From the NCBI RefSeq assembly GCF_014701235.1, contig NZ_AP022873.1, forward strand, positions 496,001 through 560,000: 64,000 bases of DNA, in the 5' to 3' direction. Each line of letters opens with the position of its first letter. Position 1 is the first letter of the stretch. The notes under the pieces are model-generated. The model worked only from the letters and a program-made list of their open reading frames with translations. It did no database searches and was not told the origin of the DNA. This stretch comes from Dissulfurispira thermophila (lineage in GTDB: Bacteria > Nitrospirota > Thermodesulfovibrionia > Thermodesulfovibrionales > Dissulfurispiraceae). Below are positions 1 to 64,000 of this stretch, piece by piece. Both the position numbers and the translations under genes were made by a program.

Positions 1-1008
1 TGCATTCCGAGGGAAAGGCTGCCACATGATATATTGGAAAGAGAGATCGCAAGATTTAAAGGACTTGGAATTAATGTTCATCTCAATACAAAGGTAAATA
101 GAGAGAAATTTGATGAGATATACAAAGACCATGAGGTTGTTATAATTGCTATAGGTGCACATAAACCAAGAAGGATAACATTCCCGGGTTATGAAGATGC
201 AGTTACAGCATATGATTTTCTGAAAGACATTAATGCAGGGAAACACCCTGATCTCAAGGGCAAGAAAGTTGTGGTTATTGGTGCAGGAAATGTTGCAATG
301 GATGTCTGCTCAGAGGCATTTAATTATGGTGCTGCATCAGTAACAGCTATTGATATTCAGAAACCCGCTGCATTTGGTGTAGAGATGGAGATAGCTAAGT
401 CAAAAGGGACGCAGATTATATGGCCTAAGATAACAGAGAGATATGATAAAAATGAAAAGAAACTATATTTCAAAGATGGCACATCATTAGATGCTGATTT
501 TGTTGTGATTGCTATAGGAGATATGCCTGAGATAGATTTTCTGCCGCCAAGCATACATACAGAAAGGGGCTGGATTACGGTTAATGAAAATTACCAGACC
601 TCTGATGTGAAGGTCTTTGCAATAGGGGATGTCACAGGTCTTGGTCTTGTGACACATGCCATAGGACATGGAAGGGTTGCAGCAGAAAATATACACTATC
701 TTATCAGTCATGCACCACGACAACCTGAAGTCAAGCAGGTTATTCCTTATGAGAGGATAAAGACCGAGTATTATGATGTATGCCGTGGGGATTTACCAAT
801 AGAGCAAGAAGCAAACAGGTGCATGTCATGCGCAACATGCAGAGACTGCCATATGTGTGAGGCAACATGCTACTGGGGAGCAATAAGCAGAATCGAACAT
901 AGCGATGGCTCATATGAGTATGTTGTAGATGATGATAAATGCATAGGATGTGGATTCTGTGCTGGTATATGCCCATGCGGTGTCTGGGAGATGGTAGAGA
1001 ATATATAG
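1..1008 (+). CDS. GltD-like NAD(P)/FAD oxidoreductase with C-terminal ferredoxin clusters (5' end outside window)
   Basis: The frame is open from base 1 and begins with CIPRERLPHDILEREI, the segment that follows the first dinucleotide fold in glutamate-synthase small-subunit-like proteins, so the N-terminus lies outside the window. A second Rossmann motif (VVVIGAGNVAMDV) and the FAD-side motif VFAIGDVTGLG are present. The C-terminus has two cysteine clusters: CMSCATCRDCHMCEATC, and CIGCGFCAGICPCG, which is ferredoxin-like. By family it should move electrons between NAD(P)H and a ferredoxin-type carrier. The true partner is not visible. A TTG at 34 is internal, not the start. Confidence 0.85.
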   Translation, partial: CIPRERLPHDILEREIARFKGLGINVHLNTKVNREKFDEIYKDHEVVIIAIGAHKPRRITFPGYEDAVTAYDFLKDINAGKHPDLKGKKVVVIGAGNVAMDVCSEAFNYGAASVTAIDIQKPAAFGVEMEIAKSKGTQIIWPKITERYDKNEKKLYFKDGTSLDADFVVIAIGDMPEIDFLPPSIHTERGWITVNENYQTSDVKVFAIGDVTGLGLVTHAIGHGRVAAENIHYLISHAPRQPEVKQVIPYERIKTEYYDVCRGDLPIEQEANRCMSCATCRDCHMCEATCYWGAISRIEHSDGSYEYVVDDDKCIGCGFCAGICPCGVWEMVENI

Positions 1009-1086
1009 GATGAATATTAAATAGATGCATCTTACTACATTGCTACAAGACTACATCTGAAGGGGTCAATATCCGTAACAGTATCA

Positions 1087-1863
1087 CTAAGATTTGAATT
1101 TTGAAAAGTATTCATCTATTTCGGGTCTTAACTCTACTCCAACTCTTGCAAAACAATTAAGTAATTCTGAATAAGCACCTTTGCCACCCAGGAAATCCCA
1201 AAATTCTTCGGCAACCTTTAGTTCATTATCAAGGTCCAACATTCCCTTTAATGTCCACCTTTCATAAGGTTTTGGCTCATATGGATTATATGGAATAGCA
1301 ATATAGGAGTTGACTTCTGCATCAGGATACTGAAATAAAAATATCGCTATCCATTCTAATAATGTTCTCTTAAAATCCTTAAAATTGCTAATATTAGGTT
1401 TAGCTGTCTTTATGTCAAACAAATGAATACTTCCGTTATGATTTTTAACAAATAAATCTACCTTTACTGTTTTTAATCTATTAATCTTACCTTTTGTGCA
1501 AACCTTTCTTATCCTTTCAATCTCATCTCTTTTGTTTGGGTTACTACCAACTGTTAGTTCATTCATAATGTGCTGAATTTCATTTTGAGCTTCTTCTGTT
1601 ATTTGATCACCTACTACATATTGTTTTTTTGCAATCGGAAATTTCAAGCTTGCCAATGTTTCTGCCACAGGTTCAAAAATAGAAGTGCCAAAAGTAGTAT
1701 TTAAAGAGTGTATAAAAGAAAACAGTGCCATTCGATCCCGACCGAGTAAACGATAATGAAAAGGCATGTTACTTGTTTCTGGCTTATATGTCAAAAATTT
1801 AATCCTTAGACTTTCTCTGATTGCACTTTCAACTTTTATTATTTGTTTCTTCGTAAGAGTCAT
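1087..1863 (-). CDS. TdeIII-family type II restriction endonuclease
   Basis: The 258-residue protein resembles TdeIII-type restriction enzymes. The putative PD-(D/E)XK core is visible as KVDLFV (Asp136) followed by HLFDIKTAKPN (Asp150, Lys152), which would bind metal and cut DNA. It directly follows the methyltransferase gene on the minus strand, with the methyltransferase TAA immediately before this ATG (TAAATG), so the two are co-transcribed and probably translationally coupled. Both genes look more AT-rich than the redox genes downstream, which fits horizontal acquisition. The recognition sequence cannot be read from the sequence. Confidence 0.85.
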   Translation of the reverse strand: MTLTKKQIIKVESAIRESLRIKFLTYKPETSNMPFHYRLLGRDRMALFSFIHSLNTTFGTSIFEPVAETLASLKFPIAKKQYVVGDQITEEAQNEIQHIMNELTVGSNPNKRDEIERIRKVCTKGKINRLKTVKVDLFVKNHNGSIHLFDIKTAKPNISNFKDFKRTLLEWIAIFLFQYPDAEVNSYIAIPYNPYEPKPYERWTLKGMLDLDNELKVAEEFWDFLGGKGAYSELLNCFARVGVELRPEIDEYFSKFKS

Positions 1864-3471
1864 TTATCTTTCCTTCAAGTGAAATATTGTTTCTGAATAG
1901 GGAGTGTCTCTATCTTTCTCTACTCTATTAAGGACAGGTCTTTTAAATTCATTGATGATTTTCATTCCACTCAATTCTGCAATCTTAGGATAAAGATTAA
2001 ACTTATCATTTGCCACTAAAAATATGTCATAATTTTTTTGAAGATATTTTTTGCAATTTATAAGAACATCTGCAATACCTTTGACATAAGATTTTCTTTG
2101 TTCTTCACCCTGACCTTTTGATAAAGGTCCTATTTCTAATTTGTCATTGCGAGAAAATCCAAATATTTCATAAGCATAGGCGTGTTGTTCATGGTAATCA
2201 ATGAGTCCAACATAAGGCGGACTTGAAAATATTCCTTTTATCTTCTGGTTTAACAATATTTCTGCAAAGTTTGGATTTTTCTTTTTAATATCTTCATAAA
2301 TATCTATTGTTCTGCTATCTCCAGTTAAACAGATTTGAAAAGTATCTGTTCTTAACATATCAAATTCTTTAAGCCTATCTAACGTATCTATTGTATAAAA
2401 TTTCCACCACTTTGTTATAGAAAATATTGGCTTGCAAATTTTTCCATGTTTTTTGCAGTAATAGGTAGCACAAACAGGTTCTTTTAAAGTCGCAAGATCT
2501 GCATGGGTTGTTGCTCTACAAGAGCGAGCAGTTCTACTTAAAATTATGGTTAAAACCTTCTTCACATCTTCATCGTCTATTTGTCTTATTTCTTGTGCCA
2601 GAAGATTTATTTCTTTTCTCACGGGGTCTAAAAACCATTTATCTAAAAAAGTTTCATTTTTATCTTGTTTTATTTTAATTTGATATTTCTGTATCAACTC
2701 ATTATAAAGAATGAGAAATTCTTTTTCTTTCTCTTTTGCATATTCTTTTTCATCTATTGTGCCATTAGCAATTTTCCTTTTATATTCCGGCGAAGGAAAA
2801 TATTTGTTGTTAAATTGTGAAAGTTCAGATAATAAATGCTCTTCAAAAGCAATATTATTTTTGTTATTTTGAAACTCTTTTAATCTTGAATTCAGTTTGC
2901 GAATTATATCTTCAATTAAAATTAAATTATGCCTTTCAACTTTTACATTAGAAATCAAAACATTGAAAGAAGAAATATCTATTCCAATGGCGTGCATTCC
3001 TAATTCGTTTGCCTGTGCCAATGTCGTTCCGCTTCCACAAAATGGGTCCAATACTATATCACCTTTATGAAAATAAACCTCCTTTTTGAACTCATCTGTA
3101 TGAGAATCAAGGAAATATTCTACTAATTGAGGTATAAATTTACCTTTGTAGGGATGTAATCTATGAACATGTTTTGTCCTTTCTGCTTCTTTATATTGAG
3201 AAAAGGAAAGATGCCAATTAATATCCTCTCCTAATATATTTCGCCATTTTTTTTCTTTGGAAAAAGAATCATAATAATCTTTCAATTCTTCTATATTTAC
3301 AAGGGGATTTCCATTGTTTCCATATTTTTTTATTCTCCCATACTGAATTAGATATGATATATTTGAGACGGTAATTTTACGATTCAGGTGTTGAGATGCC
3401 CAGATACTTGCCTTTTTCAAACTAACTAATTTCTTATCTTCTTCGCTAAATAATGTTGTAAGTTGGTTCAT
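1864..3471 (-). CDS. site-specific DNA methyltransferase of the restriction-modification pair
   Basis: The 535-residue protein carries the SAM-binding motif DPFCGSGTT at about residues 142-150 and the catalytic SPPY motif at 417-420. SPPY is typical of amino-methyltransferases acting on N4-cytosine or N6-adenine. About 270 residues separate the motifs and probably hold the target-recognition region. Residues 15-75 look like a small helix-turn-helix segment (ASIWASQHLNRKITVSNISY) that may bind the gene's own promoter or DNA target; this is inference. It lies upstream of the endonuclease, the usual order for letting the host be protected first. Confidence 0.88.
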   Translation of the reverse strand: MNQLTTLFSEEDKKLVSLKKASIWASQHLNRKITVSNISYLIQYGRIKKYGNNGNPLVNIEELKDYYDSFSKEKKWRNILGEDINWHLSFSQYKEAERTKHVHRLHPYKGKFIPQLVEYFLDSHTDEFKKEVYFHKGDIVLDPFCGSGTTLAQANELGMHAIGIDISSFNVLISNVKVERHNLILIEDIIRKLNSRLKEFQNNKNNIAFEEHLLSELSQFNNKYFPSPEYKRKIANGTIDEKEYAKEKEKEFLILYNELIQKYQIKIKQDKNETFLDKWFLDPVRKEINLLAQEIRQIDDEDVKKVLTIILSRTARSCRATTHADLATLKEPVCATYYCKKHGKICKPIFSITKWWKFYTIDTLDRLKEFDMLRTDTFQICLTGDSRTIDIYEDIKKKNPNFAEILLNQKIKGIFSSPPYVGLIDYHEQHAYAYEIFGFSRNDKLEIGPLSKGQGEEQRKSYVKGIADVLINCKKYLQKNYDIFLVANDKFNLYPKIAELSGMKIINEFKRPVLNRVEKDRDTPYSETIFHLKER

Positions 3472-3529
3472 TGATTAAACTTTTACTTTCCCCCTTTCCC
3501 CTATAATTTTGTCAGTAATAGCTAATTTT

Positions 3530-3665
3530 TTAGGACGGATTTGTTATTGATAGTAGCATATCAAGCCTTTCCTTAGTTATCTTTGTCTTTAAAAGAGCCA
3601 ACATATCATCAAGAAACGAGTCTGAAACCTGTTTAATCTCATTTAAAAAGTTCCTTCTTGCTCAT
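3530..3665 (-). pseudogene. frameshifted small antitoxin-like ORF
   Basis: Reading the minus strand from ATG at 3665 gives MSKKELF then a stop. Removing one T from the CTTTTTAAA run restores a 44-codon frame, MSKKELLNEIKQVSDSFLDD followed by MLALLKTKITKERLDMLLSI and TNPS, ending at TAA 3530. The span of 136 bases is 45 codons plus one. A GAAAG ribosome site lies just upstream. The helical KELLNEIKQV...LDDML pattern resembles small antitoxins with a short C-terminal helix, but the family is not certain. It may be a decayed partner near the restriction-modification island. Confidence 0.4.
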
Positions 3666-3787
3666 GACTTTCTTCTATATAAAACGATTATATTAATTAT
3701 ACCATGCCGTATAATATCAACACCTCTTTTGGCTGTCAATACTGCAAATTGCTTTATCGAGGATCTAATAAACGAAATCATATCCAT
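3662..3787 (-). other. doubtful 41-codon ORF overlapping the frameshifted antitoxin-like ORF
   Basis: A minus-strand ORF starts at ATG 3787 (or 3781) and ends in TGA at 3662. Its stop overlaps the ATG of the decayed ORF downstream in an ATGA arrangement, which is typical of coupled small gene pairs. The product begins MDMISFIRSSIKQFAVLTAK and ends YRRKS. I do not recognise it. It may be the remains of a longer gene or a chance ORF. Confidence 0.2.
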
Positions 3788-3868
3788 GTCTTATTTAAGA
3801 GATCTACATAATGACAGATGAAGATTATTGGGATTAAGCTAAGAATTGGTATTCCGAGTTTTTCCACC

Positions 3869-3933
3869 TGTCATTCCGAGCGGAGCGAGGAATCTCATCT
3901 TTGAGATCGCTTCGGCTTTGCCTTGCAATGACA
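3869..3933. repeat. TGTCATT...AATGACA inverted-repeat element
   Basis: The 65-base element is bounded by TGTCATT and AATGACA and contains the GC-rich body CGAGCGGAGCGAGGAATCT and GCTTCGGCTTTGCC. An ATTCCGAG copy also lies just outside, at 3851. The bounded palindromic form resembles dispersed non-coding repeats (MITE-like) known in many bacterial genomes. Only this copy was noticed in the window. Confidence 0.6.
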
Positions 3934-3997
3934 AAGGTAATAGAGATTACAGAATTTTGTGAATTCATAATATAATATATTCATAGTGGAGGACATT

Positions 3998-4070
3998 CAT
4001 AAGATGTCACCATGAGCCGAAGCAAAGCGAAGCCCCGAACGAAGTGAAGGGGCTGCGAAGGGTCTTATAC
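3998..4070. repeat. hairpin repeat around AGCCCC...GGGGCT
   Basis: The body contains AGCCCC (4031-4036) and GGGGCT (4049-4054), which pair around GAACGAAGTGAA. Outer ATAAGA and TCTTAT segments could extend the stem. No reading frame crosses it. It is probably another dispersed non-coding repeat. Confidence 0.45.
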
Positions 4071-4191
4071 CTCTGAGATCCTATAGCCTATTTTTAGATG
4101 ACAGACACTGCTCAAAGTCTTTAAAGAGTGTTTGTTGTAAGTGTATATGAGGTAATTGGGCTTTAGGCTTTAGGCGGTAGCCTAATTATAG

Positions 4192-4220
4192 TTGAAGACT
4201 TGCATTAATAGAGATATAAT
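4192..4220 (+). promoter_or_regulatory. sigma-70-type promoter for the Crp/Fnr gene
   Basis: TTGAAG at 4192-4197 and a perfect TATAAT at 4215-4220 are separated by exactly 17 bases. The predicted transcript would start near 4227, about 16 bases before the ATG, with GAAGG as ribosome site. Confidence 0.6.
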
Positions 4221-4242
4221 GGAGTAAAGACCGAAGGTAATC

Positions 4243-4935
4243 ATGTTACAGGATAGGACAAAACTTTGGTATCTTAAGAATATTGATATTTTCGCTAACA
4301 TGAGGGATGAAGAATATTCAATGATTGACAGGCTCTCAGAGATGAAAGAGATAGAAAGAGGTGAAATTCTGTATTTACAGGGATCATCTGATAAAAATAT
4401 CTATATTCTCAAAAAGGGGGCTGTAAAGATAACAAAACTTACACCACAGGGAAGGGAAATCATACTTGATATTATAAAAGGGGGATCAATCTTTGGAGAG
4501 ATGGCTCATACTGATCCAAGGGAGCATGACGAATCTGCCGAGGCTATTGAGGATAGTCTGATTTGCATTTTAAAAAAAGAGGATTTCAATAAGCTCCTTA
4601 ATATGGTCCCTGGACTTGCGATACGATTAACAAAGATGATAGGTTTCAGACGATGGAAGATTGAAAACAAGCTCATTGACCTCTTATATTGCACTGTTGA
4701 AAAGAGATTAGTCAAGACAATCCTTAATCTTCTTGAAGATTTTGGAATCCCCCATAACGGAGGGTATCTTTTGAAGATCAAGCTCACACATAAGGATTTT
4801 GCTGACCTGATAGCATCTACACGGGAAACTGTCACTGCTACATTGAGCAAACTTAAGGACCAGGGATACATAAATTTTGAGGGTAAGTATCTAACTGTCA
4901 GTAATGTTGAAAAATTGAGCGAACTCCTTAACTGA
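4243..4935 (+). CDS. Crp/Fnr-family transcription regulator
   Basis: The 230-residue protein has an N-terminal cyclic-nucleotide-binding beta-barrel (about residues 15-130, with RGEILYLQGSSDKNIYILKKG and GSIFGEM). The C-terminal winged helix-turn-helix (about 150-225) has recognition-helix region DFADLIASTRETVTATLSKL. No N-terminal cysteine cluster like that of FNR is present, so it is not an Fe-S oxygen sensor of the classical type. The ligand is unknown. It lies just upstream of a cytochrome/peroxidase group and may control it. The start is supported by the promoter and GAAGG. Confidence 0.9.
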   Translation: MLQDRTKLWYLKNIDIFANMRDEEYSMIDRLSEMKEIERGEILYLQGSSDKNIYILKKGAVKITKLTPQGREIILDIIKGGSIFGEMAHTDPREHDESAEAIEDSLICILKKEDFNKLLNMVPGLAIRLTKMIGFRRWKIENKLIDLLYCTVEKRLVKTILNLLEDFGIPHNGGYLLKIKLTHKDFADLIASTRETVTATLSKLKDQGYINFEGKYLTVSNVEKLSELLN

Positions 4936-5005
4936 ATATTAATTGGCAGTTAGAGCTGTTTATAATCTTGCCTTGTTAAATACAGGCAGAGAGGAGGTGA
5001 GAAAT

Positions 5006-5407
5006 ATGAAGGCAATGAGGATAGCTATTCTTACCATGCTCGCTATTGGTCTGGTCTTCTCAGGTGTCTTTGCTGCTGATGTGGCAAAGGGAAAGGCACT
5101 CTTCAATGACCCGAAGTTAGGCGGTGGCACATCTGGAAAATCATGTAATTCATGCCATCCTGATGGAAAGGGATTGACAGGAGGCAAAAAGGAGTATGTA
5201 ACTCCAGCCCCCGGAGGTAAAAAGAAGATCCACAAGAACCTTGAAGGGGCAGTGAACTGGTGTATTGAGATGGCACTGAAGGGAAAGGCTATTGATCCGA
5301 AGGGTGGGGATATGGCAAATTTGGTGGCATACATCAACTCCCTGAAAGGTGAGATGCCGATGAAGAAAGAGATGCCGAAGAAGAAAAAGGCAATTGAAGG
5401 CTGTTAA
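5006..5407 (+). CDS. small periplasmic monohaem cytochrome c
   Basis: The ATG at 5006 follows GAGGAGGTGA, so the longer frame from 4943 is not needed. The 133-residue product has a signal peptide (LTMLAIGLVFSGVFAA, cleavage near residue 24) and one haem-c motif CNSCH at residues 47-51. The tail is lysine-rich (MKKEMPKKKKAIEGC). It is probably a soluble electron carrier in the periplasm, possibly serving the peroxidase encoded downstream. A strong terminator follows. Confidence 0.88.
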   Translation: MKAMRIAILTMLAIGLVFSGVFAADVAKGKALFNDPKLGGGTSGKSCNSCHPDGKGLTGGKKEYVTPAPGGKKKIHKNLEGAVNWCIEMALKGKAIDPKGGDMANLVAYINSLKGEMPMKKEMPKKKKAIEGC

Positions 5408-5415
5408 TTTATTTT

Positions 5416-5447
5416 AAGGGGAGGGGGTGTTCCCTCCCCTTATTTTT
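5416..5447 (+). terminator. rho-independent terminator after the cytochrome gene
   Basis: AAGGGGAGGG (5416-5425) pairs with CCCTCCCCTT (5432-5441) around GGTGTT and is followed by ATTTTTC. It sits nine bases after the cytochrome stop. Confidence 0.8.
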
Positions 5448-5460
5448 CTGGAGGTAAATA

Positions 5461-6231
5461 ATGTCGCTCTTATTATTGAAGTCCCTCATTTCTGTCTTCA
5501 TGCTTCTGCTTTCATGCCTTGCCATGTTTACGATGTTTGAGGTCTTTGGAAGAAATGAAAAGAGATACAACATAGAGGGGTTAAAGAAGTTTCATAAGGC
5601 AAATGGAATTGTTTATCTTCTCGTCTTTGTCTTTATCTCCTATTTTTGCCTGAAGTTTATTATGCTGTCAGGTTCTGAACTCACGCCAAGGGCAACCTTT
5701 CATGCAGTCTTTGCCATTACGATAATTGTGCTACTTGGGCTGAAGATGGCATTTATCCATTTTTACAGGCAATTCTATGGTGCTGTAAAGACCATCGGGA
5801 TTCTGATAGCACTCATAACCTTTGGTCTTGTAGGGACTTCAGGTGGTTATTATCTCCTTGTGAGTAAATTTGGGAGTGGTAAGGCATTTGATAGATTTAT
5901 GGAGCAAAAGATGAAGGGACAGATGCAGGCATCTTCAAATTCAAGTGGTTCTAAATTCATTATAAGGACAGACACGGAAAGCATTGAAAAGGGAAAGAGG
6001 CTCTATGAATCAGAATGCTCTGTCTGTCACAATCCGCATAGCACAGAATGGTATTTTGGCCCTGGTCATAAGGGAATCCTTAAAAACCCATTCTTCCCTG
6101 TGAGCAAGAAACCTTCAACTCCTGACAACATTGCAGACCAGCTCAGGAATCCATTCAGGGATATGCCGTCATTTCCGAATCTCTCTGATGAGGACATATT
6201 AAATCTTATAGCCTATATGAATACCCTTTAA
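5461..6231 (+). CDS. four-helix membrane protein with C-terminal cytochrome c domain
   Basis: The 256-residue protein has four hydrophobic helices (about 5-27, 49-70, 80-100 and 110-134), then a linker and one haem-c motif CSVCH at 186-190. A likely distal methionine is in DMPSFPNL. Histidines 45, 81 and 100 lie in or near the helices and could bind haem b, giving a membrane quinol-to-cytochrome link; that is inference. It has a good ribosome site (GGAGG). The next gene starts four bases after its stop, so they form one transcript. Confidence 0.75.
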   Translation: MSLLLLKSLISVFMLLLSCLAMFTMFEVFGRNEKRYNIEGLKKFHKANGIVYLLVFVFISYFCLKFIMLSGSELTPRATFHAVFAITIIVLLGLKMAFIHFYRQFYGAVKTIGILIALITFGLVGTSGGYYLLVSKFGSGKAFDRFMEQKMKGQMQASSNSSGSKFIIRTDTESIEKGKRLYESECSVCHNPHSTEWYFGPGHKGILKNPFFPVSKKPSTPDNIADQLRNPFRDMPSFPNLSDEDILNLIAYMNTL

Positions 6232-6235
6232 AAAT

Positions 6236-8248
6236 ATGCCAAGAGATATACCGATAGGAAATGGAAGGCTCCTAATTACATTTGATCAGGACTACTGTCT
6301 GAGGGACATATATTTTCCTCATCCAGGCAAAGAGGATCACACAGATGGACATAAATTCAGGTTTGGCATATGGGTGGATGGTTCTTTTGAATGGATTACA
6401 AAGGAGTGGAATTTAAGGCTTGACTATTCCTCTAATACACTTATAACCCATGTGACTGCCCTTAATGAGAGGCTCAGGATAAGCCTTTATTGCAATGACC
6501 TTGTTGATTACAAAGAGGATATTTATATCAAAAAGATAATTATCAAAAATCTCATTGAGAGGGAAAGGAATGTCCGTCTTTTCTTCCATCATGACTTTCA
6601 TATCCTTGAGACACCAACAGGTGATACAGCCTATTACGACCCTGATGAAAGGGCAATAATCCATTACAAGGCAGACAGATATTTCCTTATAAGCGGATTA
6701 AGGGGTGGAAGGCGGGGGATAGATGAGTATGCAACAGGTATAAAGGAGTTTCACGGCCTTGAAGGGACATGGCGCGATGCAGAGGATGGAAGGCTTGAGG
6801 GTGCACCAATATCTCAGGGTTCGGTGGATTCCACTATATCATTCCGGGTTGATCTGCCTCCAGCGGGCGAACATGTCCTTTATTACTGGATATGTGCCGG
6901 TAGAGATTATGCAGATGTAAACCGTCTCAACAGGATGATATCAGGCCACGGGATAGAGTATTTCATAAAAAGGACAGAGAATTACTGGAAGGCATGGGTA
7001 AATAAAGAGGATATTGACCTTTCAGCACTGCCAGAAGATATTGCATCCCTTTTTAAGAGGAGCCTCATGATATTAAGAACAAATATAGATTCAGGTGGTG
7101 CCATCATAGCAGGCAATGATTCAGATGTCCAGCACTTTGCGAGAGACACATACAGTTATATGTGGCCAAGGGATGGAGCCCTCGTTGCCTATGCCCTTGA
7201 CCTCGCAGGCTATCACGGTATAACAAGGAGATTCTTTGAGTTCTGTCACAGGATAATAAAGAGGGGAAAAGAGTCTGTGGGCTATTTCCTTCATAAATAC
7301 AATCCTGATGGCTCCCTTGGAAGTTCATGGCATCCCTGGATAAGAGATGGTGCCAAACAGCTTCCCATACAGGAGGACGGCACAGGGTTAATCCTGTGGT
7401 CATTATGGTATCACTTTGACAGATACAGGGATATTGAGTTTATATCTGAACTTTATGATGACCTCGTGATAAAGTGCGGGGATTTTCTTGCATCTTACAG
7501 GGATTCTGAAACAGGGCTTCCCCTTCCATCCTATGACCTCTGGGAAGAGAAATGGGGTATCCATACCTTTACAGTATCAGCAGTCTATGGAGGACTTAAG
7601 GCAGCAGAGCATTTCTCAGTCTTTTTCAGAGATCAGAAGAGGGCAGGTATATACAGCAAGGCAAGGGAAGAGATAAAATCAGCGATGGAGAGGTATCTTT
7701 ATGATGATAAAGAGAAAAGATTCTTGAAGTCCCTTATACCAGAAAACAGTTCTTACAGGCCTGATATGACAATCGATGCAAGCATCTATGCACCATTTTA
7801 TTTTGGTGTCTTTGAGCCTGATGATGAAAAGGTTATAAACACCATGAATGCGATAAAGGAACATCTCTGGGTAAAGACCGATGTGGGTGGTATCGCAAGA
7901 TATACAGGAGATAGCTATCACAGGGTTACTGAAGATATAAAATCTGTTCCAGGGAATCCATGGTTTATATGCACCCTCTGGCTTGCCCAGTGGTACATAG
8001 CAAAGGCAAAGAACAGGGATGAGCTGAAAGAGGCCATACCGATCCTTGAATGGGTCACATCAAGGGCATTGCCATCAGGTGTGCTTGCTGAGCAGGTTCA
8101 TCCCTTCACAAACCAACCTCTGTCTGTGTCTCCACTCACATGGAGCCATGCTGCCTTTGCTGCAACAGTGCTTGAATACCTCTATAAACTTGAGAAGGTC
8201 TATGTCTGCCCCACATGCGGAATGCCACTGCAGAGGATCAGGGGATAG
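6236..8248 (+). CDS. glycoside hydrolase family 15 glucoamylase-like protein
   Basis: The 670-residue protein has an N-terminal beta-sandwich domain (to about residue 260) and an (alpha/alpha)6 catalytic domain marked by RDTYSYMWPRDGALVAYAL, SYDLWEEKWGIHTFT (putative general acid Glu) and LAEQVHPFTNQP (putative base Glu). These features fit glucoamylases and trehalases acting on alpha-glucans. No signal peptide is visible, so it should act on internal glycogen or trehalose. The tail CPTCGMPL looks like half of a zinc ribbon. Its position inside a cytochrome group is odd for a sugar enzyme. Confidence 0.88.
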   Translation: MPRDIPIGNGRLLITFDQDYCLRDIYFPHPGKEDHTDGHKFRFGIWVDGSFEWITKEWNLRLDYSSNTLITHVTALNERLRISLYCNDLVDYKEDIYIKKIIIKNLIERERNVRLFFHHDFHILETPTGDTAYYDPDERAIIHYKADRYFLISGLRGGRRGIDEYATGIKEFHGLEGTWRDAEDGRLEGAPISQGSVDSTISFRVDLPPAGEHVLYYWICAGRDYADVNRLNRMISGHGIEYFIKRTENYWKAWVNKEDIDLSALPEDIASLFKRSLMILRTNIDSGGAIIAGNDSDVQHFARDTYSYMWPRDGALVAYALDLAGYHGITRRFFEFCHRIIKRGKESVGYFLHKYNPDGSLGSSWHPWIRDGAKQLPIQEDGTGLILWSLWYHFDRYRDIEFISELYDDLVIKCGDFLASYRDSETGLPLPSYDLWEEKWGIHTFTVSAVYGGLKAAEHFSVFFRDQKRAGIYSKAREEIKSAMERYLYDDKEKRFLKSLIPENSSYRPDMTIDASIYAPFYFGVFEPDDEKVINTMNAIKEHLWVKTDVGGIARYTGDSYHRVTEDIKSVPGNPWFICTLWLAQWYIAKAKNRDELKEAIPILEWVTSRALPSGVLAEQVHPFTNQPLSVSPLTWSHAAFAATVLEYLYKLEKVYVCPTCGMPLQRIRG

Positions 8249-8320
8249 AGCATGACTTTGAACAGAGATGTTGTTTTAAATTATTGGACTAATGCCATGT
8301 AAATCAATGGAGGTTAGAAA

Positions 8321-9142
8321 ATGAAGAAAGATTTTCTACTATTTATCCTTGTTTCTATAGTGCTTTTTTCTTGTGCTACTACCTATCAGGGAAAAGAGCA
8401 TACTCATGCAGGTTTTACAAAACACTATGAGGAAAGCCTTTTTAATGTGACAAGAAATAGTCTTTTCAGTGTTGAGGTGGTGATGCCTGAAGGACACCTG
8501 AAGGTAGGCAAAAATAATATTGACCTCATAGTGCATGACAAAAGCGACAGGGATGTTGTTAGGGCTAATATTAGGGTGGATGCCTATATGCCTGATATGG
8601 GCCATGGCATAGATATAGAGCCTGTGATTGTAGAAAAGGGTGGAGGATTGTATCAGGTCAGAGACATTTCTCTTACAATGCCAGGACACTATCAGTTGAT
8701 CGTTACTGTTCAGAGAGGCTCTGAGACAGACAGGGCTGTTTTTGATTTTCCCCAGGTGGGAGAAATGACCATGCACAAACATATATTAATGCCTGAAGGG
8801 ATAGACACATCACGAACAAATACCTCTGAAAAGGGCATTTATAGGATTTCTTATACCCCTGAGATTGACCCTATCAGGATAAATACTATTCACTCATGGA
8901 AGGTTAAAATTCAAAACACCAGTGGTCAGGCGGTAACAGGTGCCACTGTAAGGATAAAGGGCGATATGCCTGAGCATGGCCACGGCTTGCCAACAGAGCC
9001 AGTTGTGGTTGAGGAAACAGAGCCGGGTGTATATATCATTGATGGGTTTAAATTTCACATGCCAGGCTGGTGGGTGGTCAATTTAGAGATAATATCTCCT
9101 TTGGGAACAGATACCGTCCAGTTCCAACTTTACCTGAAATAA
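8321..9142 (+). CDS. lipoprotein with two YtkA/FixH-like domains
   Basis: The 273-residue protein begins with a lipoprotein signal (LVSIVLFSCATT, lipobox cysteine near residue 18). Two tandem beta-domains follow, each with the same pattern: MPDMGHGIDIEPVIVE...LTMPGHYQLIV and MPEHGHGLPTEPVVVE...FHMPGWWVVNL. Such YtkA-like domains often accompany cytochrome or copper genes, and the Met/His-rich turns could bind copper; this is inference. A ribosome site GGAGG precedes the ATG. The next gene starts 14 bases after the stop. Confidence 0.72.
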   Translation: MKKDFLLFILVSIVLFSCATTYQGKEHTHAGFTKHYEESLFNVTRNSLFSVEVVMPEGHLKVGKNNIDLIVHDKSDRDVVRANIRVDAYMPDMGHGIDIEPVIVEKGGGLYQVRDISLTMPGHYQLIVTVQRGSETDRAVFDFPQVGEMTMHKHILMPEGIDTSRTNTSEKGIYRISYTPEIDPIRINTIHSWKVKIQNTSGQAVTGATVRIKGDMPEHGHGLPTEPVVVEETEPGVYIIDGFKFHMPGWWVVNLEIISPLGTDTVQFQLYLK

Positions 9143-9156
9143 AAGGAAGGCACTCA

Positions 9157-10413
9157 ATGAGAAAATACCTTGACATTCTTATCTGGACAGGTATTCTTTG
9201 CCTTATAATTGCTTTAGGCTCTATCGCAGCAGAGCAACCCGTTCACCAGTGGACACCTCAAGAAAAAGAGATACTCAAGAGTCTCTGGATTGATTCACTG
9301 CCTCCTATGCCATCTGATTATTCCAATAAATACGCCGAAGACCTCAAGGCTGTTGCTCTTGGCAGAAAGTTCTTTTTTGACTCAAGGTTCAGCGGAAATA
9401 TGAAGGTCTCATGCGCCACTTGTCATCCAGAAAATATGAACTTTGCAGACAACCTTCCCAGGGCACACGGTATGGGCACAACAAAAAGAAGGACAATGCC
9501 CCTTATAGGTGTAGCCTATTCACCATGGCTCTTCTGGGATGGCAGAAAGGACTCCCTTTGGGCACAGGCACTTGGTCCAATAGAAAGCCCTGTGGAACAC
9601 GGCTTTTCAAGGACACAAGTGGTAGTGGTGATAAAGAAATACTACCAAAAGGAATATGAGAGGGTCTTTGGTCCATTACCCGAGATTGACGAAGACCACC
9701 TCCCCCTGAAGGCAAAGCCTTCACAAGAAGAACCAGTGGCACTGAAGGCATGGGTAAACCTTCCTGAGAAGACCAGAAAGGCTATCAACCAGGTATATGT
9801 GAACTTTGGAAAGGCAATTGGTGCCTTTGTCAGGACCATGATGCCGACCCCTTCAAGGTTTGACCGTTATGTAGAGGCACTGTTAAAGGGTGACATTGAT
9901 AGGGCATCAAGGATACTCACTCCTGAAGAGGTTAATGGATTAAGGCTATTCATTGGCAAAGCCCGTTGTCTAAACTGTCACAATGGTCCCATGTTTACAG
10001 ACTATGACTTTCACAATATTGTTGTTCAACAACCATCTGATCTCCCCATAGATAATGGAAGGGCTGATGGTATAGTACAGGTTCTTACTGATGAGTTTAA
10101 CTGCCTGGGACCATACAGCGATGCCATCCCGAGACAGTGCCGGCATCTGAGGTTTATGAGCACAGATGTGGTGAGATACAAAGGTGCCTTTAAGACCCCC
10201 ACACTAAGGAATGTAGCAGAGAGGGCACCGTATATGCACGCAGGCCAGTTTAGTACACTGCACAAGGTGCTTCACTTTTACAGAGATATGCCCAGAGATG
10301 TGAGGACCCCTGAGCTTGAACATGGCTCACTTACTGATGAGGAATTGAGTTATCTTGAAGCATTTCTCAAGACACTGAGTTCACCACCAAAGGTATATAA
10401 GGAGGGCTTATGA
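9157..10413 (+). CDS. MauG/CcpA-type dihaem cytochrome c peroxidase
   Basis: With ATG at 9157 (ribosome site AAGGAAGG) the product is 418 residues, with a signal peptide near residues 5-25. Two haem-c motifs, CATCH (86-90) and CLNCH (271-275), are spaced as in bacterial dihaem peroxidases. The motif FKTPTLRNVAERAPYMHAGQF near the C-terminus is typical of the family. It should reduce hydrogen peroxide, or carry out a related oxidation, in the periplasm, taking electrons from a small cytochrome such as the one at 5006. The stop overlaps the next start by four bases. Confidence 0.9.
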   Translation: MRKYLDILIWTGILCLIIALGSIAAEQPVHQWTPQEKEILKSLWIDSLPPMPSDYSNKYAEDLKAVALGRKFFFDSRFSGNMKVSCATCHPENMNFADNLPRAHGMGTTKRRTMPLIGVAYSPWLFWDGRKDSLWAQALGPIESPVEHGFSRTQVVVVIKKYYQKEYERVFGPLPEIDEDHLPLKAKPSQEEPVALKAWVNLPEKTRKAINQVYVNFGKAIGAFVRTMMPTPSRFDRYVEALLKGDIDRASRILTPEEVNGLRLFIGKARCLNCHNGPMFTDYDFHNIVVQQPSDLPIDNGRADGIVQVLTDEFNCLGPYSDAIPRQCRHLRFMSTDVVRYKGAFKTPTLRNVAERAPYMHAGQFSTLHKVLHFYRDMPRDVRTPELEHGSLTDEELSYLEAFLKTLSSPPKVYKEGL

Positions 10414-11135
10414 ATATTAAAAATATTAAAGTATTCGAGACAGAGGTTATTGAGATAATAAAAAGGACTTATAATGTAAAAAGTTTTAGATTCATGTTGT
10501 CAGAAGATGTTGACTTTAAGCCTGGTCAGTTTTTCCATGTAACTATAAAAATAGATGGACAGGAGGCATCAAAGCACTTCTCTATCTCAAATTCTCCGAC
10601 AGAGAAGGCTTATCTGGAATTTACAAAGAAAATAACTGATAGTGAATTCTCCCATGCCTTAGACAACCTGAAGATTGGTGATTGGGCAAGGATTAAGATG
10701 CCTTTCGGAAATTTTACTTTTACAGGTGAATATGAAAAGATCGCCTTTCTTATAGGAGGCATAGGCATAACCCCAGTGAGGAGCATATGTAAATTTGTAA
10801 CTGATAAAAGACTTGATACAGATATTATAGTTCTGTATGGGAGTAAAACCGAAAGGGATATAATCTTTCATGAAGATTTTATCCGGATGGAGGCAGAAAA
10901 TAAAAAACTTAGGGTTGTATATACACTGGATGACCCAATAGACAGGGCTTCATGGAAAGGCAGAGTAGGTTTTATTACTTCAGAGATGATAAAAGAAGAG
11001 ATTCCAGATTTTGTAGAGAGAGTTTTTTATACCTGTGGTCCGCCGAAGATGGTGGATTACATAAAAAAGGTTTTACATGAGGAATTGGGTATTGATAAAG
11101 AAAAGATTATATCTGAAAATTTTACAGGATATTGA
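10410..11135 (+). CDS. ferredoxin-NADP reductase-like FAD oxidoreductase
   Basis: The 241-residue protein has an FAD-binding barrel (HFSISNSPTEKAYLEF, residues about 50-65) and an NAD(P)-binding domain (IGGIGITPVRSI near 112-123; FYTCGPPKMV near 206-215). No 2Fe-2S domain is fused, so it resembles stand-alone flavodoxin/ferredoxin reductases. ATGA overlap with the peroxidase gene shows tight coupling and suggests a joint role in redox defence. Confidence 0.85.
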   Translation: MNIKNIKVFETEVIEIIKRTYNVKSFRFMLSEDVDFKPGQFFHVTIKIDGQEASKHFSISNSPTEKAYLEFTKKITDSEFSHALDNLKIGDWARIKMPFGNFTFTGEYEKIAFLIGGIGITPVRSICKFVTDKRLDTDIIVLYGSKTERDIIFHEDFIRMEAENKKLRVVYTLDDPIDRASWKGRVGFITSEMIKEEIPDFVERVFYTCGPPKMVDYIKKVLHEELGIDKEKIISENFTGY

Positions 11136-11161
11136 GTAATTTTGAAAGAGAGATGAATGTT

Positions 11162-11371
11162 ATGAAAAAAGTAGAAGACAATTATGAAAATGAGACGATA
11201 TGCATCAGGTTCTGCGGTTCATGTCCTTCTTATCCAGGGGTTAAGGGAGAGTTGTTATTCTGTGCAAGGGGTAAGAGCACATCTCCGAATCAGAAATCAG
11301 GCTGTAATTGCGGACTCTGTGATATATGGAATAAATATGACCTTGATGATTTCTATTATTGCATCAAATAA
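11162..11371 (+). CDS. small DUF2769-like cysteine-rich protein
   Basis: The 69-residue product carries a CGSCPSY motif, LLFCARGKS and a CNCGLC motif, the pattern of DUF2769, which probably binds zinc or Fe-S. ATG 11162 has AAAGAGAG about nine bases upstream. ATG 11153 or TTG 11132 (overlapping the reductase stop) are alternatives. It is in the same transcript as the FAD reductase. Function unknown. Confidence 0.65.
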   Translation: MKKVEDNYENETICIRFCGSCPSYPGVKGELLFCARGKSTSPNQKSGCNCGLCDIWNKYDLDDFYYCIK

Positions 11372-11386
11372 ACATAAGGATGGCTT

Positions 11387-11905
11387 ATGAAGGCTTTAAT
11401 TATAAGTGCTGATAATTTTGAGGATACTGAATTGCTCGTCCCTTATTACAGGCTTAAAGAAGAGGGCATTGTGGTTGATATTGCATCCATAAGAAAAGGA
11501 AAGATTAAGGGAAAACATGGTTATGAGGTTGAGGCAAATAAGTCATTCAAAGAGATCAATCCCGGGGAATATGATATATTGCTCCTTCCAGGTGGGAAGG
11601 CACCTGAGGTGATAAGAAAGGAGAAAGAGGCCCTTGATATAGCAAGGCATTTCTTTGATAAGAATAAACCTGTTGCAGCCATATGCCATGGTCCCCAGAT
11701 ACTCATATCTGCAGGGCTATTAAAGGGCAGACATGCCGCCTGTTACAGGACAGTGGCTGATGAGCTGAAGGCATCAGGTGCGATTTATGAAGACAGGGAG
11801 GTTGTTGTTGATGGAAATCTCATCACCTCAAGGCAGCCATTAGATCTTCCAGCCTTTTTAAGGGAGATAATGAGAAAGTTACATGATATAATAAGACATG
11901 ATTAG
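11387..11905 (+). CDS. DJ-1/PfpI-family protein
   Basis: The 172-residue protein has the nucleophile-elbow AAICHGPQILISAG (Cys near residue 105), the early acidic residue in the DNFEDTELLVPYYRL segment, and the LLLPGGKAPE motif. This is the PfpI/YhbO branch, variously described as glyoxalase, deglycase or chaperone-like protease. Stress protection is the likely role. The stop overlaps the next gene by eight bases. Confidence 0.88.
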   Translation: MKALIISADNFEDTELLVPYYRLKEEGIVVDIASIRKGKIKGKHGYEVEANKSFKEINPGEYDILLLPGGKAPEVIRKEKEALDIARHFFDKNKPVAAICHGPQILISAGLLKGRHAACYRTVADELKASGAIYEDREVVVDGNLITSRQPLDLPAFLREIMRKLHDIIRHD

Positions 11906-12314
11906 GTTTAAAAAACTGCCTGATGATATTAAGGAACGAATTGAGAGATTGAGGGATTTCTTATTTGGGCATCCTGAGATAATATTTGCCTATTTCTTTG
12001 GCGGTCTGGCCAAAGAAGGACATTCTCCACTTTCTGATGTTGATATAGCTATATATGTAAAAAATCCTCGTAGATTTGACTATTTAAGGTTCTATTCAGA
12101 AATAACTGACTTCCTCGGCACTGAAGAGGTTGACCTTGTGGTGCTTAACAGCGCACCCATAACCCTTTCTGGAAGAATACTCCAATCAAAAAAGATATTG
12201 ATTGATAAAGAACCCTTTTTAAGACATAAATTTGAATCCCTGGTGATCAGAAAGTTCCTTGATTTTCAATACAGGGAAAAACAGATCTTTAAAGAGAGGT
12301 TCAGGATTGATTGA
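11898..12314 (+). CDS. mntA: MntA-type minimal nucleotidyltransferase antitoxin
   Basis: The 138-residue protein has the nucleotidyltransferase motif FGGLAKEGHSPLSDVDIAIYV, with the SDVD acidic pair and a third acidic residue in EEVDLVVL. The usual GS is GG here. With the HepT-like gene that overlaps it, it forms a type VII toxin-antitoxin pair in which MntA transfers AMP to a HepT tyrosine. The C-terminal tail is lysine/arginine-rich. Confidence 0.82.
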   Translation: MIRFKKLPDDIKERIERLRDFLFGHPEIIFAYFFGGLAKEGHSPLSDVDIAIYVKNPRRFDYLRFYSEITDFLGTEEVDLVVLNSAPITLSGRILQSKKILIDKEPFLRHKFESLVIRKFLDFQYREKQIFKERFRID

Positions 12315-12729
12315 CCTTTTGCTAATACAGAGAAAGCTTTCAGAACTCGATACATATCTCAAACAGATAAAGGAGTATCAGGATATAAAACTTTCTGATT
12401 ATAAAACTGAGTGGAAAACTCAGAGAATAATAGAGAGGACACTCCATATAATGATAGAGACATGCCTTGATGTTGCAAATCACTTAATATCTGATCAGGG
12501 ATTAAGGCCACCTGTGAGTTATTCCGACACCTTTTTAGTCCTTTCAGAGGCAGGCATAATTAATAGCTCTTTAAGTGAAAGGCTACAAAGGATGGCAAAA
12601 TTCAGAAATATACTTGTTCATCATTATGAAGAGGTAGAACCTGAGATTGTTATCTCAATCTTAAGAAGAAATCTCAAAGACTTTGAATTATTTAAGAAGG
12701 CGATAATTAATTTTCTAAGGAAATCATAA
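12307..12729 (+). CDS. hepT: HepT-type HEPN toxin
   Basis: TTG at 12307, preceded by AGAGAGG and overlapping the mntA stop by eight bases, gives a 140-residue HEPN (DUF86) protein. The active motif RNILVHHY near residue 104 is a full RX4HXY, including the tyrosine that MntA modifies in the characterised system. It is expected to be an RNase neutralised by AMPylation. Both genes look intact. Confidence 0.82.
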   Translation: MIDLLLIQRKLSELDTYLKQIKEYQDIKLSDYKTEWKTQRIIERTLHIMIETCLDVANHLISDQGLRPPVSYSDTFLVLSEAGIINSSLSERLQRMAKFRNILVHHYEEVEPEIVISILRRNLKDFELFKKAIINFLRKS

Positions 12730-12730
12730 C

Positions 12731-13357
12731 ATGCCTTCAAGAGTCTATAGAATCTCGCCTGATGAGGCAAGAAGGCTTTTTGAAAAGAACAGGGATATCC
12801 TTCTACTGGATGTAAGACAGCCAGAGGAGTATAAAAATGGCCACATACCAGGGGCTGTGCTTTTGCCATTACCAGAGCTTCCTGACAGATTAGGGGAATT
12901 GAATGTCCGGAATGGCATAATAACCTATTGCAGACTCGGAAGGCGAAGCCTTGCTGCTGCACAGCTTATAGCAGATGAGAGGGATGCAGAGGTCTATACC
13001 ATTGACGGAGGCATAATGGCATGGAATGGTTTTGTGGCAAAGGGAGAGGTGGAAGCAGAGCAAGGACATAAAAACAGGATATCTGAAAGCTGGCCTGATA
13101 TTAAGCTTGATGATAGGTTTAAAGGATATATGGAAAGCGGTATCCTCATTGCAGATTCAATTGAAAAAGTTAAGAACAGAGACCTGATGGATGCCATTGA
13201 ATATTCCATGCAGGCTGAGATAAACAGCCTTGATCTTTACATGAAGATATCAAGGATTGCGGATGATAATATAAAGGGATTGTTCAGGGATATTATAGAG
13301 GAAGAGAAACTGCATCTAAAAAGACTGGGGGCGCTTCTGTCAGAGCATGAAGGATAG
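12731..13357 (+). CDS. rhodanese domain fused to a ferritin-like domain
   Basis: Of 208 residues, about 1-105 form a rhodanese domain (LLLDVRQPEEYKNGHIPGAV) with active-site loop CRLGRRS. Residues about 145-205 form a rubrerythrin/ferritin-like two-helix segment (DAIEYSMQAEINSLDLY, then IIEEEKLHLKRLG) with the acidic and EExxH-type ligands of a di-iron site. By domain it could couple sulfane sulfur transfer to peroxide or iron handling. The join is described in some anaerobes but the reaction is unproven. Confidence 0.8.
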   Translation: MPSRVYRISPDEARRLFEKNRDILLLDVRQPEEYKNGHIPGAVLLPLPELPDRLGELNVRNGIITYCRLGRRSLAAAQLIADERDAEVYTIDGGIMAWNGFVAKGEVEAEQGHKNRISESWPDIKLDDRFKGYMESGILIADSIEKVKNRDLMDAIEYSMQAEINSLDLYMKISRIADDNIKGLFRDIIEEEKLHLKRLGALLSEHEG

Positions 13358-13418
13358 GGTCTTCATAATTTCTTCAAAGATTAGCTCTATAATGGTAGCA
13401 TGAAAGGCAGGTGATATT

Positions 13419-13643
13419 ATGTTCTGGGGCAATCACGGATGGGGTATGGGTTCTGGAGCAATCTTTATGGTGCTATTCTGGGTTCTGGTGATTTTGGGAG
13501 TTATCTATCTGGTTCAGCTTATTGCAAAGGGACAGAAGAGAGAGACAGATACAGCCCTTGATATCCTCAAGAAAAGATATGCAAAGGGTGAGATAACAAA
13601 GGAGGAATTTGAGAAATTGAGAGATGATCTGACAAAGACTTAA
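13419..13643 (+). CDS. small membrane protein with SHOCT domain
   Basis: The 74-residue product has a glycine-rich start (NHGWGMGSG), one transmembrane helix (about 13-38) and a C-terminal SHOCT motif (ALDILKKRYAKGEITKEEFEKL). SHOCT segments are short oligomerisation motifs. Such proteins are common near copper and heavy-metal efflux genes, which fits the ATPase remnant downstream. AGGTGA precedes the ATG. Confidence 0.75.
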   Translation: MFWGNHGWGMGSGAIFMVLFWVLVILGVIYLVQLIAKGQKRETDTALDILKKRYAKGEITKEEFEKLRDDLTKT

Positions 13644-13653
13644 GGGAGTGCCT

Positions 13654-13956
13654 ATGAAATTGATAACCGCTATAGTCAGGACAACATGTCTTGAAAAGAT
13701 TGTAAGGGACCTTAGAGATGCAGGGATAAAGGGCATGACCATTACAGAGGTTAAAGGAATCGGAGAACAGGTAGAATTATTCAGGCCCTACACAGTTCAC
13801 AGGAAAATTGAGCTCTTTGTGCCTGATGAAAGAGCAGAAGAGATTTCAAGGATAATACTTGAGCATAGCCATACAGGCCTTGCAGGAGATGGGATTATTG
13901 CCGTATCTCCTATTGAGCATATAGTAAAAATAAGGACAAAAGAGCGGATATCATGA
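13654..13956 (+). CDS. PII-like signalling protein
   Basis: The 100-residue protein starts MKLITAIVRTTCLEKIVRDL like GlnB/GlnK and ends with a PII-type GDGIIAVSPIEHIVKIRT segment. The T-loop between VKGIGEQVELF and KIELFVPDE is a few residues shorter than in classical PII, and the uridylylated-tyrosine context is not conserved. PII-like proteins of this kind accompany metal transporters, which the ATPase tail nearby supports. Start ATG 13654 is chosen over GTG 13648. The stop overlaps the HEPN gene (ATGA). Confidence 0.78.
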   Translation: MKLITAIVRTTCLEKIVRDLRDAGIKGMTITEVKGIGEQVELFRPYTVHRKIELFVPDERAEEISRIILEHSHTGLAGDGIIAVSPIEHIVKIRTKERIS

Positions 13957-14324
13957 AAGAGAGGCTTGTGCAGGCAAGGGAGAGTATGGAGGAGGCAAAA
14001 CTTCTCCATAAAGAAAAAGTAGGCAACAAGCTCGTCCTTGCAAAACTCTATCACGCAATGATTTACTGCCTCTTTGCCTTATTCAGGATAAAGGAGATCG
14101 GCCATTTGACCCATGCAGATATTATAGAGAGATTTGAGAAGGAGTATGTAATGCCCGGATTTTTTGATGCCTCAATCCTGAAAGTCCTCAGACATGTCTA
14201 TGACCTTACCCATGAATGCGACTGCGAACACATGCCGGTGCCAGCAGATGATGATATAAGATTGACCATGCAGACTGCGGAAGAATTTATCACTCAGACC
14301 GAGAACTGTTTTAAGAAAATGTGA
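13953..14324 (+). CDS. HEPN-domain protein
   Basis: The 123-residue all-helical protein matches the COG1895-like HEPN pattern ([20 protein letters not shown], later [19 protein letters not shown]). The R-HVYDLT-H segment could be the RX4-6H motif of HEPN RNases. No nucleotidyltransferase lies next to it, so it is not obviously a toxin of a pair. It overlaps the PII-like gene by four bases, which suggests coordinated synthesis. Confidence 0.65.
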
Positions 14325-14359
14325 ATCAAGAGATTTTTGGGAGAAAAGAGGTGAACAGA

Positions 14360-14842
14360 ATGAGCATCAGGCAGGTTGCAAAATGGGTTGCAGAAGAACT
14401 CGGACTTGATGATTATTTTTCAGAGGTCCTGCCTCATGAAAAATCAGAAAAGGTGAAAGAAGTGCAATCCAGAGGCCTGATCGTTGCGATGACCGGCGAT
14501 GGAGTAAATGATGCGCCAGCCCTTGCACAGGCAGATATAGGCATAGCAATAGGCGCTGGCACCGATGTTGCAGTAGAGACAGCAGATATAATCCTTGTGA
14601 GAAGCAATCCCCTTGATGTGGTGGCAATCATAGGACTTGCAAAGGCAACTTACAATAAGATGTTCCAGAATCTTGCCTGGGCAACAGGATACAATACCTT
14701 TGCAATTCCCCTTGCCGCTGGCGTGCTTTATAAATACGGCATACTCCTCAGCCCTGCTATGGGTGCTGTGCTCATGTCTTTAAGTACCGTCATTGTGGCG
14801 ATAAATGCAAGACTGCTGAAGCTCAAGCAGGAGATAGGTTAA
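14360..14842 (+). pseudogene. C-terminal remnant of a P1B-type (copper) ATPase
   Basis: The 160-residue frame corresponds only to the end of a P1B ATPase: the [15 protein letters not shown] and [20 protein letters not shown] hinge motifs, then two transmembrane helices ([35 protein letters not shown]). The metal-binding domain, CPC channel helix and DKTGT phosphorylation site are absent. An AGAGGTGA ribosome site precedes ATG 14360, so a short product may still be made, but it cannot pump ions. It looks like deletion debris beside metal-associated small genes. Confidence 0.8.
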
Positions 14843-15112
14843 AAAAGCGTCGAAATGGAGACAGAGACCTGACATACGGCACCTGAGCGGACATTGTTTA
14901 ATAATTTTCAAGACCAATGATAAAATAGTCAAAGAAAGGAGGTGAAAGGTTTTTTAAATTTTTAACTTACTAAAGCTTTAGATTAACTTTCAATTAGAGC
15001 CGTTTTATTTAAAAAATATGAACCCTAATTCCTATTAACTGGAAATTGGAGATGTTTACGGGATTAGCGGAAATGCTGATCGCTCTTTTTTGTTTATGGT
15101 ATCATATAACTT

Positions 15113-15186
15113 CGGGGCGTGGCTCAGCCTGGTAGAGCGTTCGGTTCGGGACCGAAAGGTCGGAGGTTCAAATCCTCTCGCCCCGA
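15113..15186 (+). tRNA. tRNA-Pro (CGG)
   Basis: Acceptor stem CGGGGCG pairs with CGCCCCG. The anticodon stem TTCGG/CCGAA encloses loop TTCGGGA, giving anticodon CGG. The T-arm GGAGGTTCAAATCCTC is normal. No CCA is encoded. The gene-free 270 bases upstream hold no convincing gene. Confidence 0.92.
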
Positions 15187-15206
15187 TTATCAATTCTAAA
15201 GGATAT

Positions 15207-15476
15207 ATGCAGAATTTTATCAAGAGACTCATTGAAAGCAATAAAGAATTTATCTTAAAAGAGGTTATAGAAATCAAAGGACTTATGCATCTTCTGATGA
15301 AACCTCAAAATACAGGACAGGAATGGACAAAAGAAGAGAAGATAAAGATTAAATCGCACCTTAAGAATATATCAAAGGTTGTTCCAGCGGTGGTTATCTT
15401 CTTAATCCCTGGAGGCTCATTGTTTCTGCCCTTCCTTGCAGAAGTGCTTGACAGGAGAAAAGACAGAAGGACATAA
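15207..15476 (+). CDS. LETM1-like small membrane-associated protein
   Basis: ATG 15207, preceded by AAAGGA just after tRNA-Pro, gives 89 residues. The core KSHLKNISKVVPAVVIFLIP and GGSLFLPFLAEVLDRRK resembles the conserved region of LETM1-domain proteins. It has one hydrophobic stretch and a basic tail. The role in bacteria is not known. The next gene starts two bases after its stop. Confidence 0.6.
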   Translation: MQNFIKRLIESNKEFILKEVIEIKGLMHLLMKPQNTGQEWTKEEKIKIKSHLKNISKVVPAVVIFLIPGGSLFLPFLAEVLDRRKDRRT

Positions 15477-15477
15477 A

Positions 15478-15939
15478 ATGCAGAAAAAGATAATAGGTGT
15501 CATAGGTGCAGGAAGTGCAGACGAAAAAATATTAAAGACTGCAGAAGAAGTTGGTAAACTTATTGCAGAGAGAGATGCCATTCTTATATGTGGTGGTCTT
15601 GGTGGTGTAATGGATGCTGCTGCGAGGGGTGCAAAGTCCAAAGGAGGAATGACCGTGGGGATACTACCGCAGAGTCATAGAGGAGGTGCTAATCCTTACA
15701 TTGATGTGCCCATTGCTACTGGATTTGGCGAAGGGAGAAATGTTATCATAGTTCGTTCAGCAGATGCCTTAATAGCTATTGGTGGAGAGTACGGGACACT
15801 ATCAGAAATAGCACTTGCGCTAAAAATAGGCAAGGCTGTCATAGGGATAAATACATGGGATATAAAAGGCATCATAAAGGTGGACAATGCTGAAGATGCA
15901 GTAAATAAGGTTTTTGAAAGTTTAATCCTTGATTTCTGA
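15478..15939 (+). CDS. TIGR00725/LOG-family nucleotide-binding protein
   Basis: The 153-residue protein has IGVIGAGSADEKI at the N-terminus and the LOG-like GGLGGVMDAAARGAKSKGG and GGEYGTLSEIALAL motifs. LOG-type proteins are often mislabelled lysine decarboxylases; related members hydrolyse cytokinin-like or purine nucleotides. The exact substrate is unknown. ATG 15478 with AGAAGG is the start. Confidence 0.85.
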   Translation: MQKKIIGVIGAGSADEKILKTAEEVGKLIAERDAILICGGLGGVMDAAARGAKSKGGMTVGILPQSHRGGANPYIDVPIATGFGEGRNVIIVRSADALIAIGGEYGTLSEIALALKIGKAVIGINTWDIKGIIKVDNAEDAVNKVFESLILDF

Positions 15940-15957
15940 CTATTAACTGCCTTTATC

Positions 15958-16031
15958 GCCCCCTTAGCTCAGTAGGATAGAGCACAGGTTTCCTAAACCT
16001 GGTGCCGCAGGTTCGACTCCTGCAGGGGGCA
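15958..16031 (+). tRNA. tRNA-Arg (CCT)
   Basis: Acceptor GCCCCCT pairs with AGGGGGC. Anticodon stem CAGGT/ACCTG encloses TTCCTAA, giving anticodon CCT. The T-arm GCAGGTTCGACTCCTGC is intact. CCA is not encoded. Confidence 0.92.
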
Positions 16032-16112
16032 CTAATTCATTCCTTACCCAAGTCAAAATTTAGATTAAGGGCTTTGAGAATAAATTAACTAAAACTGATG
16101 TCCTATGTGTGA

Positions 16113-16340
16113 TTAGACCGCTTCGACAGCCTTGAGTTCTGGAATAGCTTTTTTCATTTCAGTCTCTATCCCGCCTTTCAATGTCATTATGGACATAGGA
16201 CATGTGCCGCATGCACCAACAAGTTTTACTTTGACAATGTTGTCATTAGTTATATCCACAAGCTCTACATCGCCACCGTCTCTTTTGAGATACGGCTTTA
16301 TTCTGTTTATTACTTCTTCAACTTTTGTTCTGTCAAGCAT
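16113..16340 (-). CDS. NifU C-terminal-domain-like protein
   Basis: The 75-residue protein is a stand-alone NifU/Nfu domain: VINRIKPYLKRDGGDVELVD and the Fe-S-binding CGTCPMS. It should carry or deliver [4Fe-4S] clusters, useful given the many Fe-S enzymes in this window. A clear GGGAGG lies before the ATG. It is divergent from the membrane gene at 16465, with an FNR-like site between them. Confidence 0.92.
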   Translation of the reverse strand: MLDRTKVEEVINRIKPYLKRDGGDVELVDITNDNIVKVKLVGACGTCPMSIMTLKGGIETEMKKAIPELKAVEAV

Positions 16341-16397
16341 GATGACCTCCCTTGTGATAGTTTATATTCTATTTTAAAATAAATACACAAAATATAA

Positions 16398-16434
16398 ATG
16401 ATTTAAATCATATTAGGATTTTTTAGAGTATAAT
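16398..16434 (+). promoter_or_regulatory. FNR/CRP-type palindrome with TATAAT box
   Basis: ATGATTTAAATCAT (16398-16411) contains TGAT-N4-ATCA, the FNR half-site arrangement. A TATAAT lies at 16429-16434. The palindrome is centred about 36-37 bases before the predicted start of transcription, close to an activator position. Binding is inferred. Confidence 0.45.
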
Positions 16435-16464
16435 ATTTATAAGTTTTATTTCTCAGGAGGTTTT

Positions 16465-16929
16465 ATGTTTGTCCCATTATTAATTGCTATTCATGTCCTT
16501 TGTGTCGTCATATGGATAGGCGGCGTTGCCTTTGTAACAATGATAGTGTTTCCGATGATTATGAGGATAGAGGGTTCTATTGAGAAGGTACTATTTTTTC
16601 AGGGGGTAGAGCATAGGTTTGCAAAAATTGCGAAGTTATGTGTAATTATCGTAGGAATTACAGGAGTATTACTGTTACAAATGATGAATGAATGGAACCT
16701 CTTGTTCAAAAGGGCAGGTATTGGTCCAACCTTTATGCTCATTGTCTGGGTATTCTATGTCCTTATTTTACTCTTTGAAGGCAAATTGTTTAAGGTTATC
16801 TTTCGTGGAGATGCTCAGCAGGACACAGCAAAGGTCTTTTTCAGGCTCACAGTGTTTCACTGGATAGTGCTGGGATTAAGCCTTCTTGCAGTTGTCATCG
16901 GGGTATTAGCAGGTCACGGAGGAGTATAG
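16465..16929 (+). CDS. four-helix integral membrane protein (CopD/DUF2269-like)
   Basis: The 154-residue protein has four transmembrane helices with a first-helix pattern MFVPLLIAIHVLCVVIWIGG typical of CopD-like and related membrane proteins. Histidines in helix 1 (IHVLCVV), before helix 2 (VEHRFAKIAKL) and at FHWIVLGL could bind haem or copper. The substrate is not known. A ribosome site AGGAGG precedes the ATG. The FNR-like site upstream suggests oxygen-linked expression. Confidence 0.6.
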   Translation: MFVPLLIAIHVLCVVIWIGGVAFVTMIVFPMIMRIEGSIEKVLFFQGVEHRFAKIAKLCVIIVGITGVLLLQMMNEWNLLFKRAGIGPTFMLIVWVFYVLILLFEGKLFKVIFRGDAQQDTAKVFFRLTVFHWIVLGLSLLAVVIGVLAGHGGV

Positions 16930-16947
16930 AAAGGTTATAATTTACTT

Positions 16948-17433
16948 ATGGAACGATTTGTTTTTGTATCACTTATATTTTCTATAGTCCTTTTTGGCTG
17001 TGCCCATGTGGTATCTAAGGAGATAAGGGACATGGCAGAAAAGGAGATAGCACTGAGTGATATTATGAAAGCCCCAGATACATACAAAGGAAAGGTCATA
17101 ATTCTCGGCGGTGTCATTGTCAGTTCAATGAATGCAAAAGAAGGCACTTATATCGAAGTGATTCAAAAACCTCTGGATTATCGTGGTAGGCCTGAGAATA
17201 CCGATGTTTCTTACGGGAGGTTTATTATTATATATGAAGGTTATCTCGATACTGCCATTTATTCACAAGGGCGTGAGGTGACAGTTGCAGGAGAAGTGAT
17301 GGGCAAAATGGAGCGCCCACTTGGTCAAATAAAATATCAGTATTTATTGATAAAAAGCAAAGAACTCCATCTGTTTGAGCAACATTATGGAGTGCCTATA
17401 AAATTCGGCATAGGGATATGGCACACTTTTTAG
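16948..17433 (+). CDS. Slp-family outer-membrane lipoprotein
   Basis: The 161-residue protein has a lipobox signal (FSIVLFGCAHVV). The Slp core follows: LSDIMKAPDTYKGKVIILGG, IEVIQKPLDYRGRP, GRFIIIYEGYLD and REVTVAGEVMGK. Slp proteins are starvation- and stress-linked lipoproteins of the outer membrane, so their presence indicates a diderm cell. It begins 18 bases after the preceding stop, with a TATAAT-like segment between. Confidence 0.85.
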   Translation: MERFVFVSLIFSIVLFGCAHVVSKEIRDMAEKEIALSDIMKAPDTYKGKVIILGGVIVSSMNAKEGTYIEVIQKPLDYRGRPENTDVSYGRFIIIYEGYLDTAIYSQGREVTVAGEVMGKMERPLGQIKYQYLLIKSKELHLFEQHYGVPIKFGIGIWHTF

Positions 17434-17437
17434 TATT

Positions 17438-17731
17438 ATGATTTATATAATTAGAGAGCCTGAAACCTTTGTAGCTGATTATACATCAATATTTGTAATA
17501 GAGCCATGGAATGTTATTCTTTTAAATGACGACTGGCATACATTTGATGAGGTAATCATTCAGATTGTTAAGGCTATAAAGTGTAGTCCTCAAAAGGCAT
17601 TAGATATTGCATTGGAGGCGCATACAAAAGGAGAGGCTGTTTGTTACTCAGGACCAAGGGAAAGATGTGAACATGTGGCATCTATTCTTGAAGAAATAGA
17701 ACTCGGGGTAAAAATAGAAAGGGCAGTTTGA
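17438..17731 (+). CDS. clpS: ClpS adaptor of the Clp protease
   Basis: The 97-residue protein has the ClpS core WNVILLNDDWHTFDEVI, with a lysine-poor N-terminal extension, and the substrate-pocket segment HTKGEAVCYSGPRE. ClpS delivers N-degron substrates to ClpA-type unfoldases. No clpA lies in the window. It starts four bases after slp and is probably co-transcribed. Confidence 0.88.
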   Translation: MIYIIREPETFVADYTSIFVIEPWNVILLNDDWHTFDEVIIQIVKAIKCSPQKALDIALEAHTKGEAVCYSGPRERCEHVASILEEIELGVKIERAV

Positions 17732-17754
17732 AAATAAAATAAGCGGGGTTGAAT

Positions 17755-18360
17755 ATGAGAAGGTCAAAAATCATTTTTTCATCATTAAGTGTGTTTATGT
17801 TTTTTACAGCCTTAATTGCTGATGGGGCAGACGTCATGTTTTATTTCAACAGAGGCAATAGTTATTTTAATGAAGGCAAGTATGATAGAGCTATAAAGGA
17901 ATATGACATGGTGATTTCTGCAGATCCTGATTTTATTGATGCATATTACAATCGGGGTCTTTCATATTATAGAAAAGGAGATTATGATGAGGCAATTTCA
18001 GACTTCAATAAGGTCTTAGCTACTGAGCCAAAGGATGCAGATATTTATCATCTCAGGGGCCTTGCATATTATAAGAAAGGCAACTACAATAAGGCTATCG
18101 AAGATGAGACAAAGGCTATCGCAATAAATCCCGATTTCGCTGATGCTTATCACAACCGTGGGATTGCCTATGCTAAGAAAGGACAATATGATGAGGCGAT
18201 TGAGGATTATAATAAGGCTATCTCCATAAGACCGAATTATATGGAGGCTTATTTTTCCAGAGGCGTTGCCTATACGAGAAAAGCCGCCTCAGATTTCAAG
18301 AAGGCATGTGAGATGGGGGTGCAATATGCATGTGATAACCTAAAGCAGCTTTCTGAATGA
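17755..18360 (+). CDS. TPR-repeat protein
   Basis: ATG 17755 gives 201 residues with an N-terminal signal-like helix (IIFSSLSVFMFFTALIADGA). Four or so 34-residue tetratricopeptide repeats follow (AYYNRGLSYYRKGDYDEAIS; AYHNRGIAYAKKGQYDEAIE). The end FKKACEMGVQYACDNLKQL resembles a Sel1-type ending. It is probably a periplasmic scaffold. GCGGGG precedes the start. The partner is unknown. Confidence 0.8.
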   Translation: MRRSKIIFSSLSVFMFFTALIADGADVMFYFNRGNSYFNEGKYDRAIKEYDMVISADPDFIDAYYNRGLSYYRKGDYDEAISDFNKVLATEPKDADIYHLRGLAYYKKGNYNKAIEDETKAIAINPDFADAYHNRGIAYAKKGQYDEAIEDYNKAISIRPNYMEAYFSRGVAYTRKAASDFKKACEMGVQYACDNLKQLSE

Positions 18361-18368
18361 GATTGGGT

Positions 18369-18398
18369 CCCCAAAAAAGTCGCAAGACTTTTTTGGGG
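18369..18398. repeat. copy A of the GTCCCCAAAA palindromic repeat; probable bidirectional terminator
   Basis: CCCCAAAAAAGTC and GACTTTTTTGGGG are perfect 13-base arms around GCAA, in the gap between the convergent TPR and fsa genes. The A/T runs would act as terminators in both directions. Related copies lie at 20258-20284 and 30650-30676, all with a GTCCCC...GGGGT frame. Confidence 0.75.
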
Positions 18399-18422
18399 TG
18401 AAGAAAACGAACTATTTAACGC

Positions 18423-19070
18423 TTATTTGCCTTTTACGTCTTCCCAATCTTTTAAGAATCTTTCTATCCCTATATTAGTCAGTGGATGTTTAATGAGCTG
18501 AGAGATTACGCTATAAGGTATTGTTGCAATATCAGCACCTATCTTTGCTGCCTCAACAACATGAAGTGGATTTCTTATGCTTGCTACTATTATTTCTGTA
18601 TCAAAAAAATAATTTTCATAAATATCCTGAATATCCGCTATGATGTTCATTCCCACATGGCTTATATCATCAAGTCGTCCAACAAAAGGGCTTACATATG
18701 TTGCTCCCGCCTTTGCAGCAATTAGTGCCTGGCTTGCAGAGAATATAAGCGTAACATTGGTCTTAATGCCTTCTGCTGAAAGCCTTTTAACTGCTCTTAG
18801 CCCATCCTCGGTCATGGGTATCTTGACCACAATGTTTTCATGTATATTAGCGAGTTTCTCTGCCTCTTTAACTATTTCATCAGCTTTTAAGCTTACTGCC
18901 TCAGCACTGATCGGACCATCAACAATGCTGCATATTTCTTTTAAAAGACCAATTGGTTCTCTCTTTTCTTTTGATATAAGGGATGGATTTGTAGTTACTC
19001 CGTCAATAACACCGAGTTCCCACGCTTTCTTGATCTCCTCGATATTTGCTGTGTCAATAAAAAATTTCAT
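18423..19070 (-). CDS. fsa: transaldolase / fructose-6-phosphate aldolase family
   Basis: The 215-residue length and [31 protein letters not shown] and VVKIPMT motifs (Schiff-base lysine in VKIPMT) place it in the short TalC/Fsa group. The activity, transaldolase or F6P aldolase, cannot be settled from sequence. The ATG overlaps the upstream gene's stop in ATGA. Confidence 0.9.
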
Positions 19071-19831
19071 TTTTTTCCCTCCATTTCTTTTATTGGCTCT
19101 ATTGGCGATAGAGTATATTCTTCTCCATTTATTTCAACCTTAAATCCGAATGCATTAATAGTATCAATTAAAGGTTTCCCGAGTATTAAATCCATTGCAG
19201 TTGATGGGACATTAAATTTTTCCTTAAGAAAGGGCCTTATATATGTGTCATACTGTAGCATATCTATAATGTCTTCTACAGCATCTTCTATCCCTTCTGC
19301 CAGTCTGTCGAATGCATCAGAGAGTTTTGCATATGAACATTTTTCTTCGTGCTTACCTATGACATCCATAAGTAAATCAATGGAACCAAATATATCACTC
19401 CTCTTCAATGCATTTTTTTCAAGTCCATTTATCAGATTTTCTGGTGACCAGCACTTATATGCTCTGCATTGAGAGGGTCTGTTTTCATATATACTGCATC
19501 CTTCATTGTCTTTATAAAATATACAAATAGAAGTTCCTTCTTTATTCTTGATTTTAATTAGTTCTATAAAAGACTCATATATATTGTCATCCACATTAGA
19601 TCTCACTCTCTCTCCGTATCTTATTGTATATGTATTGTCGTGTGACAGTACGCCAGATATAAAAAGAGATATATCAGCCTTCATCAATGAAGGGCTGCTT
19701 TCGCTACAACATTTGCCGCAGCGGATGCAACTTGTTCTTTTATTAAGCCTCATCTTCTGAGGCTTATCACTATTTTCAAGCCCTTGTGGTGTCAAGATTT
19801 CGAGTCTGCCTTTCACATTATTATCTTTCAT
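19067..19831 (-). CDS. YkgJ-like cysteine-cluster protein
   Basis: With ATG at 19831, just after AAAGGAG, the product is 254 residues; a longer TTG frame from 19891 lacks a good ribosome site. Two cysteine groups are present: CIRCGKCC near the N-terminus, and [16 protein letters not shown]. These mark the YkgJ/CxxCxxCC family thought to bind zinc or Fe-S. It sits between glcF-like and fsa genes in one transcript. Function unknown. Confidence 0.78.
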
Positions 19832-19883
19832 CATCATCTCCTTTGAAGGACAAAGTCCCTTTAAGTTTAAGTCAATAACCTCG

Positions 19884-21209
19884 CTATCCAATCTTTTGAT
19901 TAGATTTTATATATTCGTTTATAACTTCAACTATATGTTTTATTGGTCTATCATTAATCTTGCTCTTGAGTTGTATTATGCAGTTAGGGCATGATGTAAC
20001 TATCATGTCTGCCTTTTGATATTCTTTAATCCTTTTTTCGAGTATGCCCTCAGAAAGCTCCTGATATAATAACCTAAATGTACCGCCAAATCCACAGCAC
20101 CCTTTTTCTGAATCAATAATATCAAGTCCTACGGACTGCAATATCTTTCTCGGCTCATCACTTATGTTTAAACTATAAACAGAATGACATGGGTCATGAT
20201 AGATAACTTTTTTTGTTCCATAAAATCTGTGACTTTCCTGTGACCCTTTTTCTGCACCCCCAAAAGTCTTACGACTTTTTGGGGACTCTGGCTGTGACGA
20301 GGTGTTTTTGTAACCAGCTACTGAATGTTGGCTACTAACTAATAGTGATGCAAACTCGTTATTGTCTTTAAAGAACTGCGATACCTCCACTGCATTATCT
20401 ATTGCATCTCCAAACAAGTTTTTATATCCATTCTTTATGAAATCAATACATGTTGGGCAGAATCCGACAACAGCCTCTACATTTAATTTTTTGAATGCCT
20501 TTATATTTTTCTCTGCCATTTCAGCAGCATCTTCTTTAAGTCCCAATCCCATCAGAGGTGCTCCACAGCATACCTCGCTTTTTGGAAGAATGACATCATA
20601 GTTCATTGCATTCAGGCTTTCTATTAATGAGATTCCTATATTTGGATAAAGAAAATTAACAGTGCAGCCAGTAAAGATAGCGATTCGTCCTTTTGGCTTT
20701 GATACCCTAAAAATATTCCCTTTGTCTTTGAGCATTGAAGTAGGAATGGTTATATCCATCCTTTTTATTATACTGAATGGGTAGAGTCTAAAGATAGGAA
20801 TTATTTCGTTTATAGTCTCAAGAAGTTTTAAAGCCTTGAATAGATTGGATGCCTTTTTGAGAACGAGCTTTATGCCAAGTCCTAAAAGAATCCTTTTCTT
20901 ATTAAAGCCTCTGATGTGATTTCTAACTTCATAAATAGTGTCTGTTACATTAATCCCAAGCGGACATAGCTTGTTGCATGCACCGCAGAGTATGCAACTA
21001 AATATTCTATCATCAAGTTTTTTTGATAATTCAAGTTCACCTTCAATGAACTTCGTTACGAGTGCAATCCTACCCCTTGCACTCATACCTTCTGTTGCAT
21101 CTTCAATATAAGTTGGGCATAATGCCTTACAACTACCGCACTTTACACACAGAAGGGATGTAGTGATGGAGTAATGGTATGGCAGGGGATTATGAGTTAA
21201 GTCTTCCAC
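19884..21209 (-). CDS. GlcF/heterodisulfide-reductase-like Fe-S oxidoreductase
   Basis: Two [4Fe-4S] motifs (CVKCGSCKALCP; CILCGACNKLCP) are followed by two CCG domains (GCTVNFLYPN...CCGAP; DPCHSVY...CCGFGG). By family it passes electrons from a flavoprotein such as GlcD or lactate dehydrogenase, which is not next to it. GTG 21209 (with GAGGG upstream) limits overlap with larE to 20 bases; ATG 21266 is the longer alternative. A non-conserved stretch near residues 290-330 contains a palindromic repeat. Confidence 0.85.
   Translation of the reverse strand: MEDLTHNPLPYHYSITTSLLCVKCGSCKALCPTYIEDATEGMSARGRIALVTKFIEGELELSKKLDDRIFSCILCGACNKLCPLGINVTDTIYEVRNHIRGFNKKRILLGLGIKLVLKKASNLFKALKLLETINEIIPIFRLYPFSIIKRMDITIPTSMLKDKGNIFRVSKPKGRIAIFTGCTVNFLYPNIGISLIESLNAMNYDVILPKSEVCCGAPLMGLGLKEDAAEMAEKNIKAFKKLNVEAVVGFCPTCIDFIKNGYKNLFGDAIDNAVEVSQFFKDNNEFASLLVSSQHSVAGYKNTSSQPESPKSRKTFGGAEKGSQESHRFYGTKKVIYHDPCHSVYSLNISDEPRKILQSVGLDIIDSEKGCCGFGGTFRLLYQELSEGILEKRIKEYQKADMIVTSCPNCIIQLKSKINDRPIKHIVEVINEYIKSNQKIG
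20258..20284. repeat. copy B of the GTCCCCAAAA palindromic repeat, inside the glcF-like gene
   Basis: CCCCAAAAGTC and GACTTTTTGGGG are nearly perfect arms around TTAC. On the minus strand the sequence keeps the frame and encodes about ESPKSRKTFGGA. Outside copies at 18369 and 30650 share the GTCCCC and GGGGT edges. It therefore looks like an intergenic repeat that entered a coding sequence. Confidence 0.75.
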
Positions 21210-21978
21210 TTTTAAAACCCTCAAGGTCAATGGTGATGTATTTAAATCCATTTTTTTTAAACTCATTTACAACAGACTCTCTTAATGCATTATCTAACAA
21301 TCTATTAATCTCATCAGACTTTAATTCTATCTTTGCAATATCACCATGACTCCTAACCCTTAATTCTGTAAAGCCGAGACCCTTGAGGAACTCCTCTGAC
21401 ATCTCGACCCGCCTTAATGCATCTTTTGTAATTATTTCACCATAAGGAAATCTGGATGAGAGACATGGGGATGAAGGCTTTGACCATGTCGGGAGTCCCA
21501 TTGCCTTTGAAAGTTCTCTGATTTCAGTTTTTGATAAACAGGCTTCAACAAGTGGACTCCTCACTCCATGCTTGGCTGCTGCTTGTCTGCCGGGTCTCCA
21601 GTCTGAAAGGTCATCGGTGTTGGTCCCATCTATAATATAGTTATATTTCTCTGAATAGGCTATATCTGAGAGTTTTGAAAATAATTCATCTTTACAGTAA
21701 AAACACCTATCTCTTGGATTTTTCACAAAATCAGGATTAGACATCTCATTAGTTTTAATAACTCTATATTTTACACCAATCAATTCTGCTGTATTTTTGG
21801 CAAACTCTAATTCCCTTTCAGGCATAGTCTCAGAATATCCAATAACTGCAAGGGCATGTATGCCTGATTCCTTTACTGCCTTAAGAAGAAATGTGCTGTC
21901 AACGCCTCCTGAAAAGGCAAGGACAACAGACTGCATCTCATGCAGAATAGACAGGAGTTTTTCAAGCTTGTCATTCAT
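21190..21978 (-). CDS. larE: LarE-type sacrificial sulfur transferase
   Basis: The 262-residue protein has the PP-loop SGGVDSTFLL near the N-terminus, GTNTDDLSDWRPG and the RSPLVEACLSKTEIRELSK segment, as in LarE. LarE donates its cysteine sulfur in making the nickel-pincer cofactor; in this protein the conserved SKPSSPCLSSRFPYG holds the likely donor cysteine. No larB or larC is visible. It overlaps rng by four bases. Confidence 0.88.
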   Translation of the reverse strand: MNDKLEKLLSILHEMQSVVLAFSGGVDSTFLLKAVKESGIHALAVIGYSETMPERELEFAKNTAELIGVKYRVIKTNEMSNPDFVKNPRDRCFYCKDELFSKLSDIAYSEKYNYIIDGTNTDDLSDWRPGRQAAAKHGVRSPLVEACLSKTEIRELSKAMGLPTWSKPSSPCLSSRFPYGEIITKDALRRVEMSEEFLKGLGFTELRVRSHGDIAKIELKSDEINRLLDNALRESVVNEFKKNGFKYITIDLEGFKSGRLNS

Positions 21979-23483
21979 AAAACTGTTATTTCATAGTTTT
22001 CCTGATGGAGATTTGTATCTTCTTTGACTATAACTTTTATGCCATATATATTTTCAATATCTTCAATGCCGTGCCTTTCCTCATCTGATAGAAGATCTGC
22101 AACTGCCGGATTTGCCTTTATCATAGCAGTTGTATTTTTAGGTAGGTTCATTTTTTTGAGTTTTCTAAATATCTCATATGCAACTGTCCGTGCTGATTTG
22201 ACAAAACCTTTGCCTTCGCAATAAGGACACTGTTCGCATAATACCCTGCCAAGGCTCTCTCGTATGCGCTTTCTTGTCATTTGTATAATACCGAGTTCAG
22301 AAAGATTATAAATGGTATTCTTTGCTCTATCTTTTTTCATGGCGTCAACAAAGGCGTTAAAGACCTTTTCTCTGTTTTCTAATTTTTCCATGTCAATGAA
22401 GTCTATTATTATTATGCCACCTAAATTTCTGAGCCTTATCTGGTAGGCGATCTCTTTGACAGCTTCGAGATTTGTTTTCAATATTGTATCTTCAAGGCTT
22501 TCCTTTCCAACAAACTTTCCGGTGTTAACATCAATAACTGTCATTGCCTCTGTTTGATCAATTACTATATATCCACCTGACTTAAGCCACACCCTTCTGC
22601 CAAGGGCTCTTGATATGTCAAGTTCTATACCGAATGCATCGAATATGGGCTCTCTTCCATCATATAATTCTATTCTGTCAAGCAGTCTTGGAAAATAGTT
22701 TCTTGCAAATTCCTTTACGCGCTCATATTCCTCTGGAGAATCTATTACGAGTCTTTCCACATCTTGTCCCATAAAGTCTCGTACACTTCTGAAGACAAGA
22801 TCAAGGTCACTATGTATAAGACATGGGGCAGATACTTTTTCCTTCTTTTTTTGGATGTTATCCCAGAGGAGCATCAAAAATTCGAGGTCTTTTTTTATCT
22901 CATCAATTGTAGCATCTTCACTGGCAGTTCTTACAATTAGACCAAAACCCTTTGGCTTTATTTCCGCGGCTATTGCCTTTAAACGAATACGACTCTCTTC
23001 GTCTTCAATCCTTCGCGATATTCCTATATGCTCGACATTTGGCATAAGAACTACATATCTGCCCGGCAGTGTAATATATGAAGTAACACGGGCACCTTTT
23101 GTGCCAATGGGGTCTTTGGAGACTTGCACAAGGAGTTCTTGTCCCTCTTGTACTATCTCATCTATTGATAGGGTATCGTCTATATGAGATACCTTTGGAT
23201 ATAATTCCAGTTTTTCTGCCTCTGCATCCAGAAAAGCTGTATAATATACTTCCATCTCTGTCATAATATCAGCTACATACAGAAATGCAGCTTTTTCAAG
23301 ACCAATATCTATGAATGCAGACTGCATGCCCGGGAGTATCTTTATGATTTTCCCTTTATAAATATTGCCCACAAGGCTTGCACCTCTTTTTCTTTCTATA
23401 TAAAGTTCAACAACTTGCCCCCCTTCTAAAAGTGCAACCCTACTTTCCTCTCTTGTTGTATTAATTACAAGTTCGCTTGTCAT
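21975..23483 (-). CDS. rng: ribonuclease G (Rne/Rng family)
   Basis: ATG 23483 follows AGAGGGA; the TTG at 23492 is less likely. The 502-residue protein has an S1 domain (NIYKGKIIKILPGMQSAFID), the DNase-I-like catalytic part with IIIIDFIDME and VIDVNTG (metal-binding aspartates), and the zinc-link CEQCPYCEGKG. There is no long C-terminal degradosome scaffold, so RNase G is more likely than RNase E. It processes rRNA and mRNA. It is downstream of the radical SAM gene by 25 bases. Confidence 0.92.
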   Translation of the reverse strand: MTSELVINTTREESRVALLEGGQVVELYIERKRGASLVGNIYKGKIIKILPGMQSAFIDIGLEKAAFLYVADIMTEMEVYYTAFLDAEAEKLELYPKVSHIDDTLSIDEIVQEGQELLVQVSKDPIGTKGARVTSYITLPGRYVVLMPNVEHIGISRRIEDEESRIRLKAIAAEIKPKGFGLIVRTASEDATIDEIKKDLEFLMLLWDNIQKKKEKVSAPCLIHSDLDLVFRSVRDFMGQDVERLVIDSPEEYERVKEFARNYFPRLLDRIELYDGREPIFDAFGIELDISRALGRRVWLKSGGYIVIDQTEAMTVIDVNTGKFVGKESLEDTILKTNLEAVKEIAYQIRLRNLGGIIIIDFIDMEKLENREKVFNAFVDAMKKDRAKNTIYNLSELGIIQMTRKRIRESLGRVLCEQCPYCEGKGFVKSARTVAYEIFRKLKKMNLPKNTTAMIKANPAVADLLSDEERHGIEDIENIYGIKVIVKEDTNLHQENYEITVL

Positions 23484-23508
23484 AGAAGTCAATCCCTCTT
23501 TCGTTGGG

Positions 23509-26034
23509 TCATAGCGGCTCTACCCATTCGTTATTTTCTCCAAGACAGCCATAAAGAGCTGTCCTTGTTATCTCTAATTCATTCATATTTACACCGAGTA
23601 TTGCCTTTACAATTTCTCCAATTCTAACCTTGATGTTGTGCGTATCTCTGAGAGTTAATGTAATTAATCCATCCTCTAAAAAACTTATATTCTCTATGCA
23701 TGGTGATATGTCAATATCCTTGCCATCACGATGAGCGATAAAAGAGGCTATGGGCAATAGGTCACACTTTATAGCGTCTTGCCTGATGCATTTTATCTTA
23801 TATTCATATCTTTTAATAAAGCTGTTTAGAGAAGGAGCATCCATTGGAATTATTTTCATCTTATTTATTTTTATTCCTTCTGTCATAGTTTCATTTAATT
23901 CCTTAATATAGAATTCTATATCAAAAGGTGTAAAAACCTCCATATCAAAGTATTCTTTTTCACTTGCAATACCAACATTAAGTGGTGGGCCAAAAGAGAT
24001 CTTGGGTGTTGGATGAAAACCTTTCGAAAAATCAAAAGGCACTCCAGCCCTTCTTAATCCCCTATGTATAGCGGTTACTAACTCAAGATGGGAAAGATAA
24101 CGTAATTTGCCGGTCTTTGAGAACTGGACTCGAACCTTTATGCGTGAATTGCTAATCGATGACTGTGAATTGTTATGTTTGGAATTTCTAATATCCATAT
24201 CCTGATTTTCAAATTTAGAATTTAGAATTTGGAAATTATTATCTGAAATTTCCTTATTCGATTCCTGACACTTTATATTCAATGCTTCAGACTTATCACA
24301 TTTGAGTCCGCATGCAGTGCAGACCTTTCTGCAGTCTTGAGTTGTTTGTCCTGACAGGGATCTTTCGTATTCTTTATATAGGAAACTTTTCTTGATACCT
24401 ATATCTATATTATCCCATGGAAGTTCCTCATCTTTGCCAAAACTCCTTTGTGCATAGAATGAGCCGTCTATTCCTGTCCTATTCATTGCATCAAGCCATT
24501 TATTGAAATCAAACATCTCTGACCAGCCATCCAGTCTGCAGCCTGATTCCCATGCCTTTTCTATGAGTAGTGAAAGTTTTTTATCTCCCCGTGAGAATAC
24601 AGCCTCAAGGAAGCTCATACATTCATCATGCCCTTTATATTTAAATTTCTTACTACTCAACACATCTCTTAGATATCCTTGTCTTCTTTTTATTTCATCA
24701 AGACTTATTTGTCCATACCACTGAAATGGCGTGTGAGGTTTTGGAACAAATGGTGAGACTGTTATGCTTATATTTACAAATCTTCCTATATTTTTTTTTG
24801 CAATATGTAGAGCCTTTATAGCCATATCCCTGATTGCTTCTATATCTCTGTCTGTTTCTGTAGGAAGTCCTATCATGAAATAGAGTTTTAGGTTCATCCA
24901 ACCCTCATTGAAAAGCGCATTCAACGCCTTTTCATAATCTTCTACACTGAAATTTTTATTTATCACATTTCTCAATCTTTCTGTTGCTGCCTCTGGAGCA
25001 ATAGTAAAACCTGTCTTCCTTATAGATTTTATTTCCCTTAAAATATCCTGATTAACAGCACCAACCCTTAATGATGGCAGCGAGATTGCTATCTTTGATT
25101 TGCCAAACTTTTTATTACACTTTTTTATCACATCAAGGAGATGGCTATAATCGCCAGCACTTAGAGATGAAAATGATACCTCATCATAACCTGTGTTTTT
25201 TAATGACTCTTCAGTGATCTTCAAGACATTCTCAGGACTTCTCTCTCTTAGAGGTCTATAGATCATTCCAGCCTGACAGAATCTGCATCCCATTGTACAT
25301 CCTCTGGACACCTCAATATTTATTCTGTCATGAACAATAGAGGTATATGGTACAATAGGTCTTACAGGATATAGAGCATTATCAAGATCTAAAACAAATC
25401 TCCTCTTAATATTTGATATTTTGGTATGAATATATGGCACATAGAAACCCTTGAGTTTTGAGATCTCCTTAAGTAAAGTTTCTCTTTTACTGTCACCGCT
25501 CAATTTCCATTGTCTTACAACATTTAATAGTTCAACTACTGCATCTTCACCATCACCAACCAAAAAAACATCTATAAAAGCAGACATTGGTGAAGGATTG
25601 ACTGTACACGGACCTCCTGCGATTATGAGTGGAAAATTTTTTTTTGCATCAAATCTGCCTTCTGCTTTTATAGGAATACCGCCAAGATAGAGCATGTTTA
25701 AAACAGTTGTGTAAGATAATTCATATTGAAGGCTGAAACCAACTATATCAAAATCTTTTAACGGTATATGTGATTCAAGGGATGATAGAAGGATATTATT
25801 TTTTTTCATGTATTCTTCCATATCTATCCACGGAGAAAAAAAACGCTCTGCAGAGGCATAAGGTAGTTGATTAATTATGTTGTATAGAATTCTTAACCCA
25901 AGATGTGACATGCCAACTTCATAAATATCAGGAAAACACAATGCAACACTTACATCCTCGGAATTTTTTCTCCGGTATGAATTAATCTCACTATTTATAT
26001 AACGACTTGGTTTTTGGAAGGAAGAAAGGTTCAC
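23509..26034 (-). CDS. TIGR03960 radical SAM protein fused to a DUF2344 domain
   Basis: The 841-residue protein has a B12-binding-like region (residues 15-170) and a radical SAM core with CTMGCRFCQAG (cluster cysteines near residues 250-257). A cysteine group CRKVCTACGLKCDKS and a DUF2344 domain (VRVQFSKTGKLRYLSHLELV onward) follow. In many genomes the two halves are separate neighbours. Between them, residues about 588-636 form an Asn/Ser/Lys-rich linker from A/T-rich repeats (QILNSKFENQ). Start GTG 26034. Function unknown, possibly RNA-linked given rng next door. Confidence 0.85.
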   Translation of the reverse strand: MNLSSFQKPSRYINSEINSYRRKNSEDVSVALCFPDIYEVGMSHLGLRILYNIINQLPYASAERFFSPWIDMEEYMKKNNILLSSLESHIPLKDFDIVGFSLQYELSYTTVLNMLYLGGIPIKAEGRFDAKKNFPLIIAGGPCTVNPSPMSAFIDVFLVGDGEDAVVELLNVVRQWKLSGDSKRETLLKEISKLKGFYVPYIHTKISNIKRRFVLDLDNALYPVRPIVPYTSIVHDRINIEVSRGCTMGCRFCQAGMIYRPLRERSPENVLKITEESLKNTGYDEVSFSSLSAGDYSHLLDVIKKCNKKFGKSKIAISLPSLRVGAVNQDILREIKSIRKTGFTIAPEAATERLRNVINKNFSVEDYEKALNALFNEGWMNLKLYFMIGLPTETDRDIEAIRDMAIKALHIAKKNIGRFVNISITVSPFVPKPHTPFQWYGQISLDEIKRRQGYLRDVLSSKKFKYKGHDECMSFLEAVFSRGDKKLSLLIEKAWESGCRLDGWSEMFDFNKWLDAMNRTGIDGSFYAQRSFGKDEELPWDNIDIGIKKSFLYKEYERSLSGQTTQDCRKVCTACGLKCDKSEALNIKCQESNKEISDNNFQILNSKFENQDMDIRNSKHNNSQSSISNSRIKVRVQFSKTGKLRYLSHLELVTAIHRGLRRAGVPFDFSKGFHPTPKISFGPPLNVGIASEKEYFDMEVFTPFDIEFYIKELNETMTEGIKINKMKIIPMDAPSLNSFIKRYEYKIKCIRQDAIKCDLLPIASFIAHRDGKDIDISPCIENISFLEDGLITLTLRDTHNIKVRIGEIVKAILGVNMNELEITRTALYGCLGENNEWVEPL

Positions 26035-26090
26035 TTTTTAAAATACCATGTAAAAAGAAATTTAGGCAAAAATTAAAGCAATCTATACAA

Positions 26091-26128
26091 AAACATTAGA
26101 CTCTGTAAATTTACAGAGTCTAATGTTT
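26091..26128. terminator. 38-base perfect palindrome between convergently read units
   Basis: The left half 26091-26109 (AAACATTAGACTCTGTAAA) is the exact reverse complement of 26110-26128. It lies just 3' of the lysine-rich protein gene on the minus strand and upstream of the radical SAM gene. It may end transcription of the former, or be a dyad bound by a protein. Confidence 0.65.
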
Positions 26129-26160
26129 ATCACTACCATTAAATAAAAATTATGTAATCC

Positions 26161-26340
26161 TTATTTTTTAGTAGCGGTTTTTTTTGTTGTCTTCTTTGTT
26201 GCTGTCTTTTTAGCAGTTGTCTTTTTAGCTGAAGTTTTCTTTGTAGTTGTCTTTTTAGTTGCTGTCTTTTTTGCTGCTGTTTTTTTAGCGACTGCCTTTT
26301 TTGTTGCCTTTTTTACAGACGGTTTTTTTGCTACTGCCAT
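26161..26340 (-). CDS. lysine/alanine-rich histone H1-like protein
   Basis: ATG 26340 is seven bases after AAGGAGG; ATG 26346 is too close. The 59-residue product is almost only KK-T/A-A repeats (AKKTAAKKTATKKTTTKKTS). This is the pattern of bacterial histone H1-like DNA compaction proteins (Hc1/AlgP-type tails). No globular part is present. A related lysine-rich tail is at 31622. Confidence 0.75.
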   Translation of the reverse strand: MAVAKKPSVKKATKKAVAKKTAAKKTATKKTTTKKTSAKKTTAKKTATKKTTKKTATKK

Positions 26341-26467
26341 TTTCATTCCTCCTTAAAAAAAATTTTGTTTTATAAAATGTATTATGTAAATAATACATTT
26401 TAATTTCAAAAACTTCAAGAAAAAATATATTCAGGTAAAGAAATAAATAGAAATTGTAGTTATCATT

Positions 26468-27004
26468 TTATCTTTCTATAACTTTTACAGTGCTGGCTTG
26501 TGGCCCCTTCTCGCCCATTTCTTCTACAAAACGAACTTTTGTCCCGACCTTTATATTCTTAAATTCATTATTCAGCACGCTATTTTCATGAAAATATATT
26601 TCCCTGCCATCAGGCGTGGTTATAAAACCATAACCTTTTTCATGAAATAATGCACTCACATACGCAAGCGGTGTTTCTTCGTGATACTTTACATCCTTTC
26701 TCTGCTTCCTTGCATAATCTTCGAGCTTTCGACGTGCTGCATCAAATGCATCTCTTATTGCAACTGCAAGGTCTTCATTCTGTTCCCGTTTTATTGCAAT
26801 CTCCCCGCCTGGCACTGTCATGTAAATATGCACATCATACAGGATTCCTTCGCGTTTGTGGCGATGAGGGACATCCACAACAACTCTGCATCTCATAATT
26901 TGATCGTAGTAAGTATTAAGCTTTTCCGCCTTTTCACGGATGTCTTCTTTAATAAAATCACTAAGCTCGACATTATGTGCTGTAATCTGCAATTGAACTT
27001 TCAT
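26468..27004 (-). CDS. ribosome hibernation factor (HPF/RaiA) fused to a cold-shock domain
   Basis: Residues 1-100 of 178 match HPF (MKVQLQITAHNVELSDFIKE, then EGILYDVHIYMTVPGG). The remaining part is a cold-shock/S1-like OB fold with the RNP-type motif EKGYGFITTPDGREIYFHE and GTKVRFVEEMGEKGPQASTV. HPF inactivates idle ribosomes in the cytoplasm; the fused domain could bind rRNA or mRNA. Classical long HPFs carry a different C-terminal dimerisation domain, so this join is unusual. Confidence 0.88.
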   Translation of the reverse strand: MKVQLQITAHNVELSDFIKEDIREKAEKLNTYYDQIMRCRVVVDVPHRHKREGILYDVHIYMTVPGGEIAIKREQNEDLAVAIRDAFDAARRKLEDYARKQRKDVKYHEETPLAYVSALFHEKGYGFITTPDGREIYFHENSVLNNEFKNIKVGTKVRFVEEMGEKGPQASTVKVIER

Positions 27005-27193
27005 TATCTACCTCCATAAAAAATAATATTTCTGCTATTAAATTGTTGAGTGGTATCACCCTCGCAGAAATAACTAAATAAATATAACAAAATATACTGG
27101 AAAAAGATATTGGGTAAAAGCGAAAACGAGGATACACTTCAAATTTGCTGAGATAAAGGCGAGAACGCAGCTTTTTTTATGTATAATATAAGA

Positions 27194-28006
27194 ATGCATG
27201 ATTTTATGAAAGATATTCATCCTGTAATGCAGGCACTTATCGCCACATGCTTTACATGGCTTGTAACTGCACTTGGTGCAGCCACAGTTTTATTTGCAAA
27301 AAATATAAATAAAAAACTGCTCGATGGAATGCTTGGTTTTGCTGCAGGTGTTATGATAGCTGCGAGTTACTGGTCTCTGCTTGCACCTGCTATTGAAATG
27401 TCAAAGGATATGAGTATGCCACAGTGGTTTCCTCCTGCATTAGGTTTTTTGATGGGAGCAGTCTTTCTAAGGGTTATTGATAAGATACTCCCTCACCTTC
27501 ATTTAGGTTTTCCTATGCAGGAAGCCGAGGGAATCAAGACATCATGGAGACGGACTACATTACTAATCCTTGCTGTAACCTTGCATAATATACCTGAAGG
27601 GCTTGCAGTGGGTGTTGCGTTCGGCGCTGTTACAGCATGTCTTCCATCAGCTACATTAACAGGGGCTGTGACTCTTGCAATTGGTATAGGGCTCCAGAAT
27701 TTTCCAGAAGGCGTTGCAGTTTCTATGCCATTGAGACGAGAGGGGTTATCAAGATTAAAGAGTTTTTGGTATGGACAATTGTCAGGAATTGTTGAACCAA
27801 TTGCAGGCGTTATTGGAGCAGCAGCAGTTATGTTTTCGATGCCAATTTTGCCTTATGCATTAAGTTTTGCTGCAGGTGCAATGATATTCGTTGTTGTAGA
27901 AGAATTAATCCCTGAGTCTCAGAAGGAAGGAAATGCTGATATTGCAACAATGGGTGCAATTACTGGATTTTTGGTAATGATGGTACTGGATGTAGGATTG
28001 GGATAG
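27194..28006 (+). CDS. ZIP-family metal transporter
   Basis: With ATG 27194 the product is 270 residues. It has eight transmembrane segments and the ZIP metal-site helices LAVTLHNIPEGLAVGVAFGA and IGIGLQNFPEGVAVSMPL (His and Glu ligands). It should import zinc or iron like ZupT. The earlier ATG 27179 is immediately followed by TATAAT (27182-27187), which may be the promoter's -10 box, so a later start is preferred. Convergent with korB, two bases apart. Confidence 0.88.
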   Translation: MHDFMKDIHPVMQALIATCFTWLVTALGAATVLFAKNINKKLLDGMLGFAAGVMIAASYWSLLAPAIEMSKDMSMPQWFPPALGFLMGAVFLRVIDKILPHLHLGFPMQEAEGIKTSWRRTTLLILAVTLHNIPEGLAVGVAFGAVTACLPSATLTGAVTLAIGIGLQNFPEGVAVSMPLRREGLSRLKSFWYGQLSGIVEPIAGVIGAAAVMFSMPILPYALSFAAGAMIFVVVEELIPESQKEGNADIATMGAITGFLVMMVLDVGLG

Positions 28007-28008
28007 GA

Positions 28009-28860
28009 TTAATAAAAGTCTTTTAATGTCTTTTCTATTCTTGTTATATCAAATGGCTGTCTTACAAGAGGGATGTCTTTAATTACTGGTATCTTTTCTT
28101 CATATATTGGTCTATTATTTTTATAGATTATTCCTATAGGAATCCTGTCTCCCCATTCAAGTGATTTTTTGAATGCCTCAATTCTGTCTTCTGGATTATA
28201 TTCAGCTTCGATGCGATAGACCCGCTGACGATACCATTGGAATGTGTTTACCTTATTGAATGTGATGCAAGGTTGTAATATGTCCACAAGAGTAAATCCC
28301 TTATGATTTATTGCTTCTTTTATCAGCCATTTTAAATGTTCTGTATCACCTGCAAATCCTCTTGCTACAAAGCTGCAGTCGAGCGCTACAGCTAATGCTA
28401 TTGGATTGAGTTGTTCTGAAAGCACACCGAATGGCTGATTTTTTGTTATTATCCCCTCCATACTTGTAGGAGATGCCTGTCCCTTTGTTAGTCCATATAT
28501 CTGATTGTCATGTACAAACAATTTTACATTAATGTTCCTCCTCATAGCATGTATGAGATGATTACCACCTTCTCCGTAGCAGTCTCCGTCTCCTGCAACA
28601 GCGATTACAAGCATTTCATGATTTGAAAGTCTTATGCCAGTTGCAACAGGAAGTGTCCTTCCATGAAGACCATTAAATGTATTGCATCTAATATAATGAG
28701 GAAACTTTCCTGCCTGACCTATTCCAGAGACTACTGTCAATTGGAACGGTTCTACGCTGAGTTCAACCATTGCATCTTTGAATGCCTTAAGTATGCTGAA
28801 GTTGCCGCATCCAGGACACCATGCAGGATCTTGACCTTTATAATCATCTAATGAGGGCAT
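28009..28860 (-). CDS. korB: 2-oxoacid:ferredoxin oxidoreductase, beta subunit
   Basis: The 283-residue protein has the WCPGCGNF cluster motif, TPP-binding GDGDCYGEGGNHLIHAMRRN and IYGLTKGQASPTS. It binds thiamine pyrophosphate and Fe-S. With korA it reversibly forms acyl-CoA from 2-oxoacids. 2-oxoglutarate, pyruvate or another acid cannot be distinguished from sequence alone. It overlaps the korA end by 17 bases. Confidence 0.9.
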   Translation of the reverse strand: MPSLDDYKGQDPAWCPGCGNFSILKAFKDAMVELSVEPFQLTVVSGIGQAGKFPHYIRCNTFNGLHGRTLPVATGIRLSNHEMLVIAVAGDGDCYGEGGNHLIHAMRRNINVKLFVHDNQIYGLTKGQASPTSMEGIITKNQPFGVLSEQLNPIALAVALDCSFVARGFAGDTEHLKWLIKEAINHKGFTLVDILQPCITFNKVNTFQWYRQRVYRIEAEYNPEDRIEAFKKSLEWGDRIPIGIIYKNNRPIYEEKIPVIKDIPLVRQPFDITRIEKTLKDFY

Positions 28861-30562
28861 CTATCTCTCCCATCAAAAATTCTATTGTAAATGGTCTTCC
28901 ATCATACTTATTGATTAACTGATTAAATGAATATCCTGTCTCTGTCCGCATGAGCTTTGCAAACTGACCTGTGGCATTGTTTTCGATACATATAGTTATC
29001 TTTGCATCTTTTAACACTTTTAGATAATTGAATTTGTTTGTTGGAGGGAAAGGATAAATTTCACTGAAATGAAGCATGGCAATATCCCAGTTTGATAAGA
29101 GTTCATCTACAACCTCTTTCATGACTCCATAAGTAGAACCCCAGCCTGAAATAACTATTTCTGGATTTTGGTGGCCATAAAACAAAGGCGGCTCGATTTC
29201 TTTGTGTATTAAAGGCAGTTTTTTAAAGAGCCTTTTATCCACCATCTTTACTCTTGTCTCTGCATCCTCTATTATATGTCCTTCTTCGTCATGTTCATCG
29301 CTATCTGCTACAACGAGGTGTTTTGAATCTCCTAAGACAGCTAATGGTGTTATACCATTATTTGTGAATGCATGTCTTTTATATTCTTTAAGGCTTTTAA
29401 GGGCATCGCCTCTAAGTCTGTAATCTATGTATTTAATTTTGCTGATGTCAAAATTATCGTATGTCCATTGTGAATCTGCAAGATATTGGTCTGTGAGTAT
29501 AAGTACAGGTATCTGGTATTTTTCTGCGATATCAAATGCCTTATTTGTGAGATAAAATGCCTGTTCAGGCGTTCCAGGTGCAAAGATAACCCTTGGAAAT
29601 TCTCCGTGTGCAGTGTATAGAGCAAACTGCAGTTCTGCCTGCTCTGTTCTTGTAGGAAACCCTGTTGCAGGTCCAGGCCTTTGTGCAAGTGCTATTACTA
29701 TCGGTGTCTCTGTCATAGCAGCAAGAGATAAGCCTTCAACCATCAAGGCAAATCCGCCTCCAGAGCTTCCTGTCATTGCCCTTACACCTGCAAAAGAAGC
29801 ACCCAGAGCCATATTTATTGCTGATATTTCATCCTCTGCTTGTTCAACGATAATCCCATATTCTTTTGCCTTGCTTGAGATATAAAGCATTATACCTGTT
29901 GATGGAGTCATAGGATATGCTGCGTAGAATTTACATCCTGATGCAATTGCTCCCAAGCCTATGGCATCATTGCCAGCTATTAACATTTTAGGTTTGGTAA
30001 AGGGTGCTGTTGCAAAAGAGCATTTAAGGCATTGCTTTATAGCATAGTCATGCCCTGCTATTGCAGAATCAATATTTGCTTTTATAATATCCTCGCCTTT
30101 TTTTATGAAAGTATCTTTTATAATTTTAATCAAGATATCAAGTTCCATCCCAAGCATTCCATGTACTGCACCTATAGCAACGGTATTTGCCATTATCTTA
30201 TTCTTGCCATGTTTTACTGCAAGTTCTGTGAATGGTATATCGAGAAAATAGGATTTTTCGTATTTCTGTTTCAATGTTGACGAATCATATATTATCTGGC
30301 CGTATTCAGAGAGTTCTCTTTCGTGTTGCTCTATGCTTGCTTTATCAAAAGCAACAATTATATCGATTTTATCTCTTGATGCCATTACAGATTTTTCAGA
30401 GAATCTTATCTGAAAGAAATTATGACCGCCTCTTATCCGTGATTCATAGTCCTGATGTGTAAATACATGATAACCTGCACTTGAAAACACCTTTGATAGT
30501 GTTTCCCCTATTGTTTGAATGCCCTGTCCTGCTTCTCCGCCTATCTTTATTGAATAGTCCAT
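28844..30562 (-). CDS. korA: 2-oxoacid:ferredoxin oxidoreductase, gamma-alpha fused subunit
   Basis: The start MDYSIKIGGEAGQGIQT at 30562 gives 572 residues: an N-terminal gamma domain (to about 190) and an alpha domain (GNDAIGLGAIASGCKFYAAY; SGGGFALMVEGLSLAAMTET). This domain order is typical of two-subunit Kor/Por enzymes with fused gamma-alpha chains. An earlier frame start at 30619 is not conserved. In an autotroph it can fix CO2 onto succinyl-CoA or acetyl-CoA, matching the Wood-Ljungdahl genes elsewhere in the window. Confidence 0.9.
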   Translation of the reverse strand: MDYSIKIGGEAGQGIQTIGETLSKVFSSAGYHVFTHQDYESRIRGGHNFFQIRFSEKSVMASRDKIDIIVAFDKASIEQHERELSEYGQIIYDSSTLKQKYEKSYFLDIPFTELAVKHGKNKIMANTVAIGAVHGMLGMELDILIKIIKDTFIKKGEDIIKANIDSAIAGHDYAIKQCLKCSFATAPFTKPKMLIAGNDAIGLGAIASGCKFYAAYPMTPSTGIMLYISSKAKEYGIIVEQAEDEISAINMALGASFAGVRAMTGSSGGGFALMVEGLSLAAMTETPIVIALAQRPGPATGFPTRTEQAELQFALYTAHGEFPRVIFAPGTPEQAFYLTNKAFDIAEKYQIPVLILTDQYLADSQWTYDNFDISKIKYIDYRLRGDALKSLKEYKRHAFTNNGITPLAVLGDSKHLVVADSDEHDEEGHIIEDAETRVKMVDKRLFKKLPLIHKEIEPPLFYGHQNPEIVISGWGSTYGVMKEVVDELLSNWDIAMLHFSEIYPFPPTNKFNYLKVLKDAKITICIENNATGQFAKLMRTETGYSFNQLINKYDGRPFTIEFLMGEIDALIR

Positions 30563-30649
30563 ATTCAAAAGTATATTACAAAAAGGAATCAGCATGCAAG
30601 AAAAAACTATAATCCGCAATGAAAATTTCTAATACTGGATGGCAGGGGT

Positions 30650-30676
30650 CCCCAAAAAATCGCAGATTTTTTGGGG
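30650..30676. repeat. copy C of the GTCCCCAAAA palindromic repeat
   Basis: CCCCAAAAAATC pairs with GATTTTTTGGGG around GCA, with the same GGTCCCC and GGGGT edges as the copy at 18369. It lies upstream of korA. Confidence 0.75.
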
Positions 30677-30773
30677 TATTATTCAGGGGTGCCGAAAGGC
30701 CTTCATCAGCTATGCCTTAGAGCCGAACCCTCCCGCTGTTTAAGGGCAACTTCAGTATCATCCTTTACTCAGA

Positions 30774-30840
30774 AAGGGGGGATTTCATCCCCCCTTCGAA
30801 AACCCCCTTTCAAGAGGGGGCTCATGGGGGAGATGAAATC
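30774..30840. repeat. nested G/C-run inverted repeats
   Basis: AAGGGGGG (30774-30781) pairs with CCCCCCTT (30789-30796). GATTTCATC (30781-30789) pairs with GATGAAATC (30832-30840), and inside it CCCCCTT pairs with a following AAGAGGGGG. No supported gene reads through. The short frame at 30671-30853 is probably repeat sequence. With copy C and the AT-rich promoter region, this explains the gene-free 30563-31005 gap. Confidence 0.55.
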
Positions 30841-30909
30841 GCCTCCATGCTGAAACAGGCAGAAAAAATAATCTCATCACATTGATAAAAGGATTATGGA
30901 AAAAAATTA

Positions 30910-31000
30910 TTGACAAATAGATTATTAATAGTTACTATTAGTTGCTAATAAATATTATTAATTATTATTAGATATTTTTAATTTCTAATAGTTACTATTT
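30910..31000 (+). promoter_or_regulatory. promoter with two TAATAG-TTA-CTATTA operators
   Basis: TTGACA at 30910-30915 is followed after 17 bases by TACTAT. The palindrome TAATAGTTACTATTA (30926-30940) overlaps that -10 region, and a second copy with one mismatch is at 30986-31000, just before the next ATG. The arrangement fits autoregulation by the ribbon-helix-helix protein encoded next. Confidence 0.5.
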
Positions 31001-31005
31001 TAAGA

Positions 31006-31188
31006 ATGAGAAAAAAAGTAAAAAAGGCGAGAAAACCAGAGGAAAAGCTTAAGGTAAGGGCTGTGCTTGTCAGATTTACTAATTCGGATTATCAGAAATT
31101 CGAAGAGATGGCAGATGCACTACAAATACCAGTTGCAGCGGTTATAAGACAGTATGCAATTAAAGGTATTGCATCTGAGCAAAAATAA
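31006..31188 (+). CDS. small ribbon-helix-helix-like DNA-binding protein
   Basis: The 60-residue product has a basic N-terminus (MRKKVKKARKPEEKLK), then a beta strand VRAVLVRFT and two helices (DYQKFEEMADAL; PVAAVIRQYAIKGI). This is the MetJ/Arc/CopG arrangement. Two palindromes upstream are probable operators. It may be the regulator or antitoxin for the next gene. The weak ribosome site suggests limited synthesis. Confidence 0.6.
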   Translation: MRKKVKKARKPEEKLKVRAVLVRFTNSDYQKFEEMADALQIPVAAVIRQYAIKGIASEQK

Positions 31189-31213
31189 AAATCAATCAAA
31201 AGGAGGACAGACA

Positions 31214-31513
31214 TTGAAACAGGTTGATATTGGATGTTGGGGAGATTTCAAGAAAAAATATGGGTGGGAAATTGTTGCATGGGCACAGGAAGAGGCAAAA
31301 AAACAGGGAGTAATACTCGAGGACGATACAGAGGTATTTTACGATTATCATAATCAAACAGACTCGATAATTTATTTTGGTAAGGATGCAGTAAAAGAAA
31401 CGATAGGATGTGCGATATATCTCAGTAAATACTGGCTGAAAAGAAATTATAATAAAAGAAAAAGACTATATAACAGTGAACAGATGAATTTCTCATGGGC
31501 ACAACATCTATAA
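31214..31513 (+). CDS. unknown small protein downstream of the RHH gene
   Basis: TTG 31214 is well placed after AGGAGG at 31201 and gives 99 residues; an upstream frame overlapping the RHH gene is not needed. The sequence starts LKQVDIGCWGDFKKKYGWEI and is rich in Trp, Tyr and Lys, with a basic C-terminus (KRNYNKRKRLYNSEQ). I do not recognise the family. Its size and position after a small DNA-binding protein would fit a toxin or effector, but that is inference. Confidence 0.5.
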   Translation: MKQVDIGCWGDFKKKYGWEIVAWAQEEAKKQGVILEDDTEVFYDYHNQTDSIIYFGKDAVKETIGCAIYLSKYWLKRNYNKRKRLYNSEQMNFSWAQHL

Positions 31514-31515
31514 AA

Positions 31516-31595
31516 TGCGAGAGGGGGGAGTTGAACCCCCACGGTTGCCCGCCAGATCCTAAGTCTGGTGCGTCTGCCAGTTCCGCCACTCTCGC
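31516..31595 (-). tRNA. tRNA-Leu (TAG)
   Basis: On the minus strand acceptor GCGAGAG pairs with CTCTCGC. Anticodon stem CCAGA/TCTGG encloses CTTAGGA, giving anticodon TAG. The long variable arm (GCGGGCAACCGT) fits leucine. CCA is not encoded. Confidence 0.9.
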
Positions 31596-31621
31596 TTCAC
31601 TCCTTCACCCTTTCATCGCAT

Positions 31622-32425
31622 TCAATAAGAACTTATAGACTCAGGAATTTCAAAAAATTCTTCTGACAATCCTGCAATTTGCGATTCTTCTTTTGTTTCC
31701 AAAACAGTTACACCTACGGAGGGTGTTTCCACTACTGTTGATTTTAATATTCTAACAAATTCCCCTTTATAATTAATAACCCCTATCTCTACTGTATACT
31801 CACCTGCTGGGCGAACATTTATAAACTGCTCACCGATACGCTCTGATATTGGCATATAGAAAAATGCCTTTGTGTTTGTATTAATTACTTTCAGATTCAG
31901 ACTCCCTTGGTATTGTGATAAAGTATCTTCTGTTATTTCCCAATAGGTATATACCTGCGTGGGTGTTACTGGCATAGATGCGAGTTTGTTCTCGCCATAT
32001 TCTTTAGGATGAAGCAGCACTGGCACTGACTCCTGAGTTCTTTTTGTTTTTTCCTGTGCAGACTTTTCTATTTTGACTTTCGATTTACTGATGGCTATGA
32101 TAATATCTGCTTTTTTTAGTCCACTTTTTAATGTAATACCAAGCTCTTTTGCAAGTGCCTTGAGTTCTGCAACAGTTAATTTATCGAGAGTTTTTTTTAT
32201 TTCAGGCTTTGTAGTTAAAGATTTTCTAATAGCTGTTTTTATAGTGGTTTTTTTTGCTACTTTCTTAATATTTTTTTTAGCAATGCTCTTTTTTACAGGC
32301 TTTTTAGGGACAGTTTTTGTAGCAGTCTTTTTAACTGTCTTTTTCTTTGATATTGCCTTTTTTGTTTTTTTTGTTTTTGCCTTTTTTTCAGCCTTTACCT
32401 TTTTTGTTGCCTTCTGTCTTTTCAT
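31622..32425 (-). CDS. lysine-rich, Rho-N/SAP-like and DUF4912 protein
   Basis: Of 267 residues the first 75 are an H1-like lysine-rich tail (KRQKATKKVKAEKKAKTKKT). A SAP/Rho-N-like motif follows (LTVAELKALAKELGITLKSG). From about residue 135 is a DUF4912 domain (QVYTYWEITEDTLSQYQGSL; PAGEYTVEIGVINYKGEF). The basic tail and SAP-like part suggest nucleic-acid binding. The cellular role is unknown. It shares the lysine-rich style of the protein at 26161. Confidence 0.75.
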   Translation of the reverse strand: MKRQKATKKVKAEKKAKTKKTKKAISKKKTVKKTATKTVPKKPVKKSIAKKNIKKVAKKTTIKTAIRKSLTTKPEIKKTLDKLTVAELKALAKELGITLKSGLKKADIIIAISKSKVKIEKSAQEKTKRTQESVPVLLHPKEYGENKLASMPVTPTQVYTYWEITEDTLSQYQGSLNLKVINTNTKAFFYMPISERIGEQFINVRPAGEYTVEIGVINYKGEFVRILKSTVVETPSVGVTVLETKEESQIAGLSEEFFEIPESISSY

Positions 32426-32533
32426 GTTAGCCCCCCGATGTTCAATTTAGCTAAATTATATACTAAAATAAAGTAGCGAGTTAATAGTAGCCAGCCTTGC
32501 CAGTGCCCCAAACCTCAACCTGTCGTTTTAAGG

Positions 32534-34348
32534 TTAATGTGCCTCTGCCCAGTTTTTGCCCCAGCTTATATCTACCTTTAATGGCACTGATAGAGAAAGG
32601 GCATTTTCCATTTCATATCTAATTAATTTTTTAGCTGTCTCAATTTCAGTTTCAGGCACTTCAAACAAAAGTTCATCATGGATTTGCAGTATCATCCTTG
32701 TTTTAAGATTTTTTCCTTTGAGTTTTTTCCATATGTTTATCATTGCTATTTTTATTAAATCAGCAGCAGTTCCCTGTATGGGCGTATTTATTGCAAATCT
32801 TTCCGCCTGTTGCCTGATATTTGCATTGTGGCTGTTGATTTCAGGTATAGGTCTTTTTCTTCCCATGAGTGTTTTAACATAACCTTTCTCCCTTGCCATT
32901 TTGATGGCACTATCCATATAATTTTTCACACCTTCATGTTTTTTGAAATACTGCTCTATGTATATGGCAGCCTCTTTTGGCGTGATATTGAGTGACTCAG
33001 ATAGTCCAAAAGGACTTATTCCATAAACAACTCCAAAATTTACTGTCTTTGCTATCCTTCGCATTTCCTCTGTTACCGACTCCTTTGGGGTATTAAATAG
33101 CTCGGCTGCTGTTGTCGTGTGTATATCGATATCTCTGTTGAAGGCATCAACTAATCCTTCATCGCCACTTATATGTGCGAGTATTCTCAATTCTATCTGG
33201 GAGTAGTCAGCGGAAATAAGGATATTCTCTTTCTCTGCAATGAAGACCTCCCGTATTTTTGTTCCCCATTCTCCACGAATAGGGATATTCTGCAAGTTAG
33301 GTTCACTGCTGCTTAATCTTCCTGTAGCAGTAACAGTTTGATTAAATGATGTGTGAATCCTTCCTGTTTTTTTGTCTATGAGTTTTGGTAGGGCATCTAC
33401 ATAAGTAGTTTTCAATTTATATAATGTCCTATAGTTTAATATCTCTGCTGGAAGTTCATGGATTTTTGATAGCTCTTCAAGCACATCTATTCCTGTTGAA
33501 TATCCTGTCTTTGTTTTTTTTAAAGGCTTCAGGGCAAGTTTTTCAAAGAGTATCTTCTGCAATTGCTGTGGTGAATTTATATTGAAACTTTCACCTGCAA
33601 TATTATATATCCTTGATTCAATCATTCCGAGATAACTGTCCAGTTCCTTTGATAATTCTTCAAGTCTTTCTTTGTTTATTTTTACTCCGATTTCCTCCAT
33701 GTCTGTGAGGACATAAATCAAAGGCATTTCCATATCAAAATATAAATCCTCGAGTCCTTCGGCTTTTAACTTTTCAAAAAGGATGTCTTTTAGTTCCATT
33801 GCTAACTCTGCATCCTCTGCAGCATATTGTGTTGCTTCATCCACAGGGACTTCAGAGAATGAATGTCTCTTGCCAAGAATCTCTGTAAATGACTTTTTTT
33901 TATGAAATAGATATTGCAGTGCAGTATCTTCAAGGCTGTGGTCAGGCTTATTTGGATTTAAAAGATATGATGCGAGCATGGTATCGTAAAGCCTGCCTTT
34001 TACATGAATTCCTTCTTGCCTTAATATGAGGATGTCGTATTTCAGGTTATGCCCTATCTTTGAGATAGATTCATCTTCGAGGACTCCTTTTAAAATGTTA
34101 AGGGCATCGGGAATATTTGTGTTGTGTACGTGTCTTATCGGCACATAATATGCCTTGCCTTTCTCTTTGCACAGTGCGATGCCGACAACAGAATCCGAGA
34201 GCGGATTTTTTCCTGTAGCCTCTATGTCAAAGGAGAGTTCAATAATAGGCAATGTGCTGTGGGTGATATGTGGAATTGACGGTGTTTCTGATTCGGTTTG
34301 CTCTACTTCAGTTCCTTCATTGTTTTTAAAAAGGGAAAACTGTTTCAT
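32534..34348 (-). CDS. polA: DNA polymerase I, large (proofreading and polymerase) part as a separate gene
   Basis: ATG 34348 shares its first base with the stop of the exonuclease gene (TAATG). The 604-residue product has intact 3'-5' exonuclease motifs (SFDIEATG; NLKYDILIL; YAAEDAEL). The polymerase motifs are also intact: A, SADYSQIELRILAH; B, RRIAKTVNFGVVYGIS; C, QIHDELLFEVPE. The N-terminus begins MKQFSLFKNNE, where QFSLF resembles a beta-clamp-binding pentamer. So this is a Klenow-type enzyme encoded apart from its flap nuclease. A GTG at 34354 is the alternative start. Confidence 0.93.
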   Translation of the reverse strand: MKQFSLFKNNEGTEVEQTESETPSIPHITHSTLPIIELSFDIEATGKNPLSDSVVGIALCKEKGKAYYVPIRHVHNTNIPDALNILKGVLEDESISKIGHNLKYDILILRQEGIHVKGRLYDTMLASYLLNPNKPDHSLEDTALQYLFHKKKSFTEILGKRHSFSEVPVDEATQYAAEDAELAMELKDILFEKLKAEGLEDLYFDMEMPLIYVLTDMEEIGVKINKERLEELSKELDSYLGMIESRIYNIAGESFNINSPQQLQKILFEKLALKPLKKTKTGYSTGIDVLEELSKIHELPAEILNYRTLYKLKTTYVDALPKLIDKKTGRIHTSFNQTVTATGRLSSSEPNLQNIPIRGEWGTKIREVFIAEKENILISADYSQIELRILAHISGDEGLVDAFNRDIDIHTTTAAELFNTPKESVTEEMRRIAKTVNFGVVYGISPFGLSESLNITPKEAAIYIEQYFKKHEGVKNYMDSAIKMAREKGYVKTLMGRKRPIPEINSHNANIRQQAERFAINTPIQGTAADLIKIAMINIWKKLKGKNLKTRMILQIHDELLFEVPETEIETAKKLIRYEMENALSLSVPLKVDISWGKNWAEAH

Positions 34349-35265
34349 TAACACTCTAAAACCTTCCTTAATTCATCTTTATCTTTAATAGTCCTGTATT
34401 CTCCTCTCGGCTTGTGTCCTGTTGACGGAATCATTTTTATCAGGCTCTTGAATTCAAATTCTGTGAACATATGTAATAGAGACGGCCAATCAGGCTCTTT
34501 GATTATCATGTCCTGAAGATTTATATCTACTTCAATGTCTGTGTCAATGGTTGCAAGGGTTTTGCTTATCTTTATGTTTTCTATGTTATCTATTATCATT
34601 TTTCGTATCCTTTCGTTTTCTATCTTTTCGGGATGGTCTAAGAGTTCATCGAGGCTATCTGTCTTTGAAAGTAATTCTCTGGCTGTTTTCTCTCCAATTC
34701 CTTTTACCCCTGGTATATTATCTATGGCATCTCCTGTTATTGCCATTATCTCAGGTAGTCTTTTAGGGGGCACCCCAAATCTTTCCTTGACATAATCTTC
34801 ATCTATTATCAAATCTTTCATTGGGTCATAAATTTTTATACCATTACCTACGATTTGCATCATGTCTTTGTCTCCACTCAGTATGAATACATTTATGTTT
34901 TGTGAGGCTGCCTTTTTCGCTATTGTGCATATGATGTCATCTGCTTCATGGCCTGGCATCTCAAATGAAGATATGTTGAATGCCTCTATGATTTTTTTTA
35001 TATAAGGTATCTGGATTATTAAGTCATCAGGGGTCTCCGGCCTCTGTGCCTTATATTCTTCATATATTTTGTGTCTTTTTGTGGGGACAGGTGAGTCAAA
35101 GGCAATAGCAATTGCATCAGGTTTCTTTTCCCTGATTATTTTTAAAATCATGGTCGTAAAGCCATAGATAGCATTTGTAGGAAAGCCCTTTGAATTAGTC
35201 AGTCCCCTAATGGCATGGAATGCCCTGTAAAAATAAGAATTGCCATCAATGAGATAAAGGTTCAT
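34348..35265 (-). CDS. 5'-3' exonuclease (N-terminal part of DNA polymerase I) as a separate gene
   Basis: The 305-residue protein equals the flap nuclease domain of Pol I: LYLIDGNSYFYRAFHAI, then AFDSP, GHEADDIICTIA, LSGDKDMMQI, and the helix-hairpin-helix DNIPGVKGIGEKTARELL with its metal-binding aspartates. It ends EYRTIKDKDELRKVLEC, in the linker that would join the proofreading domain in a one-piece PolA. It should remove RNA primers and flaps. Translation of the polymerase part is coupled by TAATG. Confidence 0.93.
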   Translation of the reverse strand: MNLYLIDGNSYFYRAFHAIRGLTNSKGFPTNAIYGFTTMILKIIREKKPDAIAIAFDSPVPTKRHKIYEEYKAQRPETPDDLIIQIPYIKKIIEAFNISSFEMPGHEADDIICTIAKKAASQNINVFILSGDKDMMQIVGNGIKIYDPMKDLIIDEDYVKERFGVPPKRLPEIMAITGDAIDNIPGVKGIGEKTARELLSKTDSLDELLDHPEKIENERIRKMIIDNIENIKISKTLATIDTDIEVDINLQDMIIKEPDWPSLLHMFTEFEFKSLIKMIPSTGHKPRGEYRTIKDKDELRKVLEC

Positions 35266-35282
35266 GGATGATTATATCATTT

Positions 35283-35816
35283 TTAATCTCCTTCAAACTT
35301 TGTCAATGCAAATATTTTATATCCCTTTTCTTTGAGCCGCTTTTCACCGCCCACATCAGGAAGGTTTACGATAAATGCCATCTCAGAGACTACCCCCCCC
35401 AATTTCTCCACGAGTGCTGCTGCTGCGAGTGCTGTGCCTCCTGTGGCAAGCAGATCATCTACAAGTAGTACTTTTGTGTCTTTAGTAAAGGCATCTTTAT
35501 GCATTTCTATAATATCTGTCCCATATTCAAGTTCATACTCATGGCTTATCTTTTCTGCAGGCAACTTACCTTTTTTTCTTACAGGCACAAAACCTTTGCC
35601 CAATGTATAAGATAATGCTCCACCGATGATAAAACCTCGTGATTCTATGCCAACAATAACATCGAAATTTACATCTCCTTTTATGTATCTCTGTGTGAAA
35701 TTATCAATTACGAGTCTGAATCCAACTGGGTCTTTTATTAAAGTCGTTATATCCCTGAACATGATGCCCTTTTTTGGATAGTCAGGGATTGTCCTTATTT
35801 TTGATTTGATAGTCAC
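35283..35816 (-). CDS. apt: adenine phosphoribosyltransferase
   Basis: GTG 35816, six bases after GGAGGG and overlapping the mtnP stop in GTGA, gives 177 residues, the normal Apt length. Motifs: [15 protein letters not shown] and the PRPP loop [14 protein letters not shown]. It converts adenine plus PRPP to AMP. The longer frame to 35840 is less likely. With mtnP it salvages adenine released from methylthioadenosine. Confidence 0.93.
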
Positions 35817-36589
35817 TGTTTTCCTCCCTTGCAGCCGCAATCAGTATTTTTAATCATCGGTATTGTTTTGAGAATGAGCTTTTTCACATTCTCTGCATTT
35901 TTAGACATTATTGAAAGTATCATATCCCATGTCACGGGATCTTCGCCTTCTTTCCAGCAATCATAATCAGTTGACATAGCTATAGTCTGATAACATATGC
36001 CTGCCTCTCTTGCTAGTATAACCTCTGGCACGGTTGACATATTTATAACATCGGCACCCCATGACCTGAACATATGGGATTCTGCTTTTGTAGAGAATCG
36101 TGGACCTTCGATTGTAATTACAGTGCCTTTTGTATGATGTCTGAGTTTTAATGCTTTTGCTGAGGAAATAAGCAATGATCGCAGGTCTTTGCAGAAAGGC
36201 TCACTCATTGGAGTATGTATGACCTTTTCGTCATGGAAGGTGAGGGGCCTATGTCTTGTGAAGTCTATAAACTGGTCAACAAATATAAGGTCACCAGGCC
36301 TTATTTTTTCTCTTAAAGAGCCAACTGCTGTTGTGGCGAGTATATGTGTACATCCTTCTTTTTTTAAGGCATATATATTTGCTCTGAAATTAACTCCTGT
36401 TGGATATATGGAGTGACTTTTACCATGACGGGCAAGAATAACAATATCAATATTATTTATCTTTCCAACGGTTAGAGGTGATGACGGACTGCCGAAGGGT
36501 GTCTTTACTTTTTTTTCTTTTGCGTCTTTCAATAGCTTTGGGTCATCGAGCCCTGACCCACCAATGATGCCAACCTTTATACTGCTCAT
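35813..36589 (-). CDS. mtnP: methylthioadenosine phosphorylase
   Basis: ATG 36589 follows AAGGAG; GTG 36595 is too close to the ribosome site. The 258-residue protein has [23 protein letters not shown] and [20 protein letters not shown] with [15 protein letters not shown], as in MTAP. It splits methylthioadenosine into adenine and methylthioribose-1-phosphate. The downstream apt uses the adenine, so the pair is a working salvage unit. Confidence 0.92.
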
Positions 36590-36693
36590 AACCACTCCTT
36601 ATTAAAGTGAATTTCGATAGGAAAGATAAAATAAAGAATTAGTCAAAGTCAAGAGAGATTGAGCTTTTTGGATATTTTCTTTTAAATTAATAA

Positions 36694-37365
36694 ATGCCAA
36701 TTAAACTTATAATTTTTGATCTTGATGGGACAATTATAGATTCAAGCATTGATATAACCAATGCCATAAATTATGCTATTGAGCCTTATGGTATTAAACC
36801 TATTACTGTTCAGGAAACTATAAGCCTTGTGGGAGAGGGGATTACGAGACTCATAGAAAAGATAATAGTCGGAAGCCAAAGCTCAGAAAACAGAGAACAG
36901 ACAAGAAAAATAGACAGAGACATTTTAGTGGAAAGGTTCCTTGCTTACTATTCAGCACATCTTGTTGACAAGACTACCATCTATCCGAGAGTAAGGGAGA
37001 CACTGAAAACATTGAGAGATTATAAAAAGGCAGTAATATCTAATAAAAGAGAGGTATTATCTACCAAAATACTGCATGCTCTCGGACTCTTGGAATATCT
37101 TGATATAGTGGTGGGAAGCGACACAACTCCAGAGAGAAAGCCCTCTCCTGTGCCTATTCTCTATGTGCTTTCAAAGCTGAATATAAAAACAGAAGAAACT
37201 GTTATTGTTGGCGATAGCAACTTTGATATTGAGGCAGGCAAGGCGGCAGGAATTAAGACCATAGCTGTTACATATGGCTATAGGACGGTAGATTTATTAA
37301 ATGGCGCTGATTTTATAATAGATAGAATGGATGAGTTATTAGACATAATAAGGAGGATTAGATAG
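36694..37365 (+). CDS. gph: phosphoglycolate phosphatase-like HAD hydrolase
   Basis: The 223-residue protein has HAD motif I IFDLDGTIIDS, motif II VISNKRE and motif IV VGDSNFDIEAG, with a helical cap. The Gph-type fold suggests action on phosphoglycolate or a similar small phosphate. It opens the plus-strand operon, with cooC starting on the next base after its TAG. The link to C1 metabolism is only by position. Confidence 0.82.
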   Translation: MPIKLIIFDLDGTIIDSSIDITNAINYAIEPYGIKPITVQETISLVGEGITRLIEKIIVGSQSSENREQTRKIDRDILVERFLAYYSAHLVDKTTIYPRVRETLKTLRDYKKAVISNKREVLSTKILHALGLLEYLDIVVGSDTTPERKPSPVPILYVLSKLNIKTEETVIVGDSNFDIEAGKAAGIKTIAVTYGYRTVDLLNGADFIIDRMDELLDIIRRIR

Positions 37366-38133
37366 ATGGGGTTTACAATAGCATTTGCAGGTAAAGGCGG
37401 CACAGGGAAGACTTCTATTGCAGGGCTTACAATAAAATTTCTTTTAACTAAGAGGAATGGACCAGTGCTTGCAGTAGATGCAGACAGCAACGCATGTCTT
37501 AATGAGGCATTAGGCGTAAAAATCCATACGACCATTGGAAAACTCAGAGAAGAATCTCTTCAGGCAGTAAGAAGCGGCAGTGACAGACCCGGGGGTATGT
37601 CTATGGAGCAGTTATTTGATTATCAGGTTCAGCAGTCATTGATTGAGGCAAAGGGTTTTGATTTAATGGTTATGGGCAGACCTGAAGGTCCTGGTTGTTA
37701 CTGCGCAGCCAATAATATAATAAGGAAATATACAGACCTGCTTTCCGATAAATACCCTTATGTTGTTATAGATAACGAGGCAGGAATGGAACACTTAAGC
37801 AGAAGAACTACCCATAAAGTTGATCTGCTGATAATTGTGAGCGACCCAACCCTTAAGGGCATTCAGACCGCAAAGAGAATAAATGAACTTGTAGATGAAC
37901 TTCAACTCGATGTTGAAAAAAGAGTTCTCTTGATTAACAGAGTGGTTGGACATGAAGGAGAAGAACTGAAAAAAATTGCAGAGGGTTTCGGCTTAAATGT
38001 TGCTGGTTTGATTCCCCAGGATGATATGATATTCAAATTCGATTTAGAAGGCAAGCCAGTATTCGATCTCCCGGAAGATGCTGTATCTGTGCGGTCTGTA
38101 TTTAATGTACTTCAGTCTATGAAGATACCATGA
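37366..38133 (+). CDS. cooC: CooC/AcsF-like nickel-insertion ATPase
   Basis: The 255-residue P-loop protein begins with a deviant Walker A, FAGKGGTGKTS, and has GPGCYCAANN, which carries the conserved CxC that binds metal in CooC dimers. The VVIDNEAGMEHLSRRT segment is typical of the family. It helps load nickel into CO dehydrogenase or ACS. Its position directly before acsE-acsB supports this. The exact target of the two is not resolved. Confidence 0.9.
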   Translation: MGFTIAFAGKGGTGKTSIAGLTIKFLLTKRNGPVLAVDADSNACLNEALGVKIHTTIGKLREESLQAVRSGSDRPGGMSMEQLFDYQVQQSLIEAKGFDLMVMGRPEGPGCYCAANNIIRKYTDLLSDKYPYVVIDNEAGMEHLSRRTTHKVDLLIIVSDPTLKGIQTAKRINELVDELQLDVEKRVLLINRVVGHEGEELKKIAEGFGLNVAGLIPQDDMIFKFDLEGKPVFDLPEDAVSVRSVFNVLQSMKIP

Positions 38134-38283
38134 GATATGGCATTATGATTTTATAAAATAAACAAATAAGACAATCCCTTTACTTACTGATAGATTTGTG
38201 TTATTTTTATAGACTTTATTAGAATTCCAGAAATTTACCATTTGTAACATGGCAATTACATTTTGTAGTGAAAGGAGATGAAG

Positions 38284-39141
38284 ATGTTGATAATTGGGGA
38301 AAAATTGAGCATTATAGCCAAAAGAGTTAGAGAGGCTATGATGAAAAGGGATAAAGGTCCTATACAGGAGATAGCGACACGGCAGTGGAAAGAAGGTTCA
38401 GGCATGATAGATGCTAATATAGGTCCTGCCGAAGATGGTGGTGAAGAGTTGATGGAGTGGATGGTTACAACCATTCAGGAGGTAGTTCCCTTGCCAATAT
38501 GTCTGGATACTACTAATTATAAGGCGATAGAGGCTGGTCTTAAGGTTCATAATAATGAGTGGGGAAGGCCTCTCATAAATTCTACATCCAATGACCCTGA
38601 GAGATTTCCTATGCTCGAATTAGCTGCAAAATATAATTCGCAGATAATAGGTCTTACTGTTGGTAAAGGTGGACTTCCAGCCGATGCAGAGGAAAGGGCG
38701 GCTATAGCTGCTGAGATAATGGCAAGGGCAATGGAATATGGTGTGCCTCTTGAAGATATTTATCTTGATCCGCTTGTGCTTCAGATAGCAACATCTCAGG
38801 ACCATGCTATGAAGGTTATTGATGCTATAAAAATGTTCAGGGAAATGAATGAGCCGCCTATGAAGACAGTTGTCGGACTGAGTAATATTTCAAATGGATG
38901 TCCAAAACATATTAGACCGATATTGAACAAATATTATTTTATTATGCTTATGAATGCAGGGCTGGATGCTGCTATTGCAGATGCCCATGAAATGGCAGAA
39001 GCTATGCAAGAAAAGCAACTGGTTGATGACATACTCGCGGGCAAAGAGATTGAAGACAAAGAGAAGATGATAATTATAAAAAAGACCCTTGATGTAATAA
39101 TGAATAAGACACTTTATGCACATTCTTATTTAGAGATGTAA
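38284..39141 (+). CDS. acsE: methyltetrahydrofolate:corrinoid/Fe-S protein methyltransferase
   Basis: ATG 38284 is eight bases after AAAGGAG; the ATG at 38278 is too close. The 285-residue TIM-barrel protein has MIDANIGPAEDGGEELM, LPICLDTTNYKAIEAGL and NSTSNDPERFPML, which form the pterin site in MeTr. It moves the methyl group from methyl-THF to the corrinoid protein encoded next. The 150-base leader upstream has no clear gene. Confidence 0.93.
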   Translation: MLIIGEKLSIIAKRVREAMMKRDKGPIQEIATRQWKEGSGMIDANIGPAEDGGEELMEWMVTTIQEVVPLPICLDTTNYKAIEAGLKVHNNEWGRPLINSTSNDPERFPMLELAAKYNSQIIGLTVGKGGLPADAEERAAIAAEIMARAMEYGVPLEDIYLDPLVLQIATSQDHAMKVIDAIKMFREMNEPPMKTVVGLSNISNGCPKHIRPILNKYYFIMLMNAGLDAAIADAHEMAEAMQEKQLVDDILAGKEIEDKEKMIIIKKTLDVIMNKTLYAHSYLEM

Positions 39142-39162
39142 ATAAAACAACGGAGGTAAATT

Positions 39163-40101
39163 ATGGCTTTTGCTGCACCAAAGGAGACATATTCAGGCAA
39201 GGTCTTTGAGGTTGTTATAGGAACTGACAAGGCCGTTGCCTTTGGCGGAGAAAATGTTCTGCCTTTCCATTCCTTTGAAGGAAATGTTCCACATCGTCCT
39301 GTGATAGCTTATGAAATTCAGGATATTCCCCCTGATGACTGGCCTGAAACAGTTAAAAAAGTTTATGGCAGTGTTTCAGGCGATCCTGTTACATGGGCAA
39401 AATATTGTCAGGATACCTTGAATGCAAAGGCAATAGCATTGAGGCTTTTAAGCACGCATCCTGATAGAGAGAATCGCTCTCCAGAGGACGCAGCAAAGAC
39501 AGTAAAGGATGTGCTTTCAGCAATAAATATCCCTCTGATAATACTCGGAAGTAATCATGTTGAGAAAGACTCTTCGGTACTTGTTGCTGTCTCTGAGGCT
39601 GCAAAAGATAAGAACTGTGTTATCGGAAAGGCACAGGAAGGGAATTACAAAACCATTGCAGCAGCAGCAATGGCAAACAATCACAAGCTTATAGCAATGT
39701 CAGAGCTTGATATAAATCTTTCAAAGCAACTTAATATCTTAATAACACAAATGGGGTTTGATAAGGAAAAACTTATAACAGACCCTATGTGTTCTGCACT
39801 TGGATATGGTCTTGAATATACATATTCTGTTATGGAGAGGATAAGACTTGCAGCACTTACACAAAATGATGCTACTATGCAGCCGCCAATGCTTGCAGAT
39901 GTTGGCATGTATGTGTGGAAGATAAAGGAAACACAGGCATCGGAAGCAGAACTTCCTGCATGGGGATCTCTTGAAGAAAGAGGAATAACATGGGAAGCTG
40001 TGACAGCAGCCTCATTACTAATGTCTGGTGCAGAGTTGTTGATAATGAGGCATCCGGATGCAGTGAAAGCAGTTGAAAAATTTATAGATGAGTTAATGTA
40101 A
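39163..40101 (+). CDS. acsD: corrinoid/iron-sulfur protein, small subunit
   Basis: The 312-residue protein starts MAFAAPKETYSGKVFEVVIG and has FGGENVLPFHSFEGNVPHRP, typical of CdhD/AcsD TIM-barrel subunits that bind the corrinoid with AcsC. GGAGG precedes the ATG. It carries the methyl group between AcsE and acetyl-CoA synthase. Confidence 0.94.
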   Translation: MAFAAPKETYSGKVFEVVIGTDKAVAFGGENVLPFHSFEGNVPHRPVIAYEIQDIPPDDWPETVKKVYGSVSGDPVTWAKYCQDTLNAKAIALRLLSTHPDRENRSPEDAAKTVKDVLSAINIPLIILGSNHVEKDSSVLVAVSEAAKDKNCVIGKAQEGNYKTIAAAAMANNHKLIAMSELDINLSKQLNILITQMGFDKEKLITDPMCSALGYGLEYTYSVMERIRLAALTQNDATMQPPMLADVGMYVWKIKETQASEAELPAWGSLEERGITWEAVTAASLLMSGAELLIMRHPDAVKAVEKFIDELM

Positions 40102-40113
40102 GGGAGGTTAAAT

Positions 40114-41460
40114 ATGGCTTTGACAGGCGTTGAAATATTTAAATTGCTTCCAAAGACAAATTGTAAAAAATGCGGACATCCTACATGTCTTGCCTTTGCT
40201 ATGAAACTGGCGCAGAGACAGGCATCACTTGATGCATGTCCTGATGTATCAGAAGAGGCAAAGAAGATTCTTGGCGAGGCATCTGCTCCTCCGATAAGAC
40301 CGATTACTATTGGCGTTGGTGATAAGGCAGTAAAAATGGGAGAAGAGACTGTCCTTTTTAGGCACGAAAAAAAGTTCGTAAATCCTTGTGTCTTTGCTGT
40401 CGAGATAAATGATTCCATGTCTGATGAAGAGATAAACAAGATGGTAGATGATGTCTTGAGTTCAGAAATAGACAGAGTAGGTCAGAAACTTAGGATTGAC
40501 GCTATTTTCGTAAATAATGTGTCAAATGATGCAGGGAGATTTGAATCTGTAGTAATGGCTATTGCGTCAAAGGCGCCTGCAGTGCCTTTGATTATTGCAA
40601 CCAATAATCCCGATGCAGCAATGGTTGCTGTTAAGGCAGTTGCTGATAAAAAACCACTTCTTTATGGCGCAAATGAATCCAATGTAGAGGCAATGGCAAA
40701 CATTGCAAAGACATATAAGACATCTCTGGGCGTTACGGCAAAAGGTCTCGATGCTCTATCTATACTAACAGAAAAAATAAAGGGGCTTGGGGTTGATGAT
40801 ATAGTTGTTGACCACGGTGCCAGGAGTGCAAAGGAAATACTCGAGGCAAATACTTATATAAGAAGGGCTGCAATCAAAAAGAATTTCAAGGCACTTGGTT
40901 ATCCTGTGATAAACTTTGCACAGAGAGATGATAGGGTGCTTGAATCACTTGTAGCAACACTTGGTGTAACAAAATATGCATCAATTGTAGTTTTGGGCAG
41001 TATTGAAAAATGGAAGAATCTGGCACTTTTTACACTGAGACAGAATATATATACAGACCCGCAGGTTCCTATGCAGGTAGAACAGAAGATATATAAAATT
41101 GGTGAACCTACACCTGAATCTCCTCTCACCATTACAACAAACTTCTCTCTTACATATTTCATTGTTTCTGGTGAGATTGAAAACAGTAAGGTTCCGTGCA
41201 GACTTGCTGTTATGGACTGTGAGGGATTGTCTGTTCTTACAGCGTGGGCAGCCGGTAAGTTCACGGCTTCCAAAATTGCCCAGTTCATTCAGGAAAGCGG
41301 CATAGAAAATGAGATAAAACATAGGGAATTGATTATCCCGGGTTATGTTGCAATATTAAGCGGTGCCATAGAGGATAAGCTTCCTGGATGGAAGGTGATT
41401 GTTGGACCAAGAGAGGCTAACGGAATACCGGCATTTTTGAGGTCTAAGGTATCTCAATAG
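40114..41460 (+). CDS. acsC: corrinoid/iron-sulfur protein, large subunit
   Basis: The 448-residue protein has the N-terminal [4Fe-4S] motif LPKTNCKKCGHPTCLAFAM with a further Cys in LDACP, a TIM barrel and a C-terminal corrinoid-binding domain (DCEGLSVLTAWAAGKFTASK). The Fe-S cluster reactivates the oxidised corrinoid. It starts 12 bases after acsD. Confidence 0.94.
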   Translation: MALTGVEIFKLLPKTNCKKCGHPTCLAFAMKLAQRQASLDACPDVSEEAKKILGEASAPPIRPITIGVGDKAVKMGEETVLFRHEKKFVNPCVFAVEINDSMSDEEINKMVDDVLSSEIDRVGQKLRIDAIFVNNVSNDAGRFESVVMAIASKAPAVPLIIATNNPDAAMVAVKAVADKKPLLYGANESNVEAMANIAKTYKTSLGVTAKGLDALSILTEKIKGLGVDDIVVDHGARSAKEILEANTYIRRAAIKKNFKALGYPVINFAQRDDRVLESLVATLGVTKYASIVVLGSIEKWKNLALFTLRQNIYTDPQVPMQVEQKIYKIGEPTPESPLTITTNFSLTYFIVSGEIENSKVPCRLAVMDCEGLSVLTAWAAGKFTASKIAQFIQESGIENEIKHRELIIPGYVAILSGAIEDKLPGWKVIVGPREANGIPAFLRSKVSQ

Positions 41461-41553
41461 CTATAAGACAGGGTTATCCATAGATTAATAAATATATGTT
41501 GACTTGCACTGCAAAATTAAGACTAAACTAATCTTATAAAGTAAATATAAAAA

Positions 41554-41600
41554 CAGGTTAAGGACAGGGTTAAGAAAAACTCATACCCAACCTTAACCTG
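41554..41600. repeat. CAGGTTAAGG hairpin between acsC and acsB
   Basis: CAGGTTAAGG (41554-41563) pairs exactly with CCTTAACCTG (41591-41600), with AGGGTTAAG inside. A related but longer hairpin lies at 45828-45896, at the other end of acsB-cooS. It may set mRNA stability or act as an attenuator. Confidence 0.6.
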
Positions 41601-41618
41601 ATACTAAATAAGGAGGTT

Positions 41619-43820
41619 GTGATGTCAAAGTTAATAGCCTCGGCAGCTATAAGAGGTGCTCATAAACTTGTGGCTCAGGCTGAAGAGATGGTTGAAAAGG
41701 CAATAGCCGAGAAGGGAAAGGATTTTGTTTTTGAGTTTCCTGATACAGCTTATTATCTTCCCATGGTTTACGCAATAACAGGATTTCCTGTTAAGACCAT
41801 TGGGGATATGAAGGTTGCTCTCGGTTTTGCAAAGGAACTGCTTCATGATGAGCCTGAAGAAAATATCTGGAGGCCATATCTTGGAGAGGCACTTGACTCA
41901 GGAATGGCAACCCTCTTTGCAGAGGAGATTATACTCGCAATCAAATACATATATGGTCTCGAACCTTACAAAGACCCTGATACCGGCTATGTCTATAATG
42001 GTTTTATTACGGATACAATACAGAGAAATCTTGGCATACAACTTGTTGATGGTACAATGCCCGGATTTGCAGCGATAATTGGGGCGGCTCCAACTGATGA
42101 TATTGCTGTGAATATATGCAGGGAGTTGCAGGAAAAAAATATTCTTACATTCCTTTCAGGCCAGTCTAAAGGAGATAGTGTAACAAAACAATTGCAAAGA
42201 AAGGGGATAGAGCTTGGATGGGATACGAGAATAGTCCCTCTTGGTCCTGATACAGAACATACCCTTTATGCACTGGACTGGGCAATCAGGGCATCCTTGA
42301 TATTTGGAGGTAAAAAGCCTGGTGATTTTAAAGAACATCTAAAATATCAGAAAGACAGGGTCTTTGCCTTTGCCCTTGCGCTTGGTCCTCTTGATGACAT
42401 TAAATGGTCAACCGGCGCTGGAGCGATAAATATGGGCTTCCCAGCCATATGTGATACAGAAGTTCCTGTTATACATCCGACAGGTGTATGTACATATGAA
42501 GAGGTGGATAGGGAACTTGACCACTCAAAGATTGTTCAAAAGGCAATCGAGGTGAGAGGTCTTAAGATTATCGTTGAAAAACCTCCAATACCTGTAGCAT
42601 ACGGTCCTGCGTTTGAGGGTGAGAGAATTAGGAAGGAAGATACATTTATTGAGTTCGGAGGGCAGAGAACACCAGCATTTGAATGGGTGAGGATGAGGGA
42701 GTTAGATGAGATAGAGGACGATAAGGTCATTATTGTTGGTGAAAATTATCAGGAACGTTATAACAAAGGTGGCCAGATGCCTCTTGGCATTCTGATAGAG
42801 GTTGCAGGGAGAAAAATGCAAAAAGACTTTGAGTCAGTTATAGAAAGAAAGATACACCATAATATAAACGAGGCACAAGGACTCTGGCACATGGGACAGC
42901 GTGACATAAACTGGATAAGGATAAGCAATGCAGCAAAGAATGAGGGAATAACCCTTGAGCATTTAGGTCGAATACAGACTGCTATGATGAAGCACAGATT
43001 TCGTTCTATAGTGGATAAAGTGCAGGTAACTATTTACACAGATGAGCATGATGTTGTAAGACTTCGTGAAGAGGCGCGGGCAGCATATAAGGAGCGTGAC
43101 CATAGGCTTGGAACTCTTACAGACGATGCTGTTGATACATTCTACTCTTGTCTTCTCTGTCAGTCATTTGCACCAAGTCATGTCTGTGTTATTACACCTG
43201 AAAGGCTCGGTCTTTGTGGCGCATATAACTGGCTTGATGGAAAGGCTGCATACGAAATTGACCCGACAGGTGGAAATCAGCCTGTACCAAAAGGAGAATT
43301 ACTCGATGCGAGGTATGGAAGATATACAGGTGTTGATGAATACCTTAAAAAGGCATCAGGCGGTGCAGTAGAGACACTGAACCTTTATACAATAATGGAA
43401 AATCCAATGACTTCATGTGGATGCTTTGAGTGTATTGTAGCAATAATTCCAGAGGCTAATGGTGTGATGATAGTAAATAGGGGATTTCCCGGAATGACAC
43501 CGATAGGCATGAAATTTTCTACCCTTGCAGGTACTGTTGGCGGTGGAGCTCAGACACCAGGCTTTATGGGAATTGGCGTTAATTTTATAACGAGTAAAAA
43601 GTTTCTCTCTGGTGATGGAGGAATAAAAAGAATTGTGTGGATGCCAAAAGGTTTAAAAGAGAGGGTGGCAGAGGAATTCAAAAAAAGGGCGGAGGAAGCG
43701 GGTGTCCCTGACCTACTTGATAAGATAGCTGATGAAACTATCTGTGAAGATTCAGAGAAACTTCTGGAACATCTTTCCAGTGTTGGACACCCTGCATTGG
43801 AAATGGAACCAATGATATAA
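41619..43820 (+). CDS. acsB: acetyl-CoA synthase, bacterial type
   Basis: The 733-residue protein contains the A-cluster ligands CLLCQSFAPSHVC with the fourth Cys in LGLCGAYNW, and the TSCGCFECI segment whose CGC binds the proximal and distal nickel. N-terminal ACS parts (ELLHDEPEENIWRPYLGEAL) are present, as in bacterial rather than archaeal ACS. It condenses CO, a methyl group and CoA to acetyl-CoA. AAGGAGG precedes the start. Confidence 0.96.
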   Translation: MMSKLIASAAIRGAHKLVAQAEEMVEKAIAEKGKDFVFEFPDTAYYLPMVYAITGFPVKTIGDMKVALGFAKELLHDEPEENIWRPYLGEALDSGMATLFAEEIILAIKYIYGLEPYKDPDTGYVYNGFITDTIQRNLGIQLVDGTMPGFAAIIGAAPTDDIAVNICRELQEKNILTFLSGQSKGDSVTKQLQRKGIELGWDTRIVPLGPDTEHTLYALDWAIRASLIFGGKKPGDFKEHLKYQKDRVFAFALALGPLDDIKWSTGAGAINMGFPAICDTEVPVIHPTGVCTYEEVDRELDHSKIVQKAIEVRGLKIIVEKPPIPVAYGPAFEGERIRKEDTFIEFGGQRTPAFEWVRMRELDEIEDDKVIIVGENYQERYNKGGQMPLGILIEVAGRKMQKDFESVIERKIHHNINEAQGLWHMGQRDINWIRISNAAKNEGITLEHLGRIQTAMMKHRFRSIVDKVQVTIYTDEHDVVRLREEARAAYKERDHRLGTLTDDAVDTFYSCLLCQSFAPSHVCVITPERLGLCGAYNWLDGKAAYEIDPTGGNQPVPKGELLDARYGRYTGVDEYLKKASGGAVETLNLYTIMENPMTSCGCFECIVAIIPEANGVMIVNRGFPGMTPIGMKFSTLAGTVGGGAQTPGFMGIGVNFITSKKFLSGDGGIKRIVWMPKGLKERVAEEFKKRAEEAGVPDLLDKIADETICEDSEKLLEHLSSVGHPALEMEPMI

Positions 43821-43837
43821 AAGGTGGAGGTTTAAAC

Positions 43838-45823
43838 ATGGATAAGCACATTATGAAGAGTGCCAATGAAGCAGCAGAGAGAATAATAGAGTGGGGAGAG
43901 GCTCATAAAATAGAGACATGCTTTGAGAGGGCAGAGAAATTAAAACCATGCCCCATAGGTGAAAAAGGTGCGTGTTGTAAGGTATGCCACATGGGGCCTT
44001 GCAGGCTTGTTGGTAAGAATGCAGAGGAAGAGGCAAGGGGTGTATGTGGAGCAACTCTTCCTACAGTTGCGGCAAGGAATCTTGTGAGGATGATTGCTGC
44101 GGGGACTGCTGCCCATAGTGACCATGCGAGAGATATGGTCCTGACATTGCTTGCTGCTGCAACAGGCGAGGCAAAGGACTTCCAGATAACTGATGTAAGA
44201 AAACTTTATAGAGTGGCAGGAATACTCGGAATAGAATTTGAAGGCAGACCGGTGAATGATGTTGCAAAGGATGTGGCGTTGAGGTTTCTTGAAGACTATA
44301 GCAGACAAAAAGGTGAAATAAACTATGCAAAGAGGGCTCCGAAGAAGACACAGGAGAGATGGAGAAAGTGGGGTATCGTTCCGAGGAATATAGACAGAGA
44401 GATCGCGGAGGCAATGCACAGGACATCAGTTGGCGTTGACCATGACCCTGACCATCTCCTCTTGCACGGATTAAAAACAGCGATCGCAGACGGATGGGGT
44501 GGCAGTATGATATCAACAGACATCACAGATATCCTTTTTGGAACACCAAGACCTGTGAAGGCTGAGGCGAGCTTTGGAATATTTAAAGAGGATGAGGTGA
44601 ATTTAGTTGTTCATGGGCATGAACCTTCACTTGCAGAGATGATAGTTGATGTAGCATCAGAGCCAGAGATGATTGCATATGCAAAGTCAAAAGGGGCAAA
44701 AGGAATAAACTTAGGTGGAATGTGCTGCACTGCAAATGAAGTCCTTATGAGACATGGGATTCCTACTGCAGGCGGATTCACGAATCAGGAACTTGGAATA
44801 ATGACAGGGCTTGTTGACGCCTTGACTGTTGATGTGCAGTGTATAATGCCTGCGATAGCAGAGCTTTCAAAGAAATTCCATACAAAGATAATAACAACAT
44901 CTGAAAAGGCAAAGATCCCCAGTGCTGTGCATATTGAATATGATGAGCACAGGGCGAGGGAAATAGCAAGGGAGATAGTGAAACTTGCCTGCGACAATTA
45001 CCAGAACAGAAAAACAGAGGGAAGTCACATTACAGATAAATTCCCTGTGGTTGCAGGATTCTCTCATGAATATATTGAATATATGCAGGGTGGTAGATGG
45101 AGGGCATCATTTAGACCTTTAAATGACGCCATTATGGCAGGAAGGATCCGCGGTGTTGTTGGTCTTGCAGGATGTGACAATCCAAGGGTTCCTTCTACAG
45201 GTATTCACAAATACCTTGCAACAGAGTTGATTAAAAACGATGTGCTTATTGTTTCTACAGGCTGCGGCTCTGCAGCATGTGGTACCGCGGGTTATCTCAC
45301 TCCAGAGATGGCACTGGAACATGCAGGACCTGGCTTAAGGGAGGTGTGTGAGGCGATAGGAATCCCGCCAATACTGCATCTTGGCGCCTGTGTTGATAAC
45401 TCAAGGATACTCACAATATTGAGTGCAATGGCAGAAGAGGGCGGATTATCTGATGAGATCGGCGGCATGCCGGGTGTTGGTATTGCGCCAGAATGGATGT
45501 CAGAGAAGGCAATTGCTATCGGCTGTTATTTTGCAGCTTCAGGTGTTCCAGTCATATTCGGTGGGGAATCTCCAGTGGGATCAAGCGAAGAAGTGACAAG
45601 AATAATGACAGAGGTGTGGTATGAGAGGTTTAAGGGTGCGATGCACTTTGAGCCTGACCCTGAAAAGATGCTCGCACTTGCCCTTGATTACATAGATAAG
45701 GCGAGGGAGGCACTGAAACTCAAGAAATACGAGCCTGGCAAGTTTGGTGCAGAGCGTGTGCTTATGGATATGGCTGCAAGGCGTGAATTAGAAAGAGCAG
45801 CAAAGCCGCATATAGGGTTATAA
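43838..45823 (+). CDS. cooS: anaerobic CO dehydrogenase catalytic subunit of the CODH/ACS complex
   Basis: The 661-residue protein has CPIGEKGACC, giving the CX7C D-cluster followed by the B-cluster CCKVCHMGPC. C-cluster residues are visible in VVHGHEPSL, CCTANEVLMRHG, GCDNPRVPS, STGCGSAACGTAGY and HLGACVDNSR. Canonical ligands look intact. It reduces CO2 to CO for ACS. The acsB-cooS gap is 17 bases, so they are made together (also called acsA). Confidence 0.96.
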   Translation: MDKHIMKSANEAAERIIEWGEAHKIETCFERAEKLKPCPIGEKGACCKVCHMGPCRLVGKNAEEEARGVCGATLPTVAARNLVRMIAAGTAAHSDHARDMVLTLLAAATGEAKDFQITDVRKLYRVAGILGIEFEGRPVNDVAKDVALRFLEDYSRQKGEINYAKRAPKKTQERWRKWGIVPRNIDREIAEAMHRTSVGVDHDPDHLLLHGLKTAIADGWGGSMISTDITDILFGTPRPVKAEASFGIFKEDEVNLVVHGHEPSLAEMIVDVASEPEMIAYAKSKGAKGINLGGMCCTANEVLMRHGIPTAGGFTNQELGIMTGLVDALTVDVQCIMPAIAELSKKFHTKIITTSEKAKIPSAVHIEYDEHRAREIAREIVKLACDNYQNRKTEGSHITDKFPVVAGFSHEYIEYMQGGRWRASFRPLNDAIMAGRIRGVVGLAGCDNPRVPSTGIHKYLATELIKNDVLIVSTGCGSAACGTAGYLTPEMALEHAGPGLREVCEAIGIPPILHLGACVDNSRILTILSAMAEEGGLSDEIGGMPGVGIAPEWMSEKAIAIGCYFAASGVPVIFGGESPVGSSEEVTRIMTEVWYERFKGAMHFEPDPEKMLALALDYIDKAREALKLKKYEPGKFGAERVLMDMAARRELERAAKPHIGL

Positions 45824-45827
45824 AGAC

Positions 45828-45896
45828 AGGTTAAGGTTAAGGTTGAGGTCGAGAAGAAGGCAAAAGAATTCTTAACCTTAACCTCGGCCTTAGCCT
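45828..45896. repeat. long AGGTTAAGG-type hairpin after cooS
   Basis: AGGTTAAGGTTAAGGTTGAGG and the complement of CTTAACCTTAACCTCGGCCTTAGCCT form an imperfect stem. It shares AGGTTAAGG with the hairpin at 41554. It separates the acs genes from the NuoE-like gene. RNA structure is likely; the role is unknown. Confidence 0.6.
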
Positions 45897-45913
45897 AAAA
45901 CTTTGGAGGTTAG

Positions 45914-46414
45914 ATGAAGATAGAAGAACTTAATGTAGATGAACATTATAAAGAGATAGGAGAAGTCCTTACAGGAGATCAGAAAAAAAAAGGCATTCTC
46001 ATACATGCCTTTCAGCAGATTCAGAAGGAATATAATTATCTTCCCGAGGACAAACTAAAGGAATTGTCAAAAAAACTCGATATTCCATTGTCTGATATAT
46101 ACAGTGCTGCATCATTTTACAAACACTTCTATTTTAAACCGAGAGGAAAGAATGTCGTCTGTGTATGTATGGGAACAGCATGCCATGTGAGAGGCGCATC
46201 AAAGGTTCTTGAAAGGCTCGAAGAGGAATTTGGGATTAAAGAAGGTGAAACCACAGAGGATTTATCAATGACATTAGAGACAGTTGGCTGTGTTGGCTGT
46301 TGTGGTCTTGCCCCTGTTGTGACAGTCAATGAAGAGGTCGTGGGCGATGTCGGCACTAAAAAGGTGAACGAGATTATAAAAAGGGTCAAGTCTTCGGATA
46401 AGGTTAGGTCCTGA
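45914..46414 (+). CDS. NuoE-like [2Fe-2S] subunit
   Basis: The 166-residue thioredoxin-like protein has cluster ligands CMGTACHVRG and VGCVGCCGLAPVV, as in NuoE, HoxE and HydC. It binds [2Fe-2S] and partners the NuoF-like protein encoded ten bases later. It is part of a soluble diaphorase linked to the Wood-Ljungdahl operon. Confidence 0.92.
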   Translation: MKIEELNVDEHYKEIGEVLTGDQKKKGILIHAFQQIQKEYNYLPEDKLKELSKKLDIPLSDIYSAASFYKHFYFKPRGKNVVCVCMGTACHVRGASKVLERLEEEFGIKEGETTEDLSMTLETVGCVGCCGLAPVVTVNEEVVGDVGTKKVNEIIKRVKSSDKVRS

Positions 46415-46423
46415 AGGAGTTGA

Positions 46424-48769
46424 ATGATGGAGAAACTAAAGAGCATAGATGATTTAAAGAGACTTAGGGAAAAACTCTCATCAGAGATATTTTTACATGG
46501 AAAGCCGAGGATAAGGGCATGTTGTGGGACAGCATGCACTGCAACTGGCTCATATAAAGTGATTGATGCGATCCATGAAGACGCAAAGAAAAAAGGAATC
46601 GATATAGAAATTGTAAAAACAGGATGTCAGGGCATGTGCCAAAAAGGTCCTGTGATGAAGGTAGAGCCATCAGATGTCTTTTATCAGAGGGTAAGGCCAG
46701 AACAAGCATCGTCCCTTGTGAGTTTTACTTTTGTTGGAGGTATGCCTTATAGGCAGGCTCTTTACAGAGAAGACATCTTTAAGGAGCCAAGCCTTGAAAT
46801 GATGGATCTCCCTTTTTATAAAAAGCAGATGAGGGTTGCCCTCAGAAACAATGATAAGATAGACCCAACTAATATATATCATTATATTGCTATAGGTGGA
46901 TATAAGGCACTTGAAAAGGCATTGGCATCTATGACCCCTGATGATGTCTTAAACGAGGTTGATAAGGCAAACCTGAGAGGTAGAGGCGGTGCTGGTTTCC
47001 CCGCAGGAAAGAAATGGAAGCATACAAAAAGCTCTCCAGAAAAGATAAGGTTTGTAATAGCTAACGGAGACGAGGGTGACCCTGGGGCATTTATGGATAG
47101 GTCTATAATGGAAGGTGATCCACACAGTCTTTTTGAAGGAATGCTTTTATGTGCATATGCTATTGATGCACAATATGGTTTTATTTATGTTAGGCATGAA
47201 TATCCGCTTGCTGTTAAAAATTTAAAGCACGCAATAAAACAGGCAGAGGAACTTGGGCTGTTAGGTAAAAATATACTCGGGACTGATTTCAGTTTCTTTC
47301 TTGATGTGAGAGAAGGTGCCGGGGCATTTGTGTGTGGTGAATCAACGGCTCTTGTTGCATCAATAGAGGGAGAAAGGGGATTCCCAAGGCCTCGTCCTCC
47401 AAGGCTTTCTGAGATAGGTGGAGGTGTATTTGGCTATCCGAGCAATCTAAACAACATAGAGACCTATGCATGCGTGCCTCCAATAATTGAAAAGGGAGCA
47501 GATTGGTTCAGAAGCATAGGTACAGAGACTTCACCTGGAACAAAGGTCTTTGCCCTTACTGGAAAGGTCAAAAATACAGGGCTTGTTGAGGTCCCGATGG
47601 GTACGACTTTAAGAGAGATAATATTTGATATAGGCGGTGGAATTATTGGAGATAAACAATTCAAGGCGGTTCAGACAGGAGGTCCATCAGGAGGATGTCT
47701 GCCTGCAAGTTATCTTGATTTGCCTGTTGATTTTGACTCACTCACAAAGGTTGGTTCCATGATGGGGTCAGGAGGTATGGTTGTTCTGGATGAGGATACA
47801 TGCATGGTAGATGTGGCAAAGTACTTTCTCTCATTTACACAATCAGAGTCATGTGGGAAATGTCCACCTTGTAGAATTGGTACATATCAGATGCTTCAGA
47901 TACTTGAAAGGATTACAACAGGCAATGGACAGCCTGAAGACATAAACAGCCTGGTAAAAATAGGAAAACTTGTGCAAAAGGGTTCTTTATGTGGGCTTGG
48001 GCAGAGCGCTCCGAATCCTGTGCTCTCTGCAATAAAGTATTTTAGAGAGGAATTTGAAGAGCATGTCTATGATAAATACTGCAGGGCAAAGGTATGCAGC
48101 GGTCTTGGTGCCTTTGTTATAGACCAGACCGAATGTTTCAGATGCGGTTTATGCAAACAGGCATGTGCATTTGATGCTGTAAAAGAAACAAGGGAGCAGT
48201 ATTTTATTGATCGTCAGTATTGCACAAGTTGTAAGGCATGCTATTATGCATGTCCAATTGGTGCGGTTAAAGTAAGGAAACCGAGACATTTAAAGATTGA
48301 GGAAGAGTTTAAGATCTCCTCAGAACAAATAGAAATTATCGAAAGGAGAGCAAAGATGACTTTAAGAGATATACTTGAATCTAAGCCTGCAATAGAAGTG
48401 CTTGGTATTAATAGAAAACACAGGGTAAAAGAGGCTATAAAACTTATGAATGAAAGGAACATCAGCGCTGTAATGGTCTTTGGCGATAACAATAAACTGG
48501 TTGGAATGTTTACAGAGAGAGATGTAGTGCGCTGTTTTGACAGAAATATCAATTTCGATACAGAAGTAATCGAGAATGTTATGAGCAAGGATATAATTAC
48601 CTTTGAGCCGTCCACAGAAATAAGTGCAGCAATATCTGTCGTTGCAAACAAGAAGGTGAGACACCTACCAGTTGTAGAGGGTGATAAGGTCGTGGGAATG
48701 GTTACATACAGGGATTTGGTGTCTTATGTGCTTCCCGAAATAGTTTATATGGCTGAAGAGATGTATTAG
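46424..48769 (+). CDS. NuoF/HydB-like NADH-binding subunit with C-terminal CBS pair
   Basis: The 781-residue protein has several domains in order. A [2Fe-2S] thioredoxin-like part is first (CCGTACTATGSYKV, residues about 28-110). The NADH/FMN domain follows (LRGRGGAGFPAGKKWKHT; NGDEGDPGAFMDRS), then the SLBB and [4Fe-4S] motif ESCGKCPPCRIGT. Two ferredoxin motifs come next (CFRCGLCKQAC; CTSCKACYYAC). From residue 648 is a CBS-domain pair (VKEAIKLMNERNISAVMVF; VVANKKVRHLPVVEGDKVVG). The first parts equal HydB of bifurcating hydrogenases. The CBS pair suggests AMP/ATP control and is unusual. Confidence 0.92.
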   Translation: MMEKLKSIDDLKRLREKLSSEIFLHGKPRIRACCGTACTATGSYKVIDAIHEDAKKKGIDIEIVKTGCQGMCQKGPVMKVEPSDVFYQRVRPEQASSLVSFTFVGGMPYRQALYREDIFKEPSLEMMDLPFYKKQMRVALRNNDKIDPTNIYHYIAIGGYKALEKALASMTPDDVLNEVDKANLRGRGGAGFPAGKKWKHTKSSPEKIRFVIANGDEGDPGAFMDRSIMEGDPHSLFEGMLLCAYAIDAQYGFIYVRHEYPLAVKNLKHAIKQAEELGLLGKNILGTDFSFFLDVREGAGAFVCGESTALVASIEGERGFPRPRPPRLSEIGGGVFGYPSNLNNIETYACVPPIIEKGADWFRSIGTETSPGTKVFALTGKVKNTGLVEVPMGTTLREIIFDIGGGIIGDKQFKAVQTGGPSGGCLPASYLDLPVDFDSLTKVGSMMGSGGMVVLDEDTCMVDVAKYFLSFTQSESCGKCPPCRIGTYQMLQILERITTGNGQPEDINSLVKIGKLVQKGSLCGLGQSAPNPVLSAIKYFREEFEEHVYDKYCRAKVCSGLGAFVIDQTECFRCGLCKQACAFDAVKETREQYFIDRQYCTSCKACYYACPIGAVKVRKPRHLKIEEEFKISSEQIEIIERRAKMTLRDILESKPAIEVLGINRKHRVKEAIKLMNERNISAVMVFGDNNKLVGMFTERDVVRCFDRNINFDTEVIENVMSKDIITFEPSTEISAAISVVANKKVRHLPVVEGDKVVGMVTYRDLVSYVLPEIVYMAEEMY

Positions 48770-48777
48770 GAGTAATT

Positions 48778-49392
48778 ATGACCGAGACAAAGGAATTAAA
48801 AGTCGAAGATATAAAGAAAACAGCAGAGGAGAAAGGCTGTCCTGTCCAAAAAGCACTTTATTATATTACTGAATTTCTTTCTGGACCCATGTGTGGCAGG
48901 TGTTTTCCCTGTGCACTCGGCAGTTATGAGGCAAGGATAAGGCTCCAGAATATTGTGGAGGGGAAAGGCTCAAATGCCGATCTCTCCGCATTAAAAAGGA
49001 TAGCTGAAGATATGGCAGAGGGTTCTCTATGCAAAAAGGGAAAGGATACGGCAAAGTTTATACTTGAGTGGATGGCAACTGATGTCTATGAGGAACATAT
49101 TAGTGGCAGATGTCCATCAAGGGAGTGTAAGGCATTTGTTGAGTACAGGATTATTCCTGAAAAATGTATAATGTGCGGTCTCTGTAAAGAGGCATGTAGA
49201 TATGGGGCAATACTTGGGGAAAAGAAGAAGCCTTTTTTAAGCGGCTATCTTCCCTTTGAGATAAGGCAGAAAAGGTGTGTAAAGTGTGGTGATTGTTTGC
49301 CTGTATGTCCAACAGAGGCGATTATAATTGTTGATGTAAAAAGCAAAGAACTGACTAATGTGGCACAGGCAGCTCAAGGCAGTTCAAAATAG
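48778..49392 (+). CDS. Fe-S protein with NuoF-like cluster domain and two ferredoxin clusters
   Basis: The 204-residue protein has FLSGPMCGRCFPCALGSYEA, like the NuoF [4Fe-4S] region but without the flavin and NADH domain. Two ferredoxin motifs follow (CIMCGLCKEACRYGAI; CVKCGDCLPVCPTEAI). It starts eight bases after the HydB-like stop and is probably a small electron-transfer subunit of the same complex, perhaps giving ferredoxin access. A 9-base hairpin GTTCAAAAT/ATTTTGAAC lies at 49382-49405, at its end. Confidence 0.8.
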   Translation: MTETKELKVEDIKKTAEEKGCPVQKALYYITEFLSGPMCGRCFPCALGSYEARIRLQNIVEGKGSNADLSALKRIAEDMAEGSLCKKGKDTAKFILEWMATDVYEEHISGRCPSRECKAFVEYRIIPEKCIMCGLCKEACRYGAILGEKKKPFLSGYLPFEIRQKRCVKCGDCLPVCPTEAIIIVDVKSKELTNVAQAAQGSSK

Positions 49393-49448
49393 TTCAATTT
49401 TGAACAAACTTGAACAAGCTCTAAACTATTTGAATAAATGGAGGATTT

Positions 49449-51461
49449 ATGGCAAATATGGTTAATCTTAAGATAGACGGTAAGGAGATAAAGGCTCCAG
49501 AGGGAATGAACCTTATTGATGCTGCAGAGCTTGCAGGTATTCATATACCAAACCTCTGTTATCTAAAGGGATTAAAGGGCATTGGTGCATGCAGGCTCTG
49601 TCTTGTGGAAATAGAAGGGATGAAGGCACCAATGATTGCATGCACAACAAAGGTCAAAGAGGGAATGGTTGTCAATACAAATACAGAAAGGGTTCAGGAA
49701 GTAAGAAAATTCGTAATAGACCTCATTTTATCTATGCATCCACTTGATTGCATGACATGCACAAAGGCAGGTGTATGCAATCTCCAGCAGTATGCCTATG
49801 ACTTTGAGATAAAGGAATCATCCTTTACAAGAAAGAAATTCGGTTTTGCGCCTGATGAGGCAAATCCATTCATAAAGCGTGACCCAGACTATTGTGTCCT
49901 CTGTGGAAGGTGTGTAAGGATCTGTAAAGATCAGGGAACTAATGTCCTTGAGTTTATGGGTAGAGGGGTTGGGTCAAAGGTAACAACGGCAAATGATAAG
50001 CCGCTTCAGGAATCAGGCTGTACATTCTGCGGAAGTTGCATTGATGTGTGTCCTGTGAATGCAATCCTTGAGGCAGATAGATGGAGAAAGGGCAGGGAAT
50101 GGGATTATGACAAAGTCAAATCAGTCTGTCTTCTTTGCGGCAATGGCTGCGACATAACTGTTAGCACAAAAGACGGGCAGATAATGAAAATCAATGCAGG
50201 GGCATTAGAAGGTTCATCTGAAAGATATATATGTGCTTATGGAAGATTTGGATTTGATTGCATTGCTGCTGATACAAGAGTTGTGTCTCCAATGAAAAGA
50301 GTTAATGGTGAACTTAAACAGACAACATGGGAAGATGCATTGGCAATAGTTGCAGATGCATTGAAAAAGGCAGGCAAGAATGCAGGATTTATAACAACAT
50401 CAGGAATACTTAATGAAGATGCACTTACTCTAAAAAAGTTTGCATCTGATGTTGTAAGGACAAAAAATGTTGATACTACTGCAAGCCTTTACAGTGATTT
50501 TGATTCACTCATCTCTGAGACTGCAGAACTGGATTCAGCAGACCTCTTTGTCCTTGTAGATTTAAATCCAAATCAGTGGCAGAGGACATTGCCAGCCCTT
50601 GATGCTATTATAAGGAAAAAGGTAAATGCAGGAGCAAAATTAATTGTTATCAATTCATCAGAGCCGAATATTTCATCTGTGGCAGTTGTAAATCTTATTG
50701 AAAATGAGTCATCTGCCCTTATGGCACTAACAAAGGCGTTAATAGATAAAGGGCTTTCAGGAGATAAAAAACTTGCTTCAGCAGTTGCAAATATATCTGT
50801 TTCTGATTTAGTGGATAAGGCAGCAACTCTCTATATGGAGGCAAAGAATCCTATAATTCTTTCATCACCAGCAATGTATCAGGCTGCTGCTAATATTTCT
50901 CTTTTAAAAGGTGTAACAGTATCTGTTCCTGTTGAGAGTAATGCAAAGGGAGTGGCTTTGATGGGACTTGTGACTGAAGGAAAATCATACAAAGAAATGA
51001 TTTCCGGAGGATTAAATCTCCTTTATGTAATTGGGGAGATTCCTTTAAACACCAGACCAGATGTAGATTTCCTTGTTGTCCAGAATTCTCATCTAACAGA
51101 ACTTGCAAAACAAGCAGATGTTATCCTTCCGTCAGCAACATACTTTGAAGTAGATGGAACGATAGTTGATTATCTTGGAAGATTAAAACATGTATGCAAG
51201 GCAATTGAGCCTGCTGGCGAAGCAAAAAGCCATAGGGAGATATTTGTGGATATTGCAGATGTAATGGGTTCAGAGATGAAAGAGGCAAAGGAGAGCGATA
51301 CAAAGAAACTCGCTAAGATAAAGGTAAAGATAGCATCTGCTCCTTTTACACGCAAAGAAGGTTTTGATGTGAAGGTGGATGAAATAATTGAAGCCATAAA
51401 TGCCTCTGTTATTAATGGCTCAAGGCTCCTGTGGCTTAAAGAAGCAGCAGTTTGTGTGTAG
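49449..51461 (+). CDS. NuoG/HydA-like Fe-S subunit with reduced molybdopterin-type domain
   Basis: The 670-residue protein has a [2Fe-2S] plant-type ferredoxin domain (CYLKGLKGIGACRLC), an HxxxCxxC type cluster (HPLDCMTCTKAGVC), two [4Fe-4S] motifs (CVLCGRCVRIC; CTFCGSCIDVC) and SVCLLCGNGCDITV. A shortened bis-MGD fold ends near ATYFEVDGTIVDYLGR. No catalytic SeCys or Cys context of formate dehydrogenase is recognisable. It is probably a NuoG-like electron conduit without molybdenum chemistry. No H-cluster is present, so it is not a hydrogenase. Confidence 0.85.
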   Translation: MANMVNLKIDGKEIKAPEGMNLIDAAELAGIHIPNLCYLKGLKGIGACRLCLVEIEGMKAPMIACTTKVKEGMVVNTNTERVQEVRKFVIDLILSMHPLDCMTCTKAGVCNLQQYAYDFEIKESSFTRKKFGFAPDEANPFIKRDPDYCVLCGRCVRICKDQGTNVLEFMGRGVGSKVTTANDKPLQESGCTFCGSCIDVCPVNAILEADRWRKGREWDYDKVKSVCLLCGNGCDITVSTKDGQIMKINAGALEGSSERYICAYGRFGFDCIAADTRVVSPMKRVNGELKQTTWEDALAIVADALKKAGKNAGFITTSGILNEDALTLKKFASDVVRTKNVDTTASLYSDFDSLISETAELDSADLFVLVDLNPNQWQRTLPALDAIIRKKVNAGAKLIVINSSEPNISSVAVVNLIENESSALMALTKALIDKGLSGDKKLASAVANISVSDLVDKAATLYMEAKNPIILSSPAMYQAAANISLLKGVTVSVPVESNAKGVALMGLVTEGKSYKEMISGGLNLLYVIGEIPLNTRPDVDFLVVQNSHLTELAKQADVILPSATYFEVDGTIVDYLGRLKHVCKAIEPAGEAKSHREIFVDIADVMGSEMKEAKESDTKKLAKIKVKIASAPFTRKEGFDVKVDEIIEAINASVINGSRLLWLKEAAVCV

Positions 51462-51485
51462 ATAAGTTATATAATTGCTTTATAA

Positions 51486-51521
51486 AACAAGAAATCCCGC
51501 ATTTAAGCGGGATTTCTTGTT
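51486..51521 (+). terminator. strong hairpin terminator after the NuoG-like gene
   Basis: AACAAGAAATCCCGC and GCGGGATTTCTTGTT are perfect 15-base arms around ATTTAA. It separates the NuoG-like gene from nfnA, so these need not share one transcript. Confidence 0.8.
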
Positions 51522-51594
51522 GGAAGTACTTTGTGTCCAGAATTTAGATAAACCATAGGGATTTAAGATAAATTATCTATAAAAAATCTTATAA

Positions 51595-51616
51595 ATTTGC
51601 TACAATAGTAGCAAAT
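51595..51616 (+). promoter_or_regulatory. hairpin covering the nfnA start codon
   Basis: ATTTGCTAC (51595-51603) pairs with GTAGCAAAT (51608-51616) around AATA. The last two bases of the arm are the A and T of the ATG. A TATAAA lies just upstream and no ribosome site is seen. A translation switch or a short-leader start is possible; the same dyad could be a DNA operator. Confidence 0.4.
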
Positions 51617-52460
51617 GGCTAAGATTTTAGAGAAGAGATTGATTCGTTATCCTGATGTCTTTTATTACAGGATAAATGCCCCTTTAATCTCAAGAAAAGC
51701 AAAACCCGGACAATTCGTTATTATTCGTCTTCATGAAAGAGGTGAGCGGATTCCCCTTTCCCTTGCTGACATAAATTCAGAAGAAGGAACCATTAGCCTG
51801 ATTGTTATGGCTGTTGGAAAGACAACAACAGAGATGTCCACATTTAATGTTGGTGACGAAATACTTGATATTTGCGGCCCGCTTGGGCAGCCCACGCATA
51901 TCCAGAAATATGGTCGTGTAATTCTTGTTGGAGGAGGATTTGGAGTTGCTCCGCTTTATCCTATTGCAATGTCATTGAAAGAAATGGGCAATGAGATTGT
52001 TGTTATTATGGGTGCAAGGAGCAAAGATCTATTGATTTACGAGAACGAGATGCGGGCGGTTTGTGATAAGGTCTTAATCACAACAGATGATGGAAGCAAG
52101 GGAATTAAAGGCGTGGTAACAACAGCTCTCAAACAAGAATTAGAGCAGAGTAGTGCCAATATAGTCATGGCTGTTGGGCCTGCTGTTATGATGAAATATG
52201 TCTCTGAGACTACCAGACCATTTGGAATAAAAACGGTTGTGAGTCTGAACTCCATAATGATTGATGGCACAGGCATGTGTGGAGGATGTAGAGTATCTGT
52301 TGGAGGAAAGACGAGATTTGCATGCACAGATGGTCCTGATTTTGACGGGCATCAGGTGGATTGGGATATACTTATCAACCGCCAAAAAACTTATATTAAT
52401 GAAGAAAGAGGGTCGTTTGAGGCATGGAAAAAGCGTCATGTCTTTGCCATCTGCGAGTGA
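51615..52460 (+). CDS. nfnA: NfnA-like ferredoxin-NADP reductase subunit
   Basis: The 281-residue protein has an FAD barrel (KPGQFVIIRLHERGERIPLS), a nucleotide-binding part (ILVGGGFGVAPLYPIA) and the C-terminal [2Fe-2S] site MCGGCRVSVGG...FACTDGPDFDGH. These match the alpha subunit of NADH-dependent reduced ferredoxin:NADP oxidoreductase. With NfnB it moves electrons between NADH, NADPH and ferredoxin by bifurcation. No clear Shine-Dalgarno is seen; a hairpin covers the ATG. Confidence 0.9.
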   Translation: MAKILEKRLIRYPDVFYYRINAPLISRKAKPGQFVIIRLHERGERIPLSLADINSEEGTISLIVMAVGKTTTEMSTFNVGDEILDICGPLGQPTHIQKYGRVILVGGGFGVAPLYPIAMSLKEMGNEIVVIMGARSKDLLIYENEMRAVCDKVLITTDDGSKGIKGVVTTALKQELEQSSANIVMAVGPAVMMKYVSETTRPFGIKTVVSLNSIMIDGTGMCGGCRVSVGGKTRFACTDGPDFDGHQVDWDILINRQKTYINEERGSFEAWKKRHVFAICE

Positions 52461-52486
52461 ATTTATAATGCCTGTGAAAAGAGTGT

Positions 52487-53890
52487 ATGACAGAGAACAA
52501 TAGCAAGGAAACTATTCTGACAAGAACCCCTATCCCTGAGCAAGACCCAGCAAAAAGACGCTCTAATTTTGATGAGGTAGCACTTGGTTATACTCCTGAA
52601 ATGGCTATGAAAGAGGCTGCTCGTTGTCTTCAGTGCAAAAGGCCGTTGTGTATTGATGGATGTCCTATTCATATCCCTATTCCGCAGTTTATAAAGGCAA
52701 TAAAGGAAGGCAATTTTGAGAAGGCAATAGGTCTGATTAAAACCGCAAGCTTTTTGCCTGCTGTCTGCGGAAGGGTATGTCCACAAGAAGACCAGTGCGA
52801 GAAGAACTGTACACTTGGCAAAAAGGCTGAACCTGTTGCTATTGGCTATTTGGAAAGATTTGCTGCAGATTATGCAATGCAGAATCGTAATGGAGCAGAT
52901 GTCAAAATTCCAAAGCCAACGGGTAAAAAAATAGCTATTGTTGGAAGTGGACCTGCAGGTTTGACCTGTGCCTATGAATTAGCCAGACTTGGACATAAGA
53001 TTACTATCTTTGAAGCCCTCCATGATGCAGGAGGGGTCTTGGTGTATGGCATTCCTGAATTTAGGCTTCCAAAGAGGATAGTTGCCCATGAGATTAATCT
53101 ATTGAATGAAATTGGGGTTGAGATTGTTACCAATGCTGTGGTAGGAAAACTTATTACTATAGATGAGATAATGGAGGAGTTTAATGCATGTTTCATCGGT
53201 ACAGGTGCTGGTTTGCCAAAGTTCATGGGAATCGAAGGAGAGAATCTGAATGGTGTTTATTCTGCCAATGAGTTTTTAACCCGTGCAAATTTGATGAAGG
53301 CATATGCATTTCCTGAATACGATACGCCGATAAAAATAGGAAAGAGGGTGGCTGTTATCGGAGGAGGAAATGTGGCTATGGATGCAGTGAGGACTGCTCT
53401 TCGTCTTGGAGCAAGAGAAGCCATGATAATTTATCGTCGTTCAGCAAATGAGATGCCTGCAAGAAAGGAAGAGATACATCATGCCTTTGAAGAAGGTGTG
53501 CAGTTTGAACTCCTTACGAGCCCTGTCAGAATTATAGGTGAGGATGGTTGGGTAAAGTCAGTCGAATGCGTAAGAATGGAACTCGGCGAGCCTGATAAGT
53601 CAGGAAGAAGAAGCCCTATTGCAGTGAAAGGCTCGGAGTTTAAGATTCCAGTCGATGTTGTGATAATCGCTATTGGTACAGGAGCTAATCCAATTTTACC
53701 GCAAAGCACAAGAAAACTTGCTCTGAATAAATGTGGTTATATTATAGTGGACGAGGAGACAGGACAAACAAGTAGAGAAGGTATATTTGCAGGGGGTGAT
53801 ATTGTAACTGGCTCTGCAACAGTTATTCTTGCAATGGGAGCTGGAAAAAAAGCAGCAAAGGCGATCCATGAATATTTGATGCACATCTGA
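52487..53890 (+). CDS. nfnB: NfnB-like / GltA-type flavoprotein
   Basis: The 467-residue protein has the N-terminal cysteines CLQCKRPLCIDGCPIHIPIP and CGRVCPQEDQCEKNC. Two dinucleotide folds (IAIVGSGPAGLTCAYELARL; VAVIGGGNVAMDAVRTALRL) and FAGGDIVTGSATVILAMGAG follow. By itself it would be called glutamate synthase small subunit; next to nfnA it is the large subunit of Nfn. It follows 26 bases after nfnA. Confidence 0.9.
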   Translation: MTENNSKETILTRTPIPEQDPAKRRSNFDEVALGYTPEMAMKEAARCLQCKRPLCIDGCPIHIPIPQFIKAIKEGNFEKAIGLIKTASFLPAVCGRVCPQEDQCEKNCTLGKKAEPVAIGYLERFAADYAMQNRNGADVKIPKPTGKKIAIVGSGPAGLTCAYELARLGHKITIFEALHDAGGVLVYGIPEFRLPKRIVAHEINLLNEIGVEIVTNAVVGKLITIDEIMEEFNACFIGTGAGLPKFMGIEGENLNGVYSANEFLTRANLMKAYAFPEYDTPIKIGKRVAVIGGGNVAMDAVRTALRLGAREAMIIYRRSANEMPARKEEIHHAFEEGVQFELLTSPVRIIGEDGWVKSVECVRMELGEPDKSGRRSPIAVKGSEFKIPVDVVIIAIGTGANPILPQSTRKLALNKCGYIIVDEETGQTSREGIFAGGDIVTGSATVILAMGAGKKAAKAIHEYLMHI

Positions 53891-53942
53891 CCCCTGTTTT
53901 GAGTTAAAATAATATCTCTATAAATTCAGAAGGGGAATGAAT

Positions 53943-54824
53943 ATGAATAAAGACAAAAGACTTAAACTTGGACTTCCAAAAGGCAGCCTTCAAGAGGCAA
54001 CACTAAAATTATTTAGAAAGGCTGGTTATTATGTGAGTGTTTCTTCGCGTTCCTATTATCCTGTATTTGACGATGAAGAAATCCACTCCATGCTCATCAG
54101 GGCGCAGGAGATGGCAAGATATGTTGAGGACGGTCATCTTGATTGCGGTCTTACAGGTAAAGACTGGATACTTGAACAGAATGCTGATGTTGTTGAGGTT
54201 GCAGAGCTTATCTACGGCAAGGGAGGTTTCAGTCCTGTTAAATGGGTTATTGCTGTGCCTATGGATTCTAAAATTAAAAGAGTTGAAGACCTTGAGGGGA
54301 AAAGGATTGCTACAGAACTTGTTGGTTTTACAAAAAGGTATCTTAAATCAAAAGGAGTAAAAGCAGAGGTTGATTTTTCATGGGGTGCAACAGAGGTAAA
54401 ACCTCCTCATCTCGCTGATGCCATCGTAGAACTTACAGAAACAGGTGCATCTTTGAGGGCAAACAATCTCAGAATAGTCGAAACCATCATTGAATCAACA
54501 ACGAGATTTATAGCCAATAAAAAGGCATGGCAGGACAAATGGAAAAGACAAAAAATGAAGAATATAGCTATGTTGTTACAAGGTGCACTCACTGCAGAGG
54601 CAAAAGTAGGTCTCAAAATGAATGTGCCTGAGAAGTCATTTAAGAGGGTCTTAAATCTCCTTTCTGCAATGCATTCACCGACTGTATCTCCACTTTCAGA
54701 TACAGGATGGTATGCTGTTGAGGTTATAACAGATGAAAAGATGGTCAGGGATTTAATACCGAAATTGAAAAGCATCGGAGCATCAGGGATTGTGGAATAT
54801 CCTTTGAATAAGGTTATACCCTGA
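53943..54824 (+). CDS. hisG: ATP phosphoribosyltransferase, long form
   Basis: ATG 53943 has AAGGGGA six bases upstream; 53937 is too close. The 293-residue product is HisG-long: [18 protein letters not shown], then [25 protein letters not shown] and a C-terminal ACT-like domain ([17 protein letters not shown]) for histidine feedback. No hisZ is required. It starts histidine synthesis, but no other his genes are in the window. It closes the plus-strand block. Confidence 0.94.
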
Positions 54825-54913
54825 ATCATTTTTAAAAACAAGCAACATCAAGCCATTAATTGGTTATTTTGGACAGATGTGACCCTGAATAGCAAAGGCT
54901 AAAGATAGAACAC

Positions 54914-54935
54914 GGGGCAGGTCTTTGCCCGCCCC
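54914..54935 (-). terminator. GC-rich hairpin downstream of the truncated cytochrome
   Basis: GGGGC (54914-54918) pairs with GCCCC, with a one-base mismatch and a GG/CC extension. It lies 10 bases beyond the minus-strand stop at 54945. The T-run is poor, so function is uncertain. Confidence 0.4.
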
Positions 54936-54944
54936 TTTAAGAAT

Positions 54945-55245
54945 CTACATCTTCCCGTATCTATGTATTCCCTTTGCCTTTGCTGCTGCCCAATTTATGT
55001 CCTTATTCTTGTGGCAGTTGAGGCATGCGAAATCCAGTGTCACAAATCCCCTTGCAAATGTGGCTTTCTTGCCTTTCACCTCCTCTTCATAGAACATCTC
55101 AGCCTTAGGATCTGTGTTGATCTTGAAGATATGGGTTTTTACATCACCTTCATATTTGCCTTTATTTGTAGCTGACTTTGTAGCCTTTGGCATATGGCAG
55201 TCTGTGCATGTTACGCCGACAGCCTCCATAACACTTCCCTGGTAT
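54945..55245 (-). pseudogene. 5'-truncated multihaem cytochrome c
   Basis: The frame reads to an upstream TGA near 55247. It encodes YQGSVMEAVGVTCTDCHMPK and then LDFACLNCHKNKDINW: two haem motifs, CTDCH and CLNCH, in the style of nitrite reductase or octahaem families. There is no signal peptide and no proper start; ATG 55229 is internal by comparison with the haem spacing. The IS110 remnant begins just upstream, so the 5' part was probably lost with the insertion. Confidence 0.75.
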
Positions 55246-55277
55246 AATCGTCACCTATAGATTTTAGGTAAGGAAGT

Positions 55278-55752
55278 TTATAATAGTTATTAAAGTCTTT
55301 AAGCAGGAAAGACAGTTTGCTTTCCTCCTTCAAGCCCTAAGGGAACTAACTGTCCTCAGGTATGAGTTCGTCAAGGAGAGAAAGAACCTTCAGAGACAGG
55401 TATATTCCCTTCTGAACGTTGTCTTCCCGGAATATGAGAAGACTGTCATTGCAAAACCGTTCTCTCAGGCATCTATGTGTATTCTTTCTGAATACCCGAC
55501 TGCTAAACATCTCTCAGGGGCTAAACCAAAACATATTGAAAAGATTGTCCGCAGAATTCAGGGCAACAACTTCAACATAGAGGAAATCCAGAAACTCATA
55601 GATACCGCAAGGAACTCCATAAGAAACTATCTCAGGGTAAAACCGAGAAACAGGCCCTCATATGCGTGGGTAAAAAGCTCCTCCAAATCGCACTTAGCAT
55701 GCTTAAATCAGGAGAAACCTATAACCCTGCAAGGGTCTTTGTCTCAAATTAA
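55278..55752 (+). mobile_element. internally deleted IS110-family transposase remnant
   Basis: The frame FKQERQFAFLLQALRELTVL, then RYEFVKERKNLQRQVYSLLN and VVFPEYEKTV resembles the DEDD N-terminal and helical part of IS110-type transposases. It runs through LSEYPTAKHLSGAKPKHIEK. It then jumps frame near GCGTGGG to GKKLLQIALSMLKSGETYNP and ARVFVSN, the normal C-terminal end. Most of the Transposase_20 domain is missing, so it is dead. It fills the gap between two truncated genes. Confidence 0.8.
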
Positions 55753-55777
55753 ATTTTCAAAGAACGATCTTTGACAA

Positions 55778-56287
55778 CTAAAAATGCTCTTTTAGGGTGG
55801 ATTTATAGAAAATCGACTTCACCAAATGCCCTATAATCGATTTTCTTTGCCAAACTATTTGCCTCTTTTTTGCCTTGACACGTTTATAGGATGTCTTGTA
55901 GTCCTTTATAAGGGTTTTCATTTCTGAGAATATCCCCTGCAGAGATGTCAGCCTTTCCTCTATTTTTGCGTAGTACTGCATGCATGCAACATCATTCAGA
56001 TGGCCTGAGTATTGCCTCGACAGAAAGTCCATGTTCTCATCGAATGCCTCTATGTAGCTCACAAGGTCATCGATATTTCTTGAATAACCTGCTTGGTGCC
56101 TGTAGAGTTCAGCCTGTGCACCCTTAATCTGGAAGAGCATCTCGTTGTATTTACCGATTATTATGTCCTGCTCATTTATGAGTCTCTGGTTCATGACAAT
56201 GGTATCAAGATTTTTAATTACCACCATAGCGCCTATGGTGAATATCAACAATACCAGACCGAGTCCTGTTATCAGTTTTTTCTTCAT
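55778..56287 (-). pseudogene. truncated sensor protein with lost haem motif
   Basis: The 169-residue frame has an N-terminal membrane helix (LITGLGLVLLIFTIGAMVVI) and a periplasmic four-helix sensor part, then stops shortly after a coiled region with no kinase domain. The segment ACMQYYAKIEE (Cys102) differs from a CMQCH haem motif by two single-base changes (TAC for TGC, TAC for CAC). The 3' end reaches a 10-base hairpin (AGAAAATCGA/TCGATTTTCT, 55807-55846), next to the IS110 remnant. Its ATG overlaps the PhnD-like stop (ATGA). Confidence 0.65.
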
Positions 56288-57222
56288 CGCCTGTACCTGA
56301 ATGGATATGCCCTTGTATCTATATCGAGATCTCTTGCCATTTCCCTTAAAACATTAAATTCTGAATCTATCGTCTCTTTAAATCTGACCGCATTAAGTGC
56401 CTTCAGTGCATTTTTGCCTTCAGGAGTATTATGCATAGACAACAGGCTTTTTTTTAGGAGGTCTTTTATATTAGTGTTTAGATCTCCCCTTACGCAGAGG
56501 CTGTTTGACGGCACCTCTATGGATCTGGCGAGAATAACTATCTCTTTTTTAAGTGCAGGATTTTCAGAGAGGAGTTTCTCGAATATCAGGTCTTTAGCCG
56601 CACCGATATCTGCCTGTCCCTTAAACACAGACAGTATCGCAGCATCATGGCTCCCTGTAAAGATAATCTTTCTGAAGTGATGTTCAAAGCTTTTGATGCC
56701 GTATTTTTTAAGATACCATCTTGGGAATATATATCCTGCTGTTGTCACCTCATGAACAAGGGCTATTCTCTTGCCTTTCCATGTCCTGACATCTTCTGTC
56801 AATCCTGAATCCTTTCTTGTAAAGATTATCCCCCTGTAATTTGACTTCTCTCCCATCTCTACAGGACGTGCCACAGGTTCTATATCTGCTCTCGCCTTTG
56901 TCAGGACATAATTAAAGCTTCCGAAAAATGCACCATCTATCGTTTTGTTTTTGATCTCGTCATAGATAGAGCCGTAGCTGTCAAGGAGTTTTATCTTTAC
57001 ATTCGTATCGAGTCTCTCTGATAGGTATGCTGCGAGTGGTTTATACCTCTTTTTCTGTTCAAAGACATTCTGCTCAGGAAGGATTGCAATGGTAAGGGTC
57101 TTTTCCCTTATTCTTGGAGGCTCGACTTTTTTTATATCCACTGTTTTATCATCGCAGGAAGTGCCAATAAGGCAGGCAAGCAACAGGATTACAAGGGTAA
57201 TGGTGACTTTTATGAATCCCAT
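56284..57222 (-). CDS. PhnD-like phosphate/phosphonate-type substrate-binding lipoprotein
   Basis: The 312-residue protein has a lipobox (LLLACLIGTSCDD) and a periplasmic binding fold: LTIAILPEQNVFEQKKRYKP, TIDGAFFGSFNYVL and the ARADIEPVARPVEMGEKSNY segment. No ABC permease or ATPase is adjacent. It pairs instead with the sensor fragment downstream (four-base overlap), so it may have been the ligand-binding partner of that sensor. The ligand is unknown. Confidence 0.85.
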   Translation of the reverse strand: MGFIKVTITLVILLLACLIGTSCDDKTVDIKKVEPPRIREKTLTIAILPEQNVFEQKKRYKPLAAYLSERLDTNVKIKLLDSYGSIYDEIKNKTIDGAFFGSFNYVLTKARADIEPVARPVEMGEKSNYRGIIFTRKDSGLTEDVRTWKGKRIALVHEVTTAGYIFPRWYLKKYGIKSFEHHFRKIIFTGSHDAAILSVFKGQADIGAAKDLIFEKLLSENPALKKEIVILARSIEVPSNSLCVRGDLNTNIKDLLKKSLLSMHNTPEGKNALKALNAVRFKETIDSEFNVLREMARDLDIDTRAYPFRYRR

Positions 57223-57247
57223 ATTTTATTATAACAATAACGGAAAG

Positions 57248-57970
57248 ATGGAAGAAGCCTATAATATAAAGCTTCCTGTATTCGAAGGTCCTTTAGACCT
57301 TCTTCTGCACCTCATAAGGGAAAACAGGATAGATATTTATGACATACCTATTGCTGTTATTACAAAGCAATATCTCCAATACATCGAAATAATGAAGGAG
57401 CTTAATCTCGAGATTGCATCAGAATTCCTTGTCATGGCTGCAACCCTTATCTATATTAAATCTCGAATGCTTCTGCCTCCTGATGAAACTATTGAAACTG
57501 AACAACATGAAGACCCCCGTGCTGGCCTTGTGCAAAGGCTTCTTGAATATCAGGCATATAAAGAGGCATCAGGCATATTAAGGGAGAGGGAGGAAATATG
57601 GGCTAATATCTTTTCCAGACCGCCGATAGAGCAAGATGATATCAAAGTTGAGCCTGAGTTGTATTTATTTGATGTAAATATCTTCGACCTCATGAGTGCA
57701 TTGAAGAAAATTATGAGCAAGGTTCCTCCAGAGGCAATAAAGATAACGAGGGAGACCCTGACTGTAAAGGACAGGATTGCGATGATACTGGAAAAAATGG
57801 AAGATGAGCATACAATGAGGTTTGACGCGCTTTTTGAGGAAGACACCACAAGGGTTCAGATAATAGTCACATTCCTTGCACTCCTTGAAATTTTAAGACT
57901 TGGCATTGTAAGGGCATATCAGGACAAAGAGTTCGGGACAATATGGATCATGCGGCATGCTACTACTTAA
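57248..57970 (+). CDS. scpA: segregation and condensation protein A
   Basis: ATG 57248 gives 240 residues starting MEEAYNIKLPVFEGPLDLLL, the ScpA N-terminus. LVMAATLIYIKSRMLLPP and the C-terminal winged-helix part (VTFLALLEILRLGIVRAYQD) follow. ScpA links Smc and ScpB in chromosome condensation. The ribosome site GGAAAG is close to the ATG. The longer frame overlaps the phnD-like gene and is not needed. scpB is not nearby. Confidence 0.93.
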   Translation: MEEAYNIKLPVFEGPLDLLLHLIRENRIDIYDIPIAVITKQYLQYIEIMKELNLEIASEFLVMAATLIYIKSRMLLPPDETIETEQHEDPRAGLVQRLLEYQAYKEASGILREREEIWANIFSRPPIEQDDIKVEPELYLFDVNIFDLMSALKKIMSKVPPEAIKITRETLTVKDRIAMILEKMEDEHTMRFDALFEEDTTRVQIIVTFLALLEILRLGIVRAYQDKEFGTIWIMRHATT

Positions 57971-57998
57971 CTTTGCCCTTCTTATTGTTTAAAAGTTA

Positions 57999-58058
57999 TT
58001 ACAGACTAGCCGGAGCCTTTTTGTGAGGGTTATGGCATTTGACACAATTTCGATTATA
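57999..58058 (-). pseudogene. possible tail of a lost haem-c protein
   Basis: Between gdh and scpA the minus strand reads YNRNCVKCHNPHKKAPASL then stop. CVKCHNPH is a typical haem-c motif. There is a stop just upstream and no gene. It could be the last piece of a deleted cytochrome, or chance. Confidence 0.3.
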
Positions 58059-58064
58059 TCAGAA

Positions 58065-59159
58065 CTATAAAACTTTCTTATATGCCATTGCATTTAAGAC
58101 TCTCTCTTTTGCAAGTTCTTCTGCTGCCTGCCGTGGAAAGATATTCTCTTTAAAGGTCTTTTCAAGGATTAATTTCGTGTTTTTCTTGATGCGATTGGAT
58201 ATGGCTTCAAATGCCTCTTTCTCTGATTTTTTTGCATACTCCATTGCAGCCATTATCACACCGCCGGCATTCGCAATGAAATCAGGCACTGAAAGAATGC
58301 CTTTTTTATACAGTCTTTCTTCTGCCTCTCTTGTTATAGGAATATTTGCACCCTGAAGAATCAATTTTGCTTTTACACCTTCGACATTTTCTTTGCTTAT
58401 TACATCAGCAGTAGCAGCAGGGATCAGGACATCACAGGGTGTCAAGAAAAGTTCCTCACATGTCTTAACCATTCCTTTTTTGTAGTGGATGACGCTTCCC
58501 GTTTCCTCTTTTATACTCAGCAACTCTTTAATATCAAAACCGTCAGGATTACAGATAGTTCCCTTTGTGTCACTTGCTGCAACGATTATCGCTCCCTTTT
58601 CGGAAAGAAATCTTGCAGCAGCCCTGCCAACACTTCCGAATCCCTGTATAGCAACCCTTGCGCCCTTCAACTCTATCCCCGCATAAGGGCATGCTATCTC
58701 TGCACATTCGGAAAGCCCAAAACCTGTTGCGCCTAACTTATCAAGGGGAAGCCCTCCTATCTCTTCAGGGAGCCCTACTGACCTTCCAATCTCATCATAA
58801 ATCCATGCCATGCATTCCTCGTTACTTCCCATGTCAGGGCCTGGGATATATTCATAGAGGTCTTTTATTGCCTGAGAGAATACCCTAAAGTAATGTTCTT
58901 TTTTTGTATCTCTTGGATCAGCTATTATCCCTGCCTTTCCTCCTCCATGTGGAAGCCCTGAAACAGAGTTTTTCAATGTCATCGTTCTGGCAAGCCTCTT
59001 TACCTCTTCAACCGAGACATCACGGGAAACCCTTACACCGCCTATAGATGGACCAAGTGCAGTGTTGTCCACAACAACGATTGCATGAAAATTGGAGACA
59101 GGGAAGAATAACTGGATTACTTTTGAAGGCCCGATTTCCTTGATGACAGATTTGTCCAT
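58065..59159 (-). CDS. Glu/Leu/Phe/Val dehydrogenase
   Basis: The 364-residue protein has the glycine-rich substrate site SGLPHGGGKAGIIADPRD (catalytic Lys), IPGPDMGSNEECMAWI and a Rossmann motif VAIQGFGSVGRAAARFL. The length is nearer leucine dehydrogenase than the roughly 420 residues of glutamate dehydrogenase. Which amino acid it uses is not clear. It catalyses reversible oxidative deamination with NAD(P). Confidence 0.88.
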   Translation of the reverse strand: MDKSVIKEIGPSKVIQLFFPVSNFHAIVVVDNTALGPSIGGVRVSRDVSVEEVKRLARTMTLKNSVSGLPHGGGKAGIIADPRDTKKEHYFRVFSQAIKDLYEYIPGPDMGSNEECMAWIYDEIGRSVGLPEEIGGLPLDKLGATGFGLSECAEIACPYAGIELKGARVAIQGFGSVGRAAARFLSEKGAIIVAASDTKGTICNPDGFDIKELLSIKEETGSVIHYKKGMVKTCEELFLTPCDVLIPAATADVISKENVEGVKAKLILQGANIPITREAEERLYKKGILSVPDFIANAGGVIMAAMEYAKKSEKEAFEAISNRIKKNTKLILEKTFKENIFPRQAAEELAKERVLNAMAYKKVL

Positions 59160-59225
59160 AAGCCACCTCCGCTTTGATATGAATTATTACAATTTTATCA
59201 CATGGAGGCCAGCTTTTTAGCTTGT

Positions 59226-59301
59226 TGGCGGTCCCAACGGGATTCGAACCCGTGTTTTAGCCTTGAGAGGGCCACGTCCTAGGCCTCTAGACGATGGGAC
59301 C
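59226..59301 (-). tRNA. tRNA-Glu (CTC)
   Basis: On the minus strand acceptor GGTCCCA pairs with TGGGACC, and the anticodon loop CTCTCAA gives CTC. CCA is encoded at 59226-59228. The T-arm ACGGGTTCGAATCCCGT is normal. Confidence 0.92.
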
Positions 59302-59306
59302 ACTGA

Positions 59307-59380
59307 TGGCTGGGGAGAGAGGATTCGAACCCCTATAAGCAGATCCAGAGTCTGCCGTCCTGCCGTTGGACGACTCCCCA
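59307..59380 (-). tRNA. tRNA-Gln (CTG)
   Basis: Acceptor TGGGGAG pairs with CTCCCCA. Anticodon stem GCAGA/TCTGC encloses CTCTGGA, giving CTG. CCA is encoded (59307-59309). Five bases separate it from tRNA-Glu, so they are probably co-transcribed. Confidence 0.92.
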
Positions 59381-59443
59381 ATAAAGACGGTGAATAGTAT
59401 AAAATAAAAAAATAAATTCTTTCCACTGACTATTCACCACCCA

Positions 59444-59905
59444 TCACTTCTTCTTTGTCTCGAACAACCCCTTTACTTCTTCCATGAGGTCGTTTATGTC
59501 TTTGAACTGTCTGTAAACAGATGCAAATCTCACATACGCCACTTTATCAAGGTCTTTTAAGGCTGTCATTATCTCTTCTCCTATCCATGTGCTCTGTATT
59601 TCTTTTACATTGAGTCCTATCAATTTCTTTTCGATGTTTTTTTCTATTTCTTCAAGTTTTGTGATAGGGATGGGACGTTTTTCGCATGCCTTTTTTAGAC
59701 CTGTGATTATCTTATGTCCATCAAAAAACTCACGGCTTCCATCTTTTTTAATGACCATAGGAAAAGGGTCTTCAACCCTTTCATATGAGGTAAACCGCTG
59801 CTCACACTTGAGACATTCCCTTCTCCTCCTGATGACATCGCCTTCTTTGCTTGCTCTGGAGTCGATTACTTTATCTTCTATGCTGCCGCAAAATGGGCAC
59901 TTCAT
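59444..59905 (-). CDS. nrdR: NrdR, repressor of ribonucleotide reductase genes
   Basis: ATG 59905 gives 153 residues, overlapping the upstream glyA by a few bases with no obvious ribosome site; a TTG at 59911 is less likely. The zinc ribbon MKCPFCGSIEDKVIDSRASK with CLKCEQRF, and the ATP-cone (FDGHKIITGLKKACEKR), are complete. NrdR senses ATP/dATP. nrd genes are not in the window. Confidence 0.95.
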   Translation of the reverse strand: MKCPFCGSIEDKVIDSRASKEGDVIRRRRECLKCEQRFTSYERVEDPFPMVIKKDGSREFFDGHKIITGLKKACEKRPIPITKLEEIEKNIEKKLIGLNVKEIQSTWIGEEIMTALKDLDKVAYVRFASVYRQFKDINDLMEEVKGLFETKKK

Positions 59906-59907
59906 AA

Positions 59908-61146
59908 TCAATAAATAGGATGCTTATCACAGAGGGCCTTTACCCTTTTATTCATATCAGTTATTGCAGATGAATTGTTTATATTGCGAATAATGTTTGA
60001 TATTATATCTGCTATTTCATCTATTTCTGAGTCTCCCATTCCTCTTGTAGTTATAGAGGGTGTGCCGAGTCTTATTCCGCTTGTTATTGTTGGTGGTTTG
60101 TCATCGTATGGTATAGAATTTTTATTTACAGTTATGCCAGCCTTATCAAGTGCTTCCTCAGCTTCTTTGCCTGTGACATTCATATTGCTCAAATCAACAA
60201 GCATCAAATGATTGTCTGTACCCCCTGATATTATTTTAAATCCTCGTTTAATTAGCCCATCTGCAAGCCTTTTTGCATTACTTATAACCTTTTTCTGATA
60301 GTCTTTGAATTCTTCAGTTAATGCTTCTTTTAGAGCTACTGCCTTTGCAGCAATCACATGGACAAGTGGGCCTCCTTGTATTCCCGGGAATATCATTTTA
60401 TCGATAATCTTTGCATGCTCTGCCTTGCACATTATTATTCCACCTCTTGGTCCTCTTAATGTTTTGTGCGTTGTTGATGTAACAAAATCTGCATAAGGGA
60501 TTGGAGATGGATGCTGGTTTGCAGCAATCAAGCCGGCAATGTGTGCTATGTCTGCAAGTAGATAGGCGCCAACTTCTTTTGAGATTTCAGAGAATGTCTT
60601 GAAATCAATTATGCGAGAATATGCGCTTGCGCCAACCACTATCATCCTTGGTTTATGCTGAAGTGCAAGCCTTCTCACTTCATCCATTTCTATATAACCC
60701 GTGTCTTTATTCACGCCGTAAGATACTGTTTTATAGAGCATACCTGTGAAGTTGACAGATGCACCATGAGAGAGGTGTCCGCCATGTGCTAAATTCATTC
60801 CGAGTATTGTATCGCCAGGTTTTAAGAATGAAAAATAGACTGCCATGTTTGCCTGTGTCCCTGAATGAGGCTGTACATTTACATGCTCTGCACCAAATAG
60901 TTCTTTTGCCCTCTGTATTGCAAGTTTCTCCACAATATCGGCATATTCACAGCCTCCATAGTATCTCTTGCTTGGATAGCCTTCTGCATATTTATTAGTA
61001 AATATAGAACCCTGTGCCTCAAGCACTGCACGGCTTGCATAGTTTTCAGACGCTATGAGGAGGATTTTGTTTTGTTCTCTTTCTGTTTCTCTGACTATAG
61101 CTTCGTATATCTCTGGATCTATTTTTTTTACATGTTCAAGATTCAT
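59908..61146 (-). CDS. glyA: serine hydroxymethyltransferase
   Basis: The 412-residue protein has the PLP lysine in [16 protein letters not shown], and [16 protein letters not shown] and [13 protein letters not shown]. It converts serine plus THF to glycine plus methylene-THF, and thus connects to the folate branch of the Wood-Ljungdahl pathway. It overlaps rpiB by 11 bases. Confidence 0.96.
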
Positions 61147-61633
61147 TATTGCTGCCCCAAAGAGTCTTGGATTTTTTTGGACCCCCTTTCATTGTCTTGT
61201 CTTCTATTAAAGTGATTTTTTTGAGCCTGTTTGTATGTCTTCCGCCTTCAAATGGTGTTGTTATCCATGTGCGGACTATTTCTTTTGCAAGGTCTTTGCC
61301 TATAATACGACCGCCGAGTATGAGTATATTCGCATCATTGTGCAGTCTGCTCATTTTTGCTGAAAATAGTTCATTGCAGAGGGCTGCGCGGATATTCGGA
61401 AATTTGTTTGCGACAATAGACATCCCGATTCCTGTGCCGCATATCAATATGCCTCTGTCAACTTTTCCTATGGAAACTGCATCAGAGACTTTTTCACCAA
61501 AATCAGGATAATCAACAGATTGGGATGTATTTGTGCCAAAATCTATATATTCGCAATTCAATTCCTTTAATACCTTGATTATTTCTGTTTTCATTTCTAA
61601 TCCGGCATGGTCAGAGCCGATGGCGATAAGCAT
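61136..61633 (-). CDS. rpiB: ribose-5-phosphate isomerase B
   Basis: The 165-residue protein has [33 protein letters not shown], the catalytic cysteine region [17 protein letters not shown] and [14 protein letters not shown]. It interconverts ribose-5-P and ribulose-5-P. The start has no strong ribosome site beyond GGAAAAA. Confidence 0.93.
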
Positions 61634-61753
61634 TTTTCCTCCAAAAAATAAATAGAAAATAGGAAGTAAGAAATAGGAAGAATCCTTACCTTTTACTTCT
61701 CACTCAAATAGAATATCTTATAAAAGAGGCATGAATGAAGTCAAGAAAAGATG

Positions 61754-62125
61754 CTAATCTGCTTTCCCATGATTATTTATCAGCCATGTTTCGAATTCAG
61801 GAAAATTTCTCCTGAAATGCATCTCGAACCAGCACCGCTCTTTTTGTGTCCATTTTGGCCATGAGTTCTTCAAAAAGTCTATTATACTTTTTATAGGGGC
61901 ATCATCGTCAGAAAACACTTCATTTTTATATATGCTGCCTTTGCCTGTAATGATCCACTCAGGATTTACATTGAGCTTTTCATGCAGGCGATTTACAAAA
62001 CTTAAAGAGGGCTCACGACCATTTAGATATGTATGGAGCGTTGTTGGAGGAATATCAAGTAGCCTTGCAAATTCTTTAAGGGTGCGATTGCCTTTTATTA
62101 TCTTTATTCTTGTCTTGTGGTCCAT
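61754..62125 (-). CDS. CI-like helix-turn-helix regulator
   Basis: The 123-residue protein has an N-terminal HTH (LKEFARLLDIPPTTLHTYLN) and the phage-repressor-like LNVNPEWIITGKGSIY. The C-terminus is rich in Trp/Phe (WPKWTQKERCWFEMHFRRN) and not a LexA-type protease. The target is unknown. It is divergent from the sensor kinase, with a palindrome between, so it may regulate that gene. Confidence 0.72.
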   Translation of the reverse strand: MDHKTRIKIIKGNRTLKEFARLLDIPPTTLHTYLNGREPSLSFVNRLHEKLNVNPEWIITGKGSIYKNEVFSDDDAPIKSIIDFLKNSWPKWTQKERCWFEMHFRRNFPEFETWLINNHGKAD

Positions 62126-62143
62126 GTCTCACCTCTATTTGTT

Positions 62144-62165
62144 ATTGTAAATTTTAGTTTACAAT
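62144..62165. promoter_or_regulatory. operator-like palindrome upstream of the CI-like gene
   Basis: ATTGTAAA (62144-62151) and TTTACAAT (62158-62165) are perfect arms around TTTTAG. It lies about 20 bases from the regulator's ATG and about 90 bases before the kinase gene. It is a likely binding site for the CI-like protein. Confidence 0.5.
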
Positions 62166-62255
62166 TATGAAAATATTATGAATATGTGCTATTATTTAAT
62201 TACAAAATATCATATAAGCTTATAAAAATCAATCAAAATAAGAATCAGGGAAGAT

Positions 62256-64000
<1,745 letters not shown>

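What the first reader, a model, noticed from the sequence alone, without database searches (positions are those of the whole stretch)
54945..56287. IS110-family scar with two truncated haem-type genes at its sides
A cytochrome lacking its 5' end and a sensor lacking its kinase part face the dead transposase from both sides. The element probably broke a haem-sensing or cytochrome locus and then lost its own middle. The PhnD-like gene beside it remains intact.
Basis: partly seen in the sequence, partly recalled or inferred. Interest (0 to 1): 0.5.

Follow-up and report, generated by a model that had tools for sequence, protein, structure and literature searches.

The report
IS110 scar in broken sensor–cytochrome operon
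A dead mobile DNA element sits exactly where a bacterium lost the middle of a sensor, regulator and cytochrome gene cluster that its relatives still carry whole; this is an ordinary kind of gene loss, unusually well preserved.

Summary
Relatives carry an intact cluster: PhnD-like binding protein, histidine kinase with one periplasmic CXXCH, sigma-54 response regulator and an eight-CXXCH cytochrome. The window's species keeps the binding protein, the first 131 kinase residues and the last ~112 cytochrome residues (two CXXCH). About 3.6 kb between them, including the whole regulator gene, is gone; the missing kinase and cytochrome parts are not elsewhere in the one-contig genome. In their place lies a 656-bp IS110 remnant (55239-55894). 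Both its ends look intact (they would join as TTGACA-18 bp-TATAAT), but the transposase's catalytic part and most of its C-terminal domain are deleted. The kinase's only two changes at positions invariant in relatives hit the haem motif (CMQCH to CMQYY). Both broken genes carried a similar word at the break. This favours two insertions followed by recombination, but a deletion before a single insertion fits too. An ordinary IS-associated gene loss; low interest. The most novel part is the relatives' NarQ-like kinase with a c-haem motif.

The parts
53937..54824 (+). hisG, intact; in all three congeners searched scpA follows it directly, here the broken cluster does
   Evidence: HisG E 3.8e-47; neighbours compared
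54945..55238 (-). Cytochrome fragment: last ~112 residues of an eight-CXXCH, 370-aa cytochrome; two CXXCH left; 5' part lost (ORF 54945-55229)
55239..55894 (+). IS110 remnant, 656 bp, both termini retained, CT core at each end
   Evidence: left end shared with two other places in the genome that have different left flanks; right end inferred from the core, the flank and the junction promoter
55239..55329 (+). IS left end with -10-like TATAAT (55243-55248); rest of the non-coding left end is deleted
   Evidence: 96-98% identical to L023:3944-4036 and L024:3319-3410
55330..55620 (+). Transposase middle, about residues 127-223; residues 1-126 with the DEDD/RuvC part are missing
   Evidence: 94.9% over 292 bp to L023:4604-4895
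55621..55752 (+). Transposase C-terminal tail in another frame, ends in TAA
   Evidence: NF033542 positions 299-342/343, E 8.5e-5
55753..55894 (+). IS right end with -35-like TTGACA (55875-55880); single copy in the genome
55895..56287 (-). Histidine kinase fragment, residues 1-131; CXXCH lost (CMQYY)
   Evidence: 69-80% identity to four relatives over residues 1-133 or 1-135
56284..57222 (-). PhnD-like substrate-binding protein, intact; first gene of the former cluster
   Evidence: PF12974 E 3e-57; pairwise dN/dS about 0.07-0.09 against congeners
57248..57970 (+). scpA, displaced from hisG; now diverges from phnD (name recalled from the protein's appearance, not from a profile search)
57971..58064 (.). 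Remnant between leuDH and scpA: a phnD-type TATAAT next to leuDH and a short cytochrome-like reading (NCVKCHNPHKKAPAS, - strand)
58065..59159 (-). leuDH-type dehydrogenase, intact (name recalled, not from a profile search); in five relatives the cluster follows it directly

Best explanation
The ancestor carried an intact cluster: PhnD-like binding protein, histidine kinase with a c-haem motif, sigma-54 response regulator and eight-CXXCH cytochrome. An IS110 element with a sequence-specific target inserted at a similar word in both the kinase gene (codon ~131) and the cytochrome gene (codon ~258). Recombination between the two copies removed about 3.6 kb and left one IS copy whose left flank is cytochrome and right flank is kinase. 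That copy then lost most of its left non-coding end, the transposase catalytic part and most of the C-terminal domain, and is dead. The truncated kinase has begun to decay (haem motif lost). Shown: intact locus in relatives, the loss, the IS left end, the internal deletions. Inferred: the exact right end, two insertions and recombination, the order of events, and that the cluster was a sensor controlling cytochrome expression.
For: Intact loci in G002 and G015 and the same cluster in further relatives. Missing kinase part and cytochrome N-part are not elsewhere in the one-contig genome: best kinase match 40%, no second cytochrome orthologue. The IS left end starts with the same bases at three genomic places with different left flanks; the RE-LE junction would read TTGACA-18 bp-TATAAT, as described for IS110 circles (PMC11208160, passages read). 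In G002 the two break sites match at 8 of 9 bases from the core; 329 of 1,740,145 position pairs do as well. A mutation-accumulation study states that all IS-mediated deletions it saw came from recombination between two IS copies (PMC6114881, passages read).
Against: In G015 the two sites match at only 6 of 9 bases, 1.4% of position pairs. The congener sites are only proxies for the lost ancestor. The putative guide-target complementarity of the IS left end is not above chance, and the left end does not fold better than shuffles (z -0.44). No intact copy of this IS was found to fix its right end.
Confidence: 0.62

Rival explanations
1. Deletion first: kinase and cytochrome recombined at their shared short word, making a kinase-cytochrome junction; one IS110 later inserted at the CT of that word. 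The IS did not break the genes.
For: The shared word at the break (8 of 9 in G002) can serve as microhomology; the flanks on both sides of the IS fit one target reading CTTCC-CT-TGTAGTC.
Against: Needs the IS to choose by coincidence exactly the deletion joint. No strain with the deletion alone was seen, but only one genome per species was available.
Confidence: 0.2
2. One IS inserted in one of the two genes, and a one-sided deletion starting at its end, by microhomology or by the recombinase acting on a second target, removed the rest.
For: Gives the same product; IS110 recombinase was assayed for excision between a donor and a target site on one molecule (PMC11208160, passages).
Against: The far endpoint would have to fall exactly on the second gene's copy of the target word.
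Confidence: 0.15
3. The short genes are real functional genes and the IS is incidental.
For: Pairwise dN/dS of both fragments is low (0.05-0.07); the kinase frame is open for 169 aa.
Against: 11 of 11 relatives have the CXXCH, and 10 of 11 have at least part of a kinase domain, the eleventh being cut by its contig end. The fragment's only changes at invariant positions are C105Y and H106Y. The cytochrome fragment lacks the N-terminal two thirds and six of eight CXXCH. Low pairwise dN/dS is what a recent break leaves.
Confidence: 0.03

Closest known systems
IS110 family insertion sequences (RNA-guided recombinases; PMC11208160)
   Same: DEDD and Transposase_20 domains in the sister copy L023; long non-coding left end; RE-LE junction promoter; CT core; tail of NF033542 in the remnant
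   Different: The remnant lacks the catalytic part, most of the Transposase_20 domain and most of the left-end RNA region; no complete copy in this genome
IS-mediated deletions by recombination between two copies (PMC6114881)
   Same: IS at the joint of a multi-gene deletion
   Different: Only one genome of the species was available, so the steps were not observed
PhnD-like sensor kinases TtrS/ThsS (PMC5408782)
   Same: PhnD-like domain with a HisKA/HATPase kinase; the TtrS profile NF040750 also hits the intact kinase, far below its cut-off
   Different: Binding protein and kinase are separate genes here; the kinase has its own helical domain with CXXCH; the regulator is of the sigma-54 type
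c-haem sensor domains DUF3365/Tll0287 (sCache_heme, PMC12889525)
   Same: Extracytoplasmic sensor with one CXXCH
   Different: No PF11845 match of the intact kinase at E<=0.01; the model is all helical, weakly NarQ-like

Membership tests
IS110 family | N-terminal DEDD/RuvC-like domain (PF01548) | tested here: not met
   Deleted in the remnant (only profile positions 121-155, E 0.01); present in sister copy L023, E 6.9e-40. The remnant is a dead derivative, not a functional member.
IS110 family | C-terminal Transposase_20 domain (PF02371) | tested here: not met
   Not found in the remnant, which keeps only the tail after it; present in L023, E 3.9e-22
IS110 family | Circle junction of RE and LE rebuilds a sigma-70 promoter across the core | tested here: met
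   TTGACA-18-TATAAT across CT; read from sequence, no expression data
IS110 family | Left-end bridge RNA with target complementarity | tested here: inconclusive
   L023 left end: no complementarity above shuffles, no extra stability; the remnant keeps only ~91 bp of it
PhnD-like sensor kinase (TtrS type) | Phosphonate-bd domain plus HisKA and HATPase in one protein | tested here: not met
   Separate genes: PF12974 in phnD; HAMP, HisKA, HATPase in the intact kinase
sCache_heme (DUF3365/Tll0287) sensors | Tll0287-like domain with CXXCH | tested here: not met
   CXXCH present in 11 of 11 relatives, but no PF11845 at E<=0.01 and an all-helical model

The most novel reading that the evidence does not exclude
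The locus that was destroyed is a little-described respiratory sensor: a NarQ-like four-helix-bundle histidine kinase that carries a covalently bound c-type haem in a loop of its periplasmic domain, works with a free PhnD-like binding protein, and switches on neighbouring multihaem cytochromes through a sigma-54 regulator. The window's species is a natural knock-out in which the haem motif was lost once the kinase part was gone.
Probability: 0.35. Interest if true: 0.45.

Novelty: new member of a known kind. Interest (0 to 1): 0.2.

Why it matters
It is a clean example of an IS110-associated deletion: the intact locus, the element ends and the missing stretch can all be read by comparison. It also points to an uncharacterised cluster (PhnD-like protein, CXXCH kinase, sigma-54 regulator, multihaem cytochrome) found in relatives, and to a species that does without it.

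Tried and rejected
Bridge-RNA guide in the left end of L023 matching the target halves: complementarity no better than shuffled sites (149 to 264 of 300 shuffles as good); the left end folds no better than shuffles. Rfam found only two tRNAs above threshold near by, nothing in the scar.

Looked for an intact copy of this IS to fix its right end: 1 of 60 relatives and 1 of 395 genomes of the phylum matched at E<=1e-40 and E<=1e-90, in both cases only the own genome. The right-end sequence has one copy in the genome.

Horizontal replacement from an L026-like lineage, because L026 also has scpA divergent from phnD: not supported, since phnD is closest to the congeners (79-81% against 70%).

Decay of the fragments by dN/dS: no signal (ratios 0.05-0.07), so the loss is recent or the fragments are too short to tell; several dS values are saturated. 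Solved structures by sequence: only three kinesin chains at E 0.012, taken as coiled-coil chance hits. Papers: searches for IS110 with multiheme cytochrome, and for PhnD with histidine kinase, multiheme cytochrome and Nitrospirae, showed nothing on this cluster (listings only).

Full report
What is there. The window lies in a one-contig genome of 2.37 Mb; relatives that share the locus are metagenome-assembled Nitrospirae/Thermodesulfovibrionales (record titles). Reading the window from hisG towards leuDH: hisG (+), cytochrome fragment (-), IS110 pieces (+), histidine kinase fragment (-), PhnD-like gene (-), scpA (+), leuDH-type dehydrogenase (-). The names scpA and leuDH are recalled from the look of the proteins, not from a profile search.

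The intact locus. In G002 (same genus, L019) the order is leuDH, phnD-like (306 aa), kinase (538 aa), sigma-54 regulator (449 aa), cytochrome (370 aa), then scpA and hisG on the other strand. G015 has the same order; G009 has it with a different, longer multihaem cytochrome. In nine the kinase aligns to residue 518 or beyond of the 538 of G002; in G001 the frame lacks part of the ATPase region near a contig end, and L027 is cut by the contig end. None of these 11 showed an IS110 transposase match of 60 bits or more in the same comparison. Of 40 relatives searched as whole genomes, 7 (own genome included) have a kinase match and 6 (own included) a cytochrome match at E<=0.001, so the cluster is often absent. 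G003, a congener, has no close phnD (best 31%) and no kinase match; it has an HD-GYP-like gene (my reading of the translation) between leuDH and scpA.

What was lost. The window keeps kinase residues 1-131 and cytochrome residues from about 258 on. On the G002 sequence about 3.6 kb lies between these points (L019 about 7089-10713), with the whole regulator. A search of the own genome with the missing kinase part gives 54 matches, the best 40% identical, that is, other kinases. With the whole cytochrome it gives four, of which only the fragment itself is strong (79%; the next has E 2.9e-4). The regulator was not searched for separately.

The element. The left end starts CTGGTATAATC at 55239. 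The same start occurs near L023:3944 and L024:3319 with different left flanks. L023 carries a 367-aa frame with PF01548 (E 6.9e-40) and PF02371 (E 3.9e-22); its C-terminus runs into a response regulator gene, so it is truncated too. L024 is a left-end piece only. In the remnant the left end stops after about 91 bp and joins transposase codon 127, which removes the DEDD part (D7, E59, D101/D104 by my reading of the L023 protein). After about codon 223 comes the C-terminal tail in another frame. The right end has no second copy in the genome. Its limit at 55894 rests on three points: the next bases CTTGTAGTC continue into the kinase; CT is also the first dinucleotide of the left end; and joining the ends gives TTGACA-18 bp-TATAAT, the promoter across the core that is described for IS110 circles (PMC11208160, passages).

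The break. On the window's + strand the cytochrome of G002 reads CTTCC-CT-TGTAATC and its kinase reads CTTCCTTATAATC at the matching place; the L026 kinase has CTTCCTTGTAGTC. In G002, 8 of 9 bases from the core agree, reached by 329 of 1,740,145 position pairs of the two genes; in G015 only 6 of 9, reached by 1.4% of pairs. An IS with a sequence-specific target could thus have hit both genes and then recombined. The same word could also have served as microhomology. The product is the same, so the order of events stays open.

State of the fragments. The kinase CXXCH is present in 11 of 11 relatives and absent here. Among 45 kinase positions invariant in the other 11 sequences, the window differs at two, C105Y and H106Y; the other sequences, left out in turn, differ at 0 to 5. 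So the number of changes is not unusual, but their place is. dN/dS is low for both fragments and for phnD, so there is no broad decay.

A second rearrangement. hisG lies next to scpA in 18 of the 30 scpA loci returned (40 of 46 genomes had a match); by my count in 18 of 23 loci of the same family, and in all three other members of the genus. In the window the cluster lies between hisG and scpA, and scpA lies between phnD and leuDH. A phnD-type TATAAT remains beside leuDH, and a second one stands before phnD. Between leuDH and scpA there is a short cytochrome-like reading with 17 exact bases in common with the cytochrome of G002 and G015. A tandem duplication of phnD...scpA followed by loss of opposite parts would explain this; the evidence is short sequence only. 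L026 also has scpA divergent from phnD, so the arrangement is not unique.

Function of the lost system (inference). TtrS of Salmonella has a PhnD-like periplasmic domain and likely binds tetrathionate with it (PMC5408782, passages). The model of the kinase's N-terminal part (229 residues of the G002 protein, 12 sequences, mean pLDDT 81.8) is all helical, with the CXXCH in or next to a low-confidence loop. Foldseek's best solved matches are NarQ, a nitrate/nitrite sensor, but weak (E 0.012, TM about 0.4, none at E<=0.001). It is not the c-haem Cache domain of DUF3365 (abstract and one section of PMC12889525 read). A redox or oxyanion sensor that controls the adjacent cytochromes is likely; haem attachment is untested.

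Verdict. It is an ordinary IS-associated loss with unusually clear evidence.

Noticed in passing
57223-58064: The surviving cluster has changed place relative to scpA: hisG and scpA, neighbours in all three congeners, are separated here; a TATAAT and a 15-residue cytochrome-like reading remain between leuDH and scpA. A tandem duplication with opposite losses is one explanation.
   Followed up: partly
L026:6257-8004: Another relative also has scpA divergent from phnD, with an intact kinase, so this arrangement arose more than once or is old; its contig ends before the other side can be seen.
   Followed up: partly
L021:13811-15280: The kinase frame of congener G001 lacks part of the ATPase region shortly before a contig end: a second decaying copy or an assembly fault.
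   Followed up: no
L019:6696-8312: Histidine kinase with a single periplasmic CXXCH conserved in 11 of 11 relatives, outside the known c-haem Cache family; predicted helical bundle, weakly NarQ-like.
   Followed up: partly
L023:3944-5328: Second IS110 copy of the own genome; its transposase C-terminus runs into a response regulator gene that lost its own end, so it too may mark a deletion.
   Followed up: no
L024:3319-3455: Isolated IS110 left end of about 130 bp without transposase.
   Followed up: no
L032:11202-14560: In one relative the regulator is followed by both types of multihaem cytochrome in tandem; others have one or the other.
   Followed up: no
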